Shown here one piece after another: positions 1 to 64,000 of a stretch of 64,000 nt of DNA (positions within the stretch are counted from its first letter, which is position 1; every line of letters starts with the position of its first letter). The notes under the pieces are model-generated. The model saw nothing but the letters and a program-made list of their open reading frames with translations, did not search any database and had not been told where the DNA came from. A program made the translations under genes and the position numbers. This stretch comes from Methylomonas sp. EFPC3. Lineage in GTDB: Bacteria; Pseudomonadota; Gammaproteobacteria; Methylococcales; Methylomonadaceae. The stretch spans positions 2,480,001 through 2,544,000 of the forward strand of contig NZ_CP116398.1 in NCBI RefSeq assembly GCF_029643245.1, given 5' to 3'.

Positions 1-3
1 AAT

Positions 4-957
4 TTAATCAACATATAACGAACTTACGGATTCTCCAACCGCTATTCGCCTTATGGTTTCAGCCAACATTTCAGCGACACTCAACTGCCTGATTTTGCTG
101 ACACCCAACAACTCATCGGTTAAGGGAATCGTATCTGTGACGACCAGCTCATCAAGAACCGACTGCTTGACATTTTCAGCCGCAGATCCAGAAAGCACCG
201 GATGAGTGCAATAAGCCACAACTTTTTTTGCCCCGTGCTTTTTTAATGCCGCAGCGGCGTGACACAGCGTACCAGCAGTATCCACCAGATCATCGACCAT
301 CACACAAGTCCTACCGTCAACATCACCGATAATGTGCATGATTTCAGACACGTTAGGCCGAGGGCGGCGCTTATCGATAATCGCCAAGTCCGCATCACCC
401 AAGCGCTTTGCAATTGCTCGAGCCCTCACCACACCACCAACATCCGGTGACACCACAATCAAGTCCGGATATTCTTGCCGCCATATATCGCCAAGCAGAA
501 TTGGAGAAGCATATACATTGTCGACCGGAATTCCGAAAAAACCCATAATCTGGTCGGAGTGCAAATCTACCGTTAAGGCCCGATCAGCACCAGCATTGCC
601 TATCATGTCGGCCACTAAACGCGCCGTAATCGGCACTCGCGCAGACCGAGACCTTCTATCCTGCCGCGCATAGCCGTAGTAAGGCATCACTGCAGTAATC
701 CGGGCCGCAGAGGCGCGCCGAAGAGCATCGATCATCACCAACAACTCCATCAAATTTTCGTTGGTGGGAGAACAGGTTGGCTGAATTACAAAGACATCCC
801 TTCCCCTAACGTTTTCCTGGATCTCTACAAAAATCTCGCCATCGCTAAAGCGACCGACACTAGCCATGCCAAGGCGCATGTTCAGCTTTTTCACGATACC
901 TTCAGACAAAGCCTTATTGGCATTGCCAGAGAATACCATTACCGAAGCCTCGCGCAT
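4..957 (-). CDS. prs: Ribose-phosphate pyrophosphokinase
   Basis: Makes phosphoribosyl pyrophosphate (PRPP) from ribose 5-phosphate and ATP in the cytoplasm, feeding purine, pyrimidine, NAD, histidine and tryptophan synthesis. The protein is 317 aa, close to the 315 aa of E. coli Prs. Visible signatures are the N-terminal FSGNAN stretch, the flexible-loop motif YARQDRR, the divalent-cation motif around DLHSDQ and the PRPP-binding motif DDLVDTAGT. The frame stays open upstream through the tRNA gene, so the start is decided by a GGGAG seven bases before ATG 957; a second ATG at 939 is possible. It lies just downstream of tRNA-Gln and ispE on the same strand, a common gammaproteobacterial order. 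The stop codon is in the window. Confidence 0.96.
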
Positions 958-992
958 TAAAGCACTCCCAAGGGATTTAAATTTGGAAATTA

Positions 993-1067
993 TGGCTGGG
1001 CTGCTAGGATTCGAACCTAGGTATGCGGGGATCAAAACCCCGTGCCTTACCGCTTGGCGACAGCCCA
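993..1067 (-). tRNA. tRNA-Gln (anticodon UUG)
   Basis: A 75-base cloverleaf reads on the minus strand. The acceptor stem TGGGCTG pairs with CAGCCCA, the anticodon loop is TTTTGAT with anticodon TTG between GGGG/CCCC arms, and the T arm has the GTTCGAATC loop. The 3' CCA is encoded. It sits between ispE and prs, and all three are on the same strand with short gaps, so it may be co-transcribed. Confidence 0.96.
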
Positions 1068-1076
1068 ATATTTGAC

Positions 1077-1964
1077 TTAAAACACTCCCTGTTCCAACTT
1101 AACGTGAAGCGGCGACTTATCCACCTCCTTGGCGAGATAAACCATCCACTCTTCAATCAGCCCGGAATACGCACACTTTGCCGCATCTTCGGAATCAAAT
1201 TCCGCAAAAACACAGGCACCGGTACCGGTTAACTTAGCCTCTCCGAATTCCGACAAAGCATGAATAGCCCTTACAATCGGAGGATACAACTCACTCACAA
1301 CCGAAAGACAATCGTTCCTTGCATCCCCTGCAAGAAAGTCAGTCATTTTGATTGGTTTACTATTTCTTGTCAACCCATTAGCCAAAAAAATTTGTTTGGT
1401 GTTTACGTGGCAATCCGGCTTAATCACAACAACCCACCTGCCCGGAACGTTCACCTCAGTCAACTTTTCTCCAACTCCCTCAGCCCAAGAGGTTCGACCA
1501 AACACAAAAACAGGCACATCGGCGCCCAATCGCAACCCCAGATCCATTAAAGTCTCAAGAGAAAGGTTCAATCCCCAAAGCTTATTTAGTACCAGTAGCG
1601 TCGTGGCAGCATCCGAACTTCCACCCCCCAATCCACCGCCCATTGGAAGATTCTTTTCAATTTCAATCCACACGCCCTCACGGCTGCCAGTATATTCTTT
1701 GAGTAAATTAGCAGCACGAACAGTCAAATCATCGCTCTCAGGCACCCCAGGAATCGGGTTACGGAGCCTGACTTTGCCATCCCCCGCAGGACTAAACCTA
1801 ATCCAATCACACAAGTCGATAATTCGGAACACCGTTTGCAACAAATGATAGCCATCCGGGCGACGGCCGATAATTCTCAACATCAGGTTTAATTTTGCCG
1901 GAGCCGGCCACTTCTCGCCCCATCCCTTCGAATTTAATTGACTTTCAGTCACGACAAATCCCAT
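1077..1964 (-). CDS. ispE: 4-diphosphocytidyl-2-C-methyl-D-erythritol kinase
   Basis: Phosphorylates the 2-hydroxyl of CDP-methylerythritol with ATP, the fourth step of the MEP pathway to isoprenoids. At 295 aa it has the usual family length. It carries the GHMP-kinase ATP-binding loop [14 protein letters not shown], the early [10 protein letters not shown] motif, and the C-terminal [10 protein letters not shown] glycine motif. Its start overlaps the end of lolB by 16 bases, indicating translational coupling in a lolB–ispE–tRNA–prs unit. This neighbourhood is conserved across gammaproteobacteria. Confidence 0.96.
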
Positions 1965-2518
1965 TGATCCACTATCAATTTTATTTTTGTACGATCTTTT
2001 TCAATATTGATTTTCTTAGGCAGAGAATCCGACGCTACCTTATACACGTCCCTAAAAGTGACCCTCCAACCCGCCTGCATAAAACCAGCATCCAATTCGA
2101 CGCCCTGCAAACCCGGATCGAGAATCCCGAATACCCAATACCTCAACGAGTCGACAGGCATCACCACTCCCAACCGCTCCGACAAAACCTGCTCTGCCGA
2201 ACCGTAAAATTCTTGCCGATTCTCGCCATCGTCGATTGTGACAGCGCCATCGACCACACTAATCGCCAAACGCCCCTGCGCCAACGGCCCCAACAACTCG
2301 ATATCATCCCTGCCGCCAAGATGCCGCCAATTGACCGATGCGGAAAACGACTCTCGCTCATCGGCAACCGCCAATCTTCCCGAGAATGCCCAACGACCGT
2401 GAGCCTGCAAGGCATGGGTTTCAAAGGGACGATAAACGCTTACTTCCGACTCAGAAACCAGCGAGCAAGCTGACAATGCCAAAATGCAACACACCCCCAG
2501 CCCACGCAGAATCATCAT
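1949..2518 (-). CDS. lolB: Outer-membrane lipoprotein insertion factor LolB
   Basis: Receives lipoproteins from the periplasmic carrier LolA and inserts them into the inner leaflet of the outer membrane. The 189-aa product has a signal peptide ending in a lipobox LSAC, with lipidated Cys near residue 18. A typical LolB beta-sheet body follows, including the GRWAFSGRLAV stretch and the RYWVFGILDPG segment. The position directly before ispE is the classical lolB location. The start ATG overlaps the stop of the upstream TPR gene as TAATG, so the two are coupled. Confidence 0.92.
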   Translation of the reverse strand: MMILRGLGVCCILALSACSLVSESEVSVYRPFETHALQAHGRWAFSGRLAVADERESFSASVNWRHLGGRDDIELLGPLAQGRLAISVVDGAVTIDDGENRQEFYGSAEQVLSERLGVVMPVDSLRYWVFGILDPGLQGVELDAGFMQAGWRVTFRDVYKVASDSLPKKINIEKDRTKIKLIVDQWDLS

Positions 2519-4242
2519 TATTGGCCGCTCTGTAGAAAGCGCTTTTTGAATTCGAGCAAATATTCGTCCTCTGGAGATTTTTTAAAAGCGGCGTCAAACA
2601 ATTCCTTGGCCTGCTTTTTATCACCCATCTCCCACAAAACCTCGGCAATATGGGCGGCAATCTCATTTTCAGGCTGCTTGTCGTAGGCTTTACGCAAATA
2701 TTCCAAGGCCAATTCCAATTTACCTTGTTTATATAGCAACCAACCGTAGCTATCGACGATCACCGGCTCTTCCGGCTGCAACTCGATGGCCTTTCCAAGA
2801 TATTTGGCAGCCTCATCATAACGTTGGGTTCGGTCGACCAAGGTATAACCCAAAGCATTCAGAGCCGCGACGTCTTCCGGCTTTTTCTCCAGAATCTTCA
2901 GCAAATCTGCCTCAAGCACGTCGAGCTTATCCAAACGCTCAGCCACCAGAGCCCGAGCGTAAAGCACGTCACGGTTATCCGGCGCCTCTTTCAACGCTGA
3001 CGTCAGAGCATCGAACGCATCCTGATAGCGCCCGGACTGGTTATACAATTCGGCCTTTACCATCAGTATCCGCAAACGCTGCTCCGGATATTTGACATCC
3101 ATCCGATTGACTCGCGCTTCGACATCATCCAATCGCTTCTGATTCATCAAAAGTGAGACTGCGGCCATGTCAGCGTCGAAAGCGTAACTCCCCTCTTCGA
3201 CCCGGTCGAACCAAGCCAAAGCTTTTTCCGGACGCTGTTGCTCCAGCGCTATTTTGCCCAGGTAAAAGCTGGCCTGGCCTTCCCAGTCCGGATTGGGCAA
3301 CAACCTCTCCAAAGTGTTTTCGGCCTTATCTACCTGGTTTAGCTGCATATGAATCAAAGCCAGAGCAAACAAGGTCTCCGGATCGTCCGGTTTATCTTCA
3401 AGCACTGACTGGCAAAGCTTGATCGCGTCATCATAATCGCGACTATTAACCAAAACCTCCAACAACATTTTTCGGAGCTGTTTGTCGTTCGGCGCCTGTT
3501 TCACGGCCTTTTCCAGATATTCTCTGGCCTTAGCCAAGTCGCCAGCCCGACCCGCCAACTGCGCCTGAAAAATAACCGCCTTGTTCCAATCGGGCTCCAA
3601 CAACAAGGCCTGGCTGATTTTTTGTTGAGCCAGTTCGCTCTGCTGCAATACCGAAGCCAATACCGCCTGGACGAAAAAGATGCCGGCATGCGCCGGACGC
3701 ATTTGCGCCAACTCATCCAACACATCGTAAGTAAACTGAGTCCGCCCCTCTTTTTCAAGCAGCTTGCTCATCTCCAGCAATCCGGCTTCAAAACCGGCAG
3801 GATCGTCGGCCAACATCGCGTCGAGATTATCCAGCGCTGCCTTATGATCGGAATTCTTAATAGCCAACAACACCGCAAACTTTCTGGCTGCCAAATTTTT
3901 GCCGTCCTTAGACAACCAAACCGTCAACGCTTCCCGCGTCCGCGCCTCATCCTTTAGGAACAAACCGATTTTCACCGCTCTTTCGGCAATCCGCGGATCG
4001 TCGACCCGCTTAGCGGCCTGCAAATAGGCATCCATCGCCAAATCGTACTGGTTGCGCTGGCCCGCCAACTCAGCCGCCATCAACAGGTATAAAACCTCTT
4101 CGTCAATGACGGTGTTGCGGTTAACCCGGCTTTGCAGGCCATCAACCTTCGCCGGCTGACTCTCGACCGCAGCATCCTTGTCAGGCGCAACAGCACATCC
4201 CGCTGCAGACAAAACTATTGCTATGGCTATCCATTTATTCAT
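2518..4242 (-). CDS. TPR-repeat lipoprotein
   Basis: A 574-aa protein with an N-terminal lipoprotein signal (SAAGC, Cys 16) followed almost entirely by helical tetratricopeptide repeats, for example segments ending NPDWEGQASFYLG and RYDEAAKYLGKAIELQPEEP. The longer reading frame begins at 4335, but ATG 4242 places the lipobox correctly and is preferred. TPR lipoproteins next to lolB are common in gammaproteobacteria; their role is thought to be scaffolding in the envelope, but no substrate is evident here. It stands divergent from hemA and is likely the first gene of the lolB–ispE unit. Confidence 0.82.
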   Translation of the reverse strand: MNKWIAIAIVLSAAGCAVAPDKDAAVESQPAKVDGLQSRVNRNTVIDEEVLYLLMAAELAGQRNQYDLAMDAYLQAAKRVDDPRIAERAVKIGLFLKDEARTREALTVWLSKDGKNLAARKFAVLLAIKNSDHKAALDNLDAMLADDPAGFEAGLLEMSKLLEKEGRTQFTYDVLDELAQMRPAHAGIFFVQAVLASVLQQSELAQQKISQALLLEPDWNKAVIFQAQLAGRAGDLAKAREYLEKAVKQAPNDKQLRKMLLEVLVNSRDYDDAIKLCQSVLEDKPDDPETLFALALIHMQLNQVDKAENTLERLLPNPDWEGQASFYLGKIALEQQRPEKALAWFDRVEEGSYAFDADMAAVSLLMNQKRLDDVEARVNRMDVKYPEQRLRILMVKAELYNQSGRYQDAFDALTSALKEAPDNRDVLYARALVAERLDKLDVLEADLLKILEKKPEDVAALNALGYTLVDRTQRYDEAAKYLGKAIELQPEEPVIVDSYGWLLYKQGKLELALEYLRKAYDKQPENEIAAHIAEVLWEMGDKKQAKELFDAAFKKSPEDEYLLEFKKRFLQSGQ

Positions 4243-4389
4243 GCAATCAATCGACCTGTGTTCAGAAAATTGTTTTTTATAGATTACCAGAAAAACCCCG
4301 GCGAGTCGGACCGCTGTTTGATTGGATTTGGACAAAAACTGCGCATTCCTTAAAATACAGGAATTTTCTTAAGTGTTTATGCGTATTCG

Positions 4390-5640
4390 ATGACTCTTCT
4401 CGCCGTAGGGATAAATTACAACACCGCGCCGGTCGCCGTTCGCGAAAGGCTGGCGTTCCCGTCGGAAGCCCTGGAGGCCACGCTGAAAAATCTGTGGAGC
4501 ATCCGTGAAATCAGCGAGGCCGCGATACTCTCAACCTGCAACCGCACCGAATTGTATTGTCAGGCCGAACACGACGCCCAAAGCTCGCTGGTGGAGTGGA
4601 TTGCCGACACCAAGCGGATCACGCCCGCCGAATTTACACCTTACCTTTATAGCTACAAAGACAGCCAATCGATTCGCCACATGTTCCGCGTCGCCTGCGG
4701 CCTGGACTCGATGATACTCGGCGAACCGCAGATTTTAGGCCAAATGAAAACCGCCTATCACGCGGCATCTCAAGCCGGCACGCTGGGTCGCAATCTGAGT
4801 AAGTTGTTCCAGCATACCTTTTCCGCTGCTAAAAAGGTGCGTACCGACACCGCAATCGGCTCCAGCCCGGTCTCGGTCGCTTTCGCCGCAGTACAACTGG
4901 CGCAGCAAATCTTCGACAAGCTAAGCGACCAAACCGCGTTACTGATCGGAGCCGGCGAAACCATAGAGCTCACGGCCCGCCATTTGTTCCAACACGGCAT
5001 CGGCCGGATCATCATCGCCAACCGCACCTACGACAAAGCGCACGCACTTGCCACCCAGTTCAACGGCTACGCTATCTCGTTGGCGGAACTGCCCAACCAT
5101 CTGGCCGAAGCCGACATCGTCGTCTCCTCCACCGCCAGCCAGTTGCCGATCCTGGGCAAGGGCCGGGTCGAGAGCGCAATCAAAATCCGCAAACACAAGC
5201 CGATGTTCATGGTCGATCTGGCCGTGCCGCGCGATATCGAAGCCGAAGTGGGCCAATTGCGCGACGTTTACCTTTACACCGTCGACGACCTGCAACACAC
5301 CGTCAACCAGAACATGGACTCGCGCCGCCGCGCGGCGGAACAAGCCGAAGAAATCATCGACACCCAAGTCGAACATTTTCTGGCCTGGTTGCGCTCGCAG
5401 GGCGCTCAGGAAACCATCCGCGATTTCCGGGCGCAAGCTGAAAAGACCCGCGACGAGGCGTTGCAAAGAGCCCTGGCCCAACTAAATACCGGCGCAAATG
5501 CCGAAGACGTGTTACAACGTTTAGCCCATACCTTAACCAACAAATTGATCCACACGCCCTGCGCGCAACTGCGCGACGCCGGCGCCAACGAACGCCACGA
5601 CCTGATCGCCGCCTCGCGCGAAATTTTCAAATTAAGATAA
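4390..5640 (+). CDS. hemA: Glutamyl-tRNA reductase
   Basis: Reduces Glu-tRNA(Glu) with NADPH to glutamate-1-semialdehyde, the first committed step of C5-pathway haem, sirohaem and cobalamin synthesis. The product is 416 aa, the family length. The catalytic nucleophile is Cys 50 in STCNRTE. The GLDSMILGEPQILGQMK signature and the NADPH-binding LIGAGETIE loop follow, and the dimerisation helices form the C-terminus. It heads the hemA–prfA–prmC operon with a six-base gap to prfA, an arrangement familiar from E. coli and relatives. Confidence 0.97.
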   Translation: MTLLAVGINYNTAPVAVRERLAFPSEALEATLKNLWSIREISEAAILSTCNRTELYCQAEHDAQSSLVEWIADTKRITPAEFTPYLYSYKDSQSIRHMFRVACGLDSMILGEPQILGQMKTAYHAASQAGTLGRNLSKLFQHTFSAAKKVRTDTAIGSSPVSVAFAAVQLAQQIFDKLSDQTALLIGAGETIELTARHLFQHGIGRIIIANRTYDKAHALATQFNGYAISLAELPNHLAEADIVVSSTASQLPILGKGRVESAIKIRKHKPMFMVDLAVPRDIEAEVGQLRDVYLYTVDDLQHTVNQNMDSRRRAAEQAEEIIDTQVEHFLAWLRSQGAQETIRDFRAQAEKTRDEALQRALAQLNTGANAEDVLQRLAHTLTNKLIHTPCAQLRDAGANERHDLIAASREIFKLR

Positions 5641-5646
5641 CCGTTG

Positions 5647-6732
5647 ATGAAACCCTCGATACAAACCAAGCTGGAAAACCTCGGCGAGCGCTTCGAAGAA
5701 ATTACCGCGCTGCTCACCCAACCGGAAGTGCAAAGCAACCAAAACCAATTTCGCAGCCTTAGCCAGGAATACGCTCAGCTGGAACCGATCGTCGCCTGCT
5801 ACAGACAATATCAAGATAACGCAACCGATTTGGAATCGGCCAGGGAAATGGCCAAGGACAGCGATCCGGAGCTACGCGAGATGGCGAAGGAAGAAATCGC
5901 CGCGGCAGACAGCCGGCGCGAGGCCTTGGAACAAGAACTACAAATCCTGTTGCTACCAAAAGACCCCAACGATAATCACAACGTCTTTTTGGAGGTCCGG
6001 GCCGGCACCGGCGGCGACGAAGCGGCGATTTTCTCCGGCGATCTGGCGCGGATGTACCAACGCTACGCCGAGCGTCAGGGCTGGAATGTGGAAATCATCA
6101 ACGAAAACCGCGGCGAACACGGCGGTTATAAAGAGATCATCATGCGCGTGGCCGGCCAGAACGTATATTCGCAATTGAAGTTCGAATCCGGCACCCATCG
6201 CGTGCAGCGGGTACCGGAAACCGAATCGCAAGGCCGGGTGCATACCTCGGCCTGCACCGTGGCGATCATGCCCGAAGTCGACAGCGTCGACGAAATCGAG
6301 ATCAACCCGGCCGATTTGCGCATTGACACCTACCGCGCTTCCGGCGCCGGCGGCCAGCACGTCAACCGTACCGACTCGGCCATCCGCATCACCCACATCC
6401 CAACCGGCGTGGTGGTGGAATGCCAGGACGAACGTTCGCAGCACAAAAACCGGGCCAGAGCGATGTCGGTATTGCAGGCGCGCTTATTGGCCGCCGAACA
6501 GGAAAAAATCCACGCCGAACAGTCGGAAAGCCGGAAATTGCAGGTCGGCAGCGGCGACCGCTCTGAGCGTATCCGCACTTACAATTACCCGCAAGGCCGG
6601 CTGACCGACCACCGCATCAACCTGACCCTGTACAAACTGGAAGACATCATGGAAGGAGCGCTGGACCAAGTCATCCAACCGCTAATCCACGAACACCAAG
6701 CAGAATTGCTGACCCAGCTAGGCAATGCTTGA
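5647..6732 (+). CDS. prfA: Peptide chain release factor 1
   Basis: Recognises UAA and UAG stop codons and triggers peptidyl-tRNA hydrolysis on the ribosome. The 361-aa product begins [10 protein letters not shown] like E. coli RF1. It contains the catalytic GGQ at residues 235–237 in SGAGGQHVN and the stop-codon-reading region upstream. A TTG three bases earlier extends the frame but the ATG at 5647 is the homologous start. The next gene, prmC, starts inside its last codons and encodes the enzyme that methylates the GGQ glutamine, a functional pairing. Confidence 0.97.
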
Positions 6733-7591
6733 CGGCGATCGCGTCCGGCCGGAAACCATCGCCGAGTTGCTGGCTTCCGCAGTAGCGGCATTGGCCGACA
6801 GCTCCGAAACCGCGCAACTCGATGCCGAAGTCCTGCTCTGCCATTGCCTGGATAAACCGCGGGCGTTTCTGCGCGCCTGGCCGGAGCGCAGTCCGGATGC
6901 CGAGCAGGCCTCGGAATTCCGCCGCTTGCTCGAGCAGCGCCGGCAAGGTGTTCCGGTGGCCTATTTGACCGGCCACCGAGAATTCTGGTCGCGCGAGTTT
7001 CTGGTCGGTCCGGAGGTGCTGATTCCACGCCCGGATACCGAGCTGCTGGTCGAACTTAGCCTCGACTTGCTGCCGACCGATCGCGCTTGCCGAGTCATCG
7101 ATCTGGGCACAGGCTCCGGGATATTGACCATCACCCTCGCCGTCGAGCGCCCGCTGGCGCATGTAGTCGGTGTGGATGTCAGCTATGCGGCACTGGAGAC
7201 GGCCCAACGCAATGCCGGACGGCTACAGGTGGCTAACGTTAGTTTCGCCGTTTCGAATTGGTTTGCGGACATAGCCGAATCCGATTTTGACCTGGTGGTG
7301 AGCAACCCACCCTACATCGCGGCGGACGACCCGCATCTGCGGCAAGGCGATGTTCGCTTCGAACCGGCCAACGCTTTGGTCAGCGCCGAAAACGGCCTGA
7401 AAGATATCCGCCTGATCGCCGAGCAGGCTCGCAGTCGTTTGAAACCGCATGGTCAACTATTGCTCGAACACGGTTACAATCAAGCGGCCGAGGTCCGGGC
7501 CATCTTAGCGGCGCTCGGTTACCGGCACGTCGCCACGCACCACGATTTAGCAAATAATCCTCGCGTTACCAGAGGGGTATGGAATCCATGA
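6725..7591 (+). CDS. prmC: Release-factor glutamine N5-methyltransferase
   Basis: Uses S-adenosylmethionine to methylate the GGQ glutamine of RF1 and RF2. The 288-aa protein has an N-terminal helical substrate-binding domain, the SAM loop DLGTGSG at 126–132 and the catalytic NPPY motif at 194–197. It overlaps prfA by eight bases and the following gene by four (ATGA), so translation of the three is likely coupled. Confidence 0.96.
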
Positions 7592-8013
7592 CCAATACTT
7601 TAGAAATCAGCCTGCCGCGCAAATTAACCAACCAACTTTTGCATCTGGCGCAACTGTCCCCGGAAGCGGAAGTCTGCGGCTTGATCGGCGCCGATGCCAG
7701 CGGCAAACCGGTCGCTTGCTATCCGGTCAATAACAGCGCCGCCGACCCGAAACGCCGGTTTTTACTGGATGCCGCCGAACAAATCGCGGCGATGAAACAA
7801 ATGCGGGAAAACGGCGAAAGCCTGTTTGCGATTTACCACTCGCATCCGGACGCGCCGGCCACGCCCTCGGCCACCGACATTGCCGAAGCGGCTTATCCGA
7901 ATGCGCTGAATCTGATTATTTCCTTGAATACCAAAGGCGTATTGGAAATGCGCGGTTTCAAAATCGACGGCAATAGTGTCACCGAAGCCGTGTTGAATCT
8001 GATCGAAGCCTAG
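7588..8013 (+). CDS. JAMM/MPN-family metalloprotease (Mov34-like)
   Basis: A 141-aa single-domain protein of the JAB1/MPN/Mov34 family. All zinc and catalytic residues are present: Glu 28, the HSH pair at 84–86, Ser 94 and Asp 97, fitting the JAMM pattern HxHx7SxxD. Family members cleave isopeptide or C-terminal extensions of ubiquitin-like sulfur carriers, as Mec does for CysO, but no ThiS/MoaD-like partner is adjacent, so the substrate is unknown. The ATGA overlap with prmC and an AGAGGGG ten bases upstream favour start 7588 over ATG 7579. The 3' end overlaps the convergent response regulator by four bases. Confidence 0.85.
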   Translation: MTNTLEISLPRKLTNQLLHLAQLSPEAEVCGLIGADASGKPVACYPVNNSAADPKRRFLLDAAEQIAAMKQMRENGESLFAIYHSHPDAPATPSATDIAEAAYPNALNLIISLNTKGVLEMRGFKIDGNSVTEAVLNLIEA

Positions 8014-9398
8014 GAGCCCTTGCACTTCAAGTTATATTTCTGTACCCGGTAACGCAAAGTCTCGCGGGTGGTGCCCAGCATCCGCGCCGCGGCGGTGACG
8101 TTTTCGTCGGTGCGGTTCAATACTTCCTGGATCAAGTATTTCTCCATATCGTGCAGGCTCAGGCTGCCGTCCAACGGCAGGAAAATACCGTTTTCGTTTT
8201 GCTGCACGGTCGGGCTACTCGGCGCATTCGGCAGTTGCAGCCAATGCTCCGGAAAATTTTCGTCGCTCGCGAGCAATACGCAACGCTCGATCACATTCCG
8301 CAGTTCGCGCACGTTGCCGGGCCAATCGTAAGCCTTCAACAAAGCCCAGGCCTGTTTGGAAATTTTGCTGACATTCTTCGCCGACTTGCGGTTGCTCTCG
8401 GCGATAAAAAACGGCACCAGCTCGTCCAAATCCTGCTTGCGCTCGCGTAACGCCGGCACCCGCAAGCTCATCACGTTCAGGCGGTGGTACAAATCGCTGC
8501 GGAATAAGCCCAGCTCGACTTTTTGCAGCAAATTCAGATTGGTGGCAGCGATGATTTGCACGTCTATCGCAATTTCGGCCTCGCCGCCCAACCGCCGAAT
8601 CCGGAGGTCTTCCACCGCCTTCAGCAACTTGGTCTGCAAATCCAGATCCATCTCGCCGATTTCGTCGAGGAACAGCGTGCCGGTGTGGGCTTGCTCGAAC
8701 AAGCCGCGATGGCGCTTTTTGGCGCCGGTAAAAGCGCCGGCTTCGTAACCGAATAATTCCGATTCCAGCAACTCGCGCGGCAGCGCGGCACAGTTGACTT
8801 CGACCAGCGGCGCATTAGCCCGGTTGCCGGACGCATGCAGTATGCGTGCGATCAAACCTTTGCCGGTGCCGGTTTCGCCGGAAATGATCAAGCTGGAAAA
8901 CGGCGTTTTCGCCACTTGCGAAATCATAGTCCGCAGCAAAGTGGCGGCCTGACTACTGCCGACCAGGGCGTCCACCGTATGCTTGCTGTTGCGGGCCATG
9001 GCTTGCTGCTGCACTTGGCGCTGGGCTCGAGCACTGCGCGCCGCTCCTTCGACCAACAGGTTCAAGCGCTCCAGTTCGCAAGGCTTTTCGACGAAATCGT
9101 AAGCCCCCAGCCGCACCGCCCGCACCGAATCGGCCACTCCGCCGTAACCGGTCAAAAACACCCATTCGCTGCTGCCGATCTTGTCCTTGATTCTTTCCAA
9201 CAAATCCAGGGCATTGCCGTCCGGCAAGTTCATGTCGGACAACACCACCAACGGGTCAGTAGTCTGGCTCAGCAAATGCCGCTCGGCTTGCTGCAGATTC
9301 TCGCTAACCGTAACTTCCCAATTTTTTTTCCGAAAGAAACGCGCCAGCTCGGAACCGAGCAGAGCTTCATCTTCAATGATTAATAGCGTATCCGGCAT
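8010..9398 (-). CDS. Sigma-54-dependent response regulator (NtrC family)
   Basis: A 462-aa transcription activator. The receiver domain (about 1–120) has phosphoacceptor Asp 55 in LSDMNLPDG. The AAA+ domain carries Walker A GETGTGKG (174–181) and the sigma-54 contact loop GAFTGA (221–226). A Fis-type helix-turn-helix lies near the C-terminus in AAARMLGTTRETLRYR. It activates promoters of RNA polymerase–RpoN when phosphorylated. The gene follows a CDF metal transporter by five bases and a histidine kinase just upstream, so the kinase is the probable partner. The target genes are not evident. Confidence 0.92.
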   Translation of the reverse strand: MPDTLLIIEDEALLGSELARFFRKKNWEVTVSENLQQAERHLLSQTTDPLVVLSDMNLPDGNALDLLERIKDKIGSSEWVFLTGYGGVADSVRAVRLGAYDFVEKPCELERLNLLVEGAARSARAQRQVQQQAMARNSKHTVDALVGSSQAATLLRTMISQVAKTPFSSLIISGETGTGKGLIARILHASGNRANAPLVEVNCAALPRELLESELFGYEAGAFTGAKKRHRGLFEQAHTGTLFLDEIGEMDLDLQTKLLKAVEDLRIRRLGGEAEIAIDVQIIAATNLNLLQKVELGLFRSDLYHRLNVMSLRVPALRERKQDLDELVPFFIAESNRKSAKNVSKISKQAWALLKAYDWPGNVRELRNVIERCVLLASDENFPEHWLQLPNAPSSPTVQQNENGIFLPLDGSLSLHDMEKYLIQEVLNRTDENVTAAARMLGTTRETLRYRVQKYNLKCKGS

Positions 9399-9403
9399 AC
9401 AGG

Positions 9404-10348
9404 TTAATTATGCTCCCAGGAGGCAAGGTCTTCGATGGGTTCCAGGTGAGTATCGATATCGATATTGTCCAAATTGTCCATGATTTGCCGCTCGATATCC
9501 TCCAGCAAATCGTGACCCTGCTGCACGCTCCATTGGCCGGGCACCAGTACATGTACCGACATGAAGCGGCGGGCGCCGGCGTAACGGGTACGCAAGGCGT
9601 GATAAGCGATGGCATGGCTGGCAACATATTGTTCCAACACCGCGATGATGGCTTTCACTTCGTCTGCGGGCAACGCCGCATCGAGCAATCCGGAAACGGT
9701 ACGCCGGATCAACTGCAATCCGGCCCAGACGATATGGAAGGCGACGCCGATCGCCAGCAACGGATCCAAAATTTCCCAGCCGTTCATACCCAAACTTTGC
9801 GCCAGATTCAAACTGACTTCGAAGCGGTTACCCACCGAGATCAAAGCAATACCGACCAGGATGCCGACCGTGGTCCAGACGTCGGTCATCAAATGCTTGC
9901 CGTCGGCTTCCAGGGTGATCGACTGCCGCTTCCGCCCGACACCGATCAGTACCCGCGCTACCGCCAGATTGATCAGCGAAGCAAACACCGAGACCGCGAT
10001 ACCCAAATCCAGTTGTTGCAAAGCCTGCGGGTGCCATAAACGCTCCCAAGCAGAAAAACCGATACTGAACGCCGCCAACAGAATCATCACGCCCTCGGCA
10101 CCGCTGGAAAAGTACTCGATTTTCTCATGGCCGTAGGCGTGGGTATCGTCCGGCGGCCGCGCGGAAATACTCAACACCGCGACCATAATCACCGCCGCCA
10201 CCAAATTGATTACAGATTCCAGCGCGTCGGACAGTAAGCCCACCGAACCGGTCAGCCAATAGGCGTAGCTTTTCAGGCCGATGGTAGACACGGCTGCGGC
10301 GATGGAGAGCCAACCGTAGGCGGCGAGAGATTTCGGTGCGTTAGCCAT
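9404..10348 (-). CDS. Cation diffusion facilitator (CDF) efflux transporter
   Basis: A 314-aa inner-membrane transporter with about six membrane helices and a C-terminal cytoplasmic metallochaperone-like domain containing HALRTRYAGARRFMSVHV. CDF proteins exchange Zn, Fe, Mn, Co or Cd for protons. The helix-5 metal site is His 152 and Asp 156 (HLMTD). In helix 2 the usual DxxxD is Asp 41 with Ser 45 instead of the second acid, and Glu 44 beside it, so metal preference cannot be assigned. It lies between a sensor kinase and a sigma-54 regulator, which suggests that the three form a metal or envelope-stress response unit. Confidence 0.9.
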   Translation of the reverse strand: MANAPKSLAAYGWLSIAAAVSTIGLKSYAYWLTGSVGLLSDALESVINLVAAVIMVAVLSISARPPDDTHAYGHEKIEYFSSGAEGVMILLAAFSIGFSAWERLWHPQALQQLDLGIAVSVFASLINLAVARVLIGVGRKRQSITLEADGKHLMTDVWTTVGILVGIALISVGNRFEVSLNLAQSLGMNGWEILDPLLAIGVAFHIVWAGLQLIRRTVSGLLDAALPADEVKAIIAVLEQYVASHAIAYHALRTRYAGARRFMSVHVLVPGQWSVQQGHDLLEDIERQIMDNLDNIDIDTHLEPIEDLASWEHN

Positions 10349-10406
10349 TAGCGGAGGACATGCATAAAGAATCGAATTTTAGCAGACTGCGTCGCACCGG
10401 ACCGAT

Positions 10407-11834
10407 TCAGGCAGCGAGCGGGAAAGTCAAGGTCACGCAAGCGTGGCCCTGTTCGTCGTTTTGTAAACGCATCCCCCCCTGATGGTCTTTGACGAAACGT
10501 CTTACCATCGCCAGCCCCAAACCGCTGCCGCCGTCTTTCAGACTGACGAAAGGCCGAATGCCGTGGCGTAAAAAGTCGGCGCTGAAACCCGGTCCGGAAT
10601 CGACCACGGTAAGCTCCAATTTACCGTCAAGGATGTCGGCGTTGACATTGACTTCGCCATTGCTAGCCCCGATAGCCTGGACCGCGTTCAACAGCAAGTT
10701 CAACACCGCCTGACGGAACTCGCTCTCCGGCAAAAACACATACAGTTCTTCGGCCACCCGACAGTTGAAGCTCACGTTTTCCCGCGCCTGATATTTCAGC
10801 AAGGTCAACAATTCTTCCAACAACGGCTGCACGGCGACACGTTGCGATGTCTCACCGTTACTGCGGGCAGAGGCCAATAGATCGTTCAAATTGCGGGTCA
10901 GGCGTTGCACTTCGCGGTATACCATCTGCAACCGTTCCGCCAGATCACTGTCTCGGCATTCTTCCAACATGTTCTCCATCGCCAATTGGATACTGGCCAG
11001 CGGATTGCGCAGTTCATGGGCGGTGCTGGCCGCCAATTCAGCCAGTGCGGCCAAACGCTCAGCCTTGGCCAACTGCTGGCTGCGCTCCAGCAAGGCGTGA
11101 CTGGTTTGCCGGACCCGGTATTCGAGCAATTCGGTGTGCTCCAGATGTTCGCGTTCCAACTCGACCAGACGCGAAACCAAATGGTTGTAGCGATCGAACA
11201 AGGCGTGCAGCAACGGATCCGAGGTGCTGCGCTTGATCGGTTTCATCTCGCCCTCGGCCAGGCCGGACAACAGTTCTTTCAAGCAGTCCAGCGGTTCCAA
11301 CACATTGGTTCGAAAGAAGTAGCCGACGATCCACAACAACAACAGCGGCAACAAAATTGCCAACTGCATTTCCAATTCGCCGTCGTCTTCAATATTGATC
11401 AACAAGCGCTCTTCTTCCTGAGCCTGCCGGTCCAGGACCTGTTTAATCAACTGCAACGCGGTGACCAAATTAGCCTGGTCGCCCTGCACCGCCTTGCCGA
11501 ACACTTCCTGCAGTTGCTGTAGATTGGCCGGTATCGCACTGTCGTAATCGTTCAACCCGCCGATCAATTGCTCCTGAATATCGGCTAACTGACTTTTCTC
11601 GGCCTCGGAAGCGCTCTGATTGGTCGACAGCGTCAATTGCAGTTGCAGCAGTTCGAACAGAGTATCTTCCAAATGATGGCCGCGGCCGATGTCGCGTTCG
11701 ATGATGTGAATCCGCTGATCGTTGACCCAGGTCAGGCGGCCGATCGCCAGCAATTCCGCAATCACCAGCAAACCGAGAACGAAGCTGACAAAAATAACCG
11801 GCCGAAACAGCAAGCGGCGCATGGTGGGGTACAT
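10407..11834 (-). CDS. Membrane sensor histidine kinase
   Basis: A 475-aa kinase with one membrane helix at about 13–33, a helical periplasmic region of roughly 120 residues, a second membrane helix at about 157–175, a HAMP-like linker, the HisKA phosphoacceptor His 273 in TAHELRNPLAS, and a C-terminal ATPase domain with DSGPGF and GGSGLGLAMV glycine boxes. It is the first gene of a three-gene minus-strand cluster with the CDF transporter and the sigma-54 response regulator. The periplasmic part shows no recognisable ligand motif. Confidence 0.9.
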   Translation of the reverse strand: MYPTMRRLLFRPVIFVSFVLGLLVIAELLAIGRLTWVNDQRIHIIERDIGRGHHLEDTLFELLQLQLTLSTNQSASEAEKSQLADIQEQLIGGLNDYDSAIPANLQQLQEVFGKAVQGDQANLVTALQLIKQVLDRQAQEEERLLINIEDDGELEMQLAILLPLLLLWIVGYFFRTNVLEPLDCLKELLSGLAEGEMKPIKRSTSDPLLHALFDRYNHLVSRLVELEREHLEHTELLEYRVRQTSHALLERSQQLAKAERLAALAELAASTAHELRNPLASIQLAMENMLEECRDSDLAERLQMVYREVQRLTRNLNDLLASARSNGETSQRVAVQPLLEELLTLLKYQARENVSFNCRVAEELYVFLPESEFRQAVLNLLLNAVQAIGASNGEVNVNADILDGKLELTVVDSGPGFSADFLRHGIRPFVSLKDGGSGLGLAMVRRFVKDHQGGMRLQNDEQGHACVTLTFPLAA

Positions 11835-11923
11835 AGGCGGATACGGGGTAATCGCAAGATAACCGGGGAGTTTAACCGACCTCGTGCGAAGGCGTTAACC
11901 GAATAGCGGGTTTTGTTACGCAC

Positions 11924-11959
11924 AAAAAAAACGCCGCGTTCCCGGAGAAACGAGGCGTT
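11924..11959 (-). terminator. Rho-independent terminator of the porin gene
   Basis: On the minus strand an 11-base stem (AACGCCTCGTT with AACGCGGCGTT, one mismatch) with an eight-base loop is followed by a run of eight T. It lies 41 bases past the porin stop codon. Confidence 0.85.
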
Positions 11960-12000
11960 CTGATGATTCATTCAACTGCGGGGAACTCCCGCCGTTGAAT

Positions 12001-13452
12001 TTAGTAGTTGAACTGCAACTGGGTACGAATCATGTCGCCACTGGCTTGTTGCAAGAATCCGGCTGCGGTTGTTTGAGTCTGGATTTGGGTGCGGCTCATG
12101 GTCGAGTAAGCCACAGTCAGCTCCAACGCCTTATTGATTTGATACTCGACACCTGCCTCGACTTCATCAACCGACACTCTTGGGGCATTGGTAACGCCTT
12201 TCCACGCGCCGTCGTAGGTCTGCCATTTCACATAAGGAAACATTGTGCCTTTGGTGCCGAATACTTCGTCGATTTTGTACATTGCCTGCACATAACCGCC
12301 TTCCAAATGCTTGCGATCTATGACATTGGTCACCGGGTCTAGCGTGGAGCCAGCCCCCCAGTTCCATTCCGCTTGCAAGCCAAATGGTTGCGGGAATAAG
12401 ACAGCATGGACGCCTACCCGATCTTCACTATTATCCCGTGCGGTCGGAGTACCGGAACCGAAGCGGCTGGTATACGCCGCAGTGGATCGGTTAAACCGAC
12501 CCGACAACGCGTCCGCACCAACCTCCAAGACTTGGCCCCGCATTGCACTACCGAGAAATCCCAAGTCGAACGGGTATGTGGAGTGGGCGACCAGATACAT
12601 GCCATCGTTGGCTTCGGCCTTGTTGATACCTTGACCGTTATATACACCGACACCCAAAACACCGTAATCACCCGACGTCTTCAAGCCTTTCTTGGTTAGA
12701 TCTTTCCATAGTTTCTGCACGTCGGACGGGCTCCAGTAAGCGAACAAGCCCAAATCTCGTTCGCTAGGCACCGCGCTGTTCAGAGCATCGTCGCGATCGA
12801 GCGCAATCCGGTTTTGCGATGACTGCAAGTTTTCCCAACCGAACGGCACTTTGGATTGGCCGGCACGAATCCGGTATTCATGAGCTTTGTCGAACGCCAA
12901 GTCGGCATAGGCATCGCGTAACTGGGCAAAGTGCAAATCGCCGTTGGTGGTAGCGAAGTCCGGTTGCAGATATAACGAGATGTATTCGTTGATATCACCG
13001 GAGAAGACCAAACGCACCCGGCGCAATGAGAAGTTGCTGTTGTTACCGATTGAACCGTCACCGACCGATTTCAGTTCCGGCTCGCCGGCGACACGGTCCC
13101 CACTCAGCGGTTGGTTATAACGCATTTGGGTATAACCGCGCATATTGATCTTGTTGAACCACTTTTCGTCGTTCTTGGCCTTATCCTCGCGCTGCGCCAC
13201 GATATGTTCTTCGATGGCTTTCAACTCGTTGGTTTTCAATTCCAGGTCGGTCTGAATCGCGGTCAAGTCGGCTTTTTGTTTGGCGCTGTCTTCGACTTTC
13301 TCGAACGACCCCAATTTGGTCCGTCCAGGGCCGGGTTCGGCAAAAATCTGCTTGGTTTTTTCGTCGACGTATAGGTCCAATGCGATGGCTTCGGCGAAGC
13401 TGCCGGCACCCATCACTGCCACAATGGCCAAACTGAGCTTGGAAAGTTTCAT
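12001..13452 (-). CDS. Phosphate-selective porin (OprO/OprP family)
   Basis: A 483-aa outer-membrane beta-barrel with a signal peptide ending about SFAEA, a short N-terminal coiled-coil (about residues 45–80) and a barrel that contains NFSLRRVRLVFSGDI and RIRAGQSKVPFGWEN, typical of the porin O/P family. The chain ends in aromatic FNY, a normal barrel terminus. The frame extends to a TTG at 13467, but ATG 13452 has GGAG nine bases upstream. A Pho box lies about 90 bases upstream of the start, so the gene is probably induced by phosphate starvation through PhoB and serves anion or phosphate uptake. Confidence 0.88.
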   Translation of the reverse strand: MKLSKLSLAIVAVMGAGSFAEAIALDLYVDEKTKQIFAEPGPGRTKLGSFEKVEDSAKQKADLTAIQTDLELKTNELKAIEEHIVAQREDKAKNDEKWFNKINMRGYTQMRYNQPLSGDRVAGEPELKSVGDGSIGNNSNFSLRRVRLVFSGDINEYISLYLQPDFATTNGDLHFAQLRDAYADLAFDKAHEYRIRAGQSKVPFGWENLQSSQNRIALDRDDALNSAVPSERDLGLFAYWSPSDVQKLWKDLTKKGLKTSGDYGVLGVGVYNGQGINKAEANDGMYLVAHSTYPFDLGFLGSAMRGQVLEVGADALSGRFNRSTAAYTSRFGSGTPTARDNSEDRVGVHAVLFPQPFGLQAEWNWGAGSTLDPVTNVIDRKHLEGGYVQAMYKIDEVFGTKGTMFPYVKWQTYDGAWKGVTNAPRVSVDEVEAGVEYQINKALELTVAYSTMSRTQIQTQTTAAGFLQQASGDMIRTQLQFNY

Positions 13453-13788
13453 CAAAAAATGCTCCAAAATTTAAACAAATCAATAAATTAAGACAGACCA
13501 ACCGGCTTGACCGGCGAGTTTGGAGGCATTTTAGGGGGGTAATATGACAGCTTTGTGACAATTCGGTTTTAGCAACGCAAATGTTGCTTGAATGCAACGC
13601 TTTTACCAAACGGGATCGATAATATTCGACGCCGCGCACAGATTCGACCGCGCAGCTTGTCAGCCGCAGCAATGCCACGGAACTGTAATTTGCGGATTAG
13701 CGTAAGAAGCGGCGGGAAAACGGCCGTAATATTTGCGTCACACATCCTGCCGGAAACTTGAACGAGCCAGCGCGGACAATCGGGGAAA
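13453..13788. other. Intergenic region upstream of the porin
   Basis: 336 bases without a gene. It holds the porin leader of about 75 bases and the Pho-box promoter. Beyond the promoter there is a short inverted repeat GTTGC-TTGAAT-GCAAC near 13582 and no other clear signal. Confidence 0.6.
13528..13561 (-). promoter_or_regulatory. PhoB-binding Pho box and promoter of the porin gene
   Basis: Read on the minus strand, positions 13561–13544 are TTGTCAC-AAAG-CTGTCAT: two seven-base direct repeats with a four-base spacer, the exact architecture of an E. coli Pho box. Ten bases further downstream lies TAAAAT (13533–13528), a good -10 element. A weak -35 replaced by a Pho box at this distance is the classical PhoB-activated promoter. 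It reads into the phosphate-type porin. Confidence 0.85.
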
Positions 13789-14640
13789 TTAGCGGGAGGG
13801 GTAAAACAGCTTAAAGATGACTTCGAATTCGTCGCTGATCTTATCCAGCACGAAACTGATTTGTTCCGGGGACAGATTGAGCGCGCTGACCGCGAAAGCA
13901 TCATAGGGATTTTCGATCCGGCTCAGACAATTGGCCAAGCGGACCATCGCCGCCAAATCCGAAAACGGACCGATCGTATCGGGAAAACAATGCAAGCGGA
14001 TGCTTTCGACGATGGCTTCCGGCAAATTCCACAGCTGGCATAGTTGTGCACCGACCTGAAAGTGGTCGAAACCGATCACGTTTTGTTCGATGTGTACGTC
14101 GTCGTCAACCTCCAGATGCGCCTGGGATTGTAGTAATAAATCCACTTCGCGAGCCAAAACCGGAATCCGGCGGTAGAACACCAACTGCCCCAGGTTATGG
14201 AGCAAACCGCAGATGAAGGCAACATCCGTATAGTGCTTGCCGAATTGCAGATCCAGCTCCCTGGCAATCAGCGCGCAACGCAGATTACGCGCCCAAAAAT
14301 CGTGGATGGTGAAAACTTGGCCGGGCAAGTCGGAAAAGCGCTCGACGACGACCGCCCCCAGCACCAGGTTCTGCAGCTCGCGGGTACCGATCAGCGTGAT
14401 CGCCTTGGCGATCGAACCGATCTGAGCCGGAAAACCGTAAAACGCGCTATTCACGATCTTCAACAACTTGGCGGCCAGTGCCGCGTCGTTTTCGATCACA
14501 AACGCCGCGTCCTTCGCGGTCTTGGTCGGATCCTCCACCACCTTCTTGAGCTGAAAATAAACATTCGGCGGCGAAGCGAGTTGAAGATCGCCCCGCAACA
14601 GATCGGTAATGGTTAACGTGGATGGTGAGGATACTATCAT
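13789..14640 (-). CDS. HDOD-domain signalling protein
   Basis: A 283-aa protein consisting of one HDOD domain, an enzymatically altered relative of HD hydrolases that serves as a regulatory output in two-component and c-di-GMP circuits. Typical stretches are NSAFYGFP, AITLIGTRELQNLVLG and CGLLHNLGQLVFY. The metal-coordinating HD pair is replaced, consistent with a non-catalytic domain (LLHNLG where catalytic domains have HD). The frame starts at two TTG codons before ATG 14640. It stands divergent from the GGDEF/EAL gene, with 181 bases between. Confidence 0.85.
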   Translation of the reverse strand: MIVSSPSTLTITDLLRGDLQLASPPNVYFQLKKVVEDPTKTAKDAAFVIENDAALAAKLLKIVNSAFYGFPAQIGSIAKAITLIGTRELQNLVLGAVVVERFSDLPGQVFTIHDFWARNLRCALIARELDLQFGKHYTDVAFICGLLHNLGQLVFYRRIPVLAREVDLLLQSQAHLEVDDDVHIEQNVIGFDHFQVGAQLCQLWNLPEAIVESIRLHCFPDTIGPFSDLAAMVRLANCLSRIENPYDAFAVSALNLSPEQISFVLDKISDEFEVIFKLFYPSR

Positions 14641-14821
14641 CAACAATTCTAAAATTATGAATTTGCACCTATACTAGCAAGCGATAGCATAGAAACGACT
14701 TTAAAGTTTGCGGTTAACCCTAGTCCATTTCAATGGAATTACAAGCTTTGCAAATGCCGGCCGCCCTCCCTACCCATGTTTGAGGCCCCCCCATTTTCAA
14801 CAAATACCTGGATGGTATTAA

Positions 14822-16657
14822 ATGTTTGCCAGTGACGCGCTCAAAGAAAAACTCATCGTCGTAGCGGAACACGACGAAATCTCGGCGTTGAAAATCGTTT
14901 CCACGCTTAAGGCCAAAGGCTTTACCAATATCAGCCAAGCCGGCAGCGGCGAGCAAATTTACCAACTACTGCGCCCGCACAGCAGCACCCCGGAAGCCAT
15001 CGGCCTGATCGTCTTGAATACGGCTTTGCCTCTGTGCCAAGTCCACGAAATGTGCCGCAACCTTTCGAGCACCGCGGCGGCTTCGGTGATTCCCGTGGTC
15101 TTGCTGGACAACGAAAACTTCGATTGCCCCTCCGATCACTGTTCGATCGAACCGGAAACCGATTGCCTCACTTATAGAATCCACACCCCGGTCAATACTC
15201 AGGAGTTGTTGCTGGCGGTGAAATTTCTGCTGAGTCTGAAACAAGAACGCCAACTTCGTCAGCGCCAGGAAGAGCAATTGATTAACGAGTTGGCGGCAAA
15301 AAACGTCATCGACGCCAAACTCAAGTTTCTGGTAGCGCACGACGAACTGACCGGCTTGTTCAATCGCAGCAGCTTCGAACGCCAGTTGCGGCTGATTTTG
15401 AATCGCAGCAACAAAACCCAAAAAGACGGTGCGTTGTTGTTCATCGACGTTGACCGCTTCAGCCTTATCAACGAGTTGGAAGGTTTCGAAGTCGGCGACC
15501 GTCTGCTGGTGGAGCTGGCCATTCTAGTCCGCAAACTAACCCCCCCGGCCAGCCTGTTCGCCCGCATCGGTGCCGACGAGTTTTGTCTGTTCGTCGAGAA
15601 CAAGACCAAAAAACAGGCGCAGATACTGGCCGAAACCATCAAAAATACGGTCGACAATTTCCGTTTTTTCACCGGCGAGGTTTGCTACAGCGCCTCGGTT
15701 TCGATCGGTATTGCCACGCTGGACAACTCGGTATCGGCCTTTCATCCGGGGGAAATGATCCTGCATGCACGCCAGGCCTGCAATTTCGCGAAAAACACGG
15801 GCCGCGACAAGGTCTGCGTGTATAACAGCGAAGACGTTACCGTCAAGGAAAGGCGACGCGACATCTATTGGGTGCCGTTAATCCGTAGGGCATTGCGCGA
15901 CAACAATTTGTTTCTGGTCTTCCAGCCCGTGGTGCAGTTGACCGACGGCAATATTTCCCATTACGAAGTTTTGCTCAGAATGCGCGGCGAGGGCGACGAA
16001 ATCATCACCCCGGACCAATTCATTCCGGTCGCTGAGCGCACCGGTTTAATCCATGCAATCGACTTGTGGGTGGTGGAAAACGCGATCGATTTTCTGGCGG
16101 CGTTGCCGTCGTATATGTCATACGTGTCGCTGGCCATTAACCTGTCGAGTACCGCTTTTCAATACCCGGATTTGTTGTCTACGATCAGCGACAAGCTGGA
16201 AATGACCTGGATCGATGCCGGCCGCCTGACCTTCGAAATTACCGAAACCGCCGCCGTCGACAACTTCGACAAGACCCGGCACATGATCAACAAAATCCGC
16301 TCCTTGGGCTGTAAATTCGCGCTCGACGACTTCGGCGCCGGATTTTGTTCCTTCAATTACCTGAAAACCTTTCCGGTCGATTACGTAAAAATCGACGGCC
16401 AATTTATTAGAAACCTGCTGGAAAACGAAACCGACCAGATTCTGGTGAAATCGATGGTAGAAATCGCTTCCAAACTGGGCAAGAAAACCATTGCCGAATT
16501 TGTCGAATCCACCGGTACCGCACTCAAGTTAAAAGAAATCGGCGTTAATTTCGGCCAGGGTTACGCTTTCGGGAAACCCGACCGCAATTTAATCGATAGC
16601 CAGGTTTCCAATGCAATATTGTTCGCTGCCCCGAAGTCGACGACCACGATCAATTAG
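14822..16657 (+). CDS. Degenerate receiver–GGDEF–EAL protein, probable c-di-GMP phosphodiesterase
   Basis: A 611-aa cytoplasmic protein. Residues about 10–135 resemble a receiver, but the phosphoacceptor position holds Asn 66 (LIVLNTALP), so ordinary phosphorylation is unlikely. The GGDEF domain (about 165–340) has GADEF at 250–254, losing one glycine, and it lacks an obvious RxxD inhibitory site. The EAL domain (about 350–600) has EVL at 382–384 and keeps the metal and catalytic set: INLSS, EITE, DDFGAG, VKIDG, FVES and GQGYAFGKP. I infer an active phosphodiesterase with an inactive or regulatory cyclase domain. A modest GGATGG precedes the start. Confidence 0.88.
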   Translation: MFASDALKEKLIVVAEHDEISALKIVSTLKAKGFTNISQAGSGEQIYQLLRPHSSTPEAIGLIVLNTALPLCQVHEMCRNLSSTAAASVIPVVLLDNENFDCPSDHCSIEPETDCLTYRIHTPVNTQELLLAVKFLLSLKQERQLRQRQEEQLINELAAKNVIDAKLKFLVAHDELTGLFNRSSFERQLRLILNRSNKTQKDGALLFIDVDRFSLINELEGFEVGDRLLVELAILVRKLTPPASLFARIGADEFCLFVENKTKKQAQILAETIKNTVDNFRFFTGEVCYSASVSIGIATLDNSVSAFHPGEMILHARQACNFAKNTGRDKVCVYNSEDVTVKERRRDIYWVPLIRRALRDNNLFLVFQPVVQLTDGNISHYEVLLRMRGEGDEIITPDQFIPVAERTGLIHAIDLWVVENAIDFLAALPSYMSYVSLAINLSSTAFQYPDLLSTISDKLEMTWIDAGRLTFEITETAAVDNFDKTRHMINKIRSLGCKFALDDFGAGFCSFNYLKTFPVDYVKIDGQFIRNLLENETDQILVKSMVEIASKLGKKTIAEFVESTGTALKLKEIGVNFGQGYAFGKPDRNLIDSQVSNAILFAAPKSTTTIN

Positions 16658-16806
16658 AGTTATTCGGGGAAAATTCCCGTTGATATCGGCCCGCCAATTA
16701 GTTTACCGGCATGCTTTGCTCTGGTATATTCGGATTCGGCAACAATATTTGCCTTTACATCGTGCTTAAACTTTAATAAATAAAATTAAAACAAGGGGGA
16801 AGGACT

Positions 16807-17283
16807 ATGGCTGAATTGCTTTTCATAGCGACCACTATTTTTGTGGCTTATGTGATATTTGTAGTGCTGGGGGGGAAGAAAGACACGTCGGAAAGCCCGC
16901 AAGCCGAGGCAGCAAAACCTGAAGCCGTCAAACCGGCGCCGCAGCCGGAACCAGCCGCCCCGCCCACCGCCGTCAAAACCGCAGAAAAACCCGCAAAACC
17001 AGCCCCCGCCAAACCTTCCGCAAAAACCGCAACCAAGGCCGCTCCGGCCAAACCGGCCACAACCAAACCGGCCGCTAACGCCGACAGCCTGAAAAATCCG
17101 AAAACCGGCGAAGTCGCCAAGTTTCCGGCCAGCTACGCCTTTGCCAAACGCTGGATTAAAGATGCACTGGTAGAAGAAGGCCTGCTGGACAAGGTTTACA
17201 AGAACAATGAGCTGGACGAGGCCGCCAATGCCAAAATTCAGGCCGCGCTGCAACAATTGAGAACATTGGACAAATACCAGTAA
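16807..17283 (+). CDS. Membrane-anchored protein with Ala/Lys/Pro-rich linker
   Basis: A 158-aa protein of unknown function. It has one N-terminal membrane helix (about 4–22), a low-complexity linker of about 65 residues rich in Ala, Lys and Pro, and a C-terminal globular or helical segment of about 60 residues starting near NPKTGEVAKFPASY. The domain order resembles periplasm- or envelope-spanning proteins such as TonB-like linkers, but the C-terminal part matches no family I know. The strong ribosome site AAGGGGGAAGG precedes the ATG. A GC-rich inverted repeat follows the gene. Confidence 0.75.
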   Translation: MAELLFIATTIFVAYVIFVVLGGKKDTSESPQAEAAKPEAVKPAPQPEPAAPPTAVKTAEKPAKPAPAKPSAKTATKAAPAKPATTKPAANADSLKNPKTGEVAKFPASYAFAKRWIKDALVEEGLLDKVYKNNELDEAANAKIQAALQQLRTLDKYQ

Positions 17284-17297
17284 CCACGCAGCGCCTG

Positions 17298-17325
17298 CGG
17301 CAGCCTTGCGGGCGACAGGCTGCCG
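17298..17325. terminator. Inverted repeat between convergent genes, possible bidirectional terminator
   Basis: CGGCAGCC and GGCTGCCG form a perfect eight-base stem with a 12-base loop, between the 158-aa gene and the end of pilR. The flanking T-run is short (CCTTTATT on the plus side), so efficiency is uncertain. Confidence 0.5.
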
Positions 17326-17329
17326 GCCT

Positions 17330-18670
17330 TTATTCCAGGCCGAGTTTCTTCAAGCGGTAACGCAATGAGCGGAAACTCATCCCCAAATATTTGGCTGTCG
17401 CCGTTTTGTTCCAGCGGTTTTCTTCCAGGGCCGAGCTCAATGCCTTTTTCTCGATATCTTCCAAATAGCTTTCCAGCGACATTTTTTCGGCATTGAAATC
17501 TTCGGCCACAGCCAAATCCAAGCCCATCGGCAAATTCAGATCGTCTACCTGAATCACCCCGCCCTCATGTAACGCCAAAGCTCGCTCCAGAATATTTTCC
17601 AATTCGCGAACGTTGCCGGGAAAATAATATTGCTTCAACGCGCTGAGCGCCGCATCGGATAATTCCGGCTTGGCAATGCCGTTGTTACGGGCCAACCCTT
17701 GCAACAAATGTGCGGTCAATTGCGGAATATCGGCCGCCCGTGCCCGTAACGGCGGCAAATTCAGTTCGATGACGTTGATCCGGTAATACAAGTCCTGCCG
17801 AAAACTGCCTTCCTGAACCATTTTGGCTAAATCCCGGTGGGTGGCACTCAACAGACGCACATCCACCGGAATCTCGTGTTGTTCGCCAATCGGCCGGATT
17901 TTCTTTTCTTGTATCGCTCTCAGTAATTTGACTTGCAATGCCAACGGCAAGTCGGCCACTTCGTCCAGAAACAGGGTGCCGCCTTCCGCAGCTTGGAACA
18001 AGCCTTGCTTGTCGCTGACCGCCCCGGTGAAACTGCCTTTTTTATGGCCGAAGAACTCGCTTTCCATCAATTCATGCGGGATCGCTCCGCAGTTGATGGC
18101 GACGAATGCCTTATCGCTACGGGGACTTTGTTGATGGATCAGTCGTGCCACCAACTCCTTGCCGGAACCGGACTCGCCGCTGATATATACCGGCGCCTGA
18201 TTCCGCGCCACCTTATCGATCTTCGAGCGGATATTGCGCATTGGCATCGACTCGCCCAGCAACAAATCGCGGGTGCGGCGTTCTTTTTCCGCCACCCGGT
18301 TCAGCGAGATTTGCAAGGCATGACTGACCAACTGCCGCAATACCGCCAGATCGACCGGTTTGGACAGAAAATCGAAAGCGCCTTTTTTCATGGCTTTGAT
18401 CGCAACATCCATGCTGCCGTGGGCCGTAATCACCGCCACCGGCAATTGCAAGCCTTGGCTCTGAATGTAATCGACCAGCTCCAGACCGTCACCATCCGGC
18501 AAGCGCATGTCGGTAAGACATAAATCGAAAGATCGGCTGGCTAACCAATGCTTGGCTTCGGCTAGCGTCGCCGCGCAGCAGGTTTGGATTTGCATCCGGT
18601 TTAGCGTGATCTCCAATAACTCCCGAATATCGGGTTCGTCGTCAACCAACAAAGTAATAGGCATATTCAT
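17330..18670 (-). CDS. pilR: Type IV pilus sigma-54 response regulator PilR
   Basis: A 446-aa NtrC-family activator that drives pilin gene transcription with RpoN. The receiver phosphoacceptor is Asp 54 in LTDMRLPDG. Walker A is GESGSGKE (165–172), the sigma-54 loop GSFTGA (212–217), and the C-terminal helix-turn-helix contains TATAKYLGMSFRSLRYRLKK. The start overlaps the stop of the kinase gene (ATGA), and together they match the pilSR pair of pseudomonads. In this window no pilin gene is adjacent, so the regulated pilin must be elsewhere. Assignment as PilR rather than another NtrC relative rests on the PilS partner. Confidence 0.88.
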   Translation of the reverse strand: MNMPITLLVDDEPDIRELLEITLNRMQIQTCCAATLAEAKHWLASRSFDLCLTDMRLPDGDGLELVDYIQSQGLQLPVAVITAHGSMDVAIKAMKKGAFDFLSKPVDLAVLRQLVSHALQISLNRVAEKERRTRDLLLGESMPMRNIRSKIDKVARNQAPVYISGESGSGKELVARLIHQQSPRSDKAFVAINCGAIPHELMESEFFGHKKGSFTGAVSDKQGLFQAAEGGTLFLDEVADLPLALQVKLLRAIQEKKIRPIGEQHEIPVDVRLLSATHRDLAKMVQEGSFRQDLYYRINVIELNLPPLRARAADIPQLTAHLLQGLARNNGIAKPELSDAALSALKQYYFPGNVRELENILERALALHEGGVIQVDDLNLPMGLDLAVAEDFNAEKMSLESYLEDIEKKALSSALEENRWNKTATAKYLGMSFRSLRYRLKKLGLE

Positions 18671-20289
18671 ATTTCAATCGCCGCACGATCGGCGTTCGCC
18701 AATAACAAGGTAAAACAGGATTTTTCGCCGGGCGCGTAATACAACTCCGCCCGATTCAATTCGGCCAATTCCCTGGAGATATAAAGTCCCAGCCCGGTAC
18801 CCTGGTGAGACGTGGTGAAAAACGGTTCGAACAGATGCTGCAGATTGTCGGCGCCGATGCCCGGGCCGTTGTCTATCACGCTGATGTAAGGCGAGCCTTG
18901 AGCCAGGCCCGCTTCGATCATCAGCGGTCCAGCTTCCGGGCGACCATACTTCAGCGCGTTGGCGCACAAATTATCCAGAATCTGTTTCAAATGGCCGCCG
19001 TCGATGTAGGCATCCAGGCCTTGGGCCTTAAACGACAGGTTAAACGTGTCTTTTTTCAGCCCCAGATTCAGCCGTTGCTCGCTCAAGTAGGCCGGCAGCC
19101 ACTGGTCCAGCGCGATTGTCTGCTTATGCGACGGCGTGCGCCGCGACAGCTTGAGAATGTCCTCGATAATACCATTCACCCGCTGGCAATGAACCCGGAC
19201 GATCTCGGTTAAGCGTAAATCCTGGGCGTCCAAGGCGCGGGACTCGGCCAGCAATTGGCCGGCATGACTGATCGCCGATAGCGGGTTACGAATTTCGTGG
19301 GCAATACTCGCCGTCAATCGGCCCAAAGAAGCCAGTTTGCTTTGTTGCAGACGCTGGTTGTAGAGGGCGATGTCTTCGAAAATCAACATATTCAAGTTTT
19401 CGCCGTCCATCATCAGTGCCGAGAACCGGACTTGAATTTCACTTCGATCGGGCAAAGACACGATGGCAAAATCCTGCTCCCGGTGTTCGCGCCACAATTC
19501 GAAAGCCTGTTGCAGTTGCGGCGAAATGTCGGCTAGGGTGGCTGGCTGCCGTTCCAGCCCCAATAAACGCAATGCCGAGTGGTTGGATAGCTGGGTCGCC
19601 TCGCCGTCGTCGACAATCATGATGCCGGATTGTAAATGCTGAATGATGTAGCGGTTCAAGCTTTCCAGCCGGGCAATGGTCTGCGCGTGACGTTGCGCCA
19701 GAATCACGGCCTGCTCGGCCCGCTGCGCCAGTATCACCGACAGATAGGCGATCGAAAAGAATGCGACGCCAAGCATGCCGGCATAGGTCAGTGTGGTAGT
19801 TTCAAACGCCCGGGTCTGGATCGCGTAAACCTCTTCGGTCAGAATCGCCACACTCGCCAACGCGGCAAACAAGATCGCACACCGCCCGCCAACCAACAGC
19901 CCGCCAGCCGCAATCGAAATCGCCAGCAAGATACCAATGCCGCTGCCGACCCCGCCACTGGCATGCATCATCAGCGTAATCAAGATGATATCGGTAAAGA
20001 TAAAAATCTGAGCCAATCGGGCGTAACCCAGCCGCTGCCTAAATGCGATTGGCGCGGCAATCAGCGAAATCGCCAAATAAGCCAAACTGGCGAACTGGTA
20101 CAATGCGGTGTCGTAAGAGCCGAGTAGGGACGGACCGAAACGCAAATAAAACAGCATTGCGAACAGGCTGGCGGTGACGAAACGGTACAAGGCAAAGATT
20201 TTCAGCATCAACCAGGCCTGCCGACTGGGAATACCGTAACCTTTGGAAAAGGGACAGGGGTATAAAGTATCGGCCGCTGGCATTCGCAT
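18667..20289 (-). CDS. pilS: Type IV pilus sensor kinase PilS
   Basis: A 540-aa kinase with a six-helix membrane domain in roughly residues 30–190, a PAS domain (about 205–305) and HisKA His 331 in ASIAHEIRNPLSA, followed by an ATPase domain with DNGPGIG and GTGLGLYIS. PilS in Pseudomonas senses pilin level in the inner membrane, and the same layout is seen here. The frame opens at a TTG (20334); ATG 20289 fits better, though a second ATG at 20283 is equally possible. It is divergent from sucC. Confidence 0.87.
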   Translation of the reverse strand: MRMPAADTLYPCPFSKGYGIPSRQAWLMLKIFALYRFVTASLFAMLFYLRFGPSLLGSYDTALYQFASLAYLAISLIAAPIAFRQRLGYARLAQIFIFTDIILITLMMHASGGVGSGIGILLAISIAAGGLLVGGRCAILFAALASVAILTEEVYAIQTRAFETTTLTYAGMLGVAFFSIAYLSVILAQRAEQAVILAQRHAQTIARLESLNRYIIQHLQSGIMIVDDGEATQLSNHSALRLLGLERQPATLADISPQLQQAFELWREHREQDFAIVSLPDRSEIQVRFSALMMDGENLNMLIFEDIALYNQRLQQSKLASLGRLTASIAHEIRNPLSAISHAGQLLAESRALDAQDLRLTEIVRVHCQRVNGIIEDILKLSRRTPSHKQTIALDQWLPAYLSEQRLNLGLKKDTFNLSFKAQGLDAYIDGGHLKQILDNLCANALKYGRPEAGPLMIEAGLAQGSPYISVIDNGPGIGADNLQHLFEPFFTTSHQGTGLGLYISRELAELNRAELYYAPGEKSCFTLLLANADRAAIEI

Positions 20290-20387
20290 TGCCCGTCGTT
20301 TTTTCAGGAGTTGGTTAAAATTAGCGTCCGGCAATCATAGCACCAACTCAAAACGCCGCGATGCCCGCCTCAATATGGAGCACCTAG

Positions 20388-21556
<1,169 letters not shown>

Positions 21557-21557
<1 letters not shown>

Positions 21558-22429
21558 TGAGCATTTTGATCGACAAAAACACTAAAGTCATTTGCCAGGG
21601 CTTTACCGGCAAACAAGGCACCTTCCACTCCGAACAGGCCCTGGCCTACGGCACCCAACTGGTCGGCGGCGTCACGCCGGGCCGCGGCGGTTCTAGTCAC
21701 CTGGAGCTACCGGTGTTCGATACGGTGGAGCAAGCGGTCAAAGCCACCGGCGCCAATGCGACGATGATCTACGTGCCGCCGTTTTTCGCCGCCGATGCGA
21801 TTTTGGAAGCGGTCGCGGCCGGCATCGAATTGATCGTCTGCATCACCGAGGGTATTCCGGTACTGCAGATGCTGAAAGTCAAAGCCGCGATGCAGGGCAC
21901 CCAATCCTTGCTGGTCGGCCCCAACTGCCCCGGCGTGATCACGCCCGGCCAATGCAAGATCGGCATCATGCCCGGCCATATTCACCAGCCCGGCAAAATC
22001 GGCATCGTCTCCCGCTCCGGCACCCTGACCTACGAAGCGGTACACCAAACCACCCGCGAAGGCCTGGGACAAAGCACCTGCGTCGGCATCGGCGGCGACC
22101 CGATCCACGGCATGAACTTCATCGACGTGTTACGTCGGTTCCAGGACGATCCGCAAACCGAGGGTATCGTCATGGTCGGCGAAATCGGCGGTAGCGACGA
22201 GGAACAGGCCGCGGAATTCATCAAAGCCCAGGTCACGAAACCGGTGGTCGGTTACATCGCCGGCCAGACTGCACCGCCCGGTAAACGCATGGGCCACGCC
22301 GGTGCTATCGTCACCGGCGGCAGCGGCACGGCAGAAGGCAAGGTCGCAGCGATGAAAGCGGCCGGCGTCAGCATGGTCAGTTCGCCGTCGGATATCGGTG
22401 CGGCCATGCGGGATTGTTTTTCGAAGTAG
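21557..22429 (+). CDS. sucD: Succinyl-CoA synthetase alpha subunit
   Basis: The CoA-binding, phosphohistidine-bearing subunit that pairs with SucC. The protein is 290 aa; the frame extends further upstream within sucC, but ATG 21557 with GGAGG upstream matches E. coli SucD exactly from its first residues ([16 protein letters not shown]). The phosphorylated histidine is His 247 in MGHAGAI, and [10 protein letters not shown] and [13 protein letters not shown] are intact. The nadE gene follows after three bases. Confidence 0.96.
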
Positions 22430-22432
22430 CCG

Positions 22433-24079
22433 ATGCCCTTGAAAATCGCGTTAGTCCAACTCAATTTCACCGTCGCCGACATTGCCGGCAACGTCGGCAA
22501 AATCCTGGCCGCAGCCGAACAAGCCCGGGAGCGGCGAGCCGACATCGTCGTGTTCCCCGAATTGTGCGTGACCGGCTATCCGCCGGAAGACCTGTTGCTG
22601 CGAGCCGATTTCTTGGCTCAATCGGAACAGGCCGTTCGGCAACTGGTCGCGCAAATTCAAGGCATCGTCGCCGTGATCGGCTTCCCGCGCCGCCGGGATG
22701 GCAAGTTGTACAACGCCGCGGCTGCCATCCGCGACGGCGCCATCTTCGCCGAGTACCATAAAACCGCGCTGCCCAACTACGGTGTGTTCGACGAGCAACG
22801 CTATTTCGAGCCCGGAACCGGCTGTTGCGTATTCGAAACCAATGGCCGCAAGTTGGCACTGGCGATCTGCGAGGATGTCTGGCTGCCCGCCACCATGGCC
22901 GCTAACCGCGATGCCGGCGCCGACATCGTGCTGGCCTTGAATGCGTCGCCGTTCCACGCCGGCAAGATGCAGCAGCGCGAGGACATCATCTGCAATCATG
23001 TCCGCGCCGCCGGCATCCCGCTGGTGTACGTCAACCAGATCGGCGGCCAGGACGAACTGATATTCGACGGCGCCTCGTTCGTCGCCGATAAAAGCGGCGA
23101 AGTGGTTTATCGCGCGGCGGAATTCGAAGAGCAACTCGATGTAGTCGAATTCGATGGCACTTTGCCGGCCCGAACCGGCATCGTTGCGCTTTACCAGCCC
23201 ATCGTCAGCGAATACAAGGCCTTGTTGCTCGGGATTCGCGACTACGTGCGCAAGAACGGCTTTCACGGCGCGATTCTGGGCCTGTCCGGCGGCATCGACT
23301 CAGCGCTGGTACTGGCACTGGCCGCCGATGCGCTCGGCGCCGACCGGGTGGAGGCGGTGGCGATGCCATCGCGCTATACCGCCGACATCAGCAACGAAGA
23401 CGCCAGACTGGAAGCCGAAGCCCTCGGCGTGAAATTCCATACCCTACCGATCGAACCGGCAGTCAACGCCTTTAACCAGATGCTGGCGCCCCTGTTCGCC
23501 GGCAGCCGGAAAGACACCACCGAGGAAAATATCCAGGCCCGCTGCCGCGGCGTATTGCTGATGGCCTTATCCAACAAACAGGGTAAACTGCTGCTGACCA
23601 CCGGCAACAAGAGCGAAATGAGCGTCGGCTACGCCACGCTTTACGGCGACATGGCCGGCGGTTTTGCGCCGTTGAAGGACGTATCCAAATTGATGGTTTA
23701 TAAACTGGCCGAATACCGCAACAGCCTGTCGCCGGTGATTCCGGAGCGGGTCATCACCCGGCCGCCGTCGGCCGAACTGGCGCCGGACCAAAAAGACGAA
23801 GACTCGCTGCCGCCCTACTCGATCCTGGATCCGATTCTGGCCCTCTACATCGAGCAGGACCAATCAGCCGCCGACATCGTCGCCTTGGGTTATCCGCGCG
23901 ACGCGGTCGAACGCGCCATCTCGCTGGTCGACCGCAACGAGTACAAACGCCGGCAATCGCCGCCGGGCATTCGCATTACGCCCAGGGCCTTCGGCCGCGA
24001 CCGGCGTTACCCCATTTCATCGGCTTACCGCGGCACCGCCGCGCTTAATCCAACAGCGCCCGACAACGTTAAGGAGTAA
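22433..24079 (+). CDS. nadE: Glutamine-dependent NAD+ synthetase
   Basis: Amidates deamido-NAD+ to NAD+ using ammonia from glutamine and ATP. The 548-aa protein has an N-terminal nitrilase-fold glutaminase domain with triad Glu 43, Lys 110 and Cys 146 (AICEDVW), then a C-terminal synthetase domain with the ATP PP-loop SGGIDS at 285–290 and the GNKSEMSVGY region. It is the long two-domain form, not the short ammonia-only NadE. Its start is three bases beyond sucD, so it is probably in that operon. Confidence 0.95.
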   Translation: MPLKIALVQLNFTVADIAGNVGKILAAAEQARERRADIVVFPELCVTGYPPEDLLLRADFLAQSEQAVRQLVAQIQGIVAVIGFPRRRDGKLYNAAAAIRDGAIFAEYHKTALPNYGVFDEQRYFEPGTGCCVFETNGRKLALAICEDVWLPATMAANRDAGADIVLALNASPFHAGKMQQREDIICNHVRAAGIPLVYVNQIGGQDELIFDGASFVADKSGEVVYRAAEFEEQLDVVEFDGTLPARTGIVALYQPIVSEYKALLLGIRDYVRKNGFHGAILGLSGGIDSALVLALAADALGADRVEAVAMPSRYTADISNEDARLEAEALGVKFHTLPIEPAVNAFNQMLAPLFAGSRKDTTEENIQARCRGVLLMALSNKQGKLLLTTGNKSEMSVGYATLYGDMAGGFAPLKDVSKLMVYKLAEYRNSLSPVIPERVITRPPSAELAPDQKDEDSLPPYSILDPILALYIEQDQSAADIVALGYPRDAVERAISLVDRNEYKRRQSPPGIRITPRAFGRDRRYPISSAYRGTAALNPTAPDNVKE

Positions 24080-24083
24080 ATTC

Positions 24084-25208
24084 ATGTCAATATTGCGTAC
24101 CGTTTTAATCTCTACCGCACTGCTGCTGACGGCTGAGAACGGTCTAGCCCGCGAAATTAATATTCCAGTGCCGATGGAATACCGCTTTATCAAGAGCGTT
24201 TTGGTTAACCAACTCTACACCGGCCCGGACGAATCGGTGCGGGCCTGGAAAGACGGCAAACAATGCAGCTATCTCGACCTGGACCATCCGCAAATCAGCG
24301 GCGAAAACGGCCAAGTCAAAATCCAGAACAACGTCCAGGCCCGGATCGGCACCGCTTTGGGCGGCAAATGCATGGCGCTGGTGGAGTGGTCCGGTATCCT
24401 GCAGACCTTTCAGCAACCCACCGTGGACGCTTCGGGAAATGTGCTGAGCTTTCCGGTCACCCAGCTCAACGCGTTCGACCGCAACGGCCAGCCGCTGAAT
24501 ATCAGCCAGTTGCAATCCTTGATCAAGAAAGCCGCCGAACCGAAACTGTCCGGTTTGAAAATCGACTTGAACCAGGTCCGGCCGGACATCGCTAAAGCTC
24601 TGGTGCCTTACATCGCCGCCGATCACAGCGAAGACTTGCACGATACGATCAATAGCTTGCGCTTCAACCAAGCCAAGGCCGACGCCAACGGCTTACAAAT
24701 CAATTTGGGCTACACGGCCGACAACCCGAACCCGAACAACGTCAAACCGGCCGCGGTTCTAACCGAAACCGAGTTGAAACAATGGCGCGCGCTTTGGCAA
24801 AACTGGCAGGCTTCCCTGGACAAATCGATCGCCACTGCCCAGTTGGGCGGCAATGCCGAGGACACCCGGGCCAAACTGCACGAAGTGTTGCAAAAAGCCG
24901 GCACGGCCTTCGAGCAAGGCCTGAGCAGCGAATCGGTCGCCGAGAACGACCCGGTGCGCAAGTTTTTCAACAGCTCGTGGGATACCTTCGCCCCGTTGTT
25001 GCGCGACGCCTCCAGCCAATTGCCGGGCGGCGAAAAATTGCGTTACGTCACGCTGATTGCCGCGACCGACTTGATGTACGAATTGGAATCGATCGGCTCA
25101 CCGTTGGGCCTGGAAGTCTCTTCCAACGGTTTGCGCAAACTGGCCCGCTCTTTAATCGCTCAGGAATCGGTTAAAAACAAGGGCAAGAAAGCCAAGCGCA
25201 AAGGCTGA
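24084..25208 (+). CDS. Exported protein of unknown function
   Basis: A 374-aa protein with a signal peptide of about 22 residues ending ENGLA, then a soluble domain with no family I recognise. It contains a single Cys pair region (CSYLDL and GKCMALVEW) and ends in a strongly basic tail (KNKGKKAKRKG). It starts four bases after nadE with a good AAGGAG site, so it is co-transcribed with sucCD–nadE, although no functional link to NAD synthesis is visible. The basic tail might bind nucleic acid, LPS or a membrane surface; that is speculation. Confidence 0.75.
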   Translation: MSILRTVLISTALLLTAENGLAREINIPVPMEYRFIKSVLVNQLYTGPDESVRAWKDGKQCSYLDLDHPQISGENGQVKIQNNVQARIGTALGGKCMALVEWSGILQTFQQPTVDASGNVLSFPVTQLNAFDRNGQPLNISQLQSLIKKAAEPKLSGLKIDLNQVRPDIAKALVPYIAADHSEDLHDTINSLRFNQAKADANGLQINLGYTADNPNPNNVKPAAVLTETELKQWRALWQNWQASLDKSIATAQLGGNAEDTRAKLHEVLQKAGTAFEQGLSSESVAENDPVRKFFNSSWDTFAPLLRDASSQLPGGEKLRYVTLIAATDLMYELESIGSPLGLEVSSNGLRKLARSLIAQESVKNKGKKAKRKG

Positions 25209-25548
25209 TCCGGCGGGTGTCGCCTCCTTGACGCTCGTCAAACCCAGCCTGCAGCCCTGAATAGCGCTTTAGTCTGCCGGGTCGCGCCGACATATCTATC
25301 TCCACGGGATTAAAGCCCGCAAGCTTCCGGCTAGGCTGCGGCGGGCGGGGCATCCCGATCTACGGCACTTGGACAGCGTTTCCGGTGCCGATAGCCTCCG
25401 CCGCTTAACTTGTTTGTTTTAGCGAAAATTTACGTTAAGCTTGCCAGCCAGCCGCACGGAACGCGAGTACCCCAACCCGCAGGGCCGGATCGTCGGTGCC
25501 TCGCCCGACAGCTTTCCGGCGCTCGAGAAACTCCAAAGCGAGCGAAAC
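25209..25548. other. 340-base intergenic region with nested inverted repeats
   Basis: GCGGCGG (25338–25344) can pair with CCGCCGC (25398–25404), enclosing a second hairpin CGGCAC/GTGCCG (25363–25368 and 25385–25390). A T-rich stretch TTGTTTGTTTT follows about five bases after the outer stem. This could be a long terminator of the upstream gene or a structured leader of the next one. I see no match to a known c-di-GMP riboswitch core. Confidence 0.45.
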
Positions 25549-27636
25549 ATGCCAGATCACCTGTTCGACATTCACCCGTACATGCCGCACGGCCAATGTT
25601 ATATGTGGCAAAGCGATCTGCTGATGCTGCACGTGGTGTCCGACGCGCTAATCGTTTTGTCTTATTACTCGATCCCGTTCGCACTGCTCTACATCCTGAA
25701 AAAGCGCCTGGACATTCCGTTCAGCTGGATTTACTGGCTGTTCGGCCTGTTCATCTTTCTATGCGGCACGACCCACTTGCTCAGCATCTGGAACGTCTGG
25801 ATACCGGACTATTGGCTGTCCGGTTTCGTCAAACTGGCGACGGCAATGGTTTCGATCAGCACAGCCGCGTTAGTTTGGCCGTTGGTTCCGAAAATCCTGG
25901 CTATCCCCAGCCAAGCGCAATTGGTCGCGGCAAATTCGGCGCTGGCCAGGGAGATCGAGAATCACAAAAACACCGAACGCGAGCTGCGCAAACTCACCCT
26001 GGCGATGCAATACAGCTCCAGCATGGTGATGGTCACCGATGCGCAAACCCAAATCGAATATTGCAATCCCGCCTTCTACCAGATTACCGGCTACACGGCG
26101 GACGAAGTGATCGGGCGCCGAGCCAATCTGCTGAAGTCAGACCTGACCGCCGAAGACACCTACAAGAATCTTTGGACCACCCTGTTGAGCGGCACCGCCT
26201 GGCACGGCGAATTTTTGAACCGCAAGAAAAACGGCGAACTGTTTTGGTGTCTGGAATCGATCGCCCCGATCCTGGCCGACGACAATTCGATCAGCCATTT
26301 CGTTTCCATCATTCACGACATCAGCGACCGCAAGGATACCGAGGAAATCATTCGCCATATGGCGTACTACGACCCGTTGACCGATCTGGCCAACCGCTCG
26401 CTGTTCAACGAACGGCTCGAACAAGCCATCCACCTGGCCAAGCGCAATCCGCAGATCTTTGCGCTGTTCTACCTGGATCTGGACCGTTTCAAAAACATTA
26501 ACGATACCCTGGGGCATTTGGTCGGCGACAAATTGCTGATCGAAGTCGGGAAACGAATTGCGGCCTGCTTGCGTCAGCAAGAAACCGTCGCTCGCCTCGG
26601 CGGCGACGAATTCGCGCTGATCGGCCTGAACCTGACCAGTCCCGCCGACGCCGGCGATATCGCTCAACGCGTGATCAACACCATCAACGAGCCGTATTTC
26701 ATCGACGACCACCAATTGTTCGTCGGCACCAGCCTCGGTATCAGCGTATATCCGCAGGACGCCACCACCAGCGAACAATTGCTGAAACACGCCGACGACG
26801 CCCTGTATCTGGCAAAACAGCACGGCCGTAACACTTTCGAATTCTACAACGCCGCGTCCAACGCCTTATCCCTGCGCCGACTGAACCTGGAAAACCATTT
26901 ACGCCACGGCCTGGCCCGCAACGAATTCTCGCTGGTCTACCAACCTCAAGTCGATCTGGCCAGCGGCAGCATCATCGGCTCGGAGGTATTGCTGCGCTGG
27001 ACGCCGGAGCTCGGCGCCGTCGGTCCGGACGAATTCATCCCGATCGCCGAGAACAGCGGCTTAATCGTCGAAATCGGCGAATGGGTCATGCGCACGGCCT
27101 GCCGCGACTATATGTGTTCACCGTTGCGGGAGCGCAACCTGCTATTGGCTATCAACCTGTCGGTGCGGCAGTTCAAGAAAACCACACTGGTCGACAGTGT
27201 GGGCGACATTCTGCACGAAACGGGTTTTCCGGCCGAACGCCTGGAACTGGAAATTACCGAGAGCATGCTGGTGGACGACATAGAGACCGCCATCAAGCAC
27301 ATGCAAGACTTGAAAAACCTCGGCATTCGGCTGGCGATCGACGATTTCGGCACGGGCTTTTCGTCACTCAGTTATTTGAAACGGTTTCCGGTGGACACGC
27401 TGAAAATCGGCAAATCTTTCGTCGCCGACATTTACGACAACCAGAACGACGCCTGCATCGTGCGCTCGATCATCGGCTTGGGGCACGGCTTGAACCTGAA
27501 AGTCCAAGCCGAAGGCGTCGAAACCGAGCAACAATTGACCTTATTGAAGCAGAACAACTGCGACCGCGGCCAGGGCTATTTCTTCCACAAGCCGCTGCCG
27601 ATAGACGAATTTCGCCGGCTGTTCGCCCGGTTTTAA
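25549..27636 (+). CDS. Ethylene-receptor-like sensor with PAS, GGDEF and EAL domains
   Basis: A 695-aa membrane protein. Residues about 25–113 form three membrane helices whose sequence resembles the ethylene-binding domain of plant ETR1: Asp 32, Tyr 39, Ile 42, Pro 43, Cys 72 and His 76 sit at exactly the spacing of ETR1 Asp 25, Tyr 32, Ile 35, Pro 36, Cys 65 and His 69 (LCGTTHLLSIW against VLCGATHLINLW). In ETR1 Cys and His hold Cu(I) that binds ethylene. A PAS domain (about 145–262) follows, then GGDEF (GGDEF at 351–355, no RxxD: RQQE at 342–345) and EAL (EVL 479–481, with INLS, EITES, DDFGTG, LKIGKS and EGVETE). It should read ethylene or copper and change c-di-GMP. The TTG at 25441 is rejected as start. 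Confidence 0.9.
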   Translation: MPDHLFDIHPYMPHGQCYMWQSDLLMLHVVSDALIVLSYYSIPFALLYILKKRLDIPFSWIYWLFGLFIFLCGTTHLLSIWNVWIPDYWLSGFVKLATAMVSISTAALVWPLVPKILAIPSQAQLVAANSALAREIENHKNTERELRKLTLAMQYSSSMVMVTDAQTQIEYCNPAFYQITGYTADEVIGRRANLLKSDLTAEDTYKNLWTTLLSGTAWHGEFLNRKKNGELFWCLESIAPILADDNSISHFVSIIHDISDRKDTEEIIRHMAYYDPLTDLANRSLFNERLEQAIHLAKRNPQIFALFYLDLDRFKNINDTLGHLVGDKLLIEVGKRIAACLRQQETVARLGGDEFALIGLNLTSPADAGDIAQRVINTINEPYFIDDHQLFVGTSLGISVYPQDATTSEQLLKHADDALYLAKQHGRNTFEFYNAASNALSLRRLNLENHLRHGLARNEFSLVYQPQVDLASGSIIGSEVLLRWTPELGAVGPDEFIPIAENSGLIVEIGEWVMRTACRDYMCSPLRERNLLLAINLSVRQFKKTTLVDSVGDILHETGFPAERLELEITESMLVDDIETAIKHMQDLKNLGIRLAIDDFGTGFSSLSYLKRFPVDTLKIGKSFVADIYDNQNDACIVRSIIGLGHGLNLKVQAEGVETEQQLTLLKQNNCDRGQGYFFHKPLPIDEFRRLFARF

Positions 27637-27666
27637 GGATCCGGACGGCCAGACGGCTATCGGGCT

Positions 27667-30600
27667 TTATGCGTTAAGGCAGCGGTAAGGCCCCAGCGGA
27701 TCGGCACCCAAAGTACCGACCAGCGATTTCAAATACTCCGGACCCGACACTTGCTGCAGTTTGCGTTGCGATTGCTGCAACCGTTCCGTCAGCTTCAATT
27801 CGCCAACCACGGCCTGATGACTGTTGTCGCGTAAAAATCCCTCCAGATAGCCGACGTGGCGCCGCCACAAAGCCATTTCCCGCTGCTGTTTGAGTTCCAG
27901 CCGCTCATGGTACCAATCCGCCGCCAGCAGATACTCGCGGCTAAACATGGCCCTGATCTCCGGATGGTGAGCGTCCTTACCTTCGTAATGGCCGAGCGCC
28001 ATGATGTGCAGCAGCGCATACAACGGCGGGCAGGCGTCTTCGATACTGCCGTCGTCCAGATATTGCTGGGCCACCCGCTGCTGGGTCTCGACGATGTTGT
28101 TGACGCCGTCGACGAACACCTCCAGGTCTTGCCGTTCCGGTTGCAGGATCTCGTCGGTGAACACCGCGTAAGGATTGTCGAAGATCTTGCCCATCAGGCT
28201 ATGCACGAAATGGCTGGTGATGCGGTAGCCGAGCCGGCTGGCCATGACCAGTTGGCCTTTGTGCTCGAAATCGGTCAACGGCTCCAGGTAACCGTGTTGC
28301 AACAGGTAATCGGCTTCGCGTTCCTGGCGCGACAAGCGGGCCCAGATTTCCGGAATCAGCAAACTGATGTCGTGGTCGACGCGGGTGTCGGGGCCGATAT
28401 GGCCGGCCGAGCTGGAAAACCCCGGATAGCCGGTCAGGATATAAGACACCAAGGTGTTGTTCAGGTCGGTGATGCCGCGCAAGGCGTTGAACGGGCCCTT
28501 GGTCAGCGCGCCCTCGCTGCCGGCGCCGGTGGTCGACGGCGACTTGCCGGTCAGCGAGCTGATGAAGTCCATGAACAACTCCGGCAACTCCTGGTAATGA
28601 ATCGGGTTGTACACCGCCAGCGGCCGGATTCCGGGTTCGGGCGGATTGTTGCGCCGGCCGGTCAGCACCGCATCCACCGGATGGCACAAGGGCTGGTTCA
28701 GCGGAATCTTTCGGTGCAGGCGGGCCCCGACTTCGGCGACATATTTACGCAGCGGCTTGACCACATCGACCCGGGTTTCCAGGTAGCGCGGATTTTTCGA
28801 GGGTTTGCCATCCACCAAACGCGGATGCGCGGAAGACACCACGAACCCCTTGCCGTCCTGATAGGCATCGCTCAATAGGTTTTGCATCGGCGGGGTAAAT
28901 TTGGAGAAAGTCATCACGTCTTCGACCACCGCGGCCAATTTTGCCGGATCCAGCGGCTCGAAATTAGCCATGAAATTGCCGGGGCCGGACATGTTGGCTT
29001 CGGTCTGCTTGTCGTAGCCGGGGATGATCGCATCGTCCGGCCGCTGAAACAGCCGGTATTCGCAGTTGGTGACCAGTTTCAAGCTCATCTGGTAACCGGC
29101 ATCCGGCAACCACGGCAGTACTGATGCGGTCGGTACCACCACAGAGGCGCTGATGTCGTCTTCCATCTGCACTTTCTCGCAGGCGATGTAGTCCTGGCGT
29201 ACCTTAAACGTACGCCAGCCGCCTTCGGCGTCGAAACCGACCCGCAAATAGGTGGCGACGATCTTTCGTTGGTTCAGTTTCAGCTCGTGGCCCGGCGCGC
29301 CGTCGATGACATCCACGGACAAATGGTCGCGCCAGTGTTCGCCCCACTCCTCGCGGTAAAAGCGTTTGATCAGGAACACCAACGCCAGAATGCTGGGCGG
29401 TATCGACTTCAGCCAGTTGTTGAACTCCGGCGTGTGGTAACTGGACGGCGTCAATAATTTGATCACCGAGCCCAGGCTGCGCTCCGGACTCAAAATCTTG
29501 CGGGCCGGATCGCGATCTTCGTGCTCGTAGCCCGGCAGAAAGCGGCCGGTGTAGTCCTTGTCGAAAATTGCCTGCACCCGGTCCAGGTCGTGCTGCAAAT
29601 CGTCGACGAACAGCGGTCCGTAAATCACCGCATCCTCGATGGATTTGGAAATTTCCGACTTGCCGCCGCCGGACACGGTACACGGCTTGTGGCAAAAGGT
29701 ACCTTCGGCGACGGTACCGATCAACCGCCAGGACGGCGCGCCGGGGTGCTTGCACATCTCGATCTTATAGCCGTTGGGCTGCACGTAAATCTTGCCCGGT
29801 TGCAGCCGGATGCTATGGCTCTGGCCGTTTCTGATCCAGGTGATTTTCTGGTTGTTCAGGCTCATCCGCAGGTCTTGCGGCACGTAAATGATGTCCGGAT
29901 ATTGCTTGTCGATGGCGTAGCCTTCCGGCTGCATGTCCATGATGGCGCCGTAACGATAAACCATGTCGTCGAAATCATAGCCCGGCTCGCGGGTCAGGCT
30001 ACCGATGCCGAATTCGTCGCCGTGGTTGAAGCGGCGGAAGGCCAGCGCGCCGCCGGCATGCTCCTCCTCGGCCAAACCGAACAGATTGGCGGCATAGCTG
30101 ATTTGGGTTTTCACTTCCTTTTTGCAGTAGCCGTAATAGTTGTCGGCGACGAGCGTGACAATGACGCCGGAACGATCGCGGGCGGTCAGTTTAAAGGCCT
30201 GGCCGTCGTTATACAGTTCGGCCGGGTTCTGCCAACACATGCCTTCGGCGCGCTGGCGTTCGCTGGCATCATCCCAGTGCGGCAAGCCCAACTGTTTTTT
30301 GGTGAGCTTGACCAGATGCGGCGCCAGAATCACGCAGCCGCTGTGGCCGGACCAATGTTCGACGTCCAGCGCCGCGTCGCATTCCGGCAAAGCCGGATTG
30401 CCGCCGTTGCCGAAAATACTCTCGACGAAATCGAGGTTGCTGACCAGATTTCCAGGAGCGAAAAAACGGATTTCCATCGATTTTTCGGCTGCAACGCCAG
30501 GGATTTCCGGGCAAACCACCGGCCGCAGCAGCAAGGAGGCGAACATGCGCGCCGGCTGGGGCTGATTGGCGGTAAACGGCAGGGTCAGCAAGTCTGGCGG

Positions 30601-31143
30601 CGGATTCAGAGCTTCGGCCAGCATCAAGGCGAAGGTCAGCTTCGGCACCTGTTTTTTGTCGCCGGGCACCGGCAAACCGCCTTCGGCGATATGAAACGAG
30701 CCTTGGGTGGTACGGCGGTCGCTGGCCGGATTATGCAACACCCCCTGTTTGACGCGGAAACTGGACACGATTTCGGAACGAAATTCATCTTCGCCCATCG
30801 GCAGCGACAATTCGCGCGCTACGCCGTGGCGATCCAGCTCGAAGGTCATGGTCGGCAACGAAGATATCTTGTCCAGACCCACATCGCCTAAATAACGCTC
30901 GAGAAAATCCTGAATCCGACGGTCGGCCGGGTACAACGAGGAACTGGCCAATTGCCGGCTTTTTTCCAGGTAGCTGTTCAATAAATCCTGAGCGGTATCC
31001 ATGAATTGGGCCGACGCGTGATCAATACATGTCGGCTGGCCGCAGGATGCCAGTTTTAAATTGATGTAAAGATGCAATTGGCGTTTCACCGCCTGCTCGT
31101 CTTGACCGGCGGGTCCCAGACCCAGCGCTCTGAGTTTATCCAT
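27667..31143 (-). CDS. Very large protein, candidate PPi-type phosphoenolpyruvate carboxykinase
   Basis: A 1158-aa soluble protein without signal peptide or membrane segment. No standard domain is obvious. Its length fits the roughly 1150-aa pyrophosphate-dependent PEP carboxykinases known from Propionibacterium and Entamoeba, enzymes that interconvert oxaloacetate and PEP with PPi. A glycine-rich loop SGGGKSEISKS at about 491–501 resembles the kinase-1 loop of ATP- and GTP-dependent carboxykinases. The assignment rests on length and this loop from memory and is tentative. PPi-linked glycolysis is common in methanotrophs, which fits. ATG 31143 follows GGGGGAGG closely; an upstream frame exists to 31200. 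Confidence 0.6.
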   Translation of the reverse strand: MDKLRALGLGPAGQDEQAVKRQLHLYINLKLASCGQPTCIDHASAQFMDTAQDLLNSYLEKSRQLASSSLYPADRRIQDFLERYLGDVGLDKISSLPTMTFELDRHGVARELSLPMGEDEFRSEIVSSFRVKQGVLHNPASDRRTTQGSFHIAEGGLPVPGDKKQVPKLTFALMLAEALNPPPDLLTLPFTANQPQPARMFASLLLRPVVCPEIPGVAAEKSMEIRFFAPGNLVSNLDFVESIFGNGGNPALPECDAALDVEHWSGHSGCVILAPHLVKLTKKQLGLPHWDDASERQRAEGMCWQNPAELYNDGQAFKLTARDRSGVIVTLVADNYYGYCKKEVKTQISYAANLFGLAEEEHAGGALAFRRFNHGDEFGIGSLTREPGYDFDDMVYRYGAIMDMQPEGYAIDKQYPDIIYVPQDLRMSLNNQKITWIRNGQSHSIRLQPGKIYVQPNGYKIEMCKHPGAPSWRLIGTVAEGTFCHKPCTVSGGGKSEISKSIEDAVIYGPLFVDDLQHDLDRVQAIFDKDYTGRFLPGYEHEDRDPARKILSPERSLGSVIKLLTPSSYHTPEFNNWLKSIPPSILALVFLIKRFYREEWGEHWRDHLSVDVIDGAPGHELKLNQRKIVATYLRVGFDAEGGWRTFKVRQDYIACEKVQMEDDISASVVVPTASVLPWLPDAGYQMSLKLVTNCEYRLFQRPDDAIIPGYDKQTEANMSGPGNFMANFEPLDPAKLAAVVEDVMTFSKFTPPMQNLLSDAYQDGKGFVVSSAHPRLVDGKPSKNPRYLETRVDVVKPLRKYVAEVGARLHRKIPLNQPLCHPVDAVLTGRRNNPPEPGIRPLAVYNPIHYQELPELFMDFISSLTGKSPSTTGAGSEGALTKGPFNALRGITDLNNTLVSYILTGYPGFSSSAGHIGPDTRVDHDISLLIPEIWARLSRQEREADYLLQHGYLEPLTDFEHKGQLVMASRLGYRITSHFVHSLMGKIFDNPYAVFTDEILQPERQDLEVFVDGVNNIVETQQRVAQQYLDDGSIEDACPPLYALLHIMALGHYEGKDAHHPEIRAMFSREYLLAADWYHERLELKQQREMALWRRHVGYLEGFLRDNSHQAVVGELKLTERLQQSQRKLQQVSGPEYLKSLVGTLGADPLGPYRCLNA

Positions 31144-31486
31144 AGCCTCCCCCTTGGAATTTTTTAATTGATGGTAGCGGCATGATATAGCAAACCCCAA
31201 GCCGAGGTCAGCAAGCTATCGGCGGCCGTCATACACCTCCCGGCAAAATTCCGTATCGGCGGCCTAACCTTGGCCGATTTGGTTCGTAGTCGAATATTTT
31301 GAAGCGCATAAAACTGCGTGATATGCCGACACGATTGAGTTATTTAACTTAGATTAATTATTCCGCCTACGTTCTTCTGCCGGCTGGTCCGCCCGCGGCC
31401 TTGAAATCCGGTACTTATATCAGCATTGCTCAACTGGCAAATTTATTGCTTCAATCTAACTCCATCTGTTCTCACCGGAGCCCGTC
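31144..31486. other. Divergent intergenic region before the FecI-like gene
   Basis: 343 bases separating the giant minus-strand gene from the ECF sigma gene. AT-rich DNA near 31340–31362 probably contains the sigma-gene promoter. A weak Fur-like pattern there is not convincing. I see no hairpin or small ORF worth naming. Confidence 0.4.
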
Positions 31487-32002
31487 TTGTCCGCTGCCGC
31501 CATTCCCGCCGATCAGGTTGCCGCACTATTCCGCGACCATAAGGAAGCGATCGTGCATTTTCTGTTACAGCGCGTCAAATGCCCCGACACGGCACAGGAC
31601 TTGAGCCAGGAAACCTATTTACGCCTGTTGCGGAAAGACGGGCTGGTCCATACCGACAACCTGAGCGGTTACCTGTTCCGCACCGCCGAGCGGCTGGCAA
31701 TCGATTTCGTCCGCCACAACCAGCGCCACAGCGCCCGCCAAGAGCCGTTAGCGGAAGACGCCCTTTGCCCGCTGCCACAACCGGAGGACGCCGCAATCGT
31801 CACTCAGCGTTACCGCCGGGTACTGGAAGCGATCGCCGCTTTGCCGGCGCAATGCCGCCACATATTGTTGCTACGCAAGGTCGACGAACTCGGTTACCGC
31901 GAAATTGCCGATCGGCTGGGCGTATCCGAAAAAACCGTACAGCGCCAGTTGGTCAAAGCGATGCTGCATTGCCACCAATATTGCCTGGACATGTTGCCTT
32001 AG
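31487..32002 (+). CDS. ECF-type RNA polymerase sigma factor (FecI-like)
   Basis: A 171-aa alternative sigma factor with sigma region 2 (about 8–78, including DLSQETYLRLLR and AIDFVRHNQR) and region 4 (about 105–160, with LPAQCRHILLLRKVDELGYREIADRLGVS-type helix-turn-helix). The start is TTG at 31487, supported by CGGAG seven bases upstream. With the FecR and TonB receptor genes that follow it forms a cell-surface signalling trio in which substrate-loaded receptor signals through FecR to release the sigma factor and activate receptor transcription. Confidence 0.9.
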   Translation: MSAAAIPADQVAALFRDHKEAIVHFLLQRVKCPDTAQDLSQETYLRLLRKDGLVHTDNLSGYLFRTAERLAIDFVRHNQRHSARQEPLAEDALCPLPQPEDAAIVTQRYRRVLEAIAALPAQCRHILLLRKVDELGYREIADRLGVSEKTVQRQLVKAMLHCHQYCLDMLP

Positions 32003-32093
32003 CATCCCACGACCGATACGTCTCAACTCTTGTTTAGCAAAACCGGCTAAACTGACTAAGAGTTAACTCCGTTGACTAACCTGGTACCACCCG

Positions 32094-33047
32094 ATGTCAT
32101 CAACCTCGCCCTCGCAACGCACTCTGAGGCAGGCCACGACTTGGTTCGTAGCGCTGCAATCAGAGCATGTCGCCGCCGCAGAACGCCAGCAATTCGAGCA
32201 ATGGCTGGAGGCAAGTGCGGAGCATCGCCGCGCCTTTTGCGAAGTCGAACAAGTTTGGGGCAATCTGGACACGCTGAAGTCGAGAGACTTGGCGGAATTG
32301 AACCAGGCCAGATCGGTTCGCCCGCAACGATGGCGCCATAGCCGGCAACTGTTGTCCGGGATATTACTGGCGACGGTATTCGGCGGAGCATGGCAGGAAT
32401 TCTCCACACCAACCACTACTTACCAAACCGGAATCGGCGAACGCCGCACATTGGCGCTGGCGGACGGCTCGCGCTTGGAAATGAACACCGCTACTCGCCT
32501 GCGAACCCGCATATCCTGGTTACGTCGAGATATCGAACTGGAGCAAGGCGAAGCGGTATTCGAGGTCGCCCACGCGCGCTGGCGTCCGTTTCGGGTCCAT
32601 GCCGGAAAACTGCACATTAGCGATATCGGCACACTGTTCAATGTCCGCCATCAGGATACCGACGGCACCTCCGTTGCGGTGTTGGAAGGGGAAGTGGAAA
32701 TGCGGGTCGGCAGCCGTTGGCTGGGAGAAGCATTGCGCGCCGGATTCAGCCGCCGCCTGGATGCGGACGGGCGCTGGCAAAGCCAGGAAAAAGTCGACGC
32801 CGAACCGGTTTTGGCCTGGACCCGCGGCCAGTTATTATTCGACCACACGCCGCTAGCCGACGTGATCAAAGAACTTGAGCGCTACCATAGCCTTCACTTC
32901 GTGCTCGCCGACGCGTCGCTCGGCCGCCAAACCCTAAGCGGACGTTTCGACGCCACCGATCTCCAGCCGTTTCTACAGGCCGTGCAAAGCATATTGCCGC
33001 TACGGGTACAACGCAGTAAAGACACTATCGTACTACACAAACGCTAA
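32094..33047 (+). CDS. FecR-family anti-sigma / signal-transducing protein
   Basis: A 317-aa inner-membrane protein. An N-terminal cytoplasmic domain with conserved WxxxxxF-type helices (about 1–70, TTWFVALQSEHV) binds the sigma factor, one membrane helix lies at about 85–105, and the periplasmic FecR domain (about 110–210, GIGERRTLALADGSRLEMN) is followed by a C-terminal secretin-like module (FDHTPLADVIKELERYH) that contacts the receptor's signalling domain. It is placed between the ECF sigma gene and the receptor gene, the usual order. Confidence 0.92.
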   Translation: MSSTSPSQRTLRQATTWFVALQSEHVAAAERQQFEQWLEASAEHRRAFCEVEQVWGNLDTLKSRDLAELNQARSVRPQRWRHSRQLLSGILLATVFGGAWQEFSTPTTTYQTGIGERRTLALADGSRLEMNTATRLRTRISWLRRDIELEQGEAVFEVAHARWRPFRVHAGKLHISDIGTLFNVRHQDTDGTSVAVLEGEVEMRVGSRWLGEALRAGFSRRLDADGRWQSQEKVDAEPVLAWTRGQLLFDHTPLADVIKELERYHSLHFVLADASLGRQTLSGRFDATDLQPFLQAVQSILPLRVQRSKDTIVLHKR

Positions 33048-33179
33048 GCGCAGCCGCTACGCCGAATTCCCCCGAACCAATTTTTTTCGGCAAAACTGTC
33101 CAGTTTCCTTGTTCTGCTTCGTTATGAACGGTATGCCCAGGCACAGGTCTGGCCAACCTTCATAAATCAGGAGATGAAA

Positions 33180-35540
33180 ATGACTCTATCAAGCAGTCCA
33201 ACTGACCGGCAGCGCAGCGGACGCCGCATCGTTTTGCCGATGCTGGCCCTGTCTCTGGCAATCGCCAGCAATACCTGGGCCGGCGAAGCCGTATCGAGCA
33301 AACTCGATCTGCCGGCCCAAAGCCTCGCCGCCAGCCTGGACAGTTTGGCAAAGACCAGCGGCGCCAAATTGATCTACGCCGACTCGATCGTCAACGGCAT
33401 TCAAGCGGATGCGCTGCGCGGCGAATTCACCGTACAGCAAGCGCTGGACCGGTTGCTGCATAAACACGGGCTGCAGTCGGAGATTGTCGGCGGCGTGATT
33501 ACCATCAAGAAGGCCCCGCCGGTGCCGAAACCGCAAGCCATCCGCGACGATTCGATCATCTCGCTCGGCGAAGTTACGGTCAACGAACAGCCGGACAACG
33601 GCAAATTGACTAGCAAGGACATCGCGACATCAGTCGACATCCTCTATGCCGACAAGATCGCCGACCAGAACGTATTGACCGCATTCGACTTAATGCATCG
33701 GATGCCGGGCATCCAAATCACCCAATTCGGCCAAGGCACCACCACCGGCAAATTTTCGTTCCGCGGCTTCAACGGCGAAGGCAGGATCAACGCGGTGAAA
33801 TTACTGATCGACGGCATTCCCAGCAACTCGAACGACGGCAACATGCCTTATTTGGATGCCTTGTTTCCGCTGGATATCGAATCGATTGAGGTGGTGCGGG
33901 GCACCAACGATCCGCGTTACGGCCTGCATAACGTTGCCGGTAACGTCAACATGACCACCACCACCGGCGGCAATTACGTCAAAGGCCGGATGAGTTACGG
34001 CAGTTTCGACACCCACGAAATCCAATCCGGTTTAGGTTACGAAAAGGACGGCTTTTCTCAGAACTACCAGATTTCGTATCGCGCCAGCGACAGCTATCGC
34101 GATCGTAGCGATTCGGACAAGAACAGCTTTTCCGGCAAGTGGTTTTACGCACCAACCGATAAATATAAAGCCGGTTTAATCGCCCGTTGGAGCGAGGCCG
34201 GCGCGCAAGAGCCGGGCTATCTGACTTATCAACAGCAATTAGCCAGTACCACACAGTCCACACCGCACAACCCGCTGGATTACAGCAAGCGCACGATAGG
34301 CCAGGTTAGCGCCCATCTCGACGTCAACTTGAGCGAAACTTTGTTCTGGTCGAACAAGGCGTACGGCAATATTTTCGATGATCAGCGCCTGGTGCGTTTT
34401 CACCCGGCGTTTTCCCAGGTAAAACGGGATCGCGACGAAGTGCAGTACGGTGCGATAACCTCGCTGACTTATCACCCGCAAATCAGCTGGCTGGACGATT
34501 TCTCGATTGAAACCGGCTTTGATTTCCAACAACAGGAAAACCGATACAAACAGTACCGAACCACCAACGGCATACCCAACCCGAGCAGTGCGACCAACAT
34601 CCGCAACGACGAGCATTGGACGTTTCTGAATTACGGTGGTTACATTCAGGCGGTAATCAAGCCCACCCGATGGCTGAAACTGACGCCCGGCTATCGCGCC
34701 GACGTCATTGACGGCAACTTTTTCAGCTACCGTCCCGGCGCTACCTTTGGCGCCTATCCGATCAACGATTATGGCACCATCTCACAACCCAAAATAGGCG
34801 CGGTAATCACGCCAATCGAGGGTTACAGTCTGTATGGCAACTGGGGCCGAACCTTCCAAGTCGGACTTGGGCAAGCCACCTTTATCGGGCGCAACCAATC
34901 AAATACCGGTCCTTCTCTGAACGACGGCTGGGAAGTCGGCTTTAAACTGCAACCGGTCGACTGGGCGGAAGGCCGGGTAGCCTACTGGATGCAGGATGCC
35001 AGCAACGAGATCAGCCGTAATCTGGCCAGTGCTGATTCGACCTTGATTGGTCCCACCAAACGCCAGGGCGTCGACATCGAAATCAAGGTTTATCCGACCG
35101 ATCGTTTTGGCATCTGGGCGGCCTATTCCTTGCAGGAAGCCAAGGTAACCAACCCACCGGCGGTTGTCACCAATACCATGGAATACACGGTCGGCAATCA
35201 GGTCGTGAATACGCCGAATTATCTGTTTTCGGCCGGCATCGATTACCAAGTCACCGAACAACTGCGTTCATCGCTATGGACCAGCGGCCAAGGCAACTAC
35301 TTTGTGGATCAAGCCAACGACGCCGGTAAACATGGCGAATACGCCTTATTGAATCTGGACTTAGGCTATCAGGTAACCAAGGAAGTCGAATTGCAATTCC
35401 AGGCCAAAAATCTGACTGACGCCCAGCGCGAATACCTGTGGTATGACGAAAGTTATGGCGCTGGCCAACGTTATGCCTTTTACTCACCGGGTGACGGTCG
35501 CGCTTTCTACGGCGCAGTCAATGTCAAGTTCGACTACTAA
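33180..35540 (+). CDS. TonB-dependent siderophore-type receptor with signalling (STN) domain
   Basis: A 786-aa outer-membrane transporter. Signal peptide ends about NTWA, residues about 40–110 form the secretin/TonB N-terminal signalling domain (SLAASLDSLAKTSGAKLIYADS), then a TonB-box-like ISLGEVTVNE, a plug with RMPGIQITQFG and NDPRYGLHNVAGNVNM, and a 22-strand-type barrel ending VKFDY. The STN domain and the upstream FecI/FecR pair show it is a transducer-type receptor. Cargo is unknown; a ferric siderophore is likeliest, and a metallophore such as methanobactin is possible. The second ATG (33180) is chosen because GGAG sits six bases upstream; ATG 33174 abuts it. Confidence 0.92.
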   Translation: MTLSSSPTDRQRSGRRIVLPMLALSLAIASNTWAGEAVSSKLDLPAQSLAASLDSLAKTSGAKLIYADSIVNGIQADALRGEFTVQQALDRLLHKHGLQSEIVGGVITIKKAPPVPKPQAIRDDSIISLGEVTVNEQPDNGKLTSKDIATSVDILYADKIADQNVLTAFDLMHRMPGIQITQFGQGTTTGKFSFRGFNGEGRINAVKLLIDGIPSNSNDGNMPYLDALFPLDIESIEVVRGTNDPRYGLHNVAGNVNMTTTTGGNYVKGRMSYGSFDTHEIQSGLGYEKDGFSQNYQISYRASDSYRDRSDSDKNSFSGKWFYAPTDKYKAGLIARWSEAGAQEPGYLTYQQQLASTTQSTPHNPLDYSKRTIGQVSAHLDVNLSETLFWSNKAYGNIFDDQRLVRFHPAFSQVKRDRDEVQYGAITSLTYHPQISWLDDFSIETGFDFQQQENRYKQYRTTNGIPNPSSATNIRNDEHWTFLNYGGYIQAVIKPTRWLKLTPGYRADVIDGNFFSYRPGATFGAYPINDYGTISQPKIGAVITPIEGYSLYGNWGRTFQVGLGQATFIGRNQSNTGPSLNDGWEVGFKLQPVDWAEGRVAYWMQDASNEISRNLASADSTLIGPTKRQGVDIEIKVYPTDRFGIWAAYSLQEAKVTNPPAVVTNTMEYTVGNQVVNTPNYLFSAGIDYQVTEQLRSSLWTSGQGNYFVDQANDAGKHGEYALLNLDLGYQVTKEVELQFQAKNLTDAQREYLWYDESYGAGQRYAFYSPGDGRAFYGAVNVKFDY

Positions 35541-35543
35541 AAC

Positions 35544-36710
35544 ATGGCTGCGCCAGCTTTAACAGCCAACAGGAAACAGACCGCCCGCCAGCTTTGGTTG
35601 GCGGTCCATCTTTATTTGGGTCTGAGCTTGGGCTTGGTTATTGCAGTCGCCGGTCTGACCGGCAGCCTGTTGGTGTTCTATCTCGATCTCGACGAATGGC
35701 TGAATCCGCAATTGGTAATCGCCCAGCCCAATGCACAGCGGCAAAGCTACGAAGCCCTGTACCAGGCTTTGCGCCAGGCGGAACCAGGCCGGCAACGCGG
35801 CTGGCGGCTGGAAATTCCTGCAGACCCTCACCGCGCCGTCACCGCCCGCTATTACAAACCGGAAGAAACCGCCCACCACGGTTTCGCCCCGTTGATGGTT
35901 TCGCTGGACCCTTATACCGGCCAGGTGCTGGCGAACCGCTTTTGGGGCGAGTTTGCGATGACCTGGCTGTACGACCTGCATTACAAACTGTTACTGGACG
36001 AGCCCGGTAAAATTTTGATGGCGATTGTCGGCGGCTTTTTGTTGATTTCGCTGATCTCCGGCCTCTACCTGTGGTGGCCGCCGTTAAGCAAACTAAAAAC
36101 CGCGCTGACAGTTAAGGCCAACGCCAGCAAGGAAAGGCTGAATTACGATCTGCATAAATTGGCGGGTTTTTACACTTTCATCGTGATGCTGGTTTTGGCG
36201 CTGAGCGGCGTTGCCCTGGAAATTCCACAATACGTCAATCCGCTGTTCGGCTATTTTTCGCCGCTGCAGCCCACGCCAAAGCCGCAATCTTTCCCGGCCC
36301 GCGCCGGGCAGCAGCGGATAAGCCTCGATCAAGCCGTCGCCGCCGGCCAGTCGGTTTTTCCCGACGCCCGCTTGTGCTGGATCGAAACCCCGCACGATGC
36401 TGGCGGCAGTTTCCGCATCAATCTGCGCCAAGACGGCGAGCCCAGCCAACGCTTCCCGAAAACCAATGTCTGGGTGGATCAATACAGCGGCCGAGTATTG
36501 GCGGTCAGCAATCCCGTCGAGCTGGGCGGTTCCGACACGCTGATCAATTGGCTGCATCCCTTGCATACCGGCGAAGCCTTCGGCTTGACCGGGCAATTGC
36601 TGGTGTTGATTTCGGGATCGGCCTGCCCGCTGCTGTTCGTCACCGGCCTGATTCGCTGGCTGCAAAAACGCCAAGCCCGTCACAAATTCAAGCTGCGCAG
36701 CAGCGTCTGA
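35544..36710 (+). CDS. PepSY-associated membrane protein, putative ferric-siderophore reductase
   Basis: A 388-aa inner-membrane protein with four membrane helices (about 17–46, 155–177, 205–228, 348–372) and two periplasmic PepSY-type regions. Conserved histidines occur beside the helices (VHLYLGL, LHYKLLLDE, LHKLAGFYTF, LHPLHTGEAFG). Such proteins adjoin siderophore receptor genes and are thought to reduce ferric iron, with haem bound by the histidines. It starts four bases after the receptor gene, so it is in the same operon. Confidence 0.88.
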   Translation: MAAPALTANRKQTARQLWLAVHLYLGLSLGLVIAVAGLTGSLLVFYLDLDEWLNPQLVIAQPNAQRQSYEALYQALRQAEPGRQRGWRLEIPADPHRAVTARYYKPEETAHHGFAPLMVSLDPYTGQVLANRFWGEFAMTWLYDLHYKLLLDEPGKILMAIVGGFLLISLISGLYLWWPPLSKLKTALTVKANASKERLNYDLHKLAGFYTFIVMLVLALSGVALEIPQYVNPLFGYFSPLQPTPKPQSFPARAGQQRISLDQAVAAGQSVFPDARLCWIETPHDAGGSFRINLRQDGEPSQRFPKTNVWVDQYSGRVLAVSNPVELGGSDTLINWLHPLHTGEAFGLTGQLLVLISGSACPLLFVTGLIRWLQKRQARHKFKLRSSV

Positions 36711-36952
36711 CCCGAGCGCCGCCGGTTTTCGCTATTTTGCCGATCGGTGCCGGCGGCGGGCGATTTCGGCACCAAGATTGGCACTACGATACGGTAGAGC
36801 CGGGTTTTCCGGGCCGATTCCGGTAAAAATCCACCACTCGGCCAGTCGAATCCATCCAACCCGCCACGAAATCCGCCTTTGTCGAAATTGAAATTTCTGA
36901 TTAAATAATATCGTCAAACGCTTACACAACCTTCCTGGAGCAAAGTAATAAC

Positions 36953-38281
36953 TTGAGCCGCCTGCCTAAGCCCCGTTTCGCCCTAATATCCCTGGCTTGC
37001 CTGATGCTGCAGAGCCCGTTTGCGGCCGCCCGCTATGCGGCCATTGTCATCGACGCCGACAGCGGCCGGGTGATACACGAGAATGAATCCACCCAGCGCT
37101 GGTATCCGGCCTCGCTGACCAAAGTCATGACCATGTACATGACGTTTGCCGCGCTCGAATCAGGCAACCTGAAACTAACCGATACGGTTTACGCATCGAA
37201 ACACGCCGCATCTATGCCCAGTTCCAAGCTGGGCTTGCGCGCCGGGCAAAGCCTGACCGTCGAACAAGCGATCATGGCCGTCACCACCCGCTCGGCCAAC
37301 GATGCGGCGGTGGTGTTGGCGGAAAGACTGGGCGGAACCGAATCCAATTTCGCGGCGATGATGACGCAAACCGCGCACCGCCTGGGCATGAGCAGCAGTT
37401 CGTTCGAAAACGCCAGCGGCTTACCGGACGACGGCCAAATCAGCAGCGCCCGCGACCTGGCATTGTTATCGGCGGCGGTGCTGCGCGATTTTCCGCAGTA
37501 TTACCATTACTTCTCGGCCACCGAATTCCGCTACAAAGGCCGGGTAATGCCGAATACCAACAAAATCCTGAAAACCTACCCCGACGCCGACGGCTTCAAA
37601 ACCGGTTTTACCTGCGGCTCCGGTTATAACCTGATCGCTTCGGCCAAACGCAACGGCCACCGGATCATCGGCGTACTGCTCGGCGCCCACAGCAGCGGCG
37701 AACGTTTCGAGCAAATGGGCAACCTGTTGGATATGGGCTTTGCCAAGAGCGGCAACAGCCAGTTGGGCGAACACATCTCGCAATTGCACGATGCCGCGCA
37801 ATTGCCGCCACCGTTTCAATTGGCATCTAACCGTTGCGCCGGCAGTGCCGCGCAAATGGGCGCAGACTCCGGTGCCATCAGCCGTTACGAACCGATTAGG
37901 ATCAACGAAACGCCGGAAAGCCGCGAGCGCCGGCTGCTGGCGGCAAACAAGCCGCAGCCCCGCTATAGCGCCGCATCGTGGAACGTCAGCCTGGGCAGCT
38001 TTCCGCGCAAAATCGATGCCGACGTCAACCTGCAACGGGTCCGCAACGCATTAGGCCCGTTGGCAAAAAGCGGTCAACCGCGTATCGTCAAGAGCAAAAA
38101 CAAAAGAGGCACCGTCTGGCTCAGCCAATGGACCGGCCTGCAACAGGACGACAGCCGCGATTTCTGCCGCCGCCTGCACGGCAAAAATCTGGATTGCAGC
38201 TCCTTCCCGCAACCGAAACAAACCGTGGCTGCGACCGGCAACCACGGCAAAATCGGCCACCGCAACCGCTCCAAGTCTTAA
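36953..38281 (+). CDS. D-alanyl-D-alanine carboxypeptidase (penicillin-binding protein, S11 family)
   Basis: A 442-aa periplasmic enzyme that removes the terminal D-Ala from peptidoglycan stem peptides. Signal peptide ends about FAAA. The three active-site motifs are present: SLTK (54–57), SAN (114–116) and KTG (216–218). The C-terminal 100 residues resemble a SPOR-type peptidoglycan-binding repeat (about 345–415, WNVSLGSFPRKIDADVNLQRV) rather than the usual PBP5 C-terminal sandwich and amphipathic anchor. The start is TTG with GGAG about 12 bases upstream. A strong terminator follows the stop. Confidence 0.9.
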   Translation: MSRLPKPRFALISLACLMLQSPFAAARYAAIVIDADSGRVIHENESTQRWYPASLTKVMTMYMTFAALESGNLKLTDTVYASKHAASMPSSKLGLRAGQSLTVEQAIMAVTTRSANDAAVVLAERLGGTESNFAAMMTQTAHRLGMSSSSFENASGLPDDGQISSARDLALLSAAVLRDFPQYYHYFSATEFRYKGRVMPNTNKILKTYPDADGFKTGFTCGSGYNLIASAKRNGHRIIGVLLGAHSSGERFEQMGNLLDMGFAKSGNSQLGEHISQLHDAAQLPPPFQLASNRCAGSAAQMGADSGAISRYEPIRINETPESRERRLLAANKPQPRYSAASWNVSLGSFPRKIDADVNLQRVRNALGPLAKSGQPRIVKSKNKRGTVWLSQWTGLQQDDSRDFCRRLHGKNLDCSSFPQPKQTVAATGNHGKIGHRNRSKS

Positions 38282-38284
38282 CCG

Positions 38285-38312
38285 GCCGCCGCTTAGTAGT
38301 GCGGCGGCTTTT
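38285..38312 (+). terminator. Rho-independent terminator of the carboxypeptidase gene
   Basis: Perfect eight-base stem GCCGCCGC/GCGGCGGC with an eight-base loop followed by TTTT. The hairpin overlaps the 3' end of slyX on the other strand, whose stop codon lies in the loop. Confidence 0.85.
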
Positions 38313-38505
38313 CGTCGAGCGGCAGCAACGGCCGCTCGGCCATGCTCAGCGCCAAACTCTTGATCTTGTCGTGCAGCAACTTGCAGGTCTCCTCCAATTT
38401 GCCGATCTGTTTTTGCTGATCGGCCACCACTTGGTTCAAAGCCTGAATCAGGTCTTCCTGATACGCTTGCTTAATCTCCAATTCGATAATGCGTTCTTCG
38501 TTCAT
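38293..38505 (-). CDS. slyX: SlyX family protein
   Basis: A 70-aa coiled-coil protein of the SlyX family, conserved in gammaproteobacteria and of unknown function. It begins MNEERIIELEIKQAYQEDLI and ends with the family's characteristic PPHY. The stop codon lies in the loop of the opposite-strand terminator hairpin. Confidence 0.9.
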   Translation of the reverse strand: MNEERIIELEIKQAYQEDLIQALNQVVADQQKQIGKLEETCKLLHDKIKSLALSMAERPLLPLDEKPPHY

Positions 38506-38634
38506 AACGGCCTAAAGCTGCAAGTAATGGCACATTCTAATCGAATTTGATCGCGGTTTTACGCCTGCGCACTCGCACCGCCCCACCAAACTCGCTATCA
38601 TTGCCCACCACATCAACACAGCGAGGATGCAACC

Positions 38635-38937
38635 ATGACAACCATTGCAGATCCGGTCATCGGCCGTTGGTATAAAGATTTGGAAAGCAATCTTACTTTC
38701 AAGGTAGTGGCGATCGAAGGAGCCGACGAATCGATCGAAGTGCAATACGCCAACGGCGATTTAGGCGAGTACGATAACGAGTCTTGGTACGGCTCGACCA
38801 TCGATTACATCGAAGATCCGGACGACTGGAGCGCACCGTTCGACGATCTGGAAGCCGACGATCTCGGCTATACCGATCCCGACCGCCACAGCCGGGCCGA
38901 TTCGGAAGATTTGGATATCAGCGACTTTTTGGATTAA
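38635..38937 (+). CDS. Small conserved acidic protein (DUF6763-like)
   Basis: A 100-aa, strongly acidic cytoplasmic protein. It has the conserved opening of its family (IADPVIGRWYKDLE), a central YANGDLGEYDNESW, and the WSAPFDDLE segment, resembling a small beta-barrel domain with a disordered acidic tail (DLDISDFLD). No function is known. GCGAGG precedes the ATG by eight bases. It is divergent from slyX and followed after ten bases by the P-loop gene. Confidence 0.8.
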   Translation: MTTIADPVIGRWYKDLESNLTFKVVAIEGADESIEVQYANGDLGEYDNESWYGSTIDYIEDPDDWSAPFDDLEADDLGYTDPDRHSRADSEDLDISDFLD

Positions 38938-38947
38938 ACACGACCTT

Positions 38948-39796
38948 ATGAGAATGACCCCGCAACAGTTTTTGGACTGGGAGTCCAAAAGCATCACCCT
39001 GTTAGCCATGTCCGGCGCCGGCAAAACCACGCTATCGGCCAAACTGCCCAAAGACAAATGGTTCCATTATTCCGGCGACTACCGGATCGGCACCAAATAC
39101 CTGGAAGAGCCGATACTGGACAACATCAAACAGCAAGCGATGGGCGTGCCGTTTTTGCGGGACCTGCTTAAGTCCGACTCGATCTATATTTGCAGCAACA
39201 TCACCGTCGACAATCTGGCGCCGGTATCCAGCTTCCTCGGCAAAATCGGCGACCCCGGCAAAGGCGGTTTGAGTCAGGCCGAATTCAAGCGTCGGCAAGC
39301 CCTGCACCATCAAGCCGAAATCGCGGCGATGAACGACGTGCCGGATTTCATCCATAAAGCCGAAGCCATCTACGGCTACAAGCACTTCATCAACGACGCC
39401 GGCGGCAGCGTCTGCGAACTGGATTGCCCGGAAGTGCTGGAAAACCTGGCCAAGCATACGCTGATCGTTTACATCAAAATTCCGCCGGCATTGGAACAGA
39501 CCATCATCGACCGCGCCAAGCAAGATCCAAAACCGCTGTATTACCGGCCGGAATTCGTCGATGAAAAGCTGGCGCAATTCATGCGCGAACGCAACTACCA
39601 GAACACCGACCAGATTCCGCCGGACGAATTCGTCAGCTGGGTGTTTCCGGAATTGTTCAAGGCGCGGGTGCCGCGTTACGAGGCAATCGCCGCCCAATAC
39701 GGTTACACGATCAGCGCCGACGAAACCGCCAAAGTGCAAACCGAGGACGATTTCGTCCAACTGATCGCCGCGGCGATCGCCCGCCAAAGCGCTTGA
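38948..39796 (+). CDS. P-loop ATPase or kinase of unknown substrate
   Basis: A 282-aa soluble protein. The N-terminus has the Walker A loop MSGAGKTTLS (about residues 21–30), then HYSGDYRIGTKYL, which resembles the acceptor/lid region of a small-molecule kinase such as the shikimate or gluconate kinase fold. A mid-protein FINDAGGSVCEL could supply the metal-binding acidic residues. No family name is secure. Start is ATG 38948, with an alternative at 38954. It sits between the DUF6763-like gene and metA and could be co-transcribed with either. Confidence 0.7.
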   Translation: MRMTPQQFLDWESKSITLLAMSGAGKTTLSAKLPKDKWFHYSGDYRIGTKYLEEPILDNIKQQAMGVPFLRDLLKSDSIYICSNITVDNLAPVSSFLGKIGDPGKGGLSQAEFKRRQALHHQAEIAAMNDVPDFIHKAEAIYGYKHFINDAGGSVCELDCPEVLENLAKHTLIVYIKIPPALEQTIIDRAKQDPKPLYYRPEFVDEKLAQFMRERNYQNTDQIPPDEFVSWVFPELFKARVPRYEAIAAQYGYTISADETAKVQTEDDFVQLIAAAIARQSA

Positions 39797-39809
39797 GCGG
39801 CCCACTGAC

Positions 39810-40874
39810 ATGCCTTTAGTCGCTCATACCGAATTACCGACTTTCCGCCGCTTGCAGGAAGAAGGCGAAGAGATTCTGACGCCGGACCGCGCTGCCCACC
39901 AATCCATCCGCGAATTGCACATCGGCCTGTTGAACATCATGCCGGATGCCGCGCTGGAAGCTACCGAACGCCAGTTTTTCCGTCTGGTCGGCGCCTGCAA
40001 CCAAATTGCCCAGTTCCACGTCCACCCGTTTACCATCGACGGCCTGGAGCGCGGCCCGGAAGCTCTGGCGCATATCGCCAAATATTACGAAAGCTTCGAA
40101 CAGATCAAGCGCGACGGCCTGGACGCCTTGATCATCAGCGGCGCCAACGTCACCCACGACCATTTACAGGAAGAGGATTTTTGGCGGCCGCTGACCGAAG
40201 TGTTCGAGTGGGCCAAGGAAAACGTCACTTCGGTGCTCTGTTCCTGCCTCGCCACCCATGCTCTGATTCAGCATTGTTACGGTATCGAACGCACCCGGCT
40301 GCCGGCCAAGCGTTGGGGGGTCTACTCGCACAAGGTGGTTGATCGCAACCACCCGCTGGTAGCCGAAATCAATACCCGCTTCGATGTACCGCATTCTCGG
40401 TTCAACGAGGTTTTCCGTAGCGACATGGAAAAACAAGGCTTAAAGGTATTAGTCGCCAGCGACCAGGCCGGCGTACATTTGGCGGTCAGCCCGGACGGCT
40501 TCCGGATCGTGTTCTTCCAGGGCCATCCGGAGTACGACGACATCAGCTTGTTGAAGGAATATAAACGCGAGGTACTGCGCTATTACCGCGCCGAACGCGA
40601 CGATTATCCGCCCTATCCGGAACACTATTTCGACGAAGCGGCGCAACGCCTGCTGGCCGACTACGCCAGCCACGTCCAGGCCGCCCGCCACGGCGGCCGG
40701 CAGCTAAAAGCAATGCCAGAGGAGCAAATCGTCGAACGTCTGGACATCACCTGGCGCGACTCGGCCAAAGCCGTATTCAACAACTGGCTGGGCAAGGTCT
40801 ACCAAATCACCAACGAAGACCGCCGGCTGCCGTTCATGGACGGCGTCGATCCGCGCAATCCGCTGGGCCTCTGA
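39810..40874 (+). CDS. metA: Homoserine O-acyltransferase, MetA family
   Basis: A 354-aa enzyme that acylates homoserine with succinyl- or acetyl-CoA as the first step of methionine synthesis. The glutamine-amidotransferase-like fold is shown by the nucleophile Cys 146 (SVLCSCLATHAL, aligned to E. coli Cys 142) and the catalytic His in GHPEYDD. Family members differ in acyl donor and this cannot be read here. It is about 45 residues longer than E. coli MetA, mainly at the C-terminus. Its stop overlaps the next start by one base (TGATG). Confidence 0.88.
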   Translation: MPLVAHTELPTFRRLQEEGEEILTPDRAAHQSIRELHIGLLNIMPDAALEATERQFFRLVGACNQIAQFHVHPFTIDGLERGPEALAHIAKYYESFEQIKRDGLDALIISGANVTHDHLQEEDFWRPLTEVFEWAKENVTSVLCSCLATHALIQHCYGIERTRLPAKRWGVYSHKVVDRNHPLVAEINTRFDVPHSRFNEVFRSDMEKQGLKVLVASDQAGVHLAVSPDGFRIVFFQGHPEYDDISLLKEYKREVLRYYRAERDDYPPYPEHYFDEAAQRLLADYASHVQAARHGGRQLKAMPEEQIVERLDITWRDSAKAVFNNWLGKVYQITNEDRRLPFMDGVDPRNPLGL

Positions 40875-41338
40875 TGCACCAGGACTTTCTGCATCAAGCG
40901 GTAGAACTGGCTTGCTTCAACGTCAGCAACGGCGGCGGCCCGTTCGGCGCGCTGATCGTGCGAGACCAGCGCATCATCGCCGCCAGCGGCAATCGCGTCA
41001 CCGAGAACATGGACCCCACCGCCCATGCCGAGGTGCTGGCCATCCGCCAAGCCTGCCAGTATTTGCAAGACTTTCAATTGAAACACTGCGTGCTCTACAC
41101 CAGTTGTGAACCCTGCCCGATGTGTCTGGGCGCGATTTATTGGTCCCGGCTGGACGCAGTCTATTTCGCCAGTAGTCGCGACGATGCCGCCCAAGCCGGC
41201 TTTGACGACAGCCTGATTTACACTGAAATCGACAAACCTGCCGAGCAGCGCCAGATCGTTATGCGGCATCTGCCACTAGAATCTGCCGCGGAACCGTTCC
41301 GCTTATGGCAAATCCAGACCGATAAAATCCGCTACTGA
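40874..41338 (+). CDS. Nucleoside/guanine deaminase
   Basis: A 154-aa zinc-dependent cytidine-deaminase-fold enzyme. The zinc ligands and catalytic acid are His 51 and Glu 53 (PTAHAEVLAI) with Cys 81 and Cys 84 (PCPMC). The size and the context around FASSRDDAAQAGFDD match bacterial guanine deaminase (GuaD type) rather than tRNA adenosine deaminase TadA. It is translationally coupled to metA. The last seven bases overlap the convergent small exported-protein gene. Confidence 0.85.
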   Translation: MHQDFLHQAVELACFNVSNGGGPFGALIVRDQRIIAASGNRVTENMDPTAHAEVLAIRQACQYLQDFQLKHCVLYTSCEPCPMCLGAIYWSRLDAVYFASSRDDAAQAGFDDSLIYTEIDKPAEQRQIVMRHLPLESAAEPFRLWQIQTDKIRY

Positions 41339-41778
41339 GCCGCTGCCGGAACTGCCGGCTTGGCCGCAGCCTCTTCACCCTTGATTTTGATCAACCAGCC
41401 GTCCTGCCCCCAGCAGCCGGACTCGACTTTGCTTTCGGCCGATTTGGCCATGACGTGGATCCGGGCGAATCCCGGACTGAGTTGCGGCAATTTGGATTTA
41501 ACGAAATAAAAAGTCTTTTTATCGACCACCTCGACCTTCATTTTCTCGCCGCGGGCCTCGGCACTGATGGACAACGGATCGGCATTGTGCGAGACATGGA
41601 ACGACATATCGACCCCAGCATCGACTTCGGCTTTATGTTCCGGAACGAAATCGCGAAATTTGGGCCGTTTGCATTCCTTTAACCGTTCCTCCTCCTCGGG
41701 TGTCAGCGCCAACGCCACACTCGAAAAAACCATGGCGCCCAACAGCAGCGCGCTTTTCCAGCGAATCGACAAATTCAT
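41332..41778 (-). CDS. Small exported protein of unknown function
   Basis: A 148-aa protein with a signal peptide ending ALA and a mature part starting LTPEEEERLKECKRP. It contains two cysteines that could pair (KECKRP and SGCWGQDG). ATG 41778 follows AGAGGC by six bases and gives a proper signal peptide; the frame extends to 41889 through an AAC-repeat tract encoding poly-Asn, which is upstream non-coding. No domain is recognised. An Ala/Pro-rich tail ends the chain. Confidence 0.75.
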   Translation of the reverse strand: MNLSIRWKSALLLGAMVFSSVALALTPEEEERLKECKRPKFRDFVPEHKAEVDAGVDMSFHVSHNADPLSISAEARGEKMKVEVVDKKTFYFVKSKLPQLSPGFARIHVMAKSAESKVESGCWGQDGWLIKIKGEEAAAKPAVPAAAQ

Positions 41779-41993
41779 GACTAGCCTCTTGTTGTTATTG
41801 TTGTTGTAATGTTGGAAGCGCCCGACAAAACGGCGCATCCTTAAAATACCAGCAGTTTCAACTTTAATCAGTTTTAGTGCTTTGTTCAATCTCCGAACCT
41901 TTTTCCGACAAGGCCTGCGCTTGCTAAACTTCTAACCCATCCGGGCCCAGAACATGTAAAATCGCCGCCTTTCCGTTTTCAGTTTCCCAGCTT

Positions 41994-42557
41994 ATGACCA
42001 ACTTCAGAGGCACCACAATTCTATCGGTCCGGCGCGGCGACAAGGTCGTGATCGGCGGCGACGGTCAGGTTACTTTGGGCAACACCGTAATGAAAGGGAA
42101 TGCCAGAAAAGTCAGACGCTTGTACCACGACAAAGTGATAGCCGGTTTCGCCGGGGCCACTGCCGACGCCTTCACCCTGTTCGAACATTTCGAAGGCAAA
42201 CTGGAAAAACACCGCGGCAACCTGACCCGCGCCGCTGTAGAAATGGCCAAAGACTGGCGTACCGACCGAGCCCTGCGTAAACTGGAAGCACTGCTGATCA
42301 TCGCCGACAGCAAAACTTCCCTGGTCATCTCCGGCACCGGCGACGTGATCGAACCGGAACACGATTTCATCGCCATCGGCTCCGGCGGCGCCTTCGCCCA
42401 AAGCGCCGCCCGCGCCTTGCTGGAAAACACCGAACTTAGTGCGCGCGACATCGTCGAAAAGGCCTTGAATATCGCCGCCGACATCTGCATTTATACCAAC
42501 CACAACTTACGCATCGAAGAATTGGACGCCGAACCGCAAGCGGCGCCGCAAGAGTAA
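41994..42557 (+). CDS. hslV: ATP-dependent protease peptidase subunit HslV
   Basis: The proteasome-like threonine protease of the HslVU complex. The 187-aa chain matches E. coli HslV throughout ([41 protein letters not shown]). The mature N-terminal catalytic threonine should be residue 7, after the propeptide MTNFRG, exposing TTILSV. It precedes hslU by three bases. Confidence 0.97.
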
Positions 42558-42560
42558 ACC

Positions 42561-43880
42561 ATGAGTCAAATGACCCCGAGAGAAATCGTCAGCGAACTGG
42601 ACAAACACATCGTCGGTCAGGCCGACGCCAAGCGTTCGGTCGCCATCGCCCTGCGCAACCGCTGGCGCCGCAGCCAGGTTGCACCCGAATTGCGCGACGA
42701 GATCACGCCGAAGAACATCCTGATGATAGGCCCGACCGGCGTCGGTAAAACCGAAATCGCCCGCCGTCTGGCCAAACTGGCCAATGCGCCGTTCATCAAA
42801 ATCGAAGCCACCAAATTCACCGAGGTCGGCTACGTCGGTCGCGACGTGGAATCCATCATCCGCGACCTGATCGACAGTGCGGTAAAAATGACGCGGGTAT
42901 CGGCCATGGAAAAGGTGCAAAACCGGGCCGCCGACGCCGCCGAAGACAAAGTACTGGACATTCTTTTGCCGCGGGCCGAGGGCGGCATGCTGTCGGATAC
43001 CGAGGAATCCACCCGGCAGAAAATGCGCAAAAAATTGCGCGAAGGCGATTTGAACGATAAGGAAATCCAAATCGACGTGTCCGCACCGTCGGTCGGCGTC
43101 GAAATCATGGCGCCGCCGGGCATGGAAGAAATGACCAGCCAGTTGCAGGGCATGTTTCAGAACCTGAACAGCGGCCGCACCAAATCGCGCAAACTGAAAA
43201 TCAAGGACGCGCTGAAACTGCTGCAGGAAGAGGAAGCCGGCAAATTGGTCAACGAAGAGGAAATCAAACAATCGGCGCTGGAAGCCGTCGAGCAGCACGG
43301 CATCGTGTTTCTGGACGAGATCGACAAGATTTGCAAACGCGCGGAAACGGGCGGCGGCGAAGTCTCCCGCGAAGGCGTGCAGCGCGATTTGCTGCCGCTG
43401 GTCGAGGGTAGCACCGTCACCACCAAATACGGCATGATCAAGACCGACCATATCCTGTTCATCGCCTCCGGCGCGTTCCATTTAACCAAACCGTCCGACC
43501 TGATCCCGGAGCTGCAAGGCCGTTTTCCGATCCGGGTCGAGTTGAACGCACTCAGCGCCGACGACTTCGTCCGCATTCTGACCGAACCGGATGCGTCCTT
43601 GACCGAGCAGTACCAGGCGTTGCTGAAAACCGAAGGCGTCGATCTGCAATTTACCGCAGACGGCATCAAACGCATTGCCGAACTGGGCTGGCAGGTCAAC
43701 GAAAAGACCGAGAACATCGGTGCCCGCCGCCTGCATACGATTCTGGAAAAACTGCTGGAAGACATTTCCTTCAGCGCGCCGGATCTGCCGGAGAAATCGG
43801 TCGTCATCGACGCCGCTTACGTCGACGCCCACCTATTGGAACTGGCCGACGACGAAGACTTGAGCCGCTACATTTTATAA
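42561..43880 (+). CDS. hslU: ATP-dependent protease ATPase subunit HslU
   Basis: The AAA+ unfoldase that feeds HslV. The 439-aa protein has Walker [10 protein letters not shown] near residues 56–64, Walker [10 protein letters not shown], the intermediate domain between them ([17 protein letters not shown] onward) and the C-terminal tail ending RYIL that docks into HslV. It forms an operon with hslV and is followed after six bases by the DUF971 gene. Confidence 0.97.
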
Positions 43881-43886
43881 CCGACC

Positions 43887-44276
43887 ATGCGCGTAGCCAT
43901 CACTCCCTGCCATTGCCAACCTACCGAAATCAAGCTGCACAAAGTGTCGGCGATTTTGGAAATCCATTTCGACGACGGCAGCATCTTCGAGATGCCCAGC
44001 GAGTATCTGCGGGTTTTCACCCAATCGGCGGAAGCGGTCGGCCACGGCCCCGGTCAGGAAACTCTGCAAACCGGCAAGGAAGACGTCACCATTACCGACA
44101 TTCAGCCGGTCGGCAATTACGCGGTGAAACTCATCTTCAGCGACGGCCACGACACCGGCATTTATAGCTGGGACTTGCTGTACAAGCTGGGTTCCGACTT
44201 CCCGCTGCTGTGGTCGGCTTACCTGGAAGCATTGCAAGCCGCCGGCATCAGCCGCCGCTCGCCCTTACACAACTGA
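43887..44276 (+). CDS. DUF971 (gamma-butyrobetaine-hydroxylase-like N-terminal) protein
   Basis: A 129-aa single-domain protein of the DUF971 family, related to the N-terminal domain of gamma-butyrobetaine hydroxylase. Characteristic stretches are [41 protein letters not shown] and [10 protein letters not shown]. The family is conserved next to ubiE in many proteobacteria and occurs in Fe-S assembly-related contexts, but its role is unknown. UbiE starts eight bases after the stop. Confidence 0.88.
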
Positions 44277-44284
44277 ATCGAATC

Positions 44285-45034
44285 ATGACAAACGACAATA
44301 CCACCCATTTCGGCTTCAAACAGGTCCCCAAGGCAGATAAAGTCGCGCTGGTGCGCGGCGTTTTCGATTCGGTCGCCCGTCAATACGACGTGATGAACGA
44401 CCTGATGTCGCTCGGCATCCACCGGATTTGGAAACGGGTTGCGGTGCAACTGGCCAATGTTCGCGAGGGCGATAAGGTTTTGGACTTGGCCGGCGGTACC
44501 GGCGACCTGACCTTGCTGTTCGAGAAACGGGTCGGCAAATCCGGCCAGGTGGTATTGGCCGACATCAATTCGGAAATGCTGCGCACCGGCCGCGACCGCT
44601 TGATCGACAAAGGCGTTGCCGGCAATATCCGCTATGCCCAGGTCAATGCCGAATGCCTGCCGTTCGCCGACAACACCTTCGACTGCGTGACAATAGGCTT
44701 CGGCTTGCGCAACGTCACCGATAAGGACGCTGCGCTGCGCTCGATGTATCGGGTTTTGAAGCCGGGCGGCCGCGTCATCGTGCTGGAGTTCTCGCATCCG
44801 ATCGACCCGATCACCGAAAAAGTCTACGACTTTTATTCGTTCAACATCCTGCCGAAAATCGGCGCCGTCGTTGCCAAGGACGAGGACAGTTACCGCTATC
44901 TGGCCGAATCGATCCGGATGCACCCGAAGCAGGACGAATTGAAGCAAATGATGGAAAACGCCGGCCTGGAGCGTTGCGAATATTTCAACATGACCCAAGG
45001 CATCGTTGCCGTGCACCGGGGTTACAAGTTTTAA
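44285..45034 (+). CDS. ubiE: Ubiquinone/menaquinone C-methyltransferase
   Basis: SAM-dependent C-methyltransferase of ubiquinone (and menaquinone) synthesis. The 249-aa chain matches E. coli UbiE (251 aa), with the SAM motif [11 protein letters not shown] and the family signature [17 protein letters not shown]. The frame extends upstream into the DUF971 gene, but ATG 44285 is the homologous start. It opens a ubiE–(61-aa ORF)–ubiJ–ubiB cluster. Confidence 0.96.
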
Positions 45035-45067
45035 GCCGACCCACGGACCCGGTAGCGAGATTCGAAG

Positions 45068-45253
45068 ATGGCTCTGCAACAGGCGCAATACCCGATCAGC
45101 GAAGCCGATTGGCGACCGACGCACTCCTCTCTCGACGACAATATCAGCTTCGACAGCGTCGGTCTGAGCTTAGCCGTCGCCGATTTATACCATCGGATCG
45201 ATAACGAAGACATGCGGGATTATCTGCAGCAACAACAGCAGCAGGCCCAATAA
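45068..45253 (+). CDS. Small ORF between ubiE and ubiJ
   Basis: A 61-aa reading frame in register with the operon: it starts 33 bases after ubiE and its stop TAA directly abuts the ubiJ start. The predicted protein has a helical LSLAVADLYHRIDNEDMRDYL and a poly-Gln tail. Weak GAGATTCGAAG precedes the ATG. No homologue is known to me. The location suggests an accessory factor of the ubiquinone complex, but that is inference only. Confidence 0.5.
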   Translation: MALQQAQYPISEADWRPTHSSLDDNISFDSVGLSLAVADLYHRIDNEDMRDYLQQQQQQAQ

Positions 45254-45889
45254 ATGCCCGGCTCGCTGAAACCACTGCTGATATCCGCGCTCGAAGCGGC
45301 ACTGGTCCGCTATCTGGCGCTGGACAGCCACAGCGAACAATATCTGGCGCCGATGGCGGGCAAGGTCATTGAATTGCGGATCGATACCTTCGGCAGCAGC
45401 CTGTTTTTATGCCCCGGCAGCGACACTATCCGTATCCTGGACAGTTATCCGGCGGCGGCCGACGCCACCCTGAGCGGTTCCTTATCGTCGCTGGGCCTGA
45501 TGGGCCTCAGAGCCACGCCGATGCGTTCGCTGTTCAAAGGCGAAGTGCGCCTGGCCGGCGACGTACAACTGGCCCGCAAATTCCAGCGCCTGTTCGAAAA
45601 ACTCGATATCGATCTGCAGGGCAAACTGGCCCGCTTCACCGGCGAGCGACTGGCGCGGCAACTGGGCGATATCGTTCGCGGCGGCAAACGCTGGACCGGT
45701 CAAAGCCTGCATACGCTGCGGCTAAACCTGGAAGAATTTCTGCAGGAAGAAACCCGCGAACTGCCGGCCAAGGCCGAAGCCGAATTGCTGTTCCGCGGCA
45801 TCGACGCCTGCCGTAGCGATTGCGACCGCCTTGCCGCCCGGCTGGATCGGCTGACCACAACTTCCGACAACACCTCTGAGTCTGACTAA
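45254..45889 (+). CDS. ubiJ: Ubiquinone biosynthesis accessory factor UbiJ
   Basis: A 211-aa SCP2-domain protein that binds ubiquinone intermediates and helps organise the Ubi complex. The N-terminal SCP2-like beta/alpha region (about 1–130) contains SLSSLGLMGLRATPMRSLFKGEVRLAGD, and the C-terminus is helical. It sits between ubiE and ubiB, as in E. coli. Confidence 0.9.
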   Translation: MPGSLKPLLISALEAALVRYLALDSHSEQYLAPMAGKVIELRIDTFGSSLFLCPGSDTIRILDSYPAAADATLSGSLSSLGLMGLRATPMRSLFKGEVRLAGDVQLARKFQRLFEKLDIDLQGKLARFTGERLARQLGDIVRGGKRWTGQSLHTLRLNLEEFLQEETRELPAKAEAELLFRGIDACRSDCDRLAARLDRLTTTSDNTSESD

Positions 45890-45901
45890 AGGACCGACAT
45901 C

Positions 45902-47470
45902 GTGATTCGCCCCAAAATACTGCTACGCCTGATGCATATCAATTGGGTGATGATGTTTCACGGTCTGGACGAAATCGTACTCAGAACTCATCTATTCCGA
46001 CCGATCCGGTTTCTGGCGTTCTTTTCGCCGAATTACTGGACCCGCAACTCGCGCGAACCGCGCGGCGTGCGTATCCGTCGCACCCTGGAAGACCTGGGGC
46101 CGATTTACGTCAAATTCGGCCAGACCCTGTCGACCCGCAAGGATTTGCTGCCGGAAGACATCGCCGAAGAATTGGTCAAATTGCAGGACCGGGTGCCGCC
46201 GTTCTCGATCGACACTGCCCGCAAAATCATCGAACAACAGCTCGGCCAATCGATAGAGGAAGCGTTCGCCGAATTCGACTCGACGCCGCTGGCCTCGGCC
46301 TCGGTGGCCCAAGTCCATACCGCGACGCTACCCAGCGGCGAGAAAGTCATCGTCAAAGTATTGCGGCCCGACATCGAAGACAAAATCCATTCCGACGTCG
46401 GCTTGTTGTACGAATTGGCCCGTCTGGCCGAACGCTTCTGGGCCGACGCCCGCCGGCTGCGGGCAATGGAAATCGTTGCCGAATTCGAGAAAACCATACT
46501 CGACGAACTGGATCTGGTCCGCGAAGCCGCCAACGCCAGCGCGATCCGCGCCAATTTCAAAAACTCGGAGATGCTGTACATCCCGGAAATCCATTGGCCG
46601 TTGACCCGGCGGAAAGTACTGGTGATGGAACGCATCTACGGCGTCCCGGTCGGCGATATCGATGCCTTGCGCCGCGGCGGGGCCGATTTCAAAAAGCTGG
46701 CCGAGCGCGGCGTCGAAATTTTCTTCACCCAGGTGTTCCGCGACAATTTCTTTCATGCCGACATGCATCCCGGCAACATTTTCGTGCAACTGCCGGATAA
46801 ATACCTGGCCGTGGATTTCGGTATCGTCGGCAGCTTGTCGGACAGCGACCAGCGTTATCTGGCCGAAAACTTTCTGGCGTTTTTCAATCACGACTACCGG
46901 AAAGTGGCGAAAATGCACATCGAATCGGGCTGGGTGCCGCCAACCACCCGGATTGAGGAATTCGAAGCGGCGATCCGCGCGGTATGCGAACCGATTTTCG
47001 AAAAGCCGTTGAAGGACATTTCTTTCGGCCTGCTGTTGCTGCGCCTGTTCCAGACCGCGCGCCGTTTCGACATGGTGGTACAACCGCAACTGGTGTTACT
47101 GCAAAAAACCCTGCTCAACATCGAAGGCCTGGGCCGCCAGCTTTATCCGGAATTGGACCTGTGGCAAACCGCCAAGCCGTTCCTGGAAAACTGGTTCAAA
47201 CAACGCATCGGTCCGGAAAAGAAACTCAAGGAATTGCTGGGCAAGTTTCCGGAAATCGGCGAACAACTGCCGGAAGTGCCGGGCCTGGTGTTTCAAGCCC
47301 TGCAAAGCGCCGCGCATATGCAGCAGCAATTGCAACACCAGCAAAAGGAAATGATCCAACTGCGCAAACAACTCAAGCGCAACAACACCCGCACCCTGCG
47401 CGCCATCTTCGGCGCCGCGGTGCTGATTACGGCAGCGCTGATCCTGCAATCGCCGTTGTTGCGGGGCTGA
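45902..47470 (+). CDS. ubiB: Ubiquinone biosynthesis kinase-like protein UbiB
   Basis: An ABC1/ADCK atypical kinase-like ATPase needed for ubiquinone biosynthesis. The 522-aa chain begins at GTG 45902, preceded by AAAGGA, and has the family's KxGQ motif in [16 protein letters not shown], the ATP-pocket [15 protein letters not shown] and the catalytic [10 protein letters not shown] and [10 protein letters not shown] motifs. Two C-terminal membrane helices (about 490–520, [16 protein letters not shown]) anchor it. Confidence 0.96.
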
Positions 47471-47532
47471 TCCGCCGCGACATTTCGGCTCCGACTTATT
47501 ACAGGCTCAAACGCTGGGCCAACTTGCCCACC

Positions 47533-49011
47533 TCAGAAACTATATTTCGCCGAAAACTGCACCCGTTGCAGCACGCCGTCGCGGCCGTCGATCAATTCCC
47601 GGTCGGCATAGGTGTATTCCACGCCCAGCATGGCCTGGCTGACCGGGCTCCATAACAAATTCGCGTGCAGCGATTGCACCTGCCGGGTCAATACCGGATT
47701 GGCATAGCGCGGATAGTCGGTTTGGGCGAAGCCGTAAGTCAGGCTGGAACGCCATTGTTTGTCCCACCAATGCTGGTAGGCCAGCATAGCGCCGTAGCTC
47801 TCCGACAACTCTATCGCACCGTGGCTATCCAGCGCCGCATCGGCGAAGGTGTTGGTTGTCGACACGTAACGAGCATCGCCCTTGCCGTAATGCACCATGA
47901 AACGGATGTTATCCAGGCCGAAGGTATTGATCCTGCCGGATAAATTGACACCGCCGCCCCAAGCATCCTGGCGATAACCGTTGCTGCTATTGGTGTAACG
48001 CAACTGCCTGCCCAATGCGGCCAGCGACATGTTGCCCCATTCCGGATTCAAATTCAGGCGAGCAACCAAATCCGGATAGCGATCCGCGTTCGGTGTCGTC
48101 CAATAGGCGGCATCCAGATTCGGATCGCCGGCCGCCGCCCGGTTCGCGCTTCCCGTTTCCAGATGGTTATCCACCCATAGCCGGCTGCGCGGCGTTTCCA
48201 GCGCCAATAGCCCTTCCATCGGCGTATCCAGCCAGGTAAACGGCTCGGTCCAGCGCACCAGAGGCTGACGCAGACTAGCCAGGGCGCCGGCCGAGCCGCC
48301 CACATCCAGGTTGTCGGGCAAAGCCGACGCGTTCAAAAACGTAGTCCAGGTTTGGCCGGCCAGCAGATGGCCGAACGAACCGTAGGCATGGCGCAAGCGC
48401 GGCGTATAACTATAGGTGGCCGGATCGCCGTAAAAATCCAGTTCGACGAAGGTATTGACGTCGCCCCACTCACTCGGCGTAAACGACTTGAACCACAAAC
48501 GGCTTTCCTTGGCTAGAAAAGTAACCTGCCCGCGTTCGCCGGCAGCGCCGACCGGAATTTGCGACATGGCCAATTGCTGGTCGCCCAAACGGTCGCGACC
48601 GGCGCTGACGCTGTTGAACAGCAGGTCGGTTTTGACAAAACCGCCCAGACCTAACGAAGTATCGGTCCCCGGAATTTTGAATGTGCCTTTAGTATCGCCA
48701 ACCGTTACAACCGCTTTTTCCTTGGAATTACCGGCGCCGGCGGCCGAGGCCGGTACTGGCTGAACGCCCGCAGCCCCGACCAAATTGGCTTGTGGCGATT
48801 GCTGCTCGCTTTTATAGACCTTCAGCGCCTGCTCCAACTGGCCGATGCGCTGATTGGACTGCGCCACCTGTTGTTTCAAGTCCTCGATCTGCCGGCTCAT
48901 CGCGCCCAATAGAGCCTTGATGTCGTCGTCCGCTGCCGCCGAACCGGACAACGCTCCGCACAAGGCAAGCAGCGCCGCCAATTTCAGTAAAAAATTGCCC
49001 GCTCTACTCAC
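47533..49011 (-). CDS. DcaP-like trimeric outer-membrane porin
   Basis: A 492-aa beta-barrel protein with a signal peptide ending SAAA, a short coiled-coil (about 35–60, SRQIEDLKQQVAQSNQRIGQ) and a barrel ending in FSAKYSF. The coiled-coil plus barrel resembles DcaP-type porins, which take up dicarboxylates or succinate-like acids; the substrate here is unknown. The annotated frame runs further upstream to 49071, but GTG 49011 with GGAGG five bases upstream is preferred. It is coupled to the cytochrome-like lipoprotein gene upstream, whose stop overlaps the region. Confidence 0.8.
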   Translation of the reverse strand: MSRAGNFLLKLAALLALCGALSGSAAADDDIKALLGAMSRQIEDLKQQVAQSNQRIGQLEQALKVYKSEQQSPQANLVGAAGVQPVPASAAGAGNSKEKAVVTVGDTKGTFKIPGTDTSLGLGGFVKTDLLFNSVSAGRDRLGDQQLAMSQIPVGAAGERGQVTFLAKESRLWFKSFTPSEWGDVNTFVELDFYGDPATYSYTPRLRHAYGSFGHLLAGQTWTTFLNASALPDNLDVGGSAGALASLRQPLVRWTEPFTWLDTPMEGLLALETPRSRLWVDNHLETGSANRAAAGDPNLDAAYWTTPNADRYPDLVARLNLNPEWGNMSLAALGRQLRYTNSSNGYRQDAWGGGVNLSGRINTFGLDNIRFMVHYGKGDARYVSTTNTFADAALDSHGAIELSESYGAMLAYQHWWDKQWRSSLTYGFAQTDYPRYANPVLTRQVQSLHANLLWSPVSQAMLGVEYTYADRELIDGRDGVLQRVQFSAKYSF

Positions 49012-49012
49012 A

Positions 49013-49492
49013 CTAACCTCCCAGTTTGCGGAACAAGGCGTGGCACGAGGTACAGGTGGTGTTGATTTCATGCAGGTTGTCGCTGATTTGATCGATACGA
49101 TTCGATTCGGCTTGCTGTTGCAACAAGCCCATTTCGCTGCGCAGTTTTGCCGCCAACGCCCGAAACGCGGTTTGTTCGTCAGCGGTCAGGTTCAGACCGG
49201 GCAGGCTGGCGATGATAGCGTCGACGTTCGCCGACAGGCTATGCGCAGTCTCGGCAATCTGCCGCGCGTACTTGCGCCGCTCGGCATCGATTTGGGTCTC
49301 GGTCATAAATCGCTCATGCATCAGGCTGTCCATTCGATCCATCAGTTCGCGTAATTTGCCGTCGCGAACCGCATGCAGGGCCGGCGTTCCGGTTTGGCTC
49401 CAACCGCTTGAGCTACTCAGGCTTTTTGGCTCCGGCGCCGAACAGGCCGCCACTGCCGCGGATAAAACGAGTATCGGGTAAATTTTTTTCAT
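49013..49492 (-). CDS. Cytochrome c'-like haem lipoprotein
   Basis: A 159-aa predicted lipoprotein: signal peptide with lipobox Cys 17 (VAAC), a helical body compatible with a four-helix bundle, and a C-terminal haem motif C147-TS-C150-H151. A haem motif at the C-terminal end of a helical bundle is the cytochrome c' signature; attachment to the membrane as a lipoprotein is unusual. Possible roles are nitric oxide binding or electron transfer. Frame extends to 49561 but ATG 49492 gives the lipobox. It precedes the DcaP-like porin gene and is probably co-transcribed. Confidence 0.8.
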   Translation of the reverse strand: MKKIYPILVLSAAVAACSAPEPKSLSSSSGWSQTGTPALHAVRDGKLRELMDRMDSLMHERFMTETQIDAERRKYARQIAETAHSLSANVDAIIASLPGLNLTADEQTAFRALAAKLRSEMGLLQQQAESNRIDQISDNLHEINTTCTSCHALFRKLGG

Positions 49493-49658
49493 GGTGAAAG
49501 CCCCCTTTGGGCTGGCTGCGTGCAGGCGCAAAGCGTCAACACCGGAATGCCGGGAAAACACTGCGGAAACATGCCTTAATCATAGTGTGGATATTGTTAT
49601 TCAGACCTCGGCAGTTTAGGTATCATGCCCTTCCGTTTACAACTACAGGAACCGGCCA

Positions 49659-52535
49659 ATGACGCTTTTCGATACGTTGTCGCAGCATTCGGCGCATTTA
49701 CCCGATGAATTGCAAGCCTGGGCCGGCGATTTTTGCGCCAGACTGGCCGAGGTTTCTAGCCCCGAGCATCTGGCCGCATTCGGCGACGACAGCTTCCGCG
49801 CTTCGGTATTGAAGGTTTGCGCCTGCAGCCAGTTCATCAGCGACAACTGGCTGCGCCACCCCGGCCTGCTGCCGGAACTGGTCGACTCGGGCGACCTGTT
49901 CGCCCCGCTACGCCGGCAGGACTACGCCGCCGCGCTGGCGCCGAGCGTGGTCTCGGCCGATTCTGAACCGACTCTGGCCCGCGCGTTGCGGCTGTTTCGG
50001 CGCCGGGAAATGGTCAGAATCGCCTGGCGCGATCTGGCCGGCTGGTCCGATCTGGACGAAACCCTGGCCGATCTGACCGCACTAGCGGAAACCTGTATCC
50101 AGACCGCGCTGGATTTTTTATACCGCCAGGCCTGCCAGCGCTGGGGCACGCCGACGCTGGCCGACGGCACCGCGTTCAATATCGTCGTGCTCGGCATGGG
50201 CAAACTCGGCGCTTGGGAGCTGAATTACTCGTCCGACATCGATCTGATTTTCGCCTATGCCGAGGACGGAGTATTGAACGGCAAAAAGGAAATCAGCTAC
50301 GAGGAATTCTTCACCCGTCTCTGCCGCTCGCTGGTGAAAATGCTGGACGAAATCACCGTGGACGGTTTCGTTTTCCGCACCGACGTCCGGTTGCGGCCGT
50401 TCGGCGACAGCGGCCCGTTGATCATGAACTTCGACGGCATGGAACAGTATTACCTGACCCAAGCTCGGGAATGGGAACGCTACGCGATGATCAAGGCGCG
50501 CCAAGTGGCGGGCGATTTCGTCAGCGGCAAGCAACTGGCGGCGATGATCAAACCCTTCGTTTACCGGCGCTATCTGGACTACGGCGCCTTCGAAGAATTG
50601 CGTTCGTTGAAATTCCAGATCACGCAGGAATTGCGGCGCAAAGACCGGATGGAAAACGTCAAGCTCGGCCCCGGCGGTATCCGCGAAGTGGAGTTCATCG
50701 GCCAGGCCTTCCAACTGATCCGCGGCGGCCAGGACGTCGCGCTGCAGCAACGGGAAATCCAGACCGTATTGGACGTACTGCGCGATTTGCAATTGATGGG
50801 CGACGACGACGTCGCCACGCTGAAATTCGGTTACCGCTTTCTGCGCCGGGTGGAAAACCACATCCAGGAATACCAGGACAAACAAACCCACGATTTGCCC
50901 GCCGAGCCGCGGGCGCAGCTGCTGCTGGCCTATTCGCTGGATTTCGCCGACTGGCAGGAATTCAAGCAGGAACTGGATCGGGTGCGCGCCTCGGTCCACG
51001 AAATTTTCGAACAGGTGTTCTCGCTCAGCGACCAGGACAACAAGCGGCAAAGCGCGCGCCTGATCTGGACCGCCGGGGCCGACGACGAACAGGCGCTGGA
51101 GGCGCTGGCCGATTACGGTTTCGCCGACCCGCTGGCCATGCAAAAAGCCGTCGCCGATTTCAAGGACTCCCACGCAGTAAAACGCATGACCGCCAAAGGC
51201 GCCGGCGTGCTGGACCGGCTGATGCCGAAGCTGATCGAACAGGTTGCCGGCAGCGAGCATGCCGACACCACCTTGCTGCGGATCTTGCAACTGTTCGAAG
51301 CCGTATCCGGCCGTAACGTCTATCTGGCCTTGCTGGCGGAAAATCCCGATGCCTTGCAACAACTGATCACGCTGGCCGCGGCCAGTCCCTGGATCTGCGA
51401 GTATCTGGCACAGTATCCGATCTTGTTCGACGAACTGCTGGACACCCGCTCGCTGTACGAGCCGTTGCAGAAACAGGCCTTGCGCGAAGACTTGCAGCGG
51501 GCGCTGAATAAAGTCGACCAACAGGACGGCGAACAGCTGATGATCGCGCTGCGCCAGTTCAAACACCTGAACGTGTTGCGGGTCGCCGCCGCCGACATCA
51601 TGGACGCGATTCCGGTGATGATCGTCAGTGACTATCTGACCTGGATCGCCGAAGCGATTCTGGAGCAGGTATTGGAACGCGCCTGGCACATGCTGGCCGC
51701 CAAATACGGCTGCCCGCCCGGCACCGGCCCGGGTCCGGCCGCTTTCGCCGTGATTGCGTTCGGCAAATTCGGCGGCATCGAGCTCGGTTACGGCTCCGAC
51801 CTGGACCTTGTGTTTCTGTACGATTGCGCCGACGGCAACGCTACCACCGACGGCGAAAAACCGATCGGCACGGCCCAGTTCTATTTACGGCTGGGCCAGA
51901 AAATCCGCCATATCCTGGATACCAAGATGCTGTCCGGCGTCTTGTACGAGGCCGACCTGCGGCTGCGGCCGAATGGCGACTCCGGCTTGCTCGTAACCCA
52001 TATCGGCCACTACGAAGCCTATCTGCGGGACCAAGCCTGGACCTGGGAACACCAGGCCCTGGTGCGCGGCCGTTTCGTGGCCGGCGACAAGCATTTGCAA
52101 ACCGATTACGAAGCGATTCGGGCCCGGATTCTGGCGCTGCCGCGCGATTCGGCCGAATTGCAGACCCAGGTGCGGGAAATGCGGGAAAAGATGCGCGACA
52201 ACCTGGCGCCGAAAGACCCCGCGGTATTCGACCTGAAACACAGTGCCGGCGGCATCGCCGACATCGAATTCATCGTCCAATACTCGATTCTGGCCGGCAC
52301 CTCACACTATCCTGACCTTGCCACCTACACCGACAACGTGCGTCTGTTAGCAGGCTTGCAACAGCACGGTTTGATGCCGGCCGCCGACGCAGACTTGCTG
52401 AAGCAAGCCTACTGCGCTTACCGGGATTACGGCCATCACCAGGTCCTGCAAGGGCTCAGCGCCACCGCAGACGGCGCCGAGTTTGCCGAATTGCGCGGCG
52501 AAGTCGAGCGGCTGTGGCGGCGCTATATGCTGTGA
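49659..52535 (+). CDS. glnE: Bifunctional glutamine synthetase adenylyltransferase/adenylyl-removing enzyme
   Basis: Controls glutamine synthetase by adding or removing AMP, in response to PII protein and 2-oxoglutarate. The 958-aa chain has two nucleotidyltransferase domains in tandem: the N-terminal adenylyl-removing domain with YSSDIDLIFAY (about residue 190) and the C-terminal adenylyl-transferring domain with GSDLDLVFLYD (about residue 712). Length and layout match E. coli GlnE (946 aa). A CAGGA ribosome site precedes the ATG. A perfect inverted repeat follows the stop. Confidence 0.96.
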   Translation: MTLFDTLSQHSAHLPDELQAWAGDFCARLAEVSSPEHLAAFGDDSFRASVLKVCACSQFISDNWLRHPGLLPELVDSGDLFAPLRRQDYAAALAPSVVSADSEPTLARALRLFRRREMVRIAWRDLAGWSDLDETLADLTALAETCIQTALDFLYRQACQRWGTPTLADGTAFNIVVLGMGKLGAWELNYSSDIDLIFAYAEDGVLNGKKEISYEEFFTRLCRSLVKMLDEITVDGFVFRTDVRLRPFGDSGPLIMNFDGMEQYYLTQAREWERYAMIKARQVAGDFVSGKQLAAMIKPFVYRRYLDYGAFEELRSLKFQITQELRRKDRMENVKLGPGGIREVEFIGQAFQLIRGGQDVALQQREIQTVLDVLRDLQLMGDDDVATLKFGYRFLRRVENHIQEYQDKQTHDLPAEPRAQLLLAYSLDFADWQEFKQELDRVRASVHEIFEQVFSLSDQDNKRQSARLIWTAGADDEQALEALADYGFADPLAMQKAVADFKDSHAVKRMTAKGAGVLDRLMPKLIEQVAGSEHADTTLLRILQLFEAVSGRNVYLALLAENPDALQQLITLAAASPWICEYLAQYPILFDELLDTRSLYEPLQKQALREDLQRALNKVDQQDGEQLMIALRQFKHLNVLRVAAADIMDAIPVMIVSDYLTWIAEAILEQVLERAWHMLAAKYGCPPGTGPGPAAFAVIAFGKFGGIELGYGSDLDLVFLYDCADGNATTDGEKPIGTAQFYLRLGQKIRHILDTKMLSGVLYEADLRLRPNGDSGLLVTHIGHYEAYLRDQAWTWEHQALVRGRFVAGDKHLQTDYEAIRARILALPRDSAELQTQVREMREKMRDNLAPKDPAVFDLKHSAGGIADIEFIVQYSILAGTSHYPDLATYTDNVRLLAGLQQHGLMPAADADLLKQAYCAYRDYGHHQVLQGLSATADGAEFAELRGEVERLWRRYML

Positions 52536-52536
52536 C

Positions 52537-52555
52537 CGGTTTACGGTGTAAACCG
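52537..52555 (+). terminator. Perfect inverted repeat after glnE, weak terminator candidate
   Basis: CGGTTTAC-GGT-GTAAACCG is an eight-base perfect stem two bases after the glnE stop. It lacks a T-run, so it may be a processing or rho-dependent end rather than an intrinsic terminator. Confidence 0.35.
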
Positions 52556-52700
52556 CAAGCCGGGTGCAACAGTAATCCGTTGCGGCGCCCCCGTGCTATC
52601 ATGCGTCAGATCGCCCTGCCCGAGCGGGTAGCGACTGGAGGAATTTGATCGGCCAAACCGGACGGCAACGTTGACTAACCGCTGTTGGGGAGGCTCAAAT

Positions 52701-55097
52701 ATGACGCGACGTTGGCCAAGATTAGGTGGACTTGGCGCGGTTGCGACCGGTTTGGCGCTCGGGGTCGCGCCGACGGCGAAAACGAGCGCGGAAGTCGGCG
52801 AGGTTTATCGGCCGGCATCTGCCCCGGAACCGGCAGCAACAACCAAAAGCGTCGCCGACATGGACATCGACGAACTGGTCGGCGTCAAGGTCTCGCCGTT
52901 CGAAGTGTCCAGCCAACTCGACCGCGGTTACAGCGCCTCCAATTCGGTATCCGGCTCCCGTTTCGATGCGCCGATTCGCGAGCTGCCGTTCGCTTTGCAG
53001 GCCTTCACCGAGTCGTTCATTGCCGACCAGAAACCGCGCGACATTTTCGATATCGCCCGCTATTCGCCCGGCGTCACCTACCGCAGCAACGATTTCAACG
53101 AAGGCAATGCCAATCTGGCCATCCGCGGCTTCACCGTGGGCTCGCTGGCCGGCGGCAATATCCAGATCCTGCGTGACGGCGTGCACGGCCCGTCGATATT
53201 CGACTTCACCAATATTTCGCGGGTCGAGGTGGTTAAAGGCCCTGCCTCGTTTTTATACGGTCAGGTCGCGCCGGGCGGCATCGTCAACGTCATCACCAAA
53301 CAACCGCAGCGCCGGTTTGCCGCCAGCGCCGACGCCCGCTACGGCTCTTACGGCGAATACCGCTTCGATGCCGACGTCACCGGCCCGGCCTCCGCCACGC
53401 TGGCCTACCGCCTGGCGGCGTCCTACGACCAGGACATGCATTACTGGGACGCTTACGACGCCCATTCCTGGAACCTCTCGCCTTCGCTGCTGTGGCAGCC
53501 TAGCGACCGGCTCAGCGTCTCGCTGAAATTCGAACACTTCGAAAAGATCGAAGAACCGCAATTGATGCAAAAACCCGGCTACAGCACCTGGGCCGGACTG
53601 ATCCCCAGCACGGCGGACCCGAACCTGTCCGGCGTCGACGTGCCGGGGCTGGCGGACACCTGGAACAGCATGGCCTACAGCGACTTCCGCCACAGCAAAA
53701 CCAATAATTTCAGCAGTTGGATCGACGTCAAAGCCGACGAACACTGGAATCTGCGCGCCGGCTATTCGCATCTGGAATACGATATCGAAGCCGTGTTCAG
53801 CGGCAACCTGGGGATGTCGAACAACGCCACGCTAATACAAGGCCGGCGGGTCCGGCTGCAAAACTATACCAACCGCGACGACACCGTCGAAATTCAGGGC
53901 GTCGGTAAATACGACCTGGGTTTCGCCAGCCTGCGCTTGTTGCTCGGCGGCCAGTATGTCGACCGCAATTTCCACCGCAATGCCGGCCAGGCGCCGAACG
54001 ATCCGGCCTTGGGCAACAACCCGATCGCCTCGCCGCTACCGCGGTGGGACTTGGGCAACCCGGCAACCTGGAACCGGAATACCGCGATTCCGCTAGCGGC
54101 CTTGACCGCCGGCCGCTTCAACCAGGACGTCGGCGCCGTTGACAAATCGGTTTACGGCGGCGGCACCCTGGGCCTGTTCGGCGACCGGCTACTGGCTTTG
54201 GCCGGCTGGCGCTGGACTTCCACGACCAGCCAAGTCAGCGACGGTCTGACCAATGTCGCCCAACCGCAAACCAGCGTCAGCAAACTCACGCCCCAGTACG
54301 GCCTGCTCTACAAAATCACGCCGGAATGGACCGCCTTCGCCACCTATGCCGAATCCTTCGTTCCCGCCACGTTTTTGGTCAACAACCTGGACGGCAGCCG
54401 CGGCATCCCCGAACCGAGCGAAGGCCGCGGGGTCGACATCGGCCTGAAAGCCGAGCTGTTCGGCGGCCGCCTGTCGAGCACGCTGACCTTCTTCGACATC
54501 GAAAACAAAAACATCGTCAACGATCTGGCCGTGACCGACGGCTTGGGTATCACCACCATCTACGGCGTCCCCACCGGCAAGCAGCGCTCGCGCGGTATCG
54601 AATGGGACGCTACGGCCAGGCTGGCCGAGAACTGGCAGTTGTACCTGTCCTACAGCTTCATGGACGCCAGGATTACCGAATTCACCGGCAACGACGCCGC
54701 GATCCTGGCCCAGGATCCGAACACGCTGGACGCGACCGGCCGCGCCTATTACAAGAACGCGTGGCGCTTTCACAATGCGCCGCTACAAATGAGCGCGCCG
54801 CATCTGGCCAATTTGTGGACCCGCTACGATTTCGACGCCGGCCCGCTGCAAGGGCTGCATATCGGCGGTGGCGTCAACTTGGTGTTCGACCAGACCTTGT
54901 TACCGGACACGCCGAGTTCGGCCTACCAGACCTATGCGCTACTGAATGCCTTGCTCGGTTACACCTGGCAAGTGGGCGGCCACAGCATCAGCGTCGACCT
55001 GATCGGCAAAAACCTGCTCGACGAACATTACCGGCCGTCGCAGAGCAGCCGCGGTCGACCGCAAGAGTTGATGGTCAACTTTTCGGTCAAGTACTGA
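52701..55097 (+). CDS. TonB-dependent outer-membrane receptor
   Basis: A 798-aa receptor with signal peptide, no STN domain, a plug with a KVSPFEVSS TonB-box-like start, SRVEVVKGPASFLYGQVAPGG and IVNVITK, and a barrel ending MVNFSVKY. The SPFEV-type beginning and the SNSVSGSRFDAPIREL segment resemble verrucomicrobial or related receptors more than typical proteobacterial siderophore receptors, hinting at lateral acquisition. ATG 52701 follows GGGGAGG by seven bases; the TTG at 52671 is an extension. A YfiR-type gene follows after 16 bases and then two signalling genes, apparently one operon. Confidence 0.9.
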   Translation: MTRRWPRLGGLGAVATGLALGVAPTAKTSAEVGEVYRPASAPEPAATTKSVADMDIDELVGVKVSPFEVSSQLDRGYSASNSVSGSRFDAPIRELPFALQAFTESFIADQKPRDIFDIARYSPGVTYRSNDFNEGNANLAIRGFTVGSLAGGNIQILRDGVHGPSIFDFTNISRVEVVKGPASFLYGQVAPGGIVNVITKQPQRRFAASADARYGSYGEYRFDADVTGPASATLAYRLAASYDQDMHYWDAYDAHSWNLSPSLLWQPSDRLSVSLKFEHFEKIEEPQLMQKPGYSTWAGLIPSTADPNLSGVDVPGLADTWNSMAYSDFRHSKTNNFSSWIDVKADEHWNLRAGYSHLEYDIEAVFSGNLGMSNNATLIQGRRVRLQNYTNRDDTVEIQGVGKYDLGFASLRLLLGGQYVDRNFHRNAGQAPNDPALGNNPIASPLPRWDLGNPATWNRNTAIPLAALTAGRFNQDVGAVDKSVYGGGTLGLFGDRLLALAGWRWTSTTSQVSDGLTNVAQPQTSVSKLTPQYGLLYKITPEWTAFATYAESFVPATFLVNNLDGSRGIPEPSEGRGVDIGLKAELFGGRLSSTLTFFDIENKNIVNDLAVTDGLGITTIYGVPTGKQRSRGIEWDATARLAENWQLYLSYSFMDARITEFTGNDAAILAQDPNTLDATGRAYYKNAWRFHNAPLQMSAPHLANLWTRYDFDAGPLQGLHIGGGVNLVFDQTLLPDTPSSAYQTYALLNALLGYTWQVGGHSISVDLIGKNLLDEHYRPSQSSRGRPQELMVNFSVKY

Positions 55098-55113
55098 CTG
55101 CGGCGGCACGAGC

Positions 55114-55704
55114 ATGCAATACGGCATCAAGTTTTCGCATAGCGGCTCCGGCCGAATCCGGGCATTCGGCCTGCTGACACTGCTGCTCTGCGCGTTAGCG
55201 CCGGCTCCGGCCTCGACTCAGGAAAACCCGTACCGGGTCAAAGCCGCCTTTCTGCGCAATTTCGCCCATTATGTGGTCTGGCCGGACCAAGCCTTGCCGG
55301 ACAACGGTGCCCCCTGGTGCGTCGGCATCCTCGGTCCGGACCCGTTCGGCGAGATTCTGGACGATACCTTGCGCAACCGCACCGAGCAAGGCCGCGGCTT
55401 CCGCATCGTTCGCGCCCAGCGGCCGGCGGAATTGCCGGCTTGCCAATTGGTTTACATTGCTTACCCGGAGCCTTGGCAACGCCAACAAGCACTCGCCGAA
55501 TTGCGCAACAAGCCGGTATTGACGATCGGCGACGCGCCGGATTTTCTCGACGCCGGCGGAGTCGTGGGCTTCGTTGTCGATGACCGGGTGGGCATGAGCA
55601 TCAATCTGGACCAAGCGCGAGCGGTTTCGCTGACCATTCAAACCAAGATGCTGGAGGTGTCCACCAGCGTCCTGTTCAACGGTGCCTTGCGCCGGATGAG
55701 GTAA
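55114..55704 (+). CDS. YfiR-family periplasmic protein (DUF4154)
   Basis: A 196-aa exported protein with a signal peptide ending APAST. It matches the YfiR family: YRVKAAFLRNFAHYVVWP near the start, PWCVGILGPDPFGE, and INLDQARAVSLTIQTKMLEVS near the end. YfiR in Pseudomonas represses the membrane diguanylate cyclase YfiN in response to envelope redox state. Here the next gene is a CHASE8-type kinase rather than YfiN. The gap to the TonB receptor is 16 bases and to the kinase three bases. Confidence 0.88.
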   Translation: MQYGIKFSHSGSGRIRAFGLLTLLLCALAPAPASTQENPYRVKAAFLRNFAHYVVWPDQALPDNGAPWCVGILGPDPFGEILDDTLRNRTEQGRGFRIVRAQRPAELPACQLVYIAYPEPWQRQQALAELRNKPVLTIGDAPDFLDAGGVVGFVVDDRVGMSINLDQARAVSLTIQTKMLEVSTSVLFNGALRRMR

Positions 55705-55707
55705 GCG

Positions 55708-58650
55708 ATGCCGATGCGATTGAACATTCACCACCGGCTATCTCTGATATTGTGGGGATCGGCTGTCTTGATCTTCATATTGCTCGGCGGCGGTTTGCTG
55801 ATACATCAAAACCTGACTTTGGAGCAACGGGTCCATCAGATCATGGAACCCTACGCAGACTTGATCGCGGTCGGCACCGACAGCGCGGTGGCTTTCGAGG
55901 ACGGCCAACGCGCCCAGGAAATTCTGGATACGCTGAAATACAATCCGCAATTGCTGGGGGCACACATCGTCCTCAGCGACGGCCGACTGCTGGCTCAGAT
56001 CGGCAATCAGGCTGAAACCAATTTCGCCGGCGTCGACAACCGCGACGGCATTTATCTGGCTCCGGCTCATGCCGACTGGGTGCAAACCCTCCCCAGCGGC
56101 GCCCGTCTGCGCCTGAGCATGAATCTGAAACAATTGAACCGCGAAACGCGTCAGACCCTGTGGTTATTCGGCGCCGGGGTCTTGATCCTGATGGGAGTTA
56201 CCTGGAGCCAGTTGATGGTTTTGCGCCGCACGGTGGTAAGGCCGATCGCGGCGTTAACCGAAGCCACCGAGCGGGTGCGAGCCGAAGCCGATTACCGGCA
56301 ACGGGTACCGGCCGACGGCAACGACGAACTGGCCCGGCTCGGCCGCAATTTCAACGCCATGATGGCGGCGATTCAACAACGCGACGACGCCTTGCACCAG
56401 CTCAACCTGTTTCAACGCACTATTCTGGACAACGCCGCCCACGGTATCGTATCCACCAACTGCGACGGCATCGTCACCAGTTTTAACCCGGCCGCGGAAC
56501 GGCTGTTGGGCTACCCGGCCGCAGAGGTGGTCGGGCGGGCAACACCGGCGTTGTGGCACGATAGCGAAGAGATCGAACTGTGCGCTGGCGAGCTCTCGGC
56601 GCAATTCGGCCAAACCATAACGCCGGACTTCGGCGTGTTCACTGCCCTGGCGCAATATCATTCGCCTGAAGAACGCCAATGGACGTTTATCCGCAGCGAT
56701 GGCAGCCGCTTGCCGGTCAATCTTTCGGTGACGGCATTGCGCGACGAAAGCGGCCGTATCGGCGGTTTCGTCGGCTTGTTTTATGATCTGTCCGAACGCA
56801 AACAGGCGCAACAGCGTTTGCAATTGCTGAGCTTCGCACTGGACAAAGTCAGGGAAACCATCCTGCTGATGGGCGAAAACGACCCGCGGTTTTTGTACGT
56901 CAATCAAAGCGGAGCCCATACCCTGGGTTACAGTGTCGCGGAATTGACAGGGGGCATGAGCGTGTACGACATCGACCCGACTTGGACGCCGGAAATGTGG
57001 CGAGAATTCTGGCCGCAGTTGTTGGAACACCGGCAAATTCAGTTCGAATCCATGCATTGCACCCGTCAAGGCCGCGTGTTTCCGGTGGAAATCACCGGCA
57101 ACGCTTTCGAGTTCGACGGCAAAACTTACAATTTGGCGATCTGCCGCGACATCAGCCAGCGCAAGCGAACCGAAGAAGAACTGCGCCATTACCGCGACCG
57201 CTTGGAAGAAACCGTGCAGCACCGTACCGAAGAACTGCAAATGGCGCGAGATGCGGCGGAAACTGCGAATAAAGCCAAGAGCGCATTCCTGGCTAATATG
57301 AGCCACGAACTGCGCACACCGTTGAACGCGATTCTGGGGTTCTCCAGCCTGATGCGTAAAAGCGCACAACTGGCGGAGCGCGATCTGCGCAATCTGGACA
57401 TCATCAATCGTAGCGGCGAACATCTCCTCAGCCTGATCAACCAAGTGTTGGAAATGGCCAAAATCGAATCCGGCCAAGTACCGTTGGCGGAAGCGACTTT
57501 CGACCTGCAGGCGATGGTCGACGACGTGCTGAACATGATGCGCGCGCGCGCCACCGAAAAAGGGCTCAGCCTGGCGCTCGATCCGGCATCGGCGTTTCCG
57601 CAGTTCATCGTCGGCGACCAATCCCGCTTACGCCAAGTCTTGATCAATCTGGTCGGCAATGCTTTGAAATTCACGTTCAAGGGCGGCGTCACCGTTCGCC
57701 TGCGCAGCAAACTTAACGCCACTGCGCACCTGCTGATAGAGGTAGAAGACACCGGCGTCGGTATCGCCGAGCAAGACCGGCAACGCATCTTCGAACCCTT
57801 CGTCCAGATCGGCCAAACCGCCGCGAGCAAAGGCACCGGTCTGGGCCTGAGCATCACCCGCCAATTCGTACAATTGATGAACGGCAGTATCGGACTAGAA
57901 AGCGTCGAGGGCCAGGGATCGCTGTTCCGAGTCGAACTGCCGCTACGCATATCGGAACCGGCCAAAGGCGCCGCTCAGCAGGCCGCGGCAGACGAACGCG
58001 AAGTGTTGGGGCTGGCGCCGGACCAACCGGAGTACCGGATTCTGATCGTCGAAGACCAGACCGACAATCAACTGCTGCTTTCCTGGATCTTGGAAGCCGT
58101 CGGTTTCAAGGTCAAATTGGCCGAAAACGGCCGGGACGGGGTGGAACTGTTCCAAAGTTGGAAACCGCACCTGATCTGGATGGATCGGCAAATGCCGGTG
58201 ATGGACGGTCTGGAAGCCACCCAAACCATTCGGGCCTTACCGGGCGGCAATGCGGTAAAAATCGTCGGTGTGTCGGCGTCGGCATTTGCCGAACAGCGCG
58301 ACGAAATTTTGGCAGCGGGCATGGACGAATTTATCGGCAAGCCCTACCATCCGGCCGAAATCTACGATTGCCTGGCCCGGCAATTGGGGGTACGTTACCG
58401 CTGTGCCAATGCGCCGGCCGCCGAGACGCCGGCCTTCAGCACGGACAGCCTGAGCAAGCTGCCGGCTGCGGTGCGCTACGATCTGGAAAATGCCTTGAAA
58501 AGCCTGGAAAACCAACGTATCGCCGACGCCATCGGCCAAGTCCGGGCGCATGATGAGCAACTGGCCGCAGCACTGGCGCTGCAGGCCGAAAACTATAACT
58601 ATCCAGCGATATTGAAAGCATTGCGAGCCAATCGAGGCGATTCGACATGA
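55708..58650 (+). CDS. Hybrid histidine kinase with CHASE8-like sensor, HAMP, PAS domains and receiver
   Basis: A 980-aa inner-membrane kinase. A membrane helix (about 12–32) and a periplasmic CHASE8-like sensor (about 35–148, DLIAVGTDSAVAFEDG) end at a second helix (about 150–170). HAMP covers about 171–228, two PAS domains about 235–365 and 375–488, HisKA His 533 in NMSHELRTPLNA, the ATPase domain about 630–750 and a receiver with Asp 826 (IWMDRQMP). A helical tail without a clear phosphotransfer histidine ends it. CHASE8 is also the YfiN sensor, so the YfiR next door is a plausible inhibitor. It overlaps the next gene by ATGA. Confidence 0.92.
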   Translation: MPMRLNIHHRLSLILWGSAVLIFILLGGGLLIHQNLTLEQRVHQIMEPYADLIAVGTDSAVAFEDGQRAQEILDTLKYNPQLLGAHIVLSDGRLLAQIGNQAETNFAGVDNRDGIYLAPAHADWVQTLPSGARLRLSMNLKQLNRETRQTLWLFGAGVLILMGVTWSQLMVLRRTVVRPIAALTEATERVRAEADYRQRVPADGNDELARLGRNFNAMMAAIQQRDDALHQLNLFQRTILDNAAHGIVSTNCDGIVTSFNPAAERLLGYPAAEVVGRATPALWHDSEEIELCAGELSAQFGQTITPDFGVFTALAQYHSPEERQWTFIRSDGSRLPVNLSVTALRDESGRIGGFVGLFYDLSERKQAQQRLQLLSFALDKVRETILLMGENDPRFLYVNQSGAHTLGYSVAELTGGMSVYDIDPTWTPEMWREFWPQLLEHRQIQFESMHCTRQGRVFPVEITGNAFEFDGKTYNLAICRDISQRKRTEEELRHYRDRLEETVQHRTEELQMARDAAETANKAKSAFLANMSHELRTPLNAILGFSSLMRKSAQLAERDLRNLDIINRSGEHLLSLINQVLEMAKIESGQVPLAEATFDLQAMVDDVLNMMRARATEKGLSLALDPASAFPQFIVGDQSRLRQVLINLVGNALKFTFKGGVTVRLRSKLNATAHLLIEVEDTGVGIAEQDRQRIFEPFVQIGQTAASKGTGLGLSITRQFVQLMNGSIGLESVEGQGSLFRVELPLRISEPAKGAAQQAAADEREVLGLAPDQPEYRILIVEDQTDNQLLLSWILEAVGFKVKLAENGRDGVELFQSWKPHLIWMDRQMPVMDGLEATQTIRALPGGNAVKIVGVSASAFAEQRDEILAAGMDEFIGKPYHPAEIYDCLARQLGVRYRCANAPAAETPAFSTDSLSKLPAAVRYDLENALKSLENQRIADAIGQVRAHDEQLAAALALQAENYNYPAILKALRANRGDST

Positions 58651-61388
58651 CCAGCCGTCAATCCAGAATTCTTGTCGTCGACGACACCCCGGCATCGCTG
58701 AAGCTGTTGTCGGAACTGCTGCGGGCGGAAGGCTACGAGGTCCGCTCCGCCATCGACGGCGAATTGGCACTGGAATCGGCGTTCGACAACCCGCCGGATC
58801 TGGTGATGTTGGACATCATGATGCCCGGCATCGACGGCTTCGAAGTCTGCCGTCGGCTGAAAGCGCACCCGGCCACGCGGCAAGTGCCGGTCATCTTCGT
58901 CAGTACCCTGTCGGAAACCGAAGAAAAAGTACAAGGCTTCCATTTGGGGGCGGTGGACTACGTGTCCAAGCCTTATCAGCGCGAAGAACTGCTGGCGCGG
59001 GTGCGGACCCATCTGGAAATCGAACGCCTGCGCAACCGGCTGGAAGAGGCGGTGGCGGAACGCAGCAGCCAGCTGTACCAGAGCGAGCAAAAACTCAGAA
59101 CCACGCTGGACGATTACATTTCCGCCCACACCCAATTGCACACCCTGCTGGATACCATTCCCGATCTGGTCTGGCTGAAAGACCCGAACGGGGTGTATTT
59201 GACCTGTAACCTCCAATTCGAACGCCTGTACGGTGCCGGCGAAGCCGAGATCGTCGGCAAAACCGACCACGACTTCGTCTCCGCCGAACTGGCCGACTTT
59301 TTCCGCGACAACGACCAAAAAGCAGTACGGGCCGGCAAGGTATGCGCCAACGAGGAATGGCTGGAATTTGCCGACAACGGCTACCGCGGCCTGTTCGAAA
59401 CCCTGAAAACTCCGGTACTGGACCGAAACGGCAAGTTGATCGGCGTGCTGGGTATCGCCCGCGACATTAGCGAACGCCGGGCGGCCCAGGCCAAAATCCA
59501 GCGCCACATGCAACTCTACGCCGCATTGAGCCGGTGCAATAAAGCCATCGTCCAGTCCGCCGACGAGGCAGACCTTTTCCTCAGCGTTTGTCAGGCTGCG
59601 GTGGAATTCGGCGGCATGAAGATGGCATGGGTCGGCCTGCTGACTGCCGACCGGAGCGCGCTTCGCCCATGCGCCAGTTTCGGCGAGGGCGCCGACGAAC
59701 TGCAAACCATCGACATGGCCTTGACCGCCGGCAGCACCTTCAGCCGCAGTCCCACCAGCGTTGCGATCCGCGAACAACGGCCTTATTGGTGCCAGGACTT
59801 TCAAAACGATCCGTTAACGCTGCCATGGCGAGCCCAAGCGCTAAAAGCCAATTGGAAAGCGTCTGCCGCTCTGCCCTTGCACCAGGGCGCCGGCGTGTTC
59901 GTGTTGTATGCCGACGAAGTGGACGCTTTCGACGCCGACGCCCGCGACCTGTTGCTGGAAATGGCTACCGACATTGATATTGCGTTGGACAACTTCAGCC
60001 GCCGCAGGGCCCAGCAACAAGCCGAAGCCGAAATAGAGCGGCTGGCATTTTACGACCCGCTGACCGGCCTGCCCAACCGCCGCCTGCTTTACGACCGCCT
60101 GCATCAGGCCATCGTCGCCAACGCCCGCGTCGCCAGCCACGGGGCTGCGCTCTTCATCGATCTGGACAATTTCAAGACGCTGAACGACACCAAAGGCCAT
60201 AACCACGGCGACTTGTTGCTGGTCGAAGTGGCTCGCCGTCTGGAAGACAGCGTACGCGAAGGCGACACCGTGGCCAGGCTGGGAGGCGACGAGTTCGTCG
60301 TGATTTTGAACGGCCTTAACGCCGATCCGGGGCAGGCTTCGGCCCAAACCAAAATGATAGGCAGCAAAATCCTGACGGCGATCAGCCGTCCCTACCCGCT
60401 GCAAGGCTACGAGCACCATTGCTCGGCCAGCATGGGCGTCGGCTTGTTTCGCGATCCGGATACCACGGTAGAAGAGCTGCTGAAATGCATCGATACCGCG
60501 CTGTATCAGGCAAAACGCAGCGGCCGCAACAGCATGCAGTTTTACGACCCGGCGATGCAACAAGCGCTGGAGACCAAAGCCGCGCTGGAAAACGACTTAC
60601 GCCGGGCACTGGAAGAAAACGGTTTCCTGCTCTATTTTCAGCCGCAAGTCGACCAGGACGGCAACATTGTCGGTGCCGAAGTCTTGATCCGTTGGCAACA
60701 TCCGCAACGCGGTCTGGTCGGGCCGGCGGAATTCATCCCGCTGGCCGAGGAAACCGGGCTGATTGTGCCGATCGGCAATTGGGTGGTGGATAGCGCCTGT
60801 GCCCAGTTGAAACATTGGGCGGACCGGAGCGGATTCGATAACCTGCAACTGGCGGTCAACGTCAGTGCGCCGCAATTTCGGCAGGCGGATTTCGTCGCCC
60901 AGGTCCGCCGGACGATTGCGCGTCACGGACTCTGTCCCAGCCGCCTGAAACTGGAACTGACCGAAAGCCTGGTATTGGCCGATATCGACGATACCATCGT
61001 CAAAATGCAGCAACTCAGGGAAAGCGGCGTCAGTTTTTCGATGGACGATTTCGGCACCGGCTATTCGTCGCTGTATTACCTGACCAAGCTGCCGTTCGAT
61101 CAGTTAAAAATCGACCGTTCCTTCGTGCACAATCTGGGCGTGAGCCAAAACGACGCGGTCATCGTCCAGACCATCATCGGCATGGCCGACAATTTGGGTA
61201 TCGAGTGCTTAGCCGAAGGCGTCGAAACCGAAGAACAGCTCGCCTTTCTGAAAGCCCACGGCTGCCATTTCTACCAGGGCTTTCTGTTCGGCCGGCCGCT
61301 GCCGCTGGAACAATTCCAGGCCCGGTTACAGGAAGCCAGCGACCAACCGACAAACCTCGACCTACGCGTCTTCGATAGCCGCCCCTAG
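58647..61388 (+). CDS. Receiver–PAS–GAF–GGDEF–EAL c-di-GMP enzyme
   Basis: A 913-aa response regulator with enzymatic output. The receiver (about 5–122) has Asp 56 (MLDIMMP). A PAS domain (about 160–280) and a GAF domain (about 290–450) follow. The cyclase domain has intact GGDEF at 546–550 and a canonical inhibitory site R537-EG-D540 five residues before it. The EAL domain (about 650–895) has EVL 678–680 with AVNVS, ELTES, DDFGTG, LKIDRS and EGVETE. Both synthesis and breakdown of c-di-GMP are thus possible. It is the evident cytoplasmic target of the hybrid kinase in the same operon. Confidence 0.93.
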   Translation: MTSRQSRILVVDDTPASLKLLSELLRAEGYEVRSAIDGELALESAFDNPPDLVMLDIMMPGIDGFEVCRRLKAHPATRQVPVIFVSTLSETEEKVQGFHLGAVDYVSKPYQREELLARVRTHLEIERLRNRLEEAVAERSSQLYQSEQKLRTTLDDYISAHTQLHTLLDTIPDLVWLKDPNGVYLTCNLQFERLYGAGEAEIVGKTDHDFVSAELADFFRDNDQKAVRAGKVCANEEWLEFADNGYRGLFETLKTPVLDRNGKLIGVLGIARDISERRAAQAKIQRHMQLYAALSRCNKAIVQSADEADLFLSVCQAAVEFGGMKMAWVGLLTADRSALRPCASFGEGADELQTIDMALTAGSTFSRSPTSVAIREQRPYWCQDFQNDPLTLPWRAQALKANWKASAALPLHQGAGVFVLYADEVDAFDADARDLLLEMATDIDIALDNFSRRRAQQQAEAEIERLAFYDPLTGLPNRRLLYDRLHQAIVANARVASHGAALFIDLDNFKTLNDTKGHNHGDLLLVEVARRLEDSVREGDTVARLGGDEFVVILNGLNADPGQASAQTKMIGSKILTAISRPYPLQGYEHHCSASMGVGLFRDPDTTVEELLKCIDTALYQAKRSGRNSMQFYDPAMQQALETKAALENDLRRALEENGFLLYFQPQVDQDGNIVGAEVLIRWQHPQRGLVGPAEFIPLAEETGLIVPIGNWVVDSACAQLKHWADRSGFDNLQLAVNVSAPQFRQADFVAQVRRTIARHGLCPSRLKLELTESLVLADIDDTIVKMQQLRESGVSFSMDDFGTGYSSLYYLTKLPFDQLKIDRSFVHNLGVSQNDAVIVQTIIGMADNLGIECLAEGVETEEQLAFLKAHGCHFYQGFLFGRPLPLEQFQARLQEASDQPTNLDLRVFDSRP

Positions 61389-61724
61389 CGGGGTCTTGCC
61401 GGCGGGCGTCCTAGTTCCCGGCGTTCTACGGCTTTGGTCCGGCCGGCGCGCAAACCTCACTCTCTCCCGATCCATCCCGAATTTTCATCCGCTGACGCTT
61501 GCCTTCGGCCGCGTCCGGCTCGAGCGTTCGCGCAGGAATATATTTTTGCTTGACTTATAATTGCGAATCATTATCATTTGTATCAAATGCTATTGCTTCT
61601 CTCGCGGTGGCATCTCCGCATCTTCGGTCTCGCTTGGAGCATGCGGTTTTTTAAGCCCGTTAATCCGGTGTCCTCGCTAACAGTAAAGCGGCCGCCGGGT
61701 TAGCACCCTGACAACGAGGTCTCT
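61389..61724. other. Intergenic region before the hemP–tonB cluster
   Basis: 336 bases. The first about 150 bases show no clear signal; the middle holds the Fur-type promoter; the rest is an untranslated leader of about 145 bases ending at an ACGAGG ribosome site before the 92-aa gene. Confidence 0.6.
61550..61579 (+). promoter_or_regulatory. Fur-box-like promoter for the hemP–tonB–exbBD cluster
   Basis: TTGACT (61550–61555) and TATCAT (61572–61577) are spaced 16 bases as -35 and -10 elements. The region between carries GCGAATCATTATCATTTG, close to the Fur consensus GATAATGATAATCATTATC. The promoter should be repressed under iron sufficiency. Confidence 0.75.
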
Positions 61725-62003
61725 ATGGACGAAGCCGAAACCACGGCCGGATCACAAGCGGAATTGACCCGGTTGCATGCGACCACCTGCCTGTTGATGA
61801 CTCAGTTCATCAGCGGCCGGCACTGCCCGAAACTGTCGCAGCAAATCGTCAGCCAGCTCGGCCATTTGTTATCCCATCCGCAATCACAAACGCGGTCCGA
61901 AAGCCGCGAGCTATACCAACAACTACTGATGCACTGGCAAGGAGTGACCCAACAATTGATAGACCTTAAGCAGCAACAGCGGCAAACCGCCGTTTACCAC
62001 TGA
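61725..62003 (+). CDS. Small helical protein upstream of hemP
   Basis: A 92-aa cytoplasmic protein of unknown function, mostly helical with one cysteine pair (TTCLLM and RHCPKL). A clear ACGAGG site precedes the ATG, and it is the first gene after the Fur-type promoter, so it is presumably iron regulated. Its stop is eight bases before hemP. No homologue is known to me. Confidence 0.65.
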   Translation: MDEAETTAGSQAELTRLHATTCLLMTQFISGRHCPKLSQQIVSQLGHLLSHPQSQTRSESRELYQQLLMHWQGVTQQLIDLKQQQRQTAVYH

Positions 62004-62011
62004 ACCTTGTT

Positions 62012-62188
62012 ATGAATGAGCTTAACCCTAAAAACAAAGACGTTCGAATCGCCGCCACCGTCGCCAACCGCCCGCGCCTCAGTACCCGCGAGTTGTTCGC
62101 CGCCCAGAGCGAAGTGATTATCGAGCACCAAGGCGAAGAATATCGCTTACGCATCACCAGCAACGGCAAATTGATTTTGACCAAATAA
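62012..62188 (+). CDS. hemP: Hemin uptake protein HemP
   Basis: A 58-aa protein of the HemP family, with the family core STRELFAAQSEVIIEHQGEEYRLR and the ending RITSNGKLILTK. HemP homologues accompany haem/iron uptake loci and some act as regulators of haem utilisation; the precise role here is unknown. The ribosome site is weak, so it may be translated by coupling to the upstream small gene. Confidence 0.85.
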   Translation: MNELNPKNKDVRIAATVANRPRLSTRELFAAQSEVIIEHQGEEYRLRITSNGKLILTK

Positions 62189-62264
62189 ACCGTAGTACCG
62201 CATAGCCAGCCAACCGGACGGTAGCCAGCCAAGCGTAACCAACCCACGCAATAGTCGAGGCTAT

Positions 62265-63050
62265 ATGACCGTCAATCTGTGTTTTCTACAAGCCATCGCC
62301 GTAGCAACCAGTCCGCAACGGCAACCCGCGTTCCGCCATGCCGGTTCGCAGCCGCAGCCTTCAGCATCCGGCCATTGGCTCGGTCTGAGCTTGGTCCTTG
62401 CCTTGCACATTGCCGGTCTATGCCTGATTCCGGACAGCCAGCCCGAAGCCAAAATCACGCCGCCGCAGGCCATCATGGTGAATTGGATCGCCGCACCGGC
62501 CGCCAAAGCGCCTACTCCGGCTCCGCCGCCGGCCGCCGCCCAAGCGAAACCGGAAGCGGTCAAACCCAAAGCCAAACCCTTGCCTCAGGTTGCCAAACCG
62601 AAACCGATACTGGCCACGCCCAGCGAAACCGCCTCGCCGATCAGCCTGCCGGCCGAACCGCTGCCCGCACCCGCACCCGCACGGCCGGCACCTGCCGCCG
62701 TTTCGACAGCAGAAGCCGCACCGGCCGCGGCCAAAACCAGCGAAATCGACAACAATCAGGCGCCATTGACCCTGCCCAATCTGAACGCCGACTACCTGAA
62801 CAACCCGCCGCCGGCCTACCCGCCGATCTCGCGCCAATTGGGCGAACAAGGCAAGGTCTACTTGCGGGTTTTGGTCAACGTCGAAGGCAACGTCGATCAA
62901 GTCACGTTACGCAAAACCAGCGGCCACGAACGCCTGGACGCCGCTGCGCAGGAAACTGTCAAAAAATGGCGTTTCGTGCCGGCCAAACGCGCCGAACAAG
63001 CGGTCGCCGCTTGGGTGGTGGTACCGATTTCATTCAGCCTCGAGGGATAA
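62265..63050 (+). CDS. tonB: Energy transducer TonB
   Basis: A 261-aa inner-membrane protein that transmits proton-motive energy to TonB-dependent receptors. One N-terminal membrane helix (about 37–56), a long Ala/Pro/Lys-rich periplasmic linker (about 75–165) and a C-terminal TonB domain (about 172–261, PAYPPISRQLGEQGKVYLRVLV and WRFVPAKRA). CGAGG lies five bases before the ATG. It is followed by exbB after four bases and would serve both receptors in this window. Confidence 0.93.
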   Translation: MTVNLCFLQAIAVATSPQRQPAFRHAGSQPQPSASGHWLGLSLVLALHIAGLCLIPDSQPEAKITPPQAIMVNWIAAPAAKAPTPAPPPAAAQAKPEAVKPKAKPLPQVAKPKPILATPSETASPISLPAEPLPAPAPARPAPAAVSTAEAAPAAAKTSEIDNNQAPLTLPNLNADYLNNPPPAYPPISRQLGEQGKVYLRVLVNVEGNVDQVTLRKTSGHERLDAAAQETVKKWRFVPAKRAEQAVAAWVVVPISFSLEG

Positions 63051-63054
63051 AGCC

Positions 63055-63798
63055 ATGTCGTTCAACCAAAATCTCAGTCATTTTTTGTCGCAAAGCGACA
63101 CCGTCGGCCAAACCCTGTTCGGGCTACTGCTGTTGATGTCGGTCACCAGTTGGTATTTCATCGCCGTCAAGGCCTGGCAAGGCTTGCAGGCGCGGCGAAA
63201 CAGCAAACAATTCCTGAACCAATTCTGGAATGCCGCCTCGCTGGACGAAGTGGCGCACTCGCTGCATCAACACCGCGACGACGAACCGTTTTCGCATCTG
63301 GCATACCACGCTATCAGCGCCAGCCGCCACCACGCCAAGCACGGCAAACAACGCCTGCAGGAAGCCGGTTCGGCCAGCGAATTCCTGACCCGCGCCATGC
63401 GCCGGGTCATCGACGAGGAAACCGCCAAGCTGGAATGGGGCCTGACCGTACTGGCCTCGATCGCCAGCACCGCGCCGTTCGTCGGCCTGTTCGGCACGGT
63501 CTGGGGTGTTTACCACGCCTTGATCGGCATCGGCGAAAGCGGCCAGGGTTCGCTGGAACAAATCGCCGGCCCGGTCGGCGAAGCACTGATCATGACCGGC
63601 CTGGGCTTGGCCGTGGCGATTCCGGCCGTACTGGCCTACAACGATTGCGTCCGCTCCAACCGGGTATTGCTGGCGCAACTCGACGCCTTCGCCCACGACC
63701 TGTTCGCGTTCCTGACCACCGGCTCGGCCATCGCATCCGGCGCGGCGCCGGCCAATCCCGCCCAAAAACTGACGCTGGTTAGCGTGGGAGCGGAATAA
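63055..63798 (+). CDS. exbB: Proton channel/energiser ExbB
   Basis: A 247-aa MotA/TolQ/ExbB-family inner-membrane protein. Three membrane helices occur (about 17–40, 138–165, 180–205), with the conserved [18 protein letters not shown] segment and [19 protein letters not shown]. It forms the proton-driven complex with ExbD and TonB. Its stop overlaps the exbD start by one base (TAATG). Confidence 0.93.
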
Positions 63799-64000
63799 TG
63801 GCCTTCGGCAACTTCGACCAAAACAAAGCCGGCGGCCATTCGATGGCCGAAATCAACATGGTGCCGCTGATCGACGTGATGCTGGTGCTGTTGGTGATCT
63901 TCATGATCACCGCACCGATGATGACCCACAGCGTCAAAATCGACCTGCCCAAAGCCAGCAGCCAGGTGCAGCCGCCGACACCGGTCGAGCCGGTGAATCT
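63798..64000 (+). CDS. exbD: ExbD, truncated by the window edge
   Basis: The first about 67 residues of an ExbD/TolR-family protein: an N-terminal cytoplasmic stretch, then the membrane helix with [21 protein letters not shown], including the conserved proton-path Asp in LIDVML. The rest lies beyond the window. It completes the tonB–exbB–exbD set. Confidence 0.93.

Follow-up and report, generated by a model that had tools for sequence, protein, structure and literature searches.

A putative ethylene-receptor-type membrane domain joined to a c-di-GMP enzyme in Methylomonas and other methane oxidizers

SynEtr1 (slr1212/UirS) of Synechocystis and AzoEtr1 of Azospirillum brasilense resemble the protein reported here in being bacterial and in carrying a three-helix N-terminal ethylene-binding domain. 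According to the accessible text, both have a published link to biofilm or surface behavior; their output, however, is a histidine kinase with a response regulator, whereas here a c-di-GMP enzyme lies in the same chain. A gas sensor and a GGDEF-EAL output do share one chain in the DosP-type phosphodiesterases, whose sensor is a heme PAS located in the cytosol, in contrast to the putative membrane sensor of Cu(I)/ethylene type described below. In the accessible parts of the respective papers, biofilm falls with ethylene in Azospirillum (PMC11819568) and rises with it in Synechocystis (PMC6682694). The plant receptors are described there with GAF and kinase-type outputs and in the ER membrane. 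The same partial sources give Cys65 and His69 as the Cu(I) ligands of ETR1 (PMC9603746, PMC12744750), mention an Asp that is important for affinity and forms a salt bridge to a Lys, residue numbers not being given (PMC13012798), and put the number of binding-essential residues at seven (PMC11819568). Non-plant ethylene receptors in the open literature, as far as its text is accessible (Synechocystis, Azospirillum, and a mushroom), signal through histidine kinases. In that literature we found no description of an ETR1_N domain fused to GGDEF or EAL (subscription reviews may mention one) and no binding measurement on a c-di-GMP-type ETR1_N protein, and open papers containing both "ethylene-binding domain" and GGDEF place the two, in their accessible passages, in separate cyanobacterial proteins.

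The window analyzed here is a 64,000-nucleotide stretch of the Methylomonas sp. EFPC3 genome. The original prediction placed an ETR1-like domain fused to a c-di-GMP enzyme at 25549-27636, and both the coordinates and the architecture proved correct: a single open frame runs on the plus strand from ATG 25549 to the stop at 27636 (695 residues), and Pfam finds ETR1_N, PAS, GGDEF, and EAL in it. The frame stays open 5' to TTG 25441, and relatives favor a start near 25549. The features are as follows.

25549-27636, plus strand: whole gene, EBD-PAS-GGDEF-EAL, 695 aa (ORF, Pfam, and neighbors common to 8 of 9 related loci)
25585-25608, plus strand: PHGxCxxW motif, residues 13-20, probably on the extracytoplasmic side of helix 1 (alignment A1, 189-domain set)
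25618-25905, plus strand: ETR1_N ethylene/Cu(I)-binding domain, residues 24-119 (Pfam PF25487, E 7.7e-38; AF2 models)
25642-25644, plus strand: Asp32, equivalent to ETR1 Asp25 (alignment, 189-domain set)
25762-25764, plus strand: Cys72, equivalent to ETR1 Cys65, putative Cu(I) ligand (alignment; role from the two ligand papers cited above)
25774-25776, plus strand: His76, equivalent to ETR1 His69, putative Cu(I) ligand (alignment; role from the same two papers)
25831-25833, plus strand: Lys95, equivalent to ETR1 Lys91 (alignment; role at that number presumed)
25912-26010, plus strand: predicted signaling helix, residues 122-154, joining the membrane domain and PAS (AF2 full-length model)
26023-26328, plus strand: PAS, residues 159-260 (Pfam)
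26362-26832, plus strand: GGDEF, residues 272-428 (Pfam; GGDEF motif intact at 351-355; inhibitory site RQQE)
26893-27594, plus strand: EAL, residues 449-682 (Pfam; EVLLRW, AINLS, EITES, DDFGTG, LKIGKS, and EGVE present)

The profile search that had been proposed as a check gave a significant ETR1_N match, at 129.1 bits against a curated cutoff of 27. No HisKA or HATPase domain was matched by Pfam in the 695-residue protein, which has GGDEF and EAL instead. Three N-terminal membrane helices were predicted by AF2 in both models, i.e., as three long helices for the domain alone (pLDDT 90, pTM 0.77) and, at full length, as helices 22-52, 59-84, and 88-117 followed by a fourth, 122-154, that reaches the PAS domain (pLDDT 86, pTM 0.52). 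A sequence look-up of residues 1-149 among solved structures gave no match at E up to 1, and a Foldseek comparison of the domain model with the PDB gave nothing at E ≤0.001. We know of no solved ETR1 membrane domain, and these empty look-ups are no argument against the ETR1_N assignment.

Next to Arabidopsis ETR1 residues 1-133 (a sequence entered by hand, its own ETR1_N score of 116.5 bits being the sole check), the protein shows 33% identity over 123 columns, with a BLASTP E of 2e-21 in this two-sequence comparison; judged by this alignment, the likeness is far past chance. The original prediction had named six residues at ETR1 spacing, and the alignment with the hand-entered sequence bears this out, since Asp32, Tyr39, Ile42, Pro43, Cys72, and His76 fall on ETR1 Asp25, Tyr32, Ile35, Pro36, Cys65, and His69. 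In addition, Ile69 corresponds to Ile62 and Lys95 to Lys91, so that the domain has the same Asp, Tyr, Ile, Pro, Ile, Cys, His, and Lys equivalents as the plant family. We take Asp25 and Lys91 to be the salt-bridge pair of ETR1, and our list of the seven residues needed for ethylene binding is likewise an assumption; against the hand-entered sequence, the equivalents of the Cu(I) ligands and of the other binding residues are all present.

These positions are kept well beyond this one protein. Among 189 distinct domains (208 before identical ones were removed; the set leaves aside short frames as well as truncated ones that lack an output), Cys is kept in 187, His in 186, and Asp in 184. The 62 distinct c-di-GMP-type domains have Cys and His in 62/62, Asp in 60/62, and Lys in 58/62, together with the equivalents of Tyr32 (61/62), Ile35 (62/62), Ile62 (62/62), and Pro36 (52/62), and the kinase-type domains have Cys in 113/115 and His in 112/115. 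The bacterial domains also share an element that the hand-entered Arabidopsis sequence does not have: the PHGxCxxW motif just ahead of helix 1 is nearly invariant (Pro in 183, His in 180, Cys in 185, and Trp in 184 of the 189), and it is present in all 24 rows of alignment A1, from which locus L134, having no such motif, was left out. Going by its predicted position, the motif puts an additional His and Cys beside the membrane, a possible extra Cu(I) or redox site.

Such conservation of metal-binding residues, along with the extra His/Cys motif, would also fit a domain that reports Cu(I) status, a quantity relevant to an organism with pMMO, with ethylene binding being incidental. We regard this as unlikely: the non-ligand Tyr, Ile, and Ile equivalents are kept almost without exception and Pro in most c-di-GMP-type domains, and the accessible text describes both characterized bacterial members, AzoEtr1 and SynEtr1, as receptors for ethylene. 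The natural signal might instead be another small Cu(I) ligand, such as propylene, acetylene, carbon monoxide, or an oxidation by-product, given that Cu(I) sites in general bind alkenes, alkynes, and CO and that the domain is enriched among hydrocarbon oxidizers. This appears quite unlikely to us, as the residues required for ethylene binding by ETR1 are conserved in the window domain and no sequence feature that we noticed points elsewhere.

ETR1_N could also be nothing but a membrane anchor or dimerizer, with sensing left to the PAS domain, which lies between ETR1_N and the output and whose number differs among relatives while GGDEF-EAL stays constant. The near-universal Cys, His, and Asp are unexpected for an anchor, however, and selection speaks against it as well. 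Comparison of the window gene with six orthologues gave dN/dS values of 0.06-0.11 for the membrane domain, 0.04-0.15 for GGDEF, and 0.10-0.31 for EAL (saturated values were left undefined, so that sensor and EAL, and sensor and GGDEF, are comparable in five pairs). The membrane domain lies below EAL in 5/5 of these comparisons, and GGDEF lies below the sensor in 2/5. The membrane domain is thus under strong purifying selection and is more constrained than EAL, and we consider a pure anchor very improbable.

The PAS-GGDEF-EAL output of the original prediction was found in full, and the GGDEF and EAL motifs that we take to be catalytic are intact, with RQQE rather than RxxD at the inhibitory site. 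Across 68 fusions (seven evident duplicates were taken out, and some overlap may persist), the GGDEF motif is intact in 68/68, and an EAL motif is found in 65/68, loop 6 in 63/68, and EGVE in 60/68. The five highest-ranking named curated relatives (DibA, PRK10060, Tlr1612, DosP, and GepA, all under their cutoffs) are phosphodiesterases and the sixth is a cyclase; because of these five, the protein is predicted to be likelier a net c-di-GMP phosphodiesterase than a cyclase. Net synthesis may nevertheless occur, given that the GGDEF domain retains its motif and is more constrained than the sensor in the two comparisons noted above. Window residues 77-688 align to positions 10-621 of the DibA model (NF045675) at 610.9 bits; the equivalog threshold of 980 is missed, which rules out that the protein is simply DibA, and the alignment begins inside the membrane domain, so the full ETR1_N is not included. 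Two further genes, L106:2574-4658 (minus strand) and L214:5962-8196 (plus strand), encode ETR1_N and GGDEF with no EAL detected, and therefore some members may be pure cyclases.

We propose, with a probability of roughly 60%, that the protein is a membrane receptor of the Cu(I)/ethylene type acting through PAS on a c-di-GMP enzyme, most likely a phosphodiesterase. Within the three helices, Cu(I) would sit between Cys72 and His76, Asp32 and Lys95 being nearby, and this site would take up ethylene or a small unsaturated gas resembling it. Occupancy of the site would move helix 3 and the signaling helix (residues 122-154), and a PAS dimer would relay the shift so as to reset the GGDEF-EAL enzyme, presumably a phosphodiesterase tuned by GTP bound to GGDEF. 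Cellular c-di-GMP would then most likely be lowered in one receptor state, and the change would bear on the choice between surface and free life. Since the biofilm responses of Azospirillum and Synechocystis are opposite, the response of the window protein could take either sign.

With regard to the host, the window domain is 100% identical to one on a Methylomonas koyamae SM2 contig (L168). The window genome, a single 4.44-Mb contig, contains two genes of PF02461, which we read as the pmoA-type family, in agreement with the methanotroph host that had been predicted. The surroundings of the gene were compared across ten loci of the window subtype, the window's own included. Gene neighbors are the same in 8 of the 9 other loci (in L043 the gene sits elsewhere) and comprise sucCD and nadE, named from translations read by eye, a 374-residue protein, and a 1177-residue protein on the opposite strand. 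An operon partner for the receptor gene was sought among these conserved flanks and none was found; no nameable neighbor suggests an ethylene role, two conserved neighbors having no family match, and the surroundings, being shared by 8/9 loci, therefore carry no information on the ligand. The 374-residue protein (24084-25208, plus strand), conserved beside the receptor gene, has a signal-peptide-like start by eye and no Pfam or NCBIfam match; the 1177-residue protein (27667-31200, minus strand), also with no match in Pfam or NCBIfam, shows 83-97% identity across seven loci from other species of the genus. Farther downstream, 31487-35540 (plus strand) holds a trio of ECF sigma factor, FecR, and STN-type TonB receptor, of the metal- or siderophore-uptake type. 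A search for RNA families at gathering scores across the window returned one tRNA and no riboswitch, and a promoter and terminator scan of 25150-25600 returned no site.

To place the fusion among its relatives, we recorded ETR1_N across nested sets of genomes. The domain occurs in 27/37 genomes of the genus and in 130/251 of the order (Methylococcales) at E ≤0.001, 126 of them above the cutoff. By comparison, the class sample has 12/369 genomes above the cutoff, three of which belong to the order, and the phylum sample has 28/398, the window genome among them; the odds ratio for the order versus the rest of the class is about 40, with the remainder approximated as 365. No ETR1_N match was obtained in 14 control genomes.

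To classify outputs, we used small profiles whose seeds were taken from Pfam coordinates, and Pfam itself was run on ten representatives. All 54 ETR1_N proteins of the genus comprise 35 with GGDEF and EAL, 18 kinases, and one truncated by the end of its contig, and at least one GGDEF-EAL fusion is present in 25/37 genus genomes. The original prediction had set this protein apart from the described receptors in which the fold feeds a histidine kinase. It is right that no kinase is found here, but the architecture is not unique, the fusion being common in the genus. In the rest of the order, 40 matches sampled as every third of the ~119 listed gave 15 GGDEF-EAL proteins, one with GGDEF only, and 24 kinases; L100 also shows a partial second frame, which belongs to the L099 gene and was left uncounted. 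One of the 15 (L126), an ETR1_N-GGDEF-EAL gene from another genus, carries an in-frame TAG where its domain begins (L126:886-891). Among matches from beyond the order in the class and phylum samples, 36 of 37 distinct above-cutoff ones (a 26-position fragment in G869 was left out) yielded no c-di-GMP output, 29 kinases, and seven proteins without a call, in which Pfam found two HWE kinases and no GGDEF or EAL. Counted per match, c-di-GMP outputs amount to 16/40 in the order versus 0/36 outside it (Fisher p 6e-6, kinship ignored), and per genus code, read by eye, to 10/16 versus 0/23 (p 1e-5); both tests use raw counts, weighted neither by relatedness nor by the number of c-di-GMP enzymes per genome. 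Four hand-picked loci (L164-L167, two of each kind) were excluded from the counts. The fusion may have arisen once or several times: on a tree of the 189 domains, the c-di-GMP label needs 15 changes, of which the starred branches force only 3, at the low resolution of 116 columns.

Contigs with species names gave a similar picture, within the best 80 of 104 loci; the ranking followed resemblance to the window domain, and the set is hence biased. GGDEF is present in 24 of these 80, and 22 of the 24 lie on contigs named for methane oxidizers (Methylomonas, Methylobacter, Methylovulum, Methylococcaceae, Crenothrix, and one Methylocapsa MAG, the last with ETR1_N and GGDEF and no EAL by Pfam); the remaining two, likewise run through Pfam, come from Noviherbaspirillum autotrophicum and from a Deltaproteobacteria MAG. 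In the same best 80, kinase-type receptors are also found on methanotroph-named contigs (L187, L210, and L243). Three named contigs with GGDEF fusions thus lie beyond the order, two of them from genomes without pmoA, as PF02461 has no match in the Noviherbaspirillum and Deltaproteobacteria genomes and two in that of Methylocapsa. These two exceptions rule out that the fusion is exclusive to methanotrophs, and the named-contig counts therefore make it typical of, yet not exclusive to, methane oxidizers.

The link to methane oxidation comes out stronger than the original prediction could show, in that both the domain and its fusion to c-di-GMP enzymes cluster in the order of the window; within the order, however, the association with pmoA is weak. 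ETR1_N occurs there in 114/207 pmoA-positive versus 16/44 pmoA-negative genomes (Fisher p 0.03; the lists were matched by eye, and incomplete MAGs blur the comparison). Five pmoA-bearing families of the order (f2, f3, f6, f7, and f8) have no ETR1_N at all, and a requirement of pMMO for the domain is ruled out by the 93/207 pmoA-positive order genomes without a match. In the alphaproteobacterial family of Methylocapsa, ETR1_N is found in 7/11 pmoA-positive genomes versus 21/138 others (Fisher p 8e-4, or 0.003 without Methylocapsa, the genome that prompted the test), an over-representation in pMMO carriers that also counts toward the copper-sensor explanation considered above. Nine loci from those seven genomes comprise five kinases with a receiver, one kinase, one GGDEF protein, and two that are short or cut; two further matches in these genomes have no locus.

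A single other ETR1_N match exists in the window genome, a hybrid kinase of EBD-HisKA-HATPase-REC architecture by Pfam, and it is followed by a gene of the c-di-GMP phosphodiesterase type, as predicted from Pfam domains:

L073 9354-11126 (genome 1302353-1304125): second ETR1_N hybrid kinase (Pfam)
L073 11150-12148, starting 23 bases downstream of the kinase: REC-HD-GYP response regulator (HD_5 2e-36, Response_reg 3e-29)
L073 9354-12148 (genome 1302353-1305147): the pair of kinase and REC-HD-GYP

This pair recurs in 4/4 genus loci with a whole kinase and a visible next gene, two of the genomes being of the same species (a fifth locus of the hybrid kinase, L085, is cut). More broadly, for 13/121 kinase-type receptors a c-di-GMP gene on the same strand lies no more than 400 bases away, a raw count over overlapping sets. 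At L230, L213, L215, L226, L233, L121, L132, L152, and L154, the gene of a kinase-type receptor has a GGDEF or EAL gene next to it on the same strand, and these loci include cyanobacteria. A diguanylate-cyclase gene alongside a cyanobacterial ethylene receptor is also described in the accessible text of PMC6682694.

Collectively, these sequence-level results suggest that gammaproteobacterial methane oxidizers regulate their life on surfaces by sensing ethylene or a gas like it. A more specific and tentative version, which we think possible but would not bet on, is that gammaproteobacterial methanotrophs have made an ethylene receptor into a dedicated c-di-GMP branch, that both receptors of this genome feed breakdown, and that ethylene makes methane oxidizers disperse from, or settle on, surfaces; the breakdown routes may then be the EAL fusion and the kinase paired with HD-GYP. 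Ethylene, which is released by plants and soils, is a competing substrate of methane monooxygenase, and methane oxidizers, which form a main biological sink for methane in soils and wetlands, also oxidize it. If the proposed receptor is real, a single-chain ethylene-to-c-di-GMP receptor would recur in methane consumers, and a plant hormone would be tied to the lifestyle of that sink.
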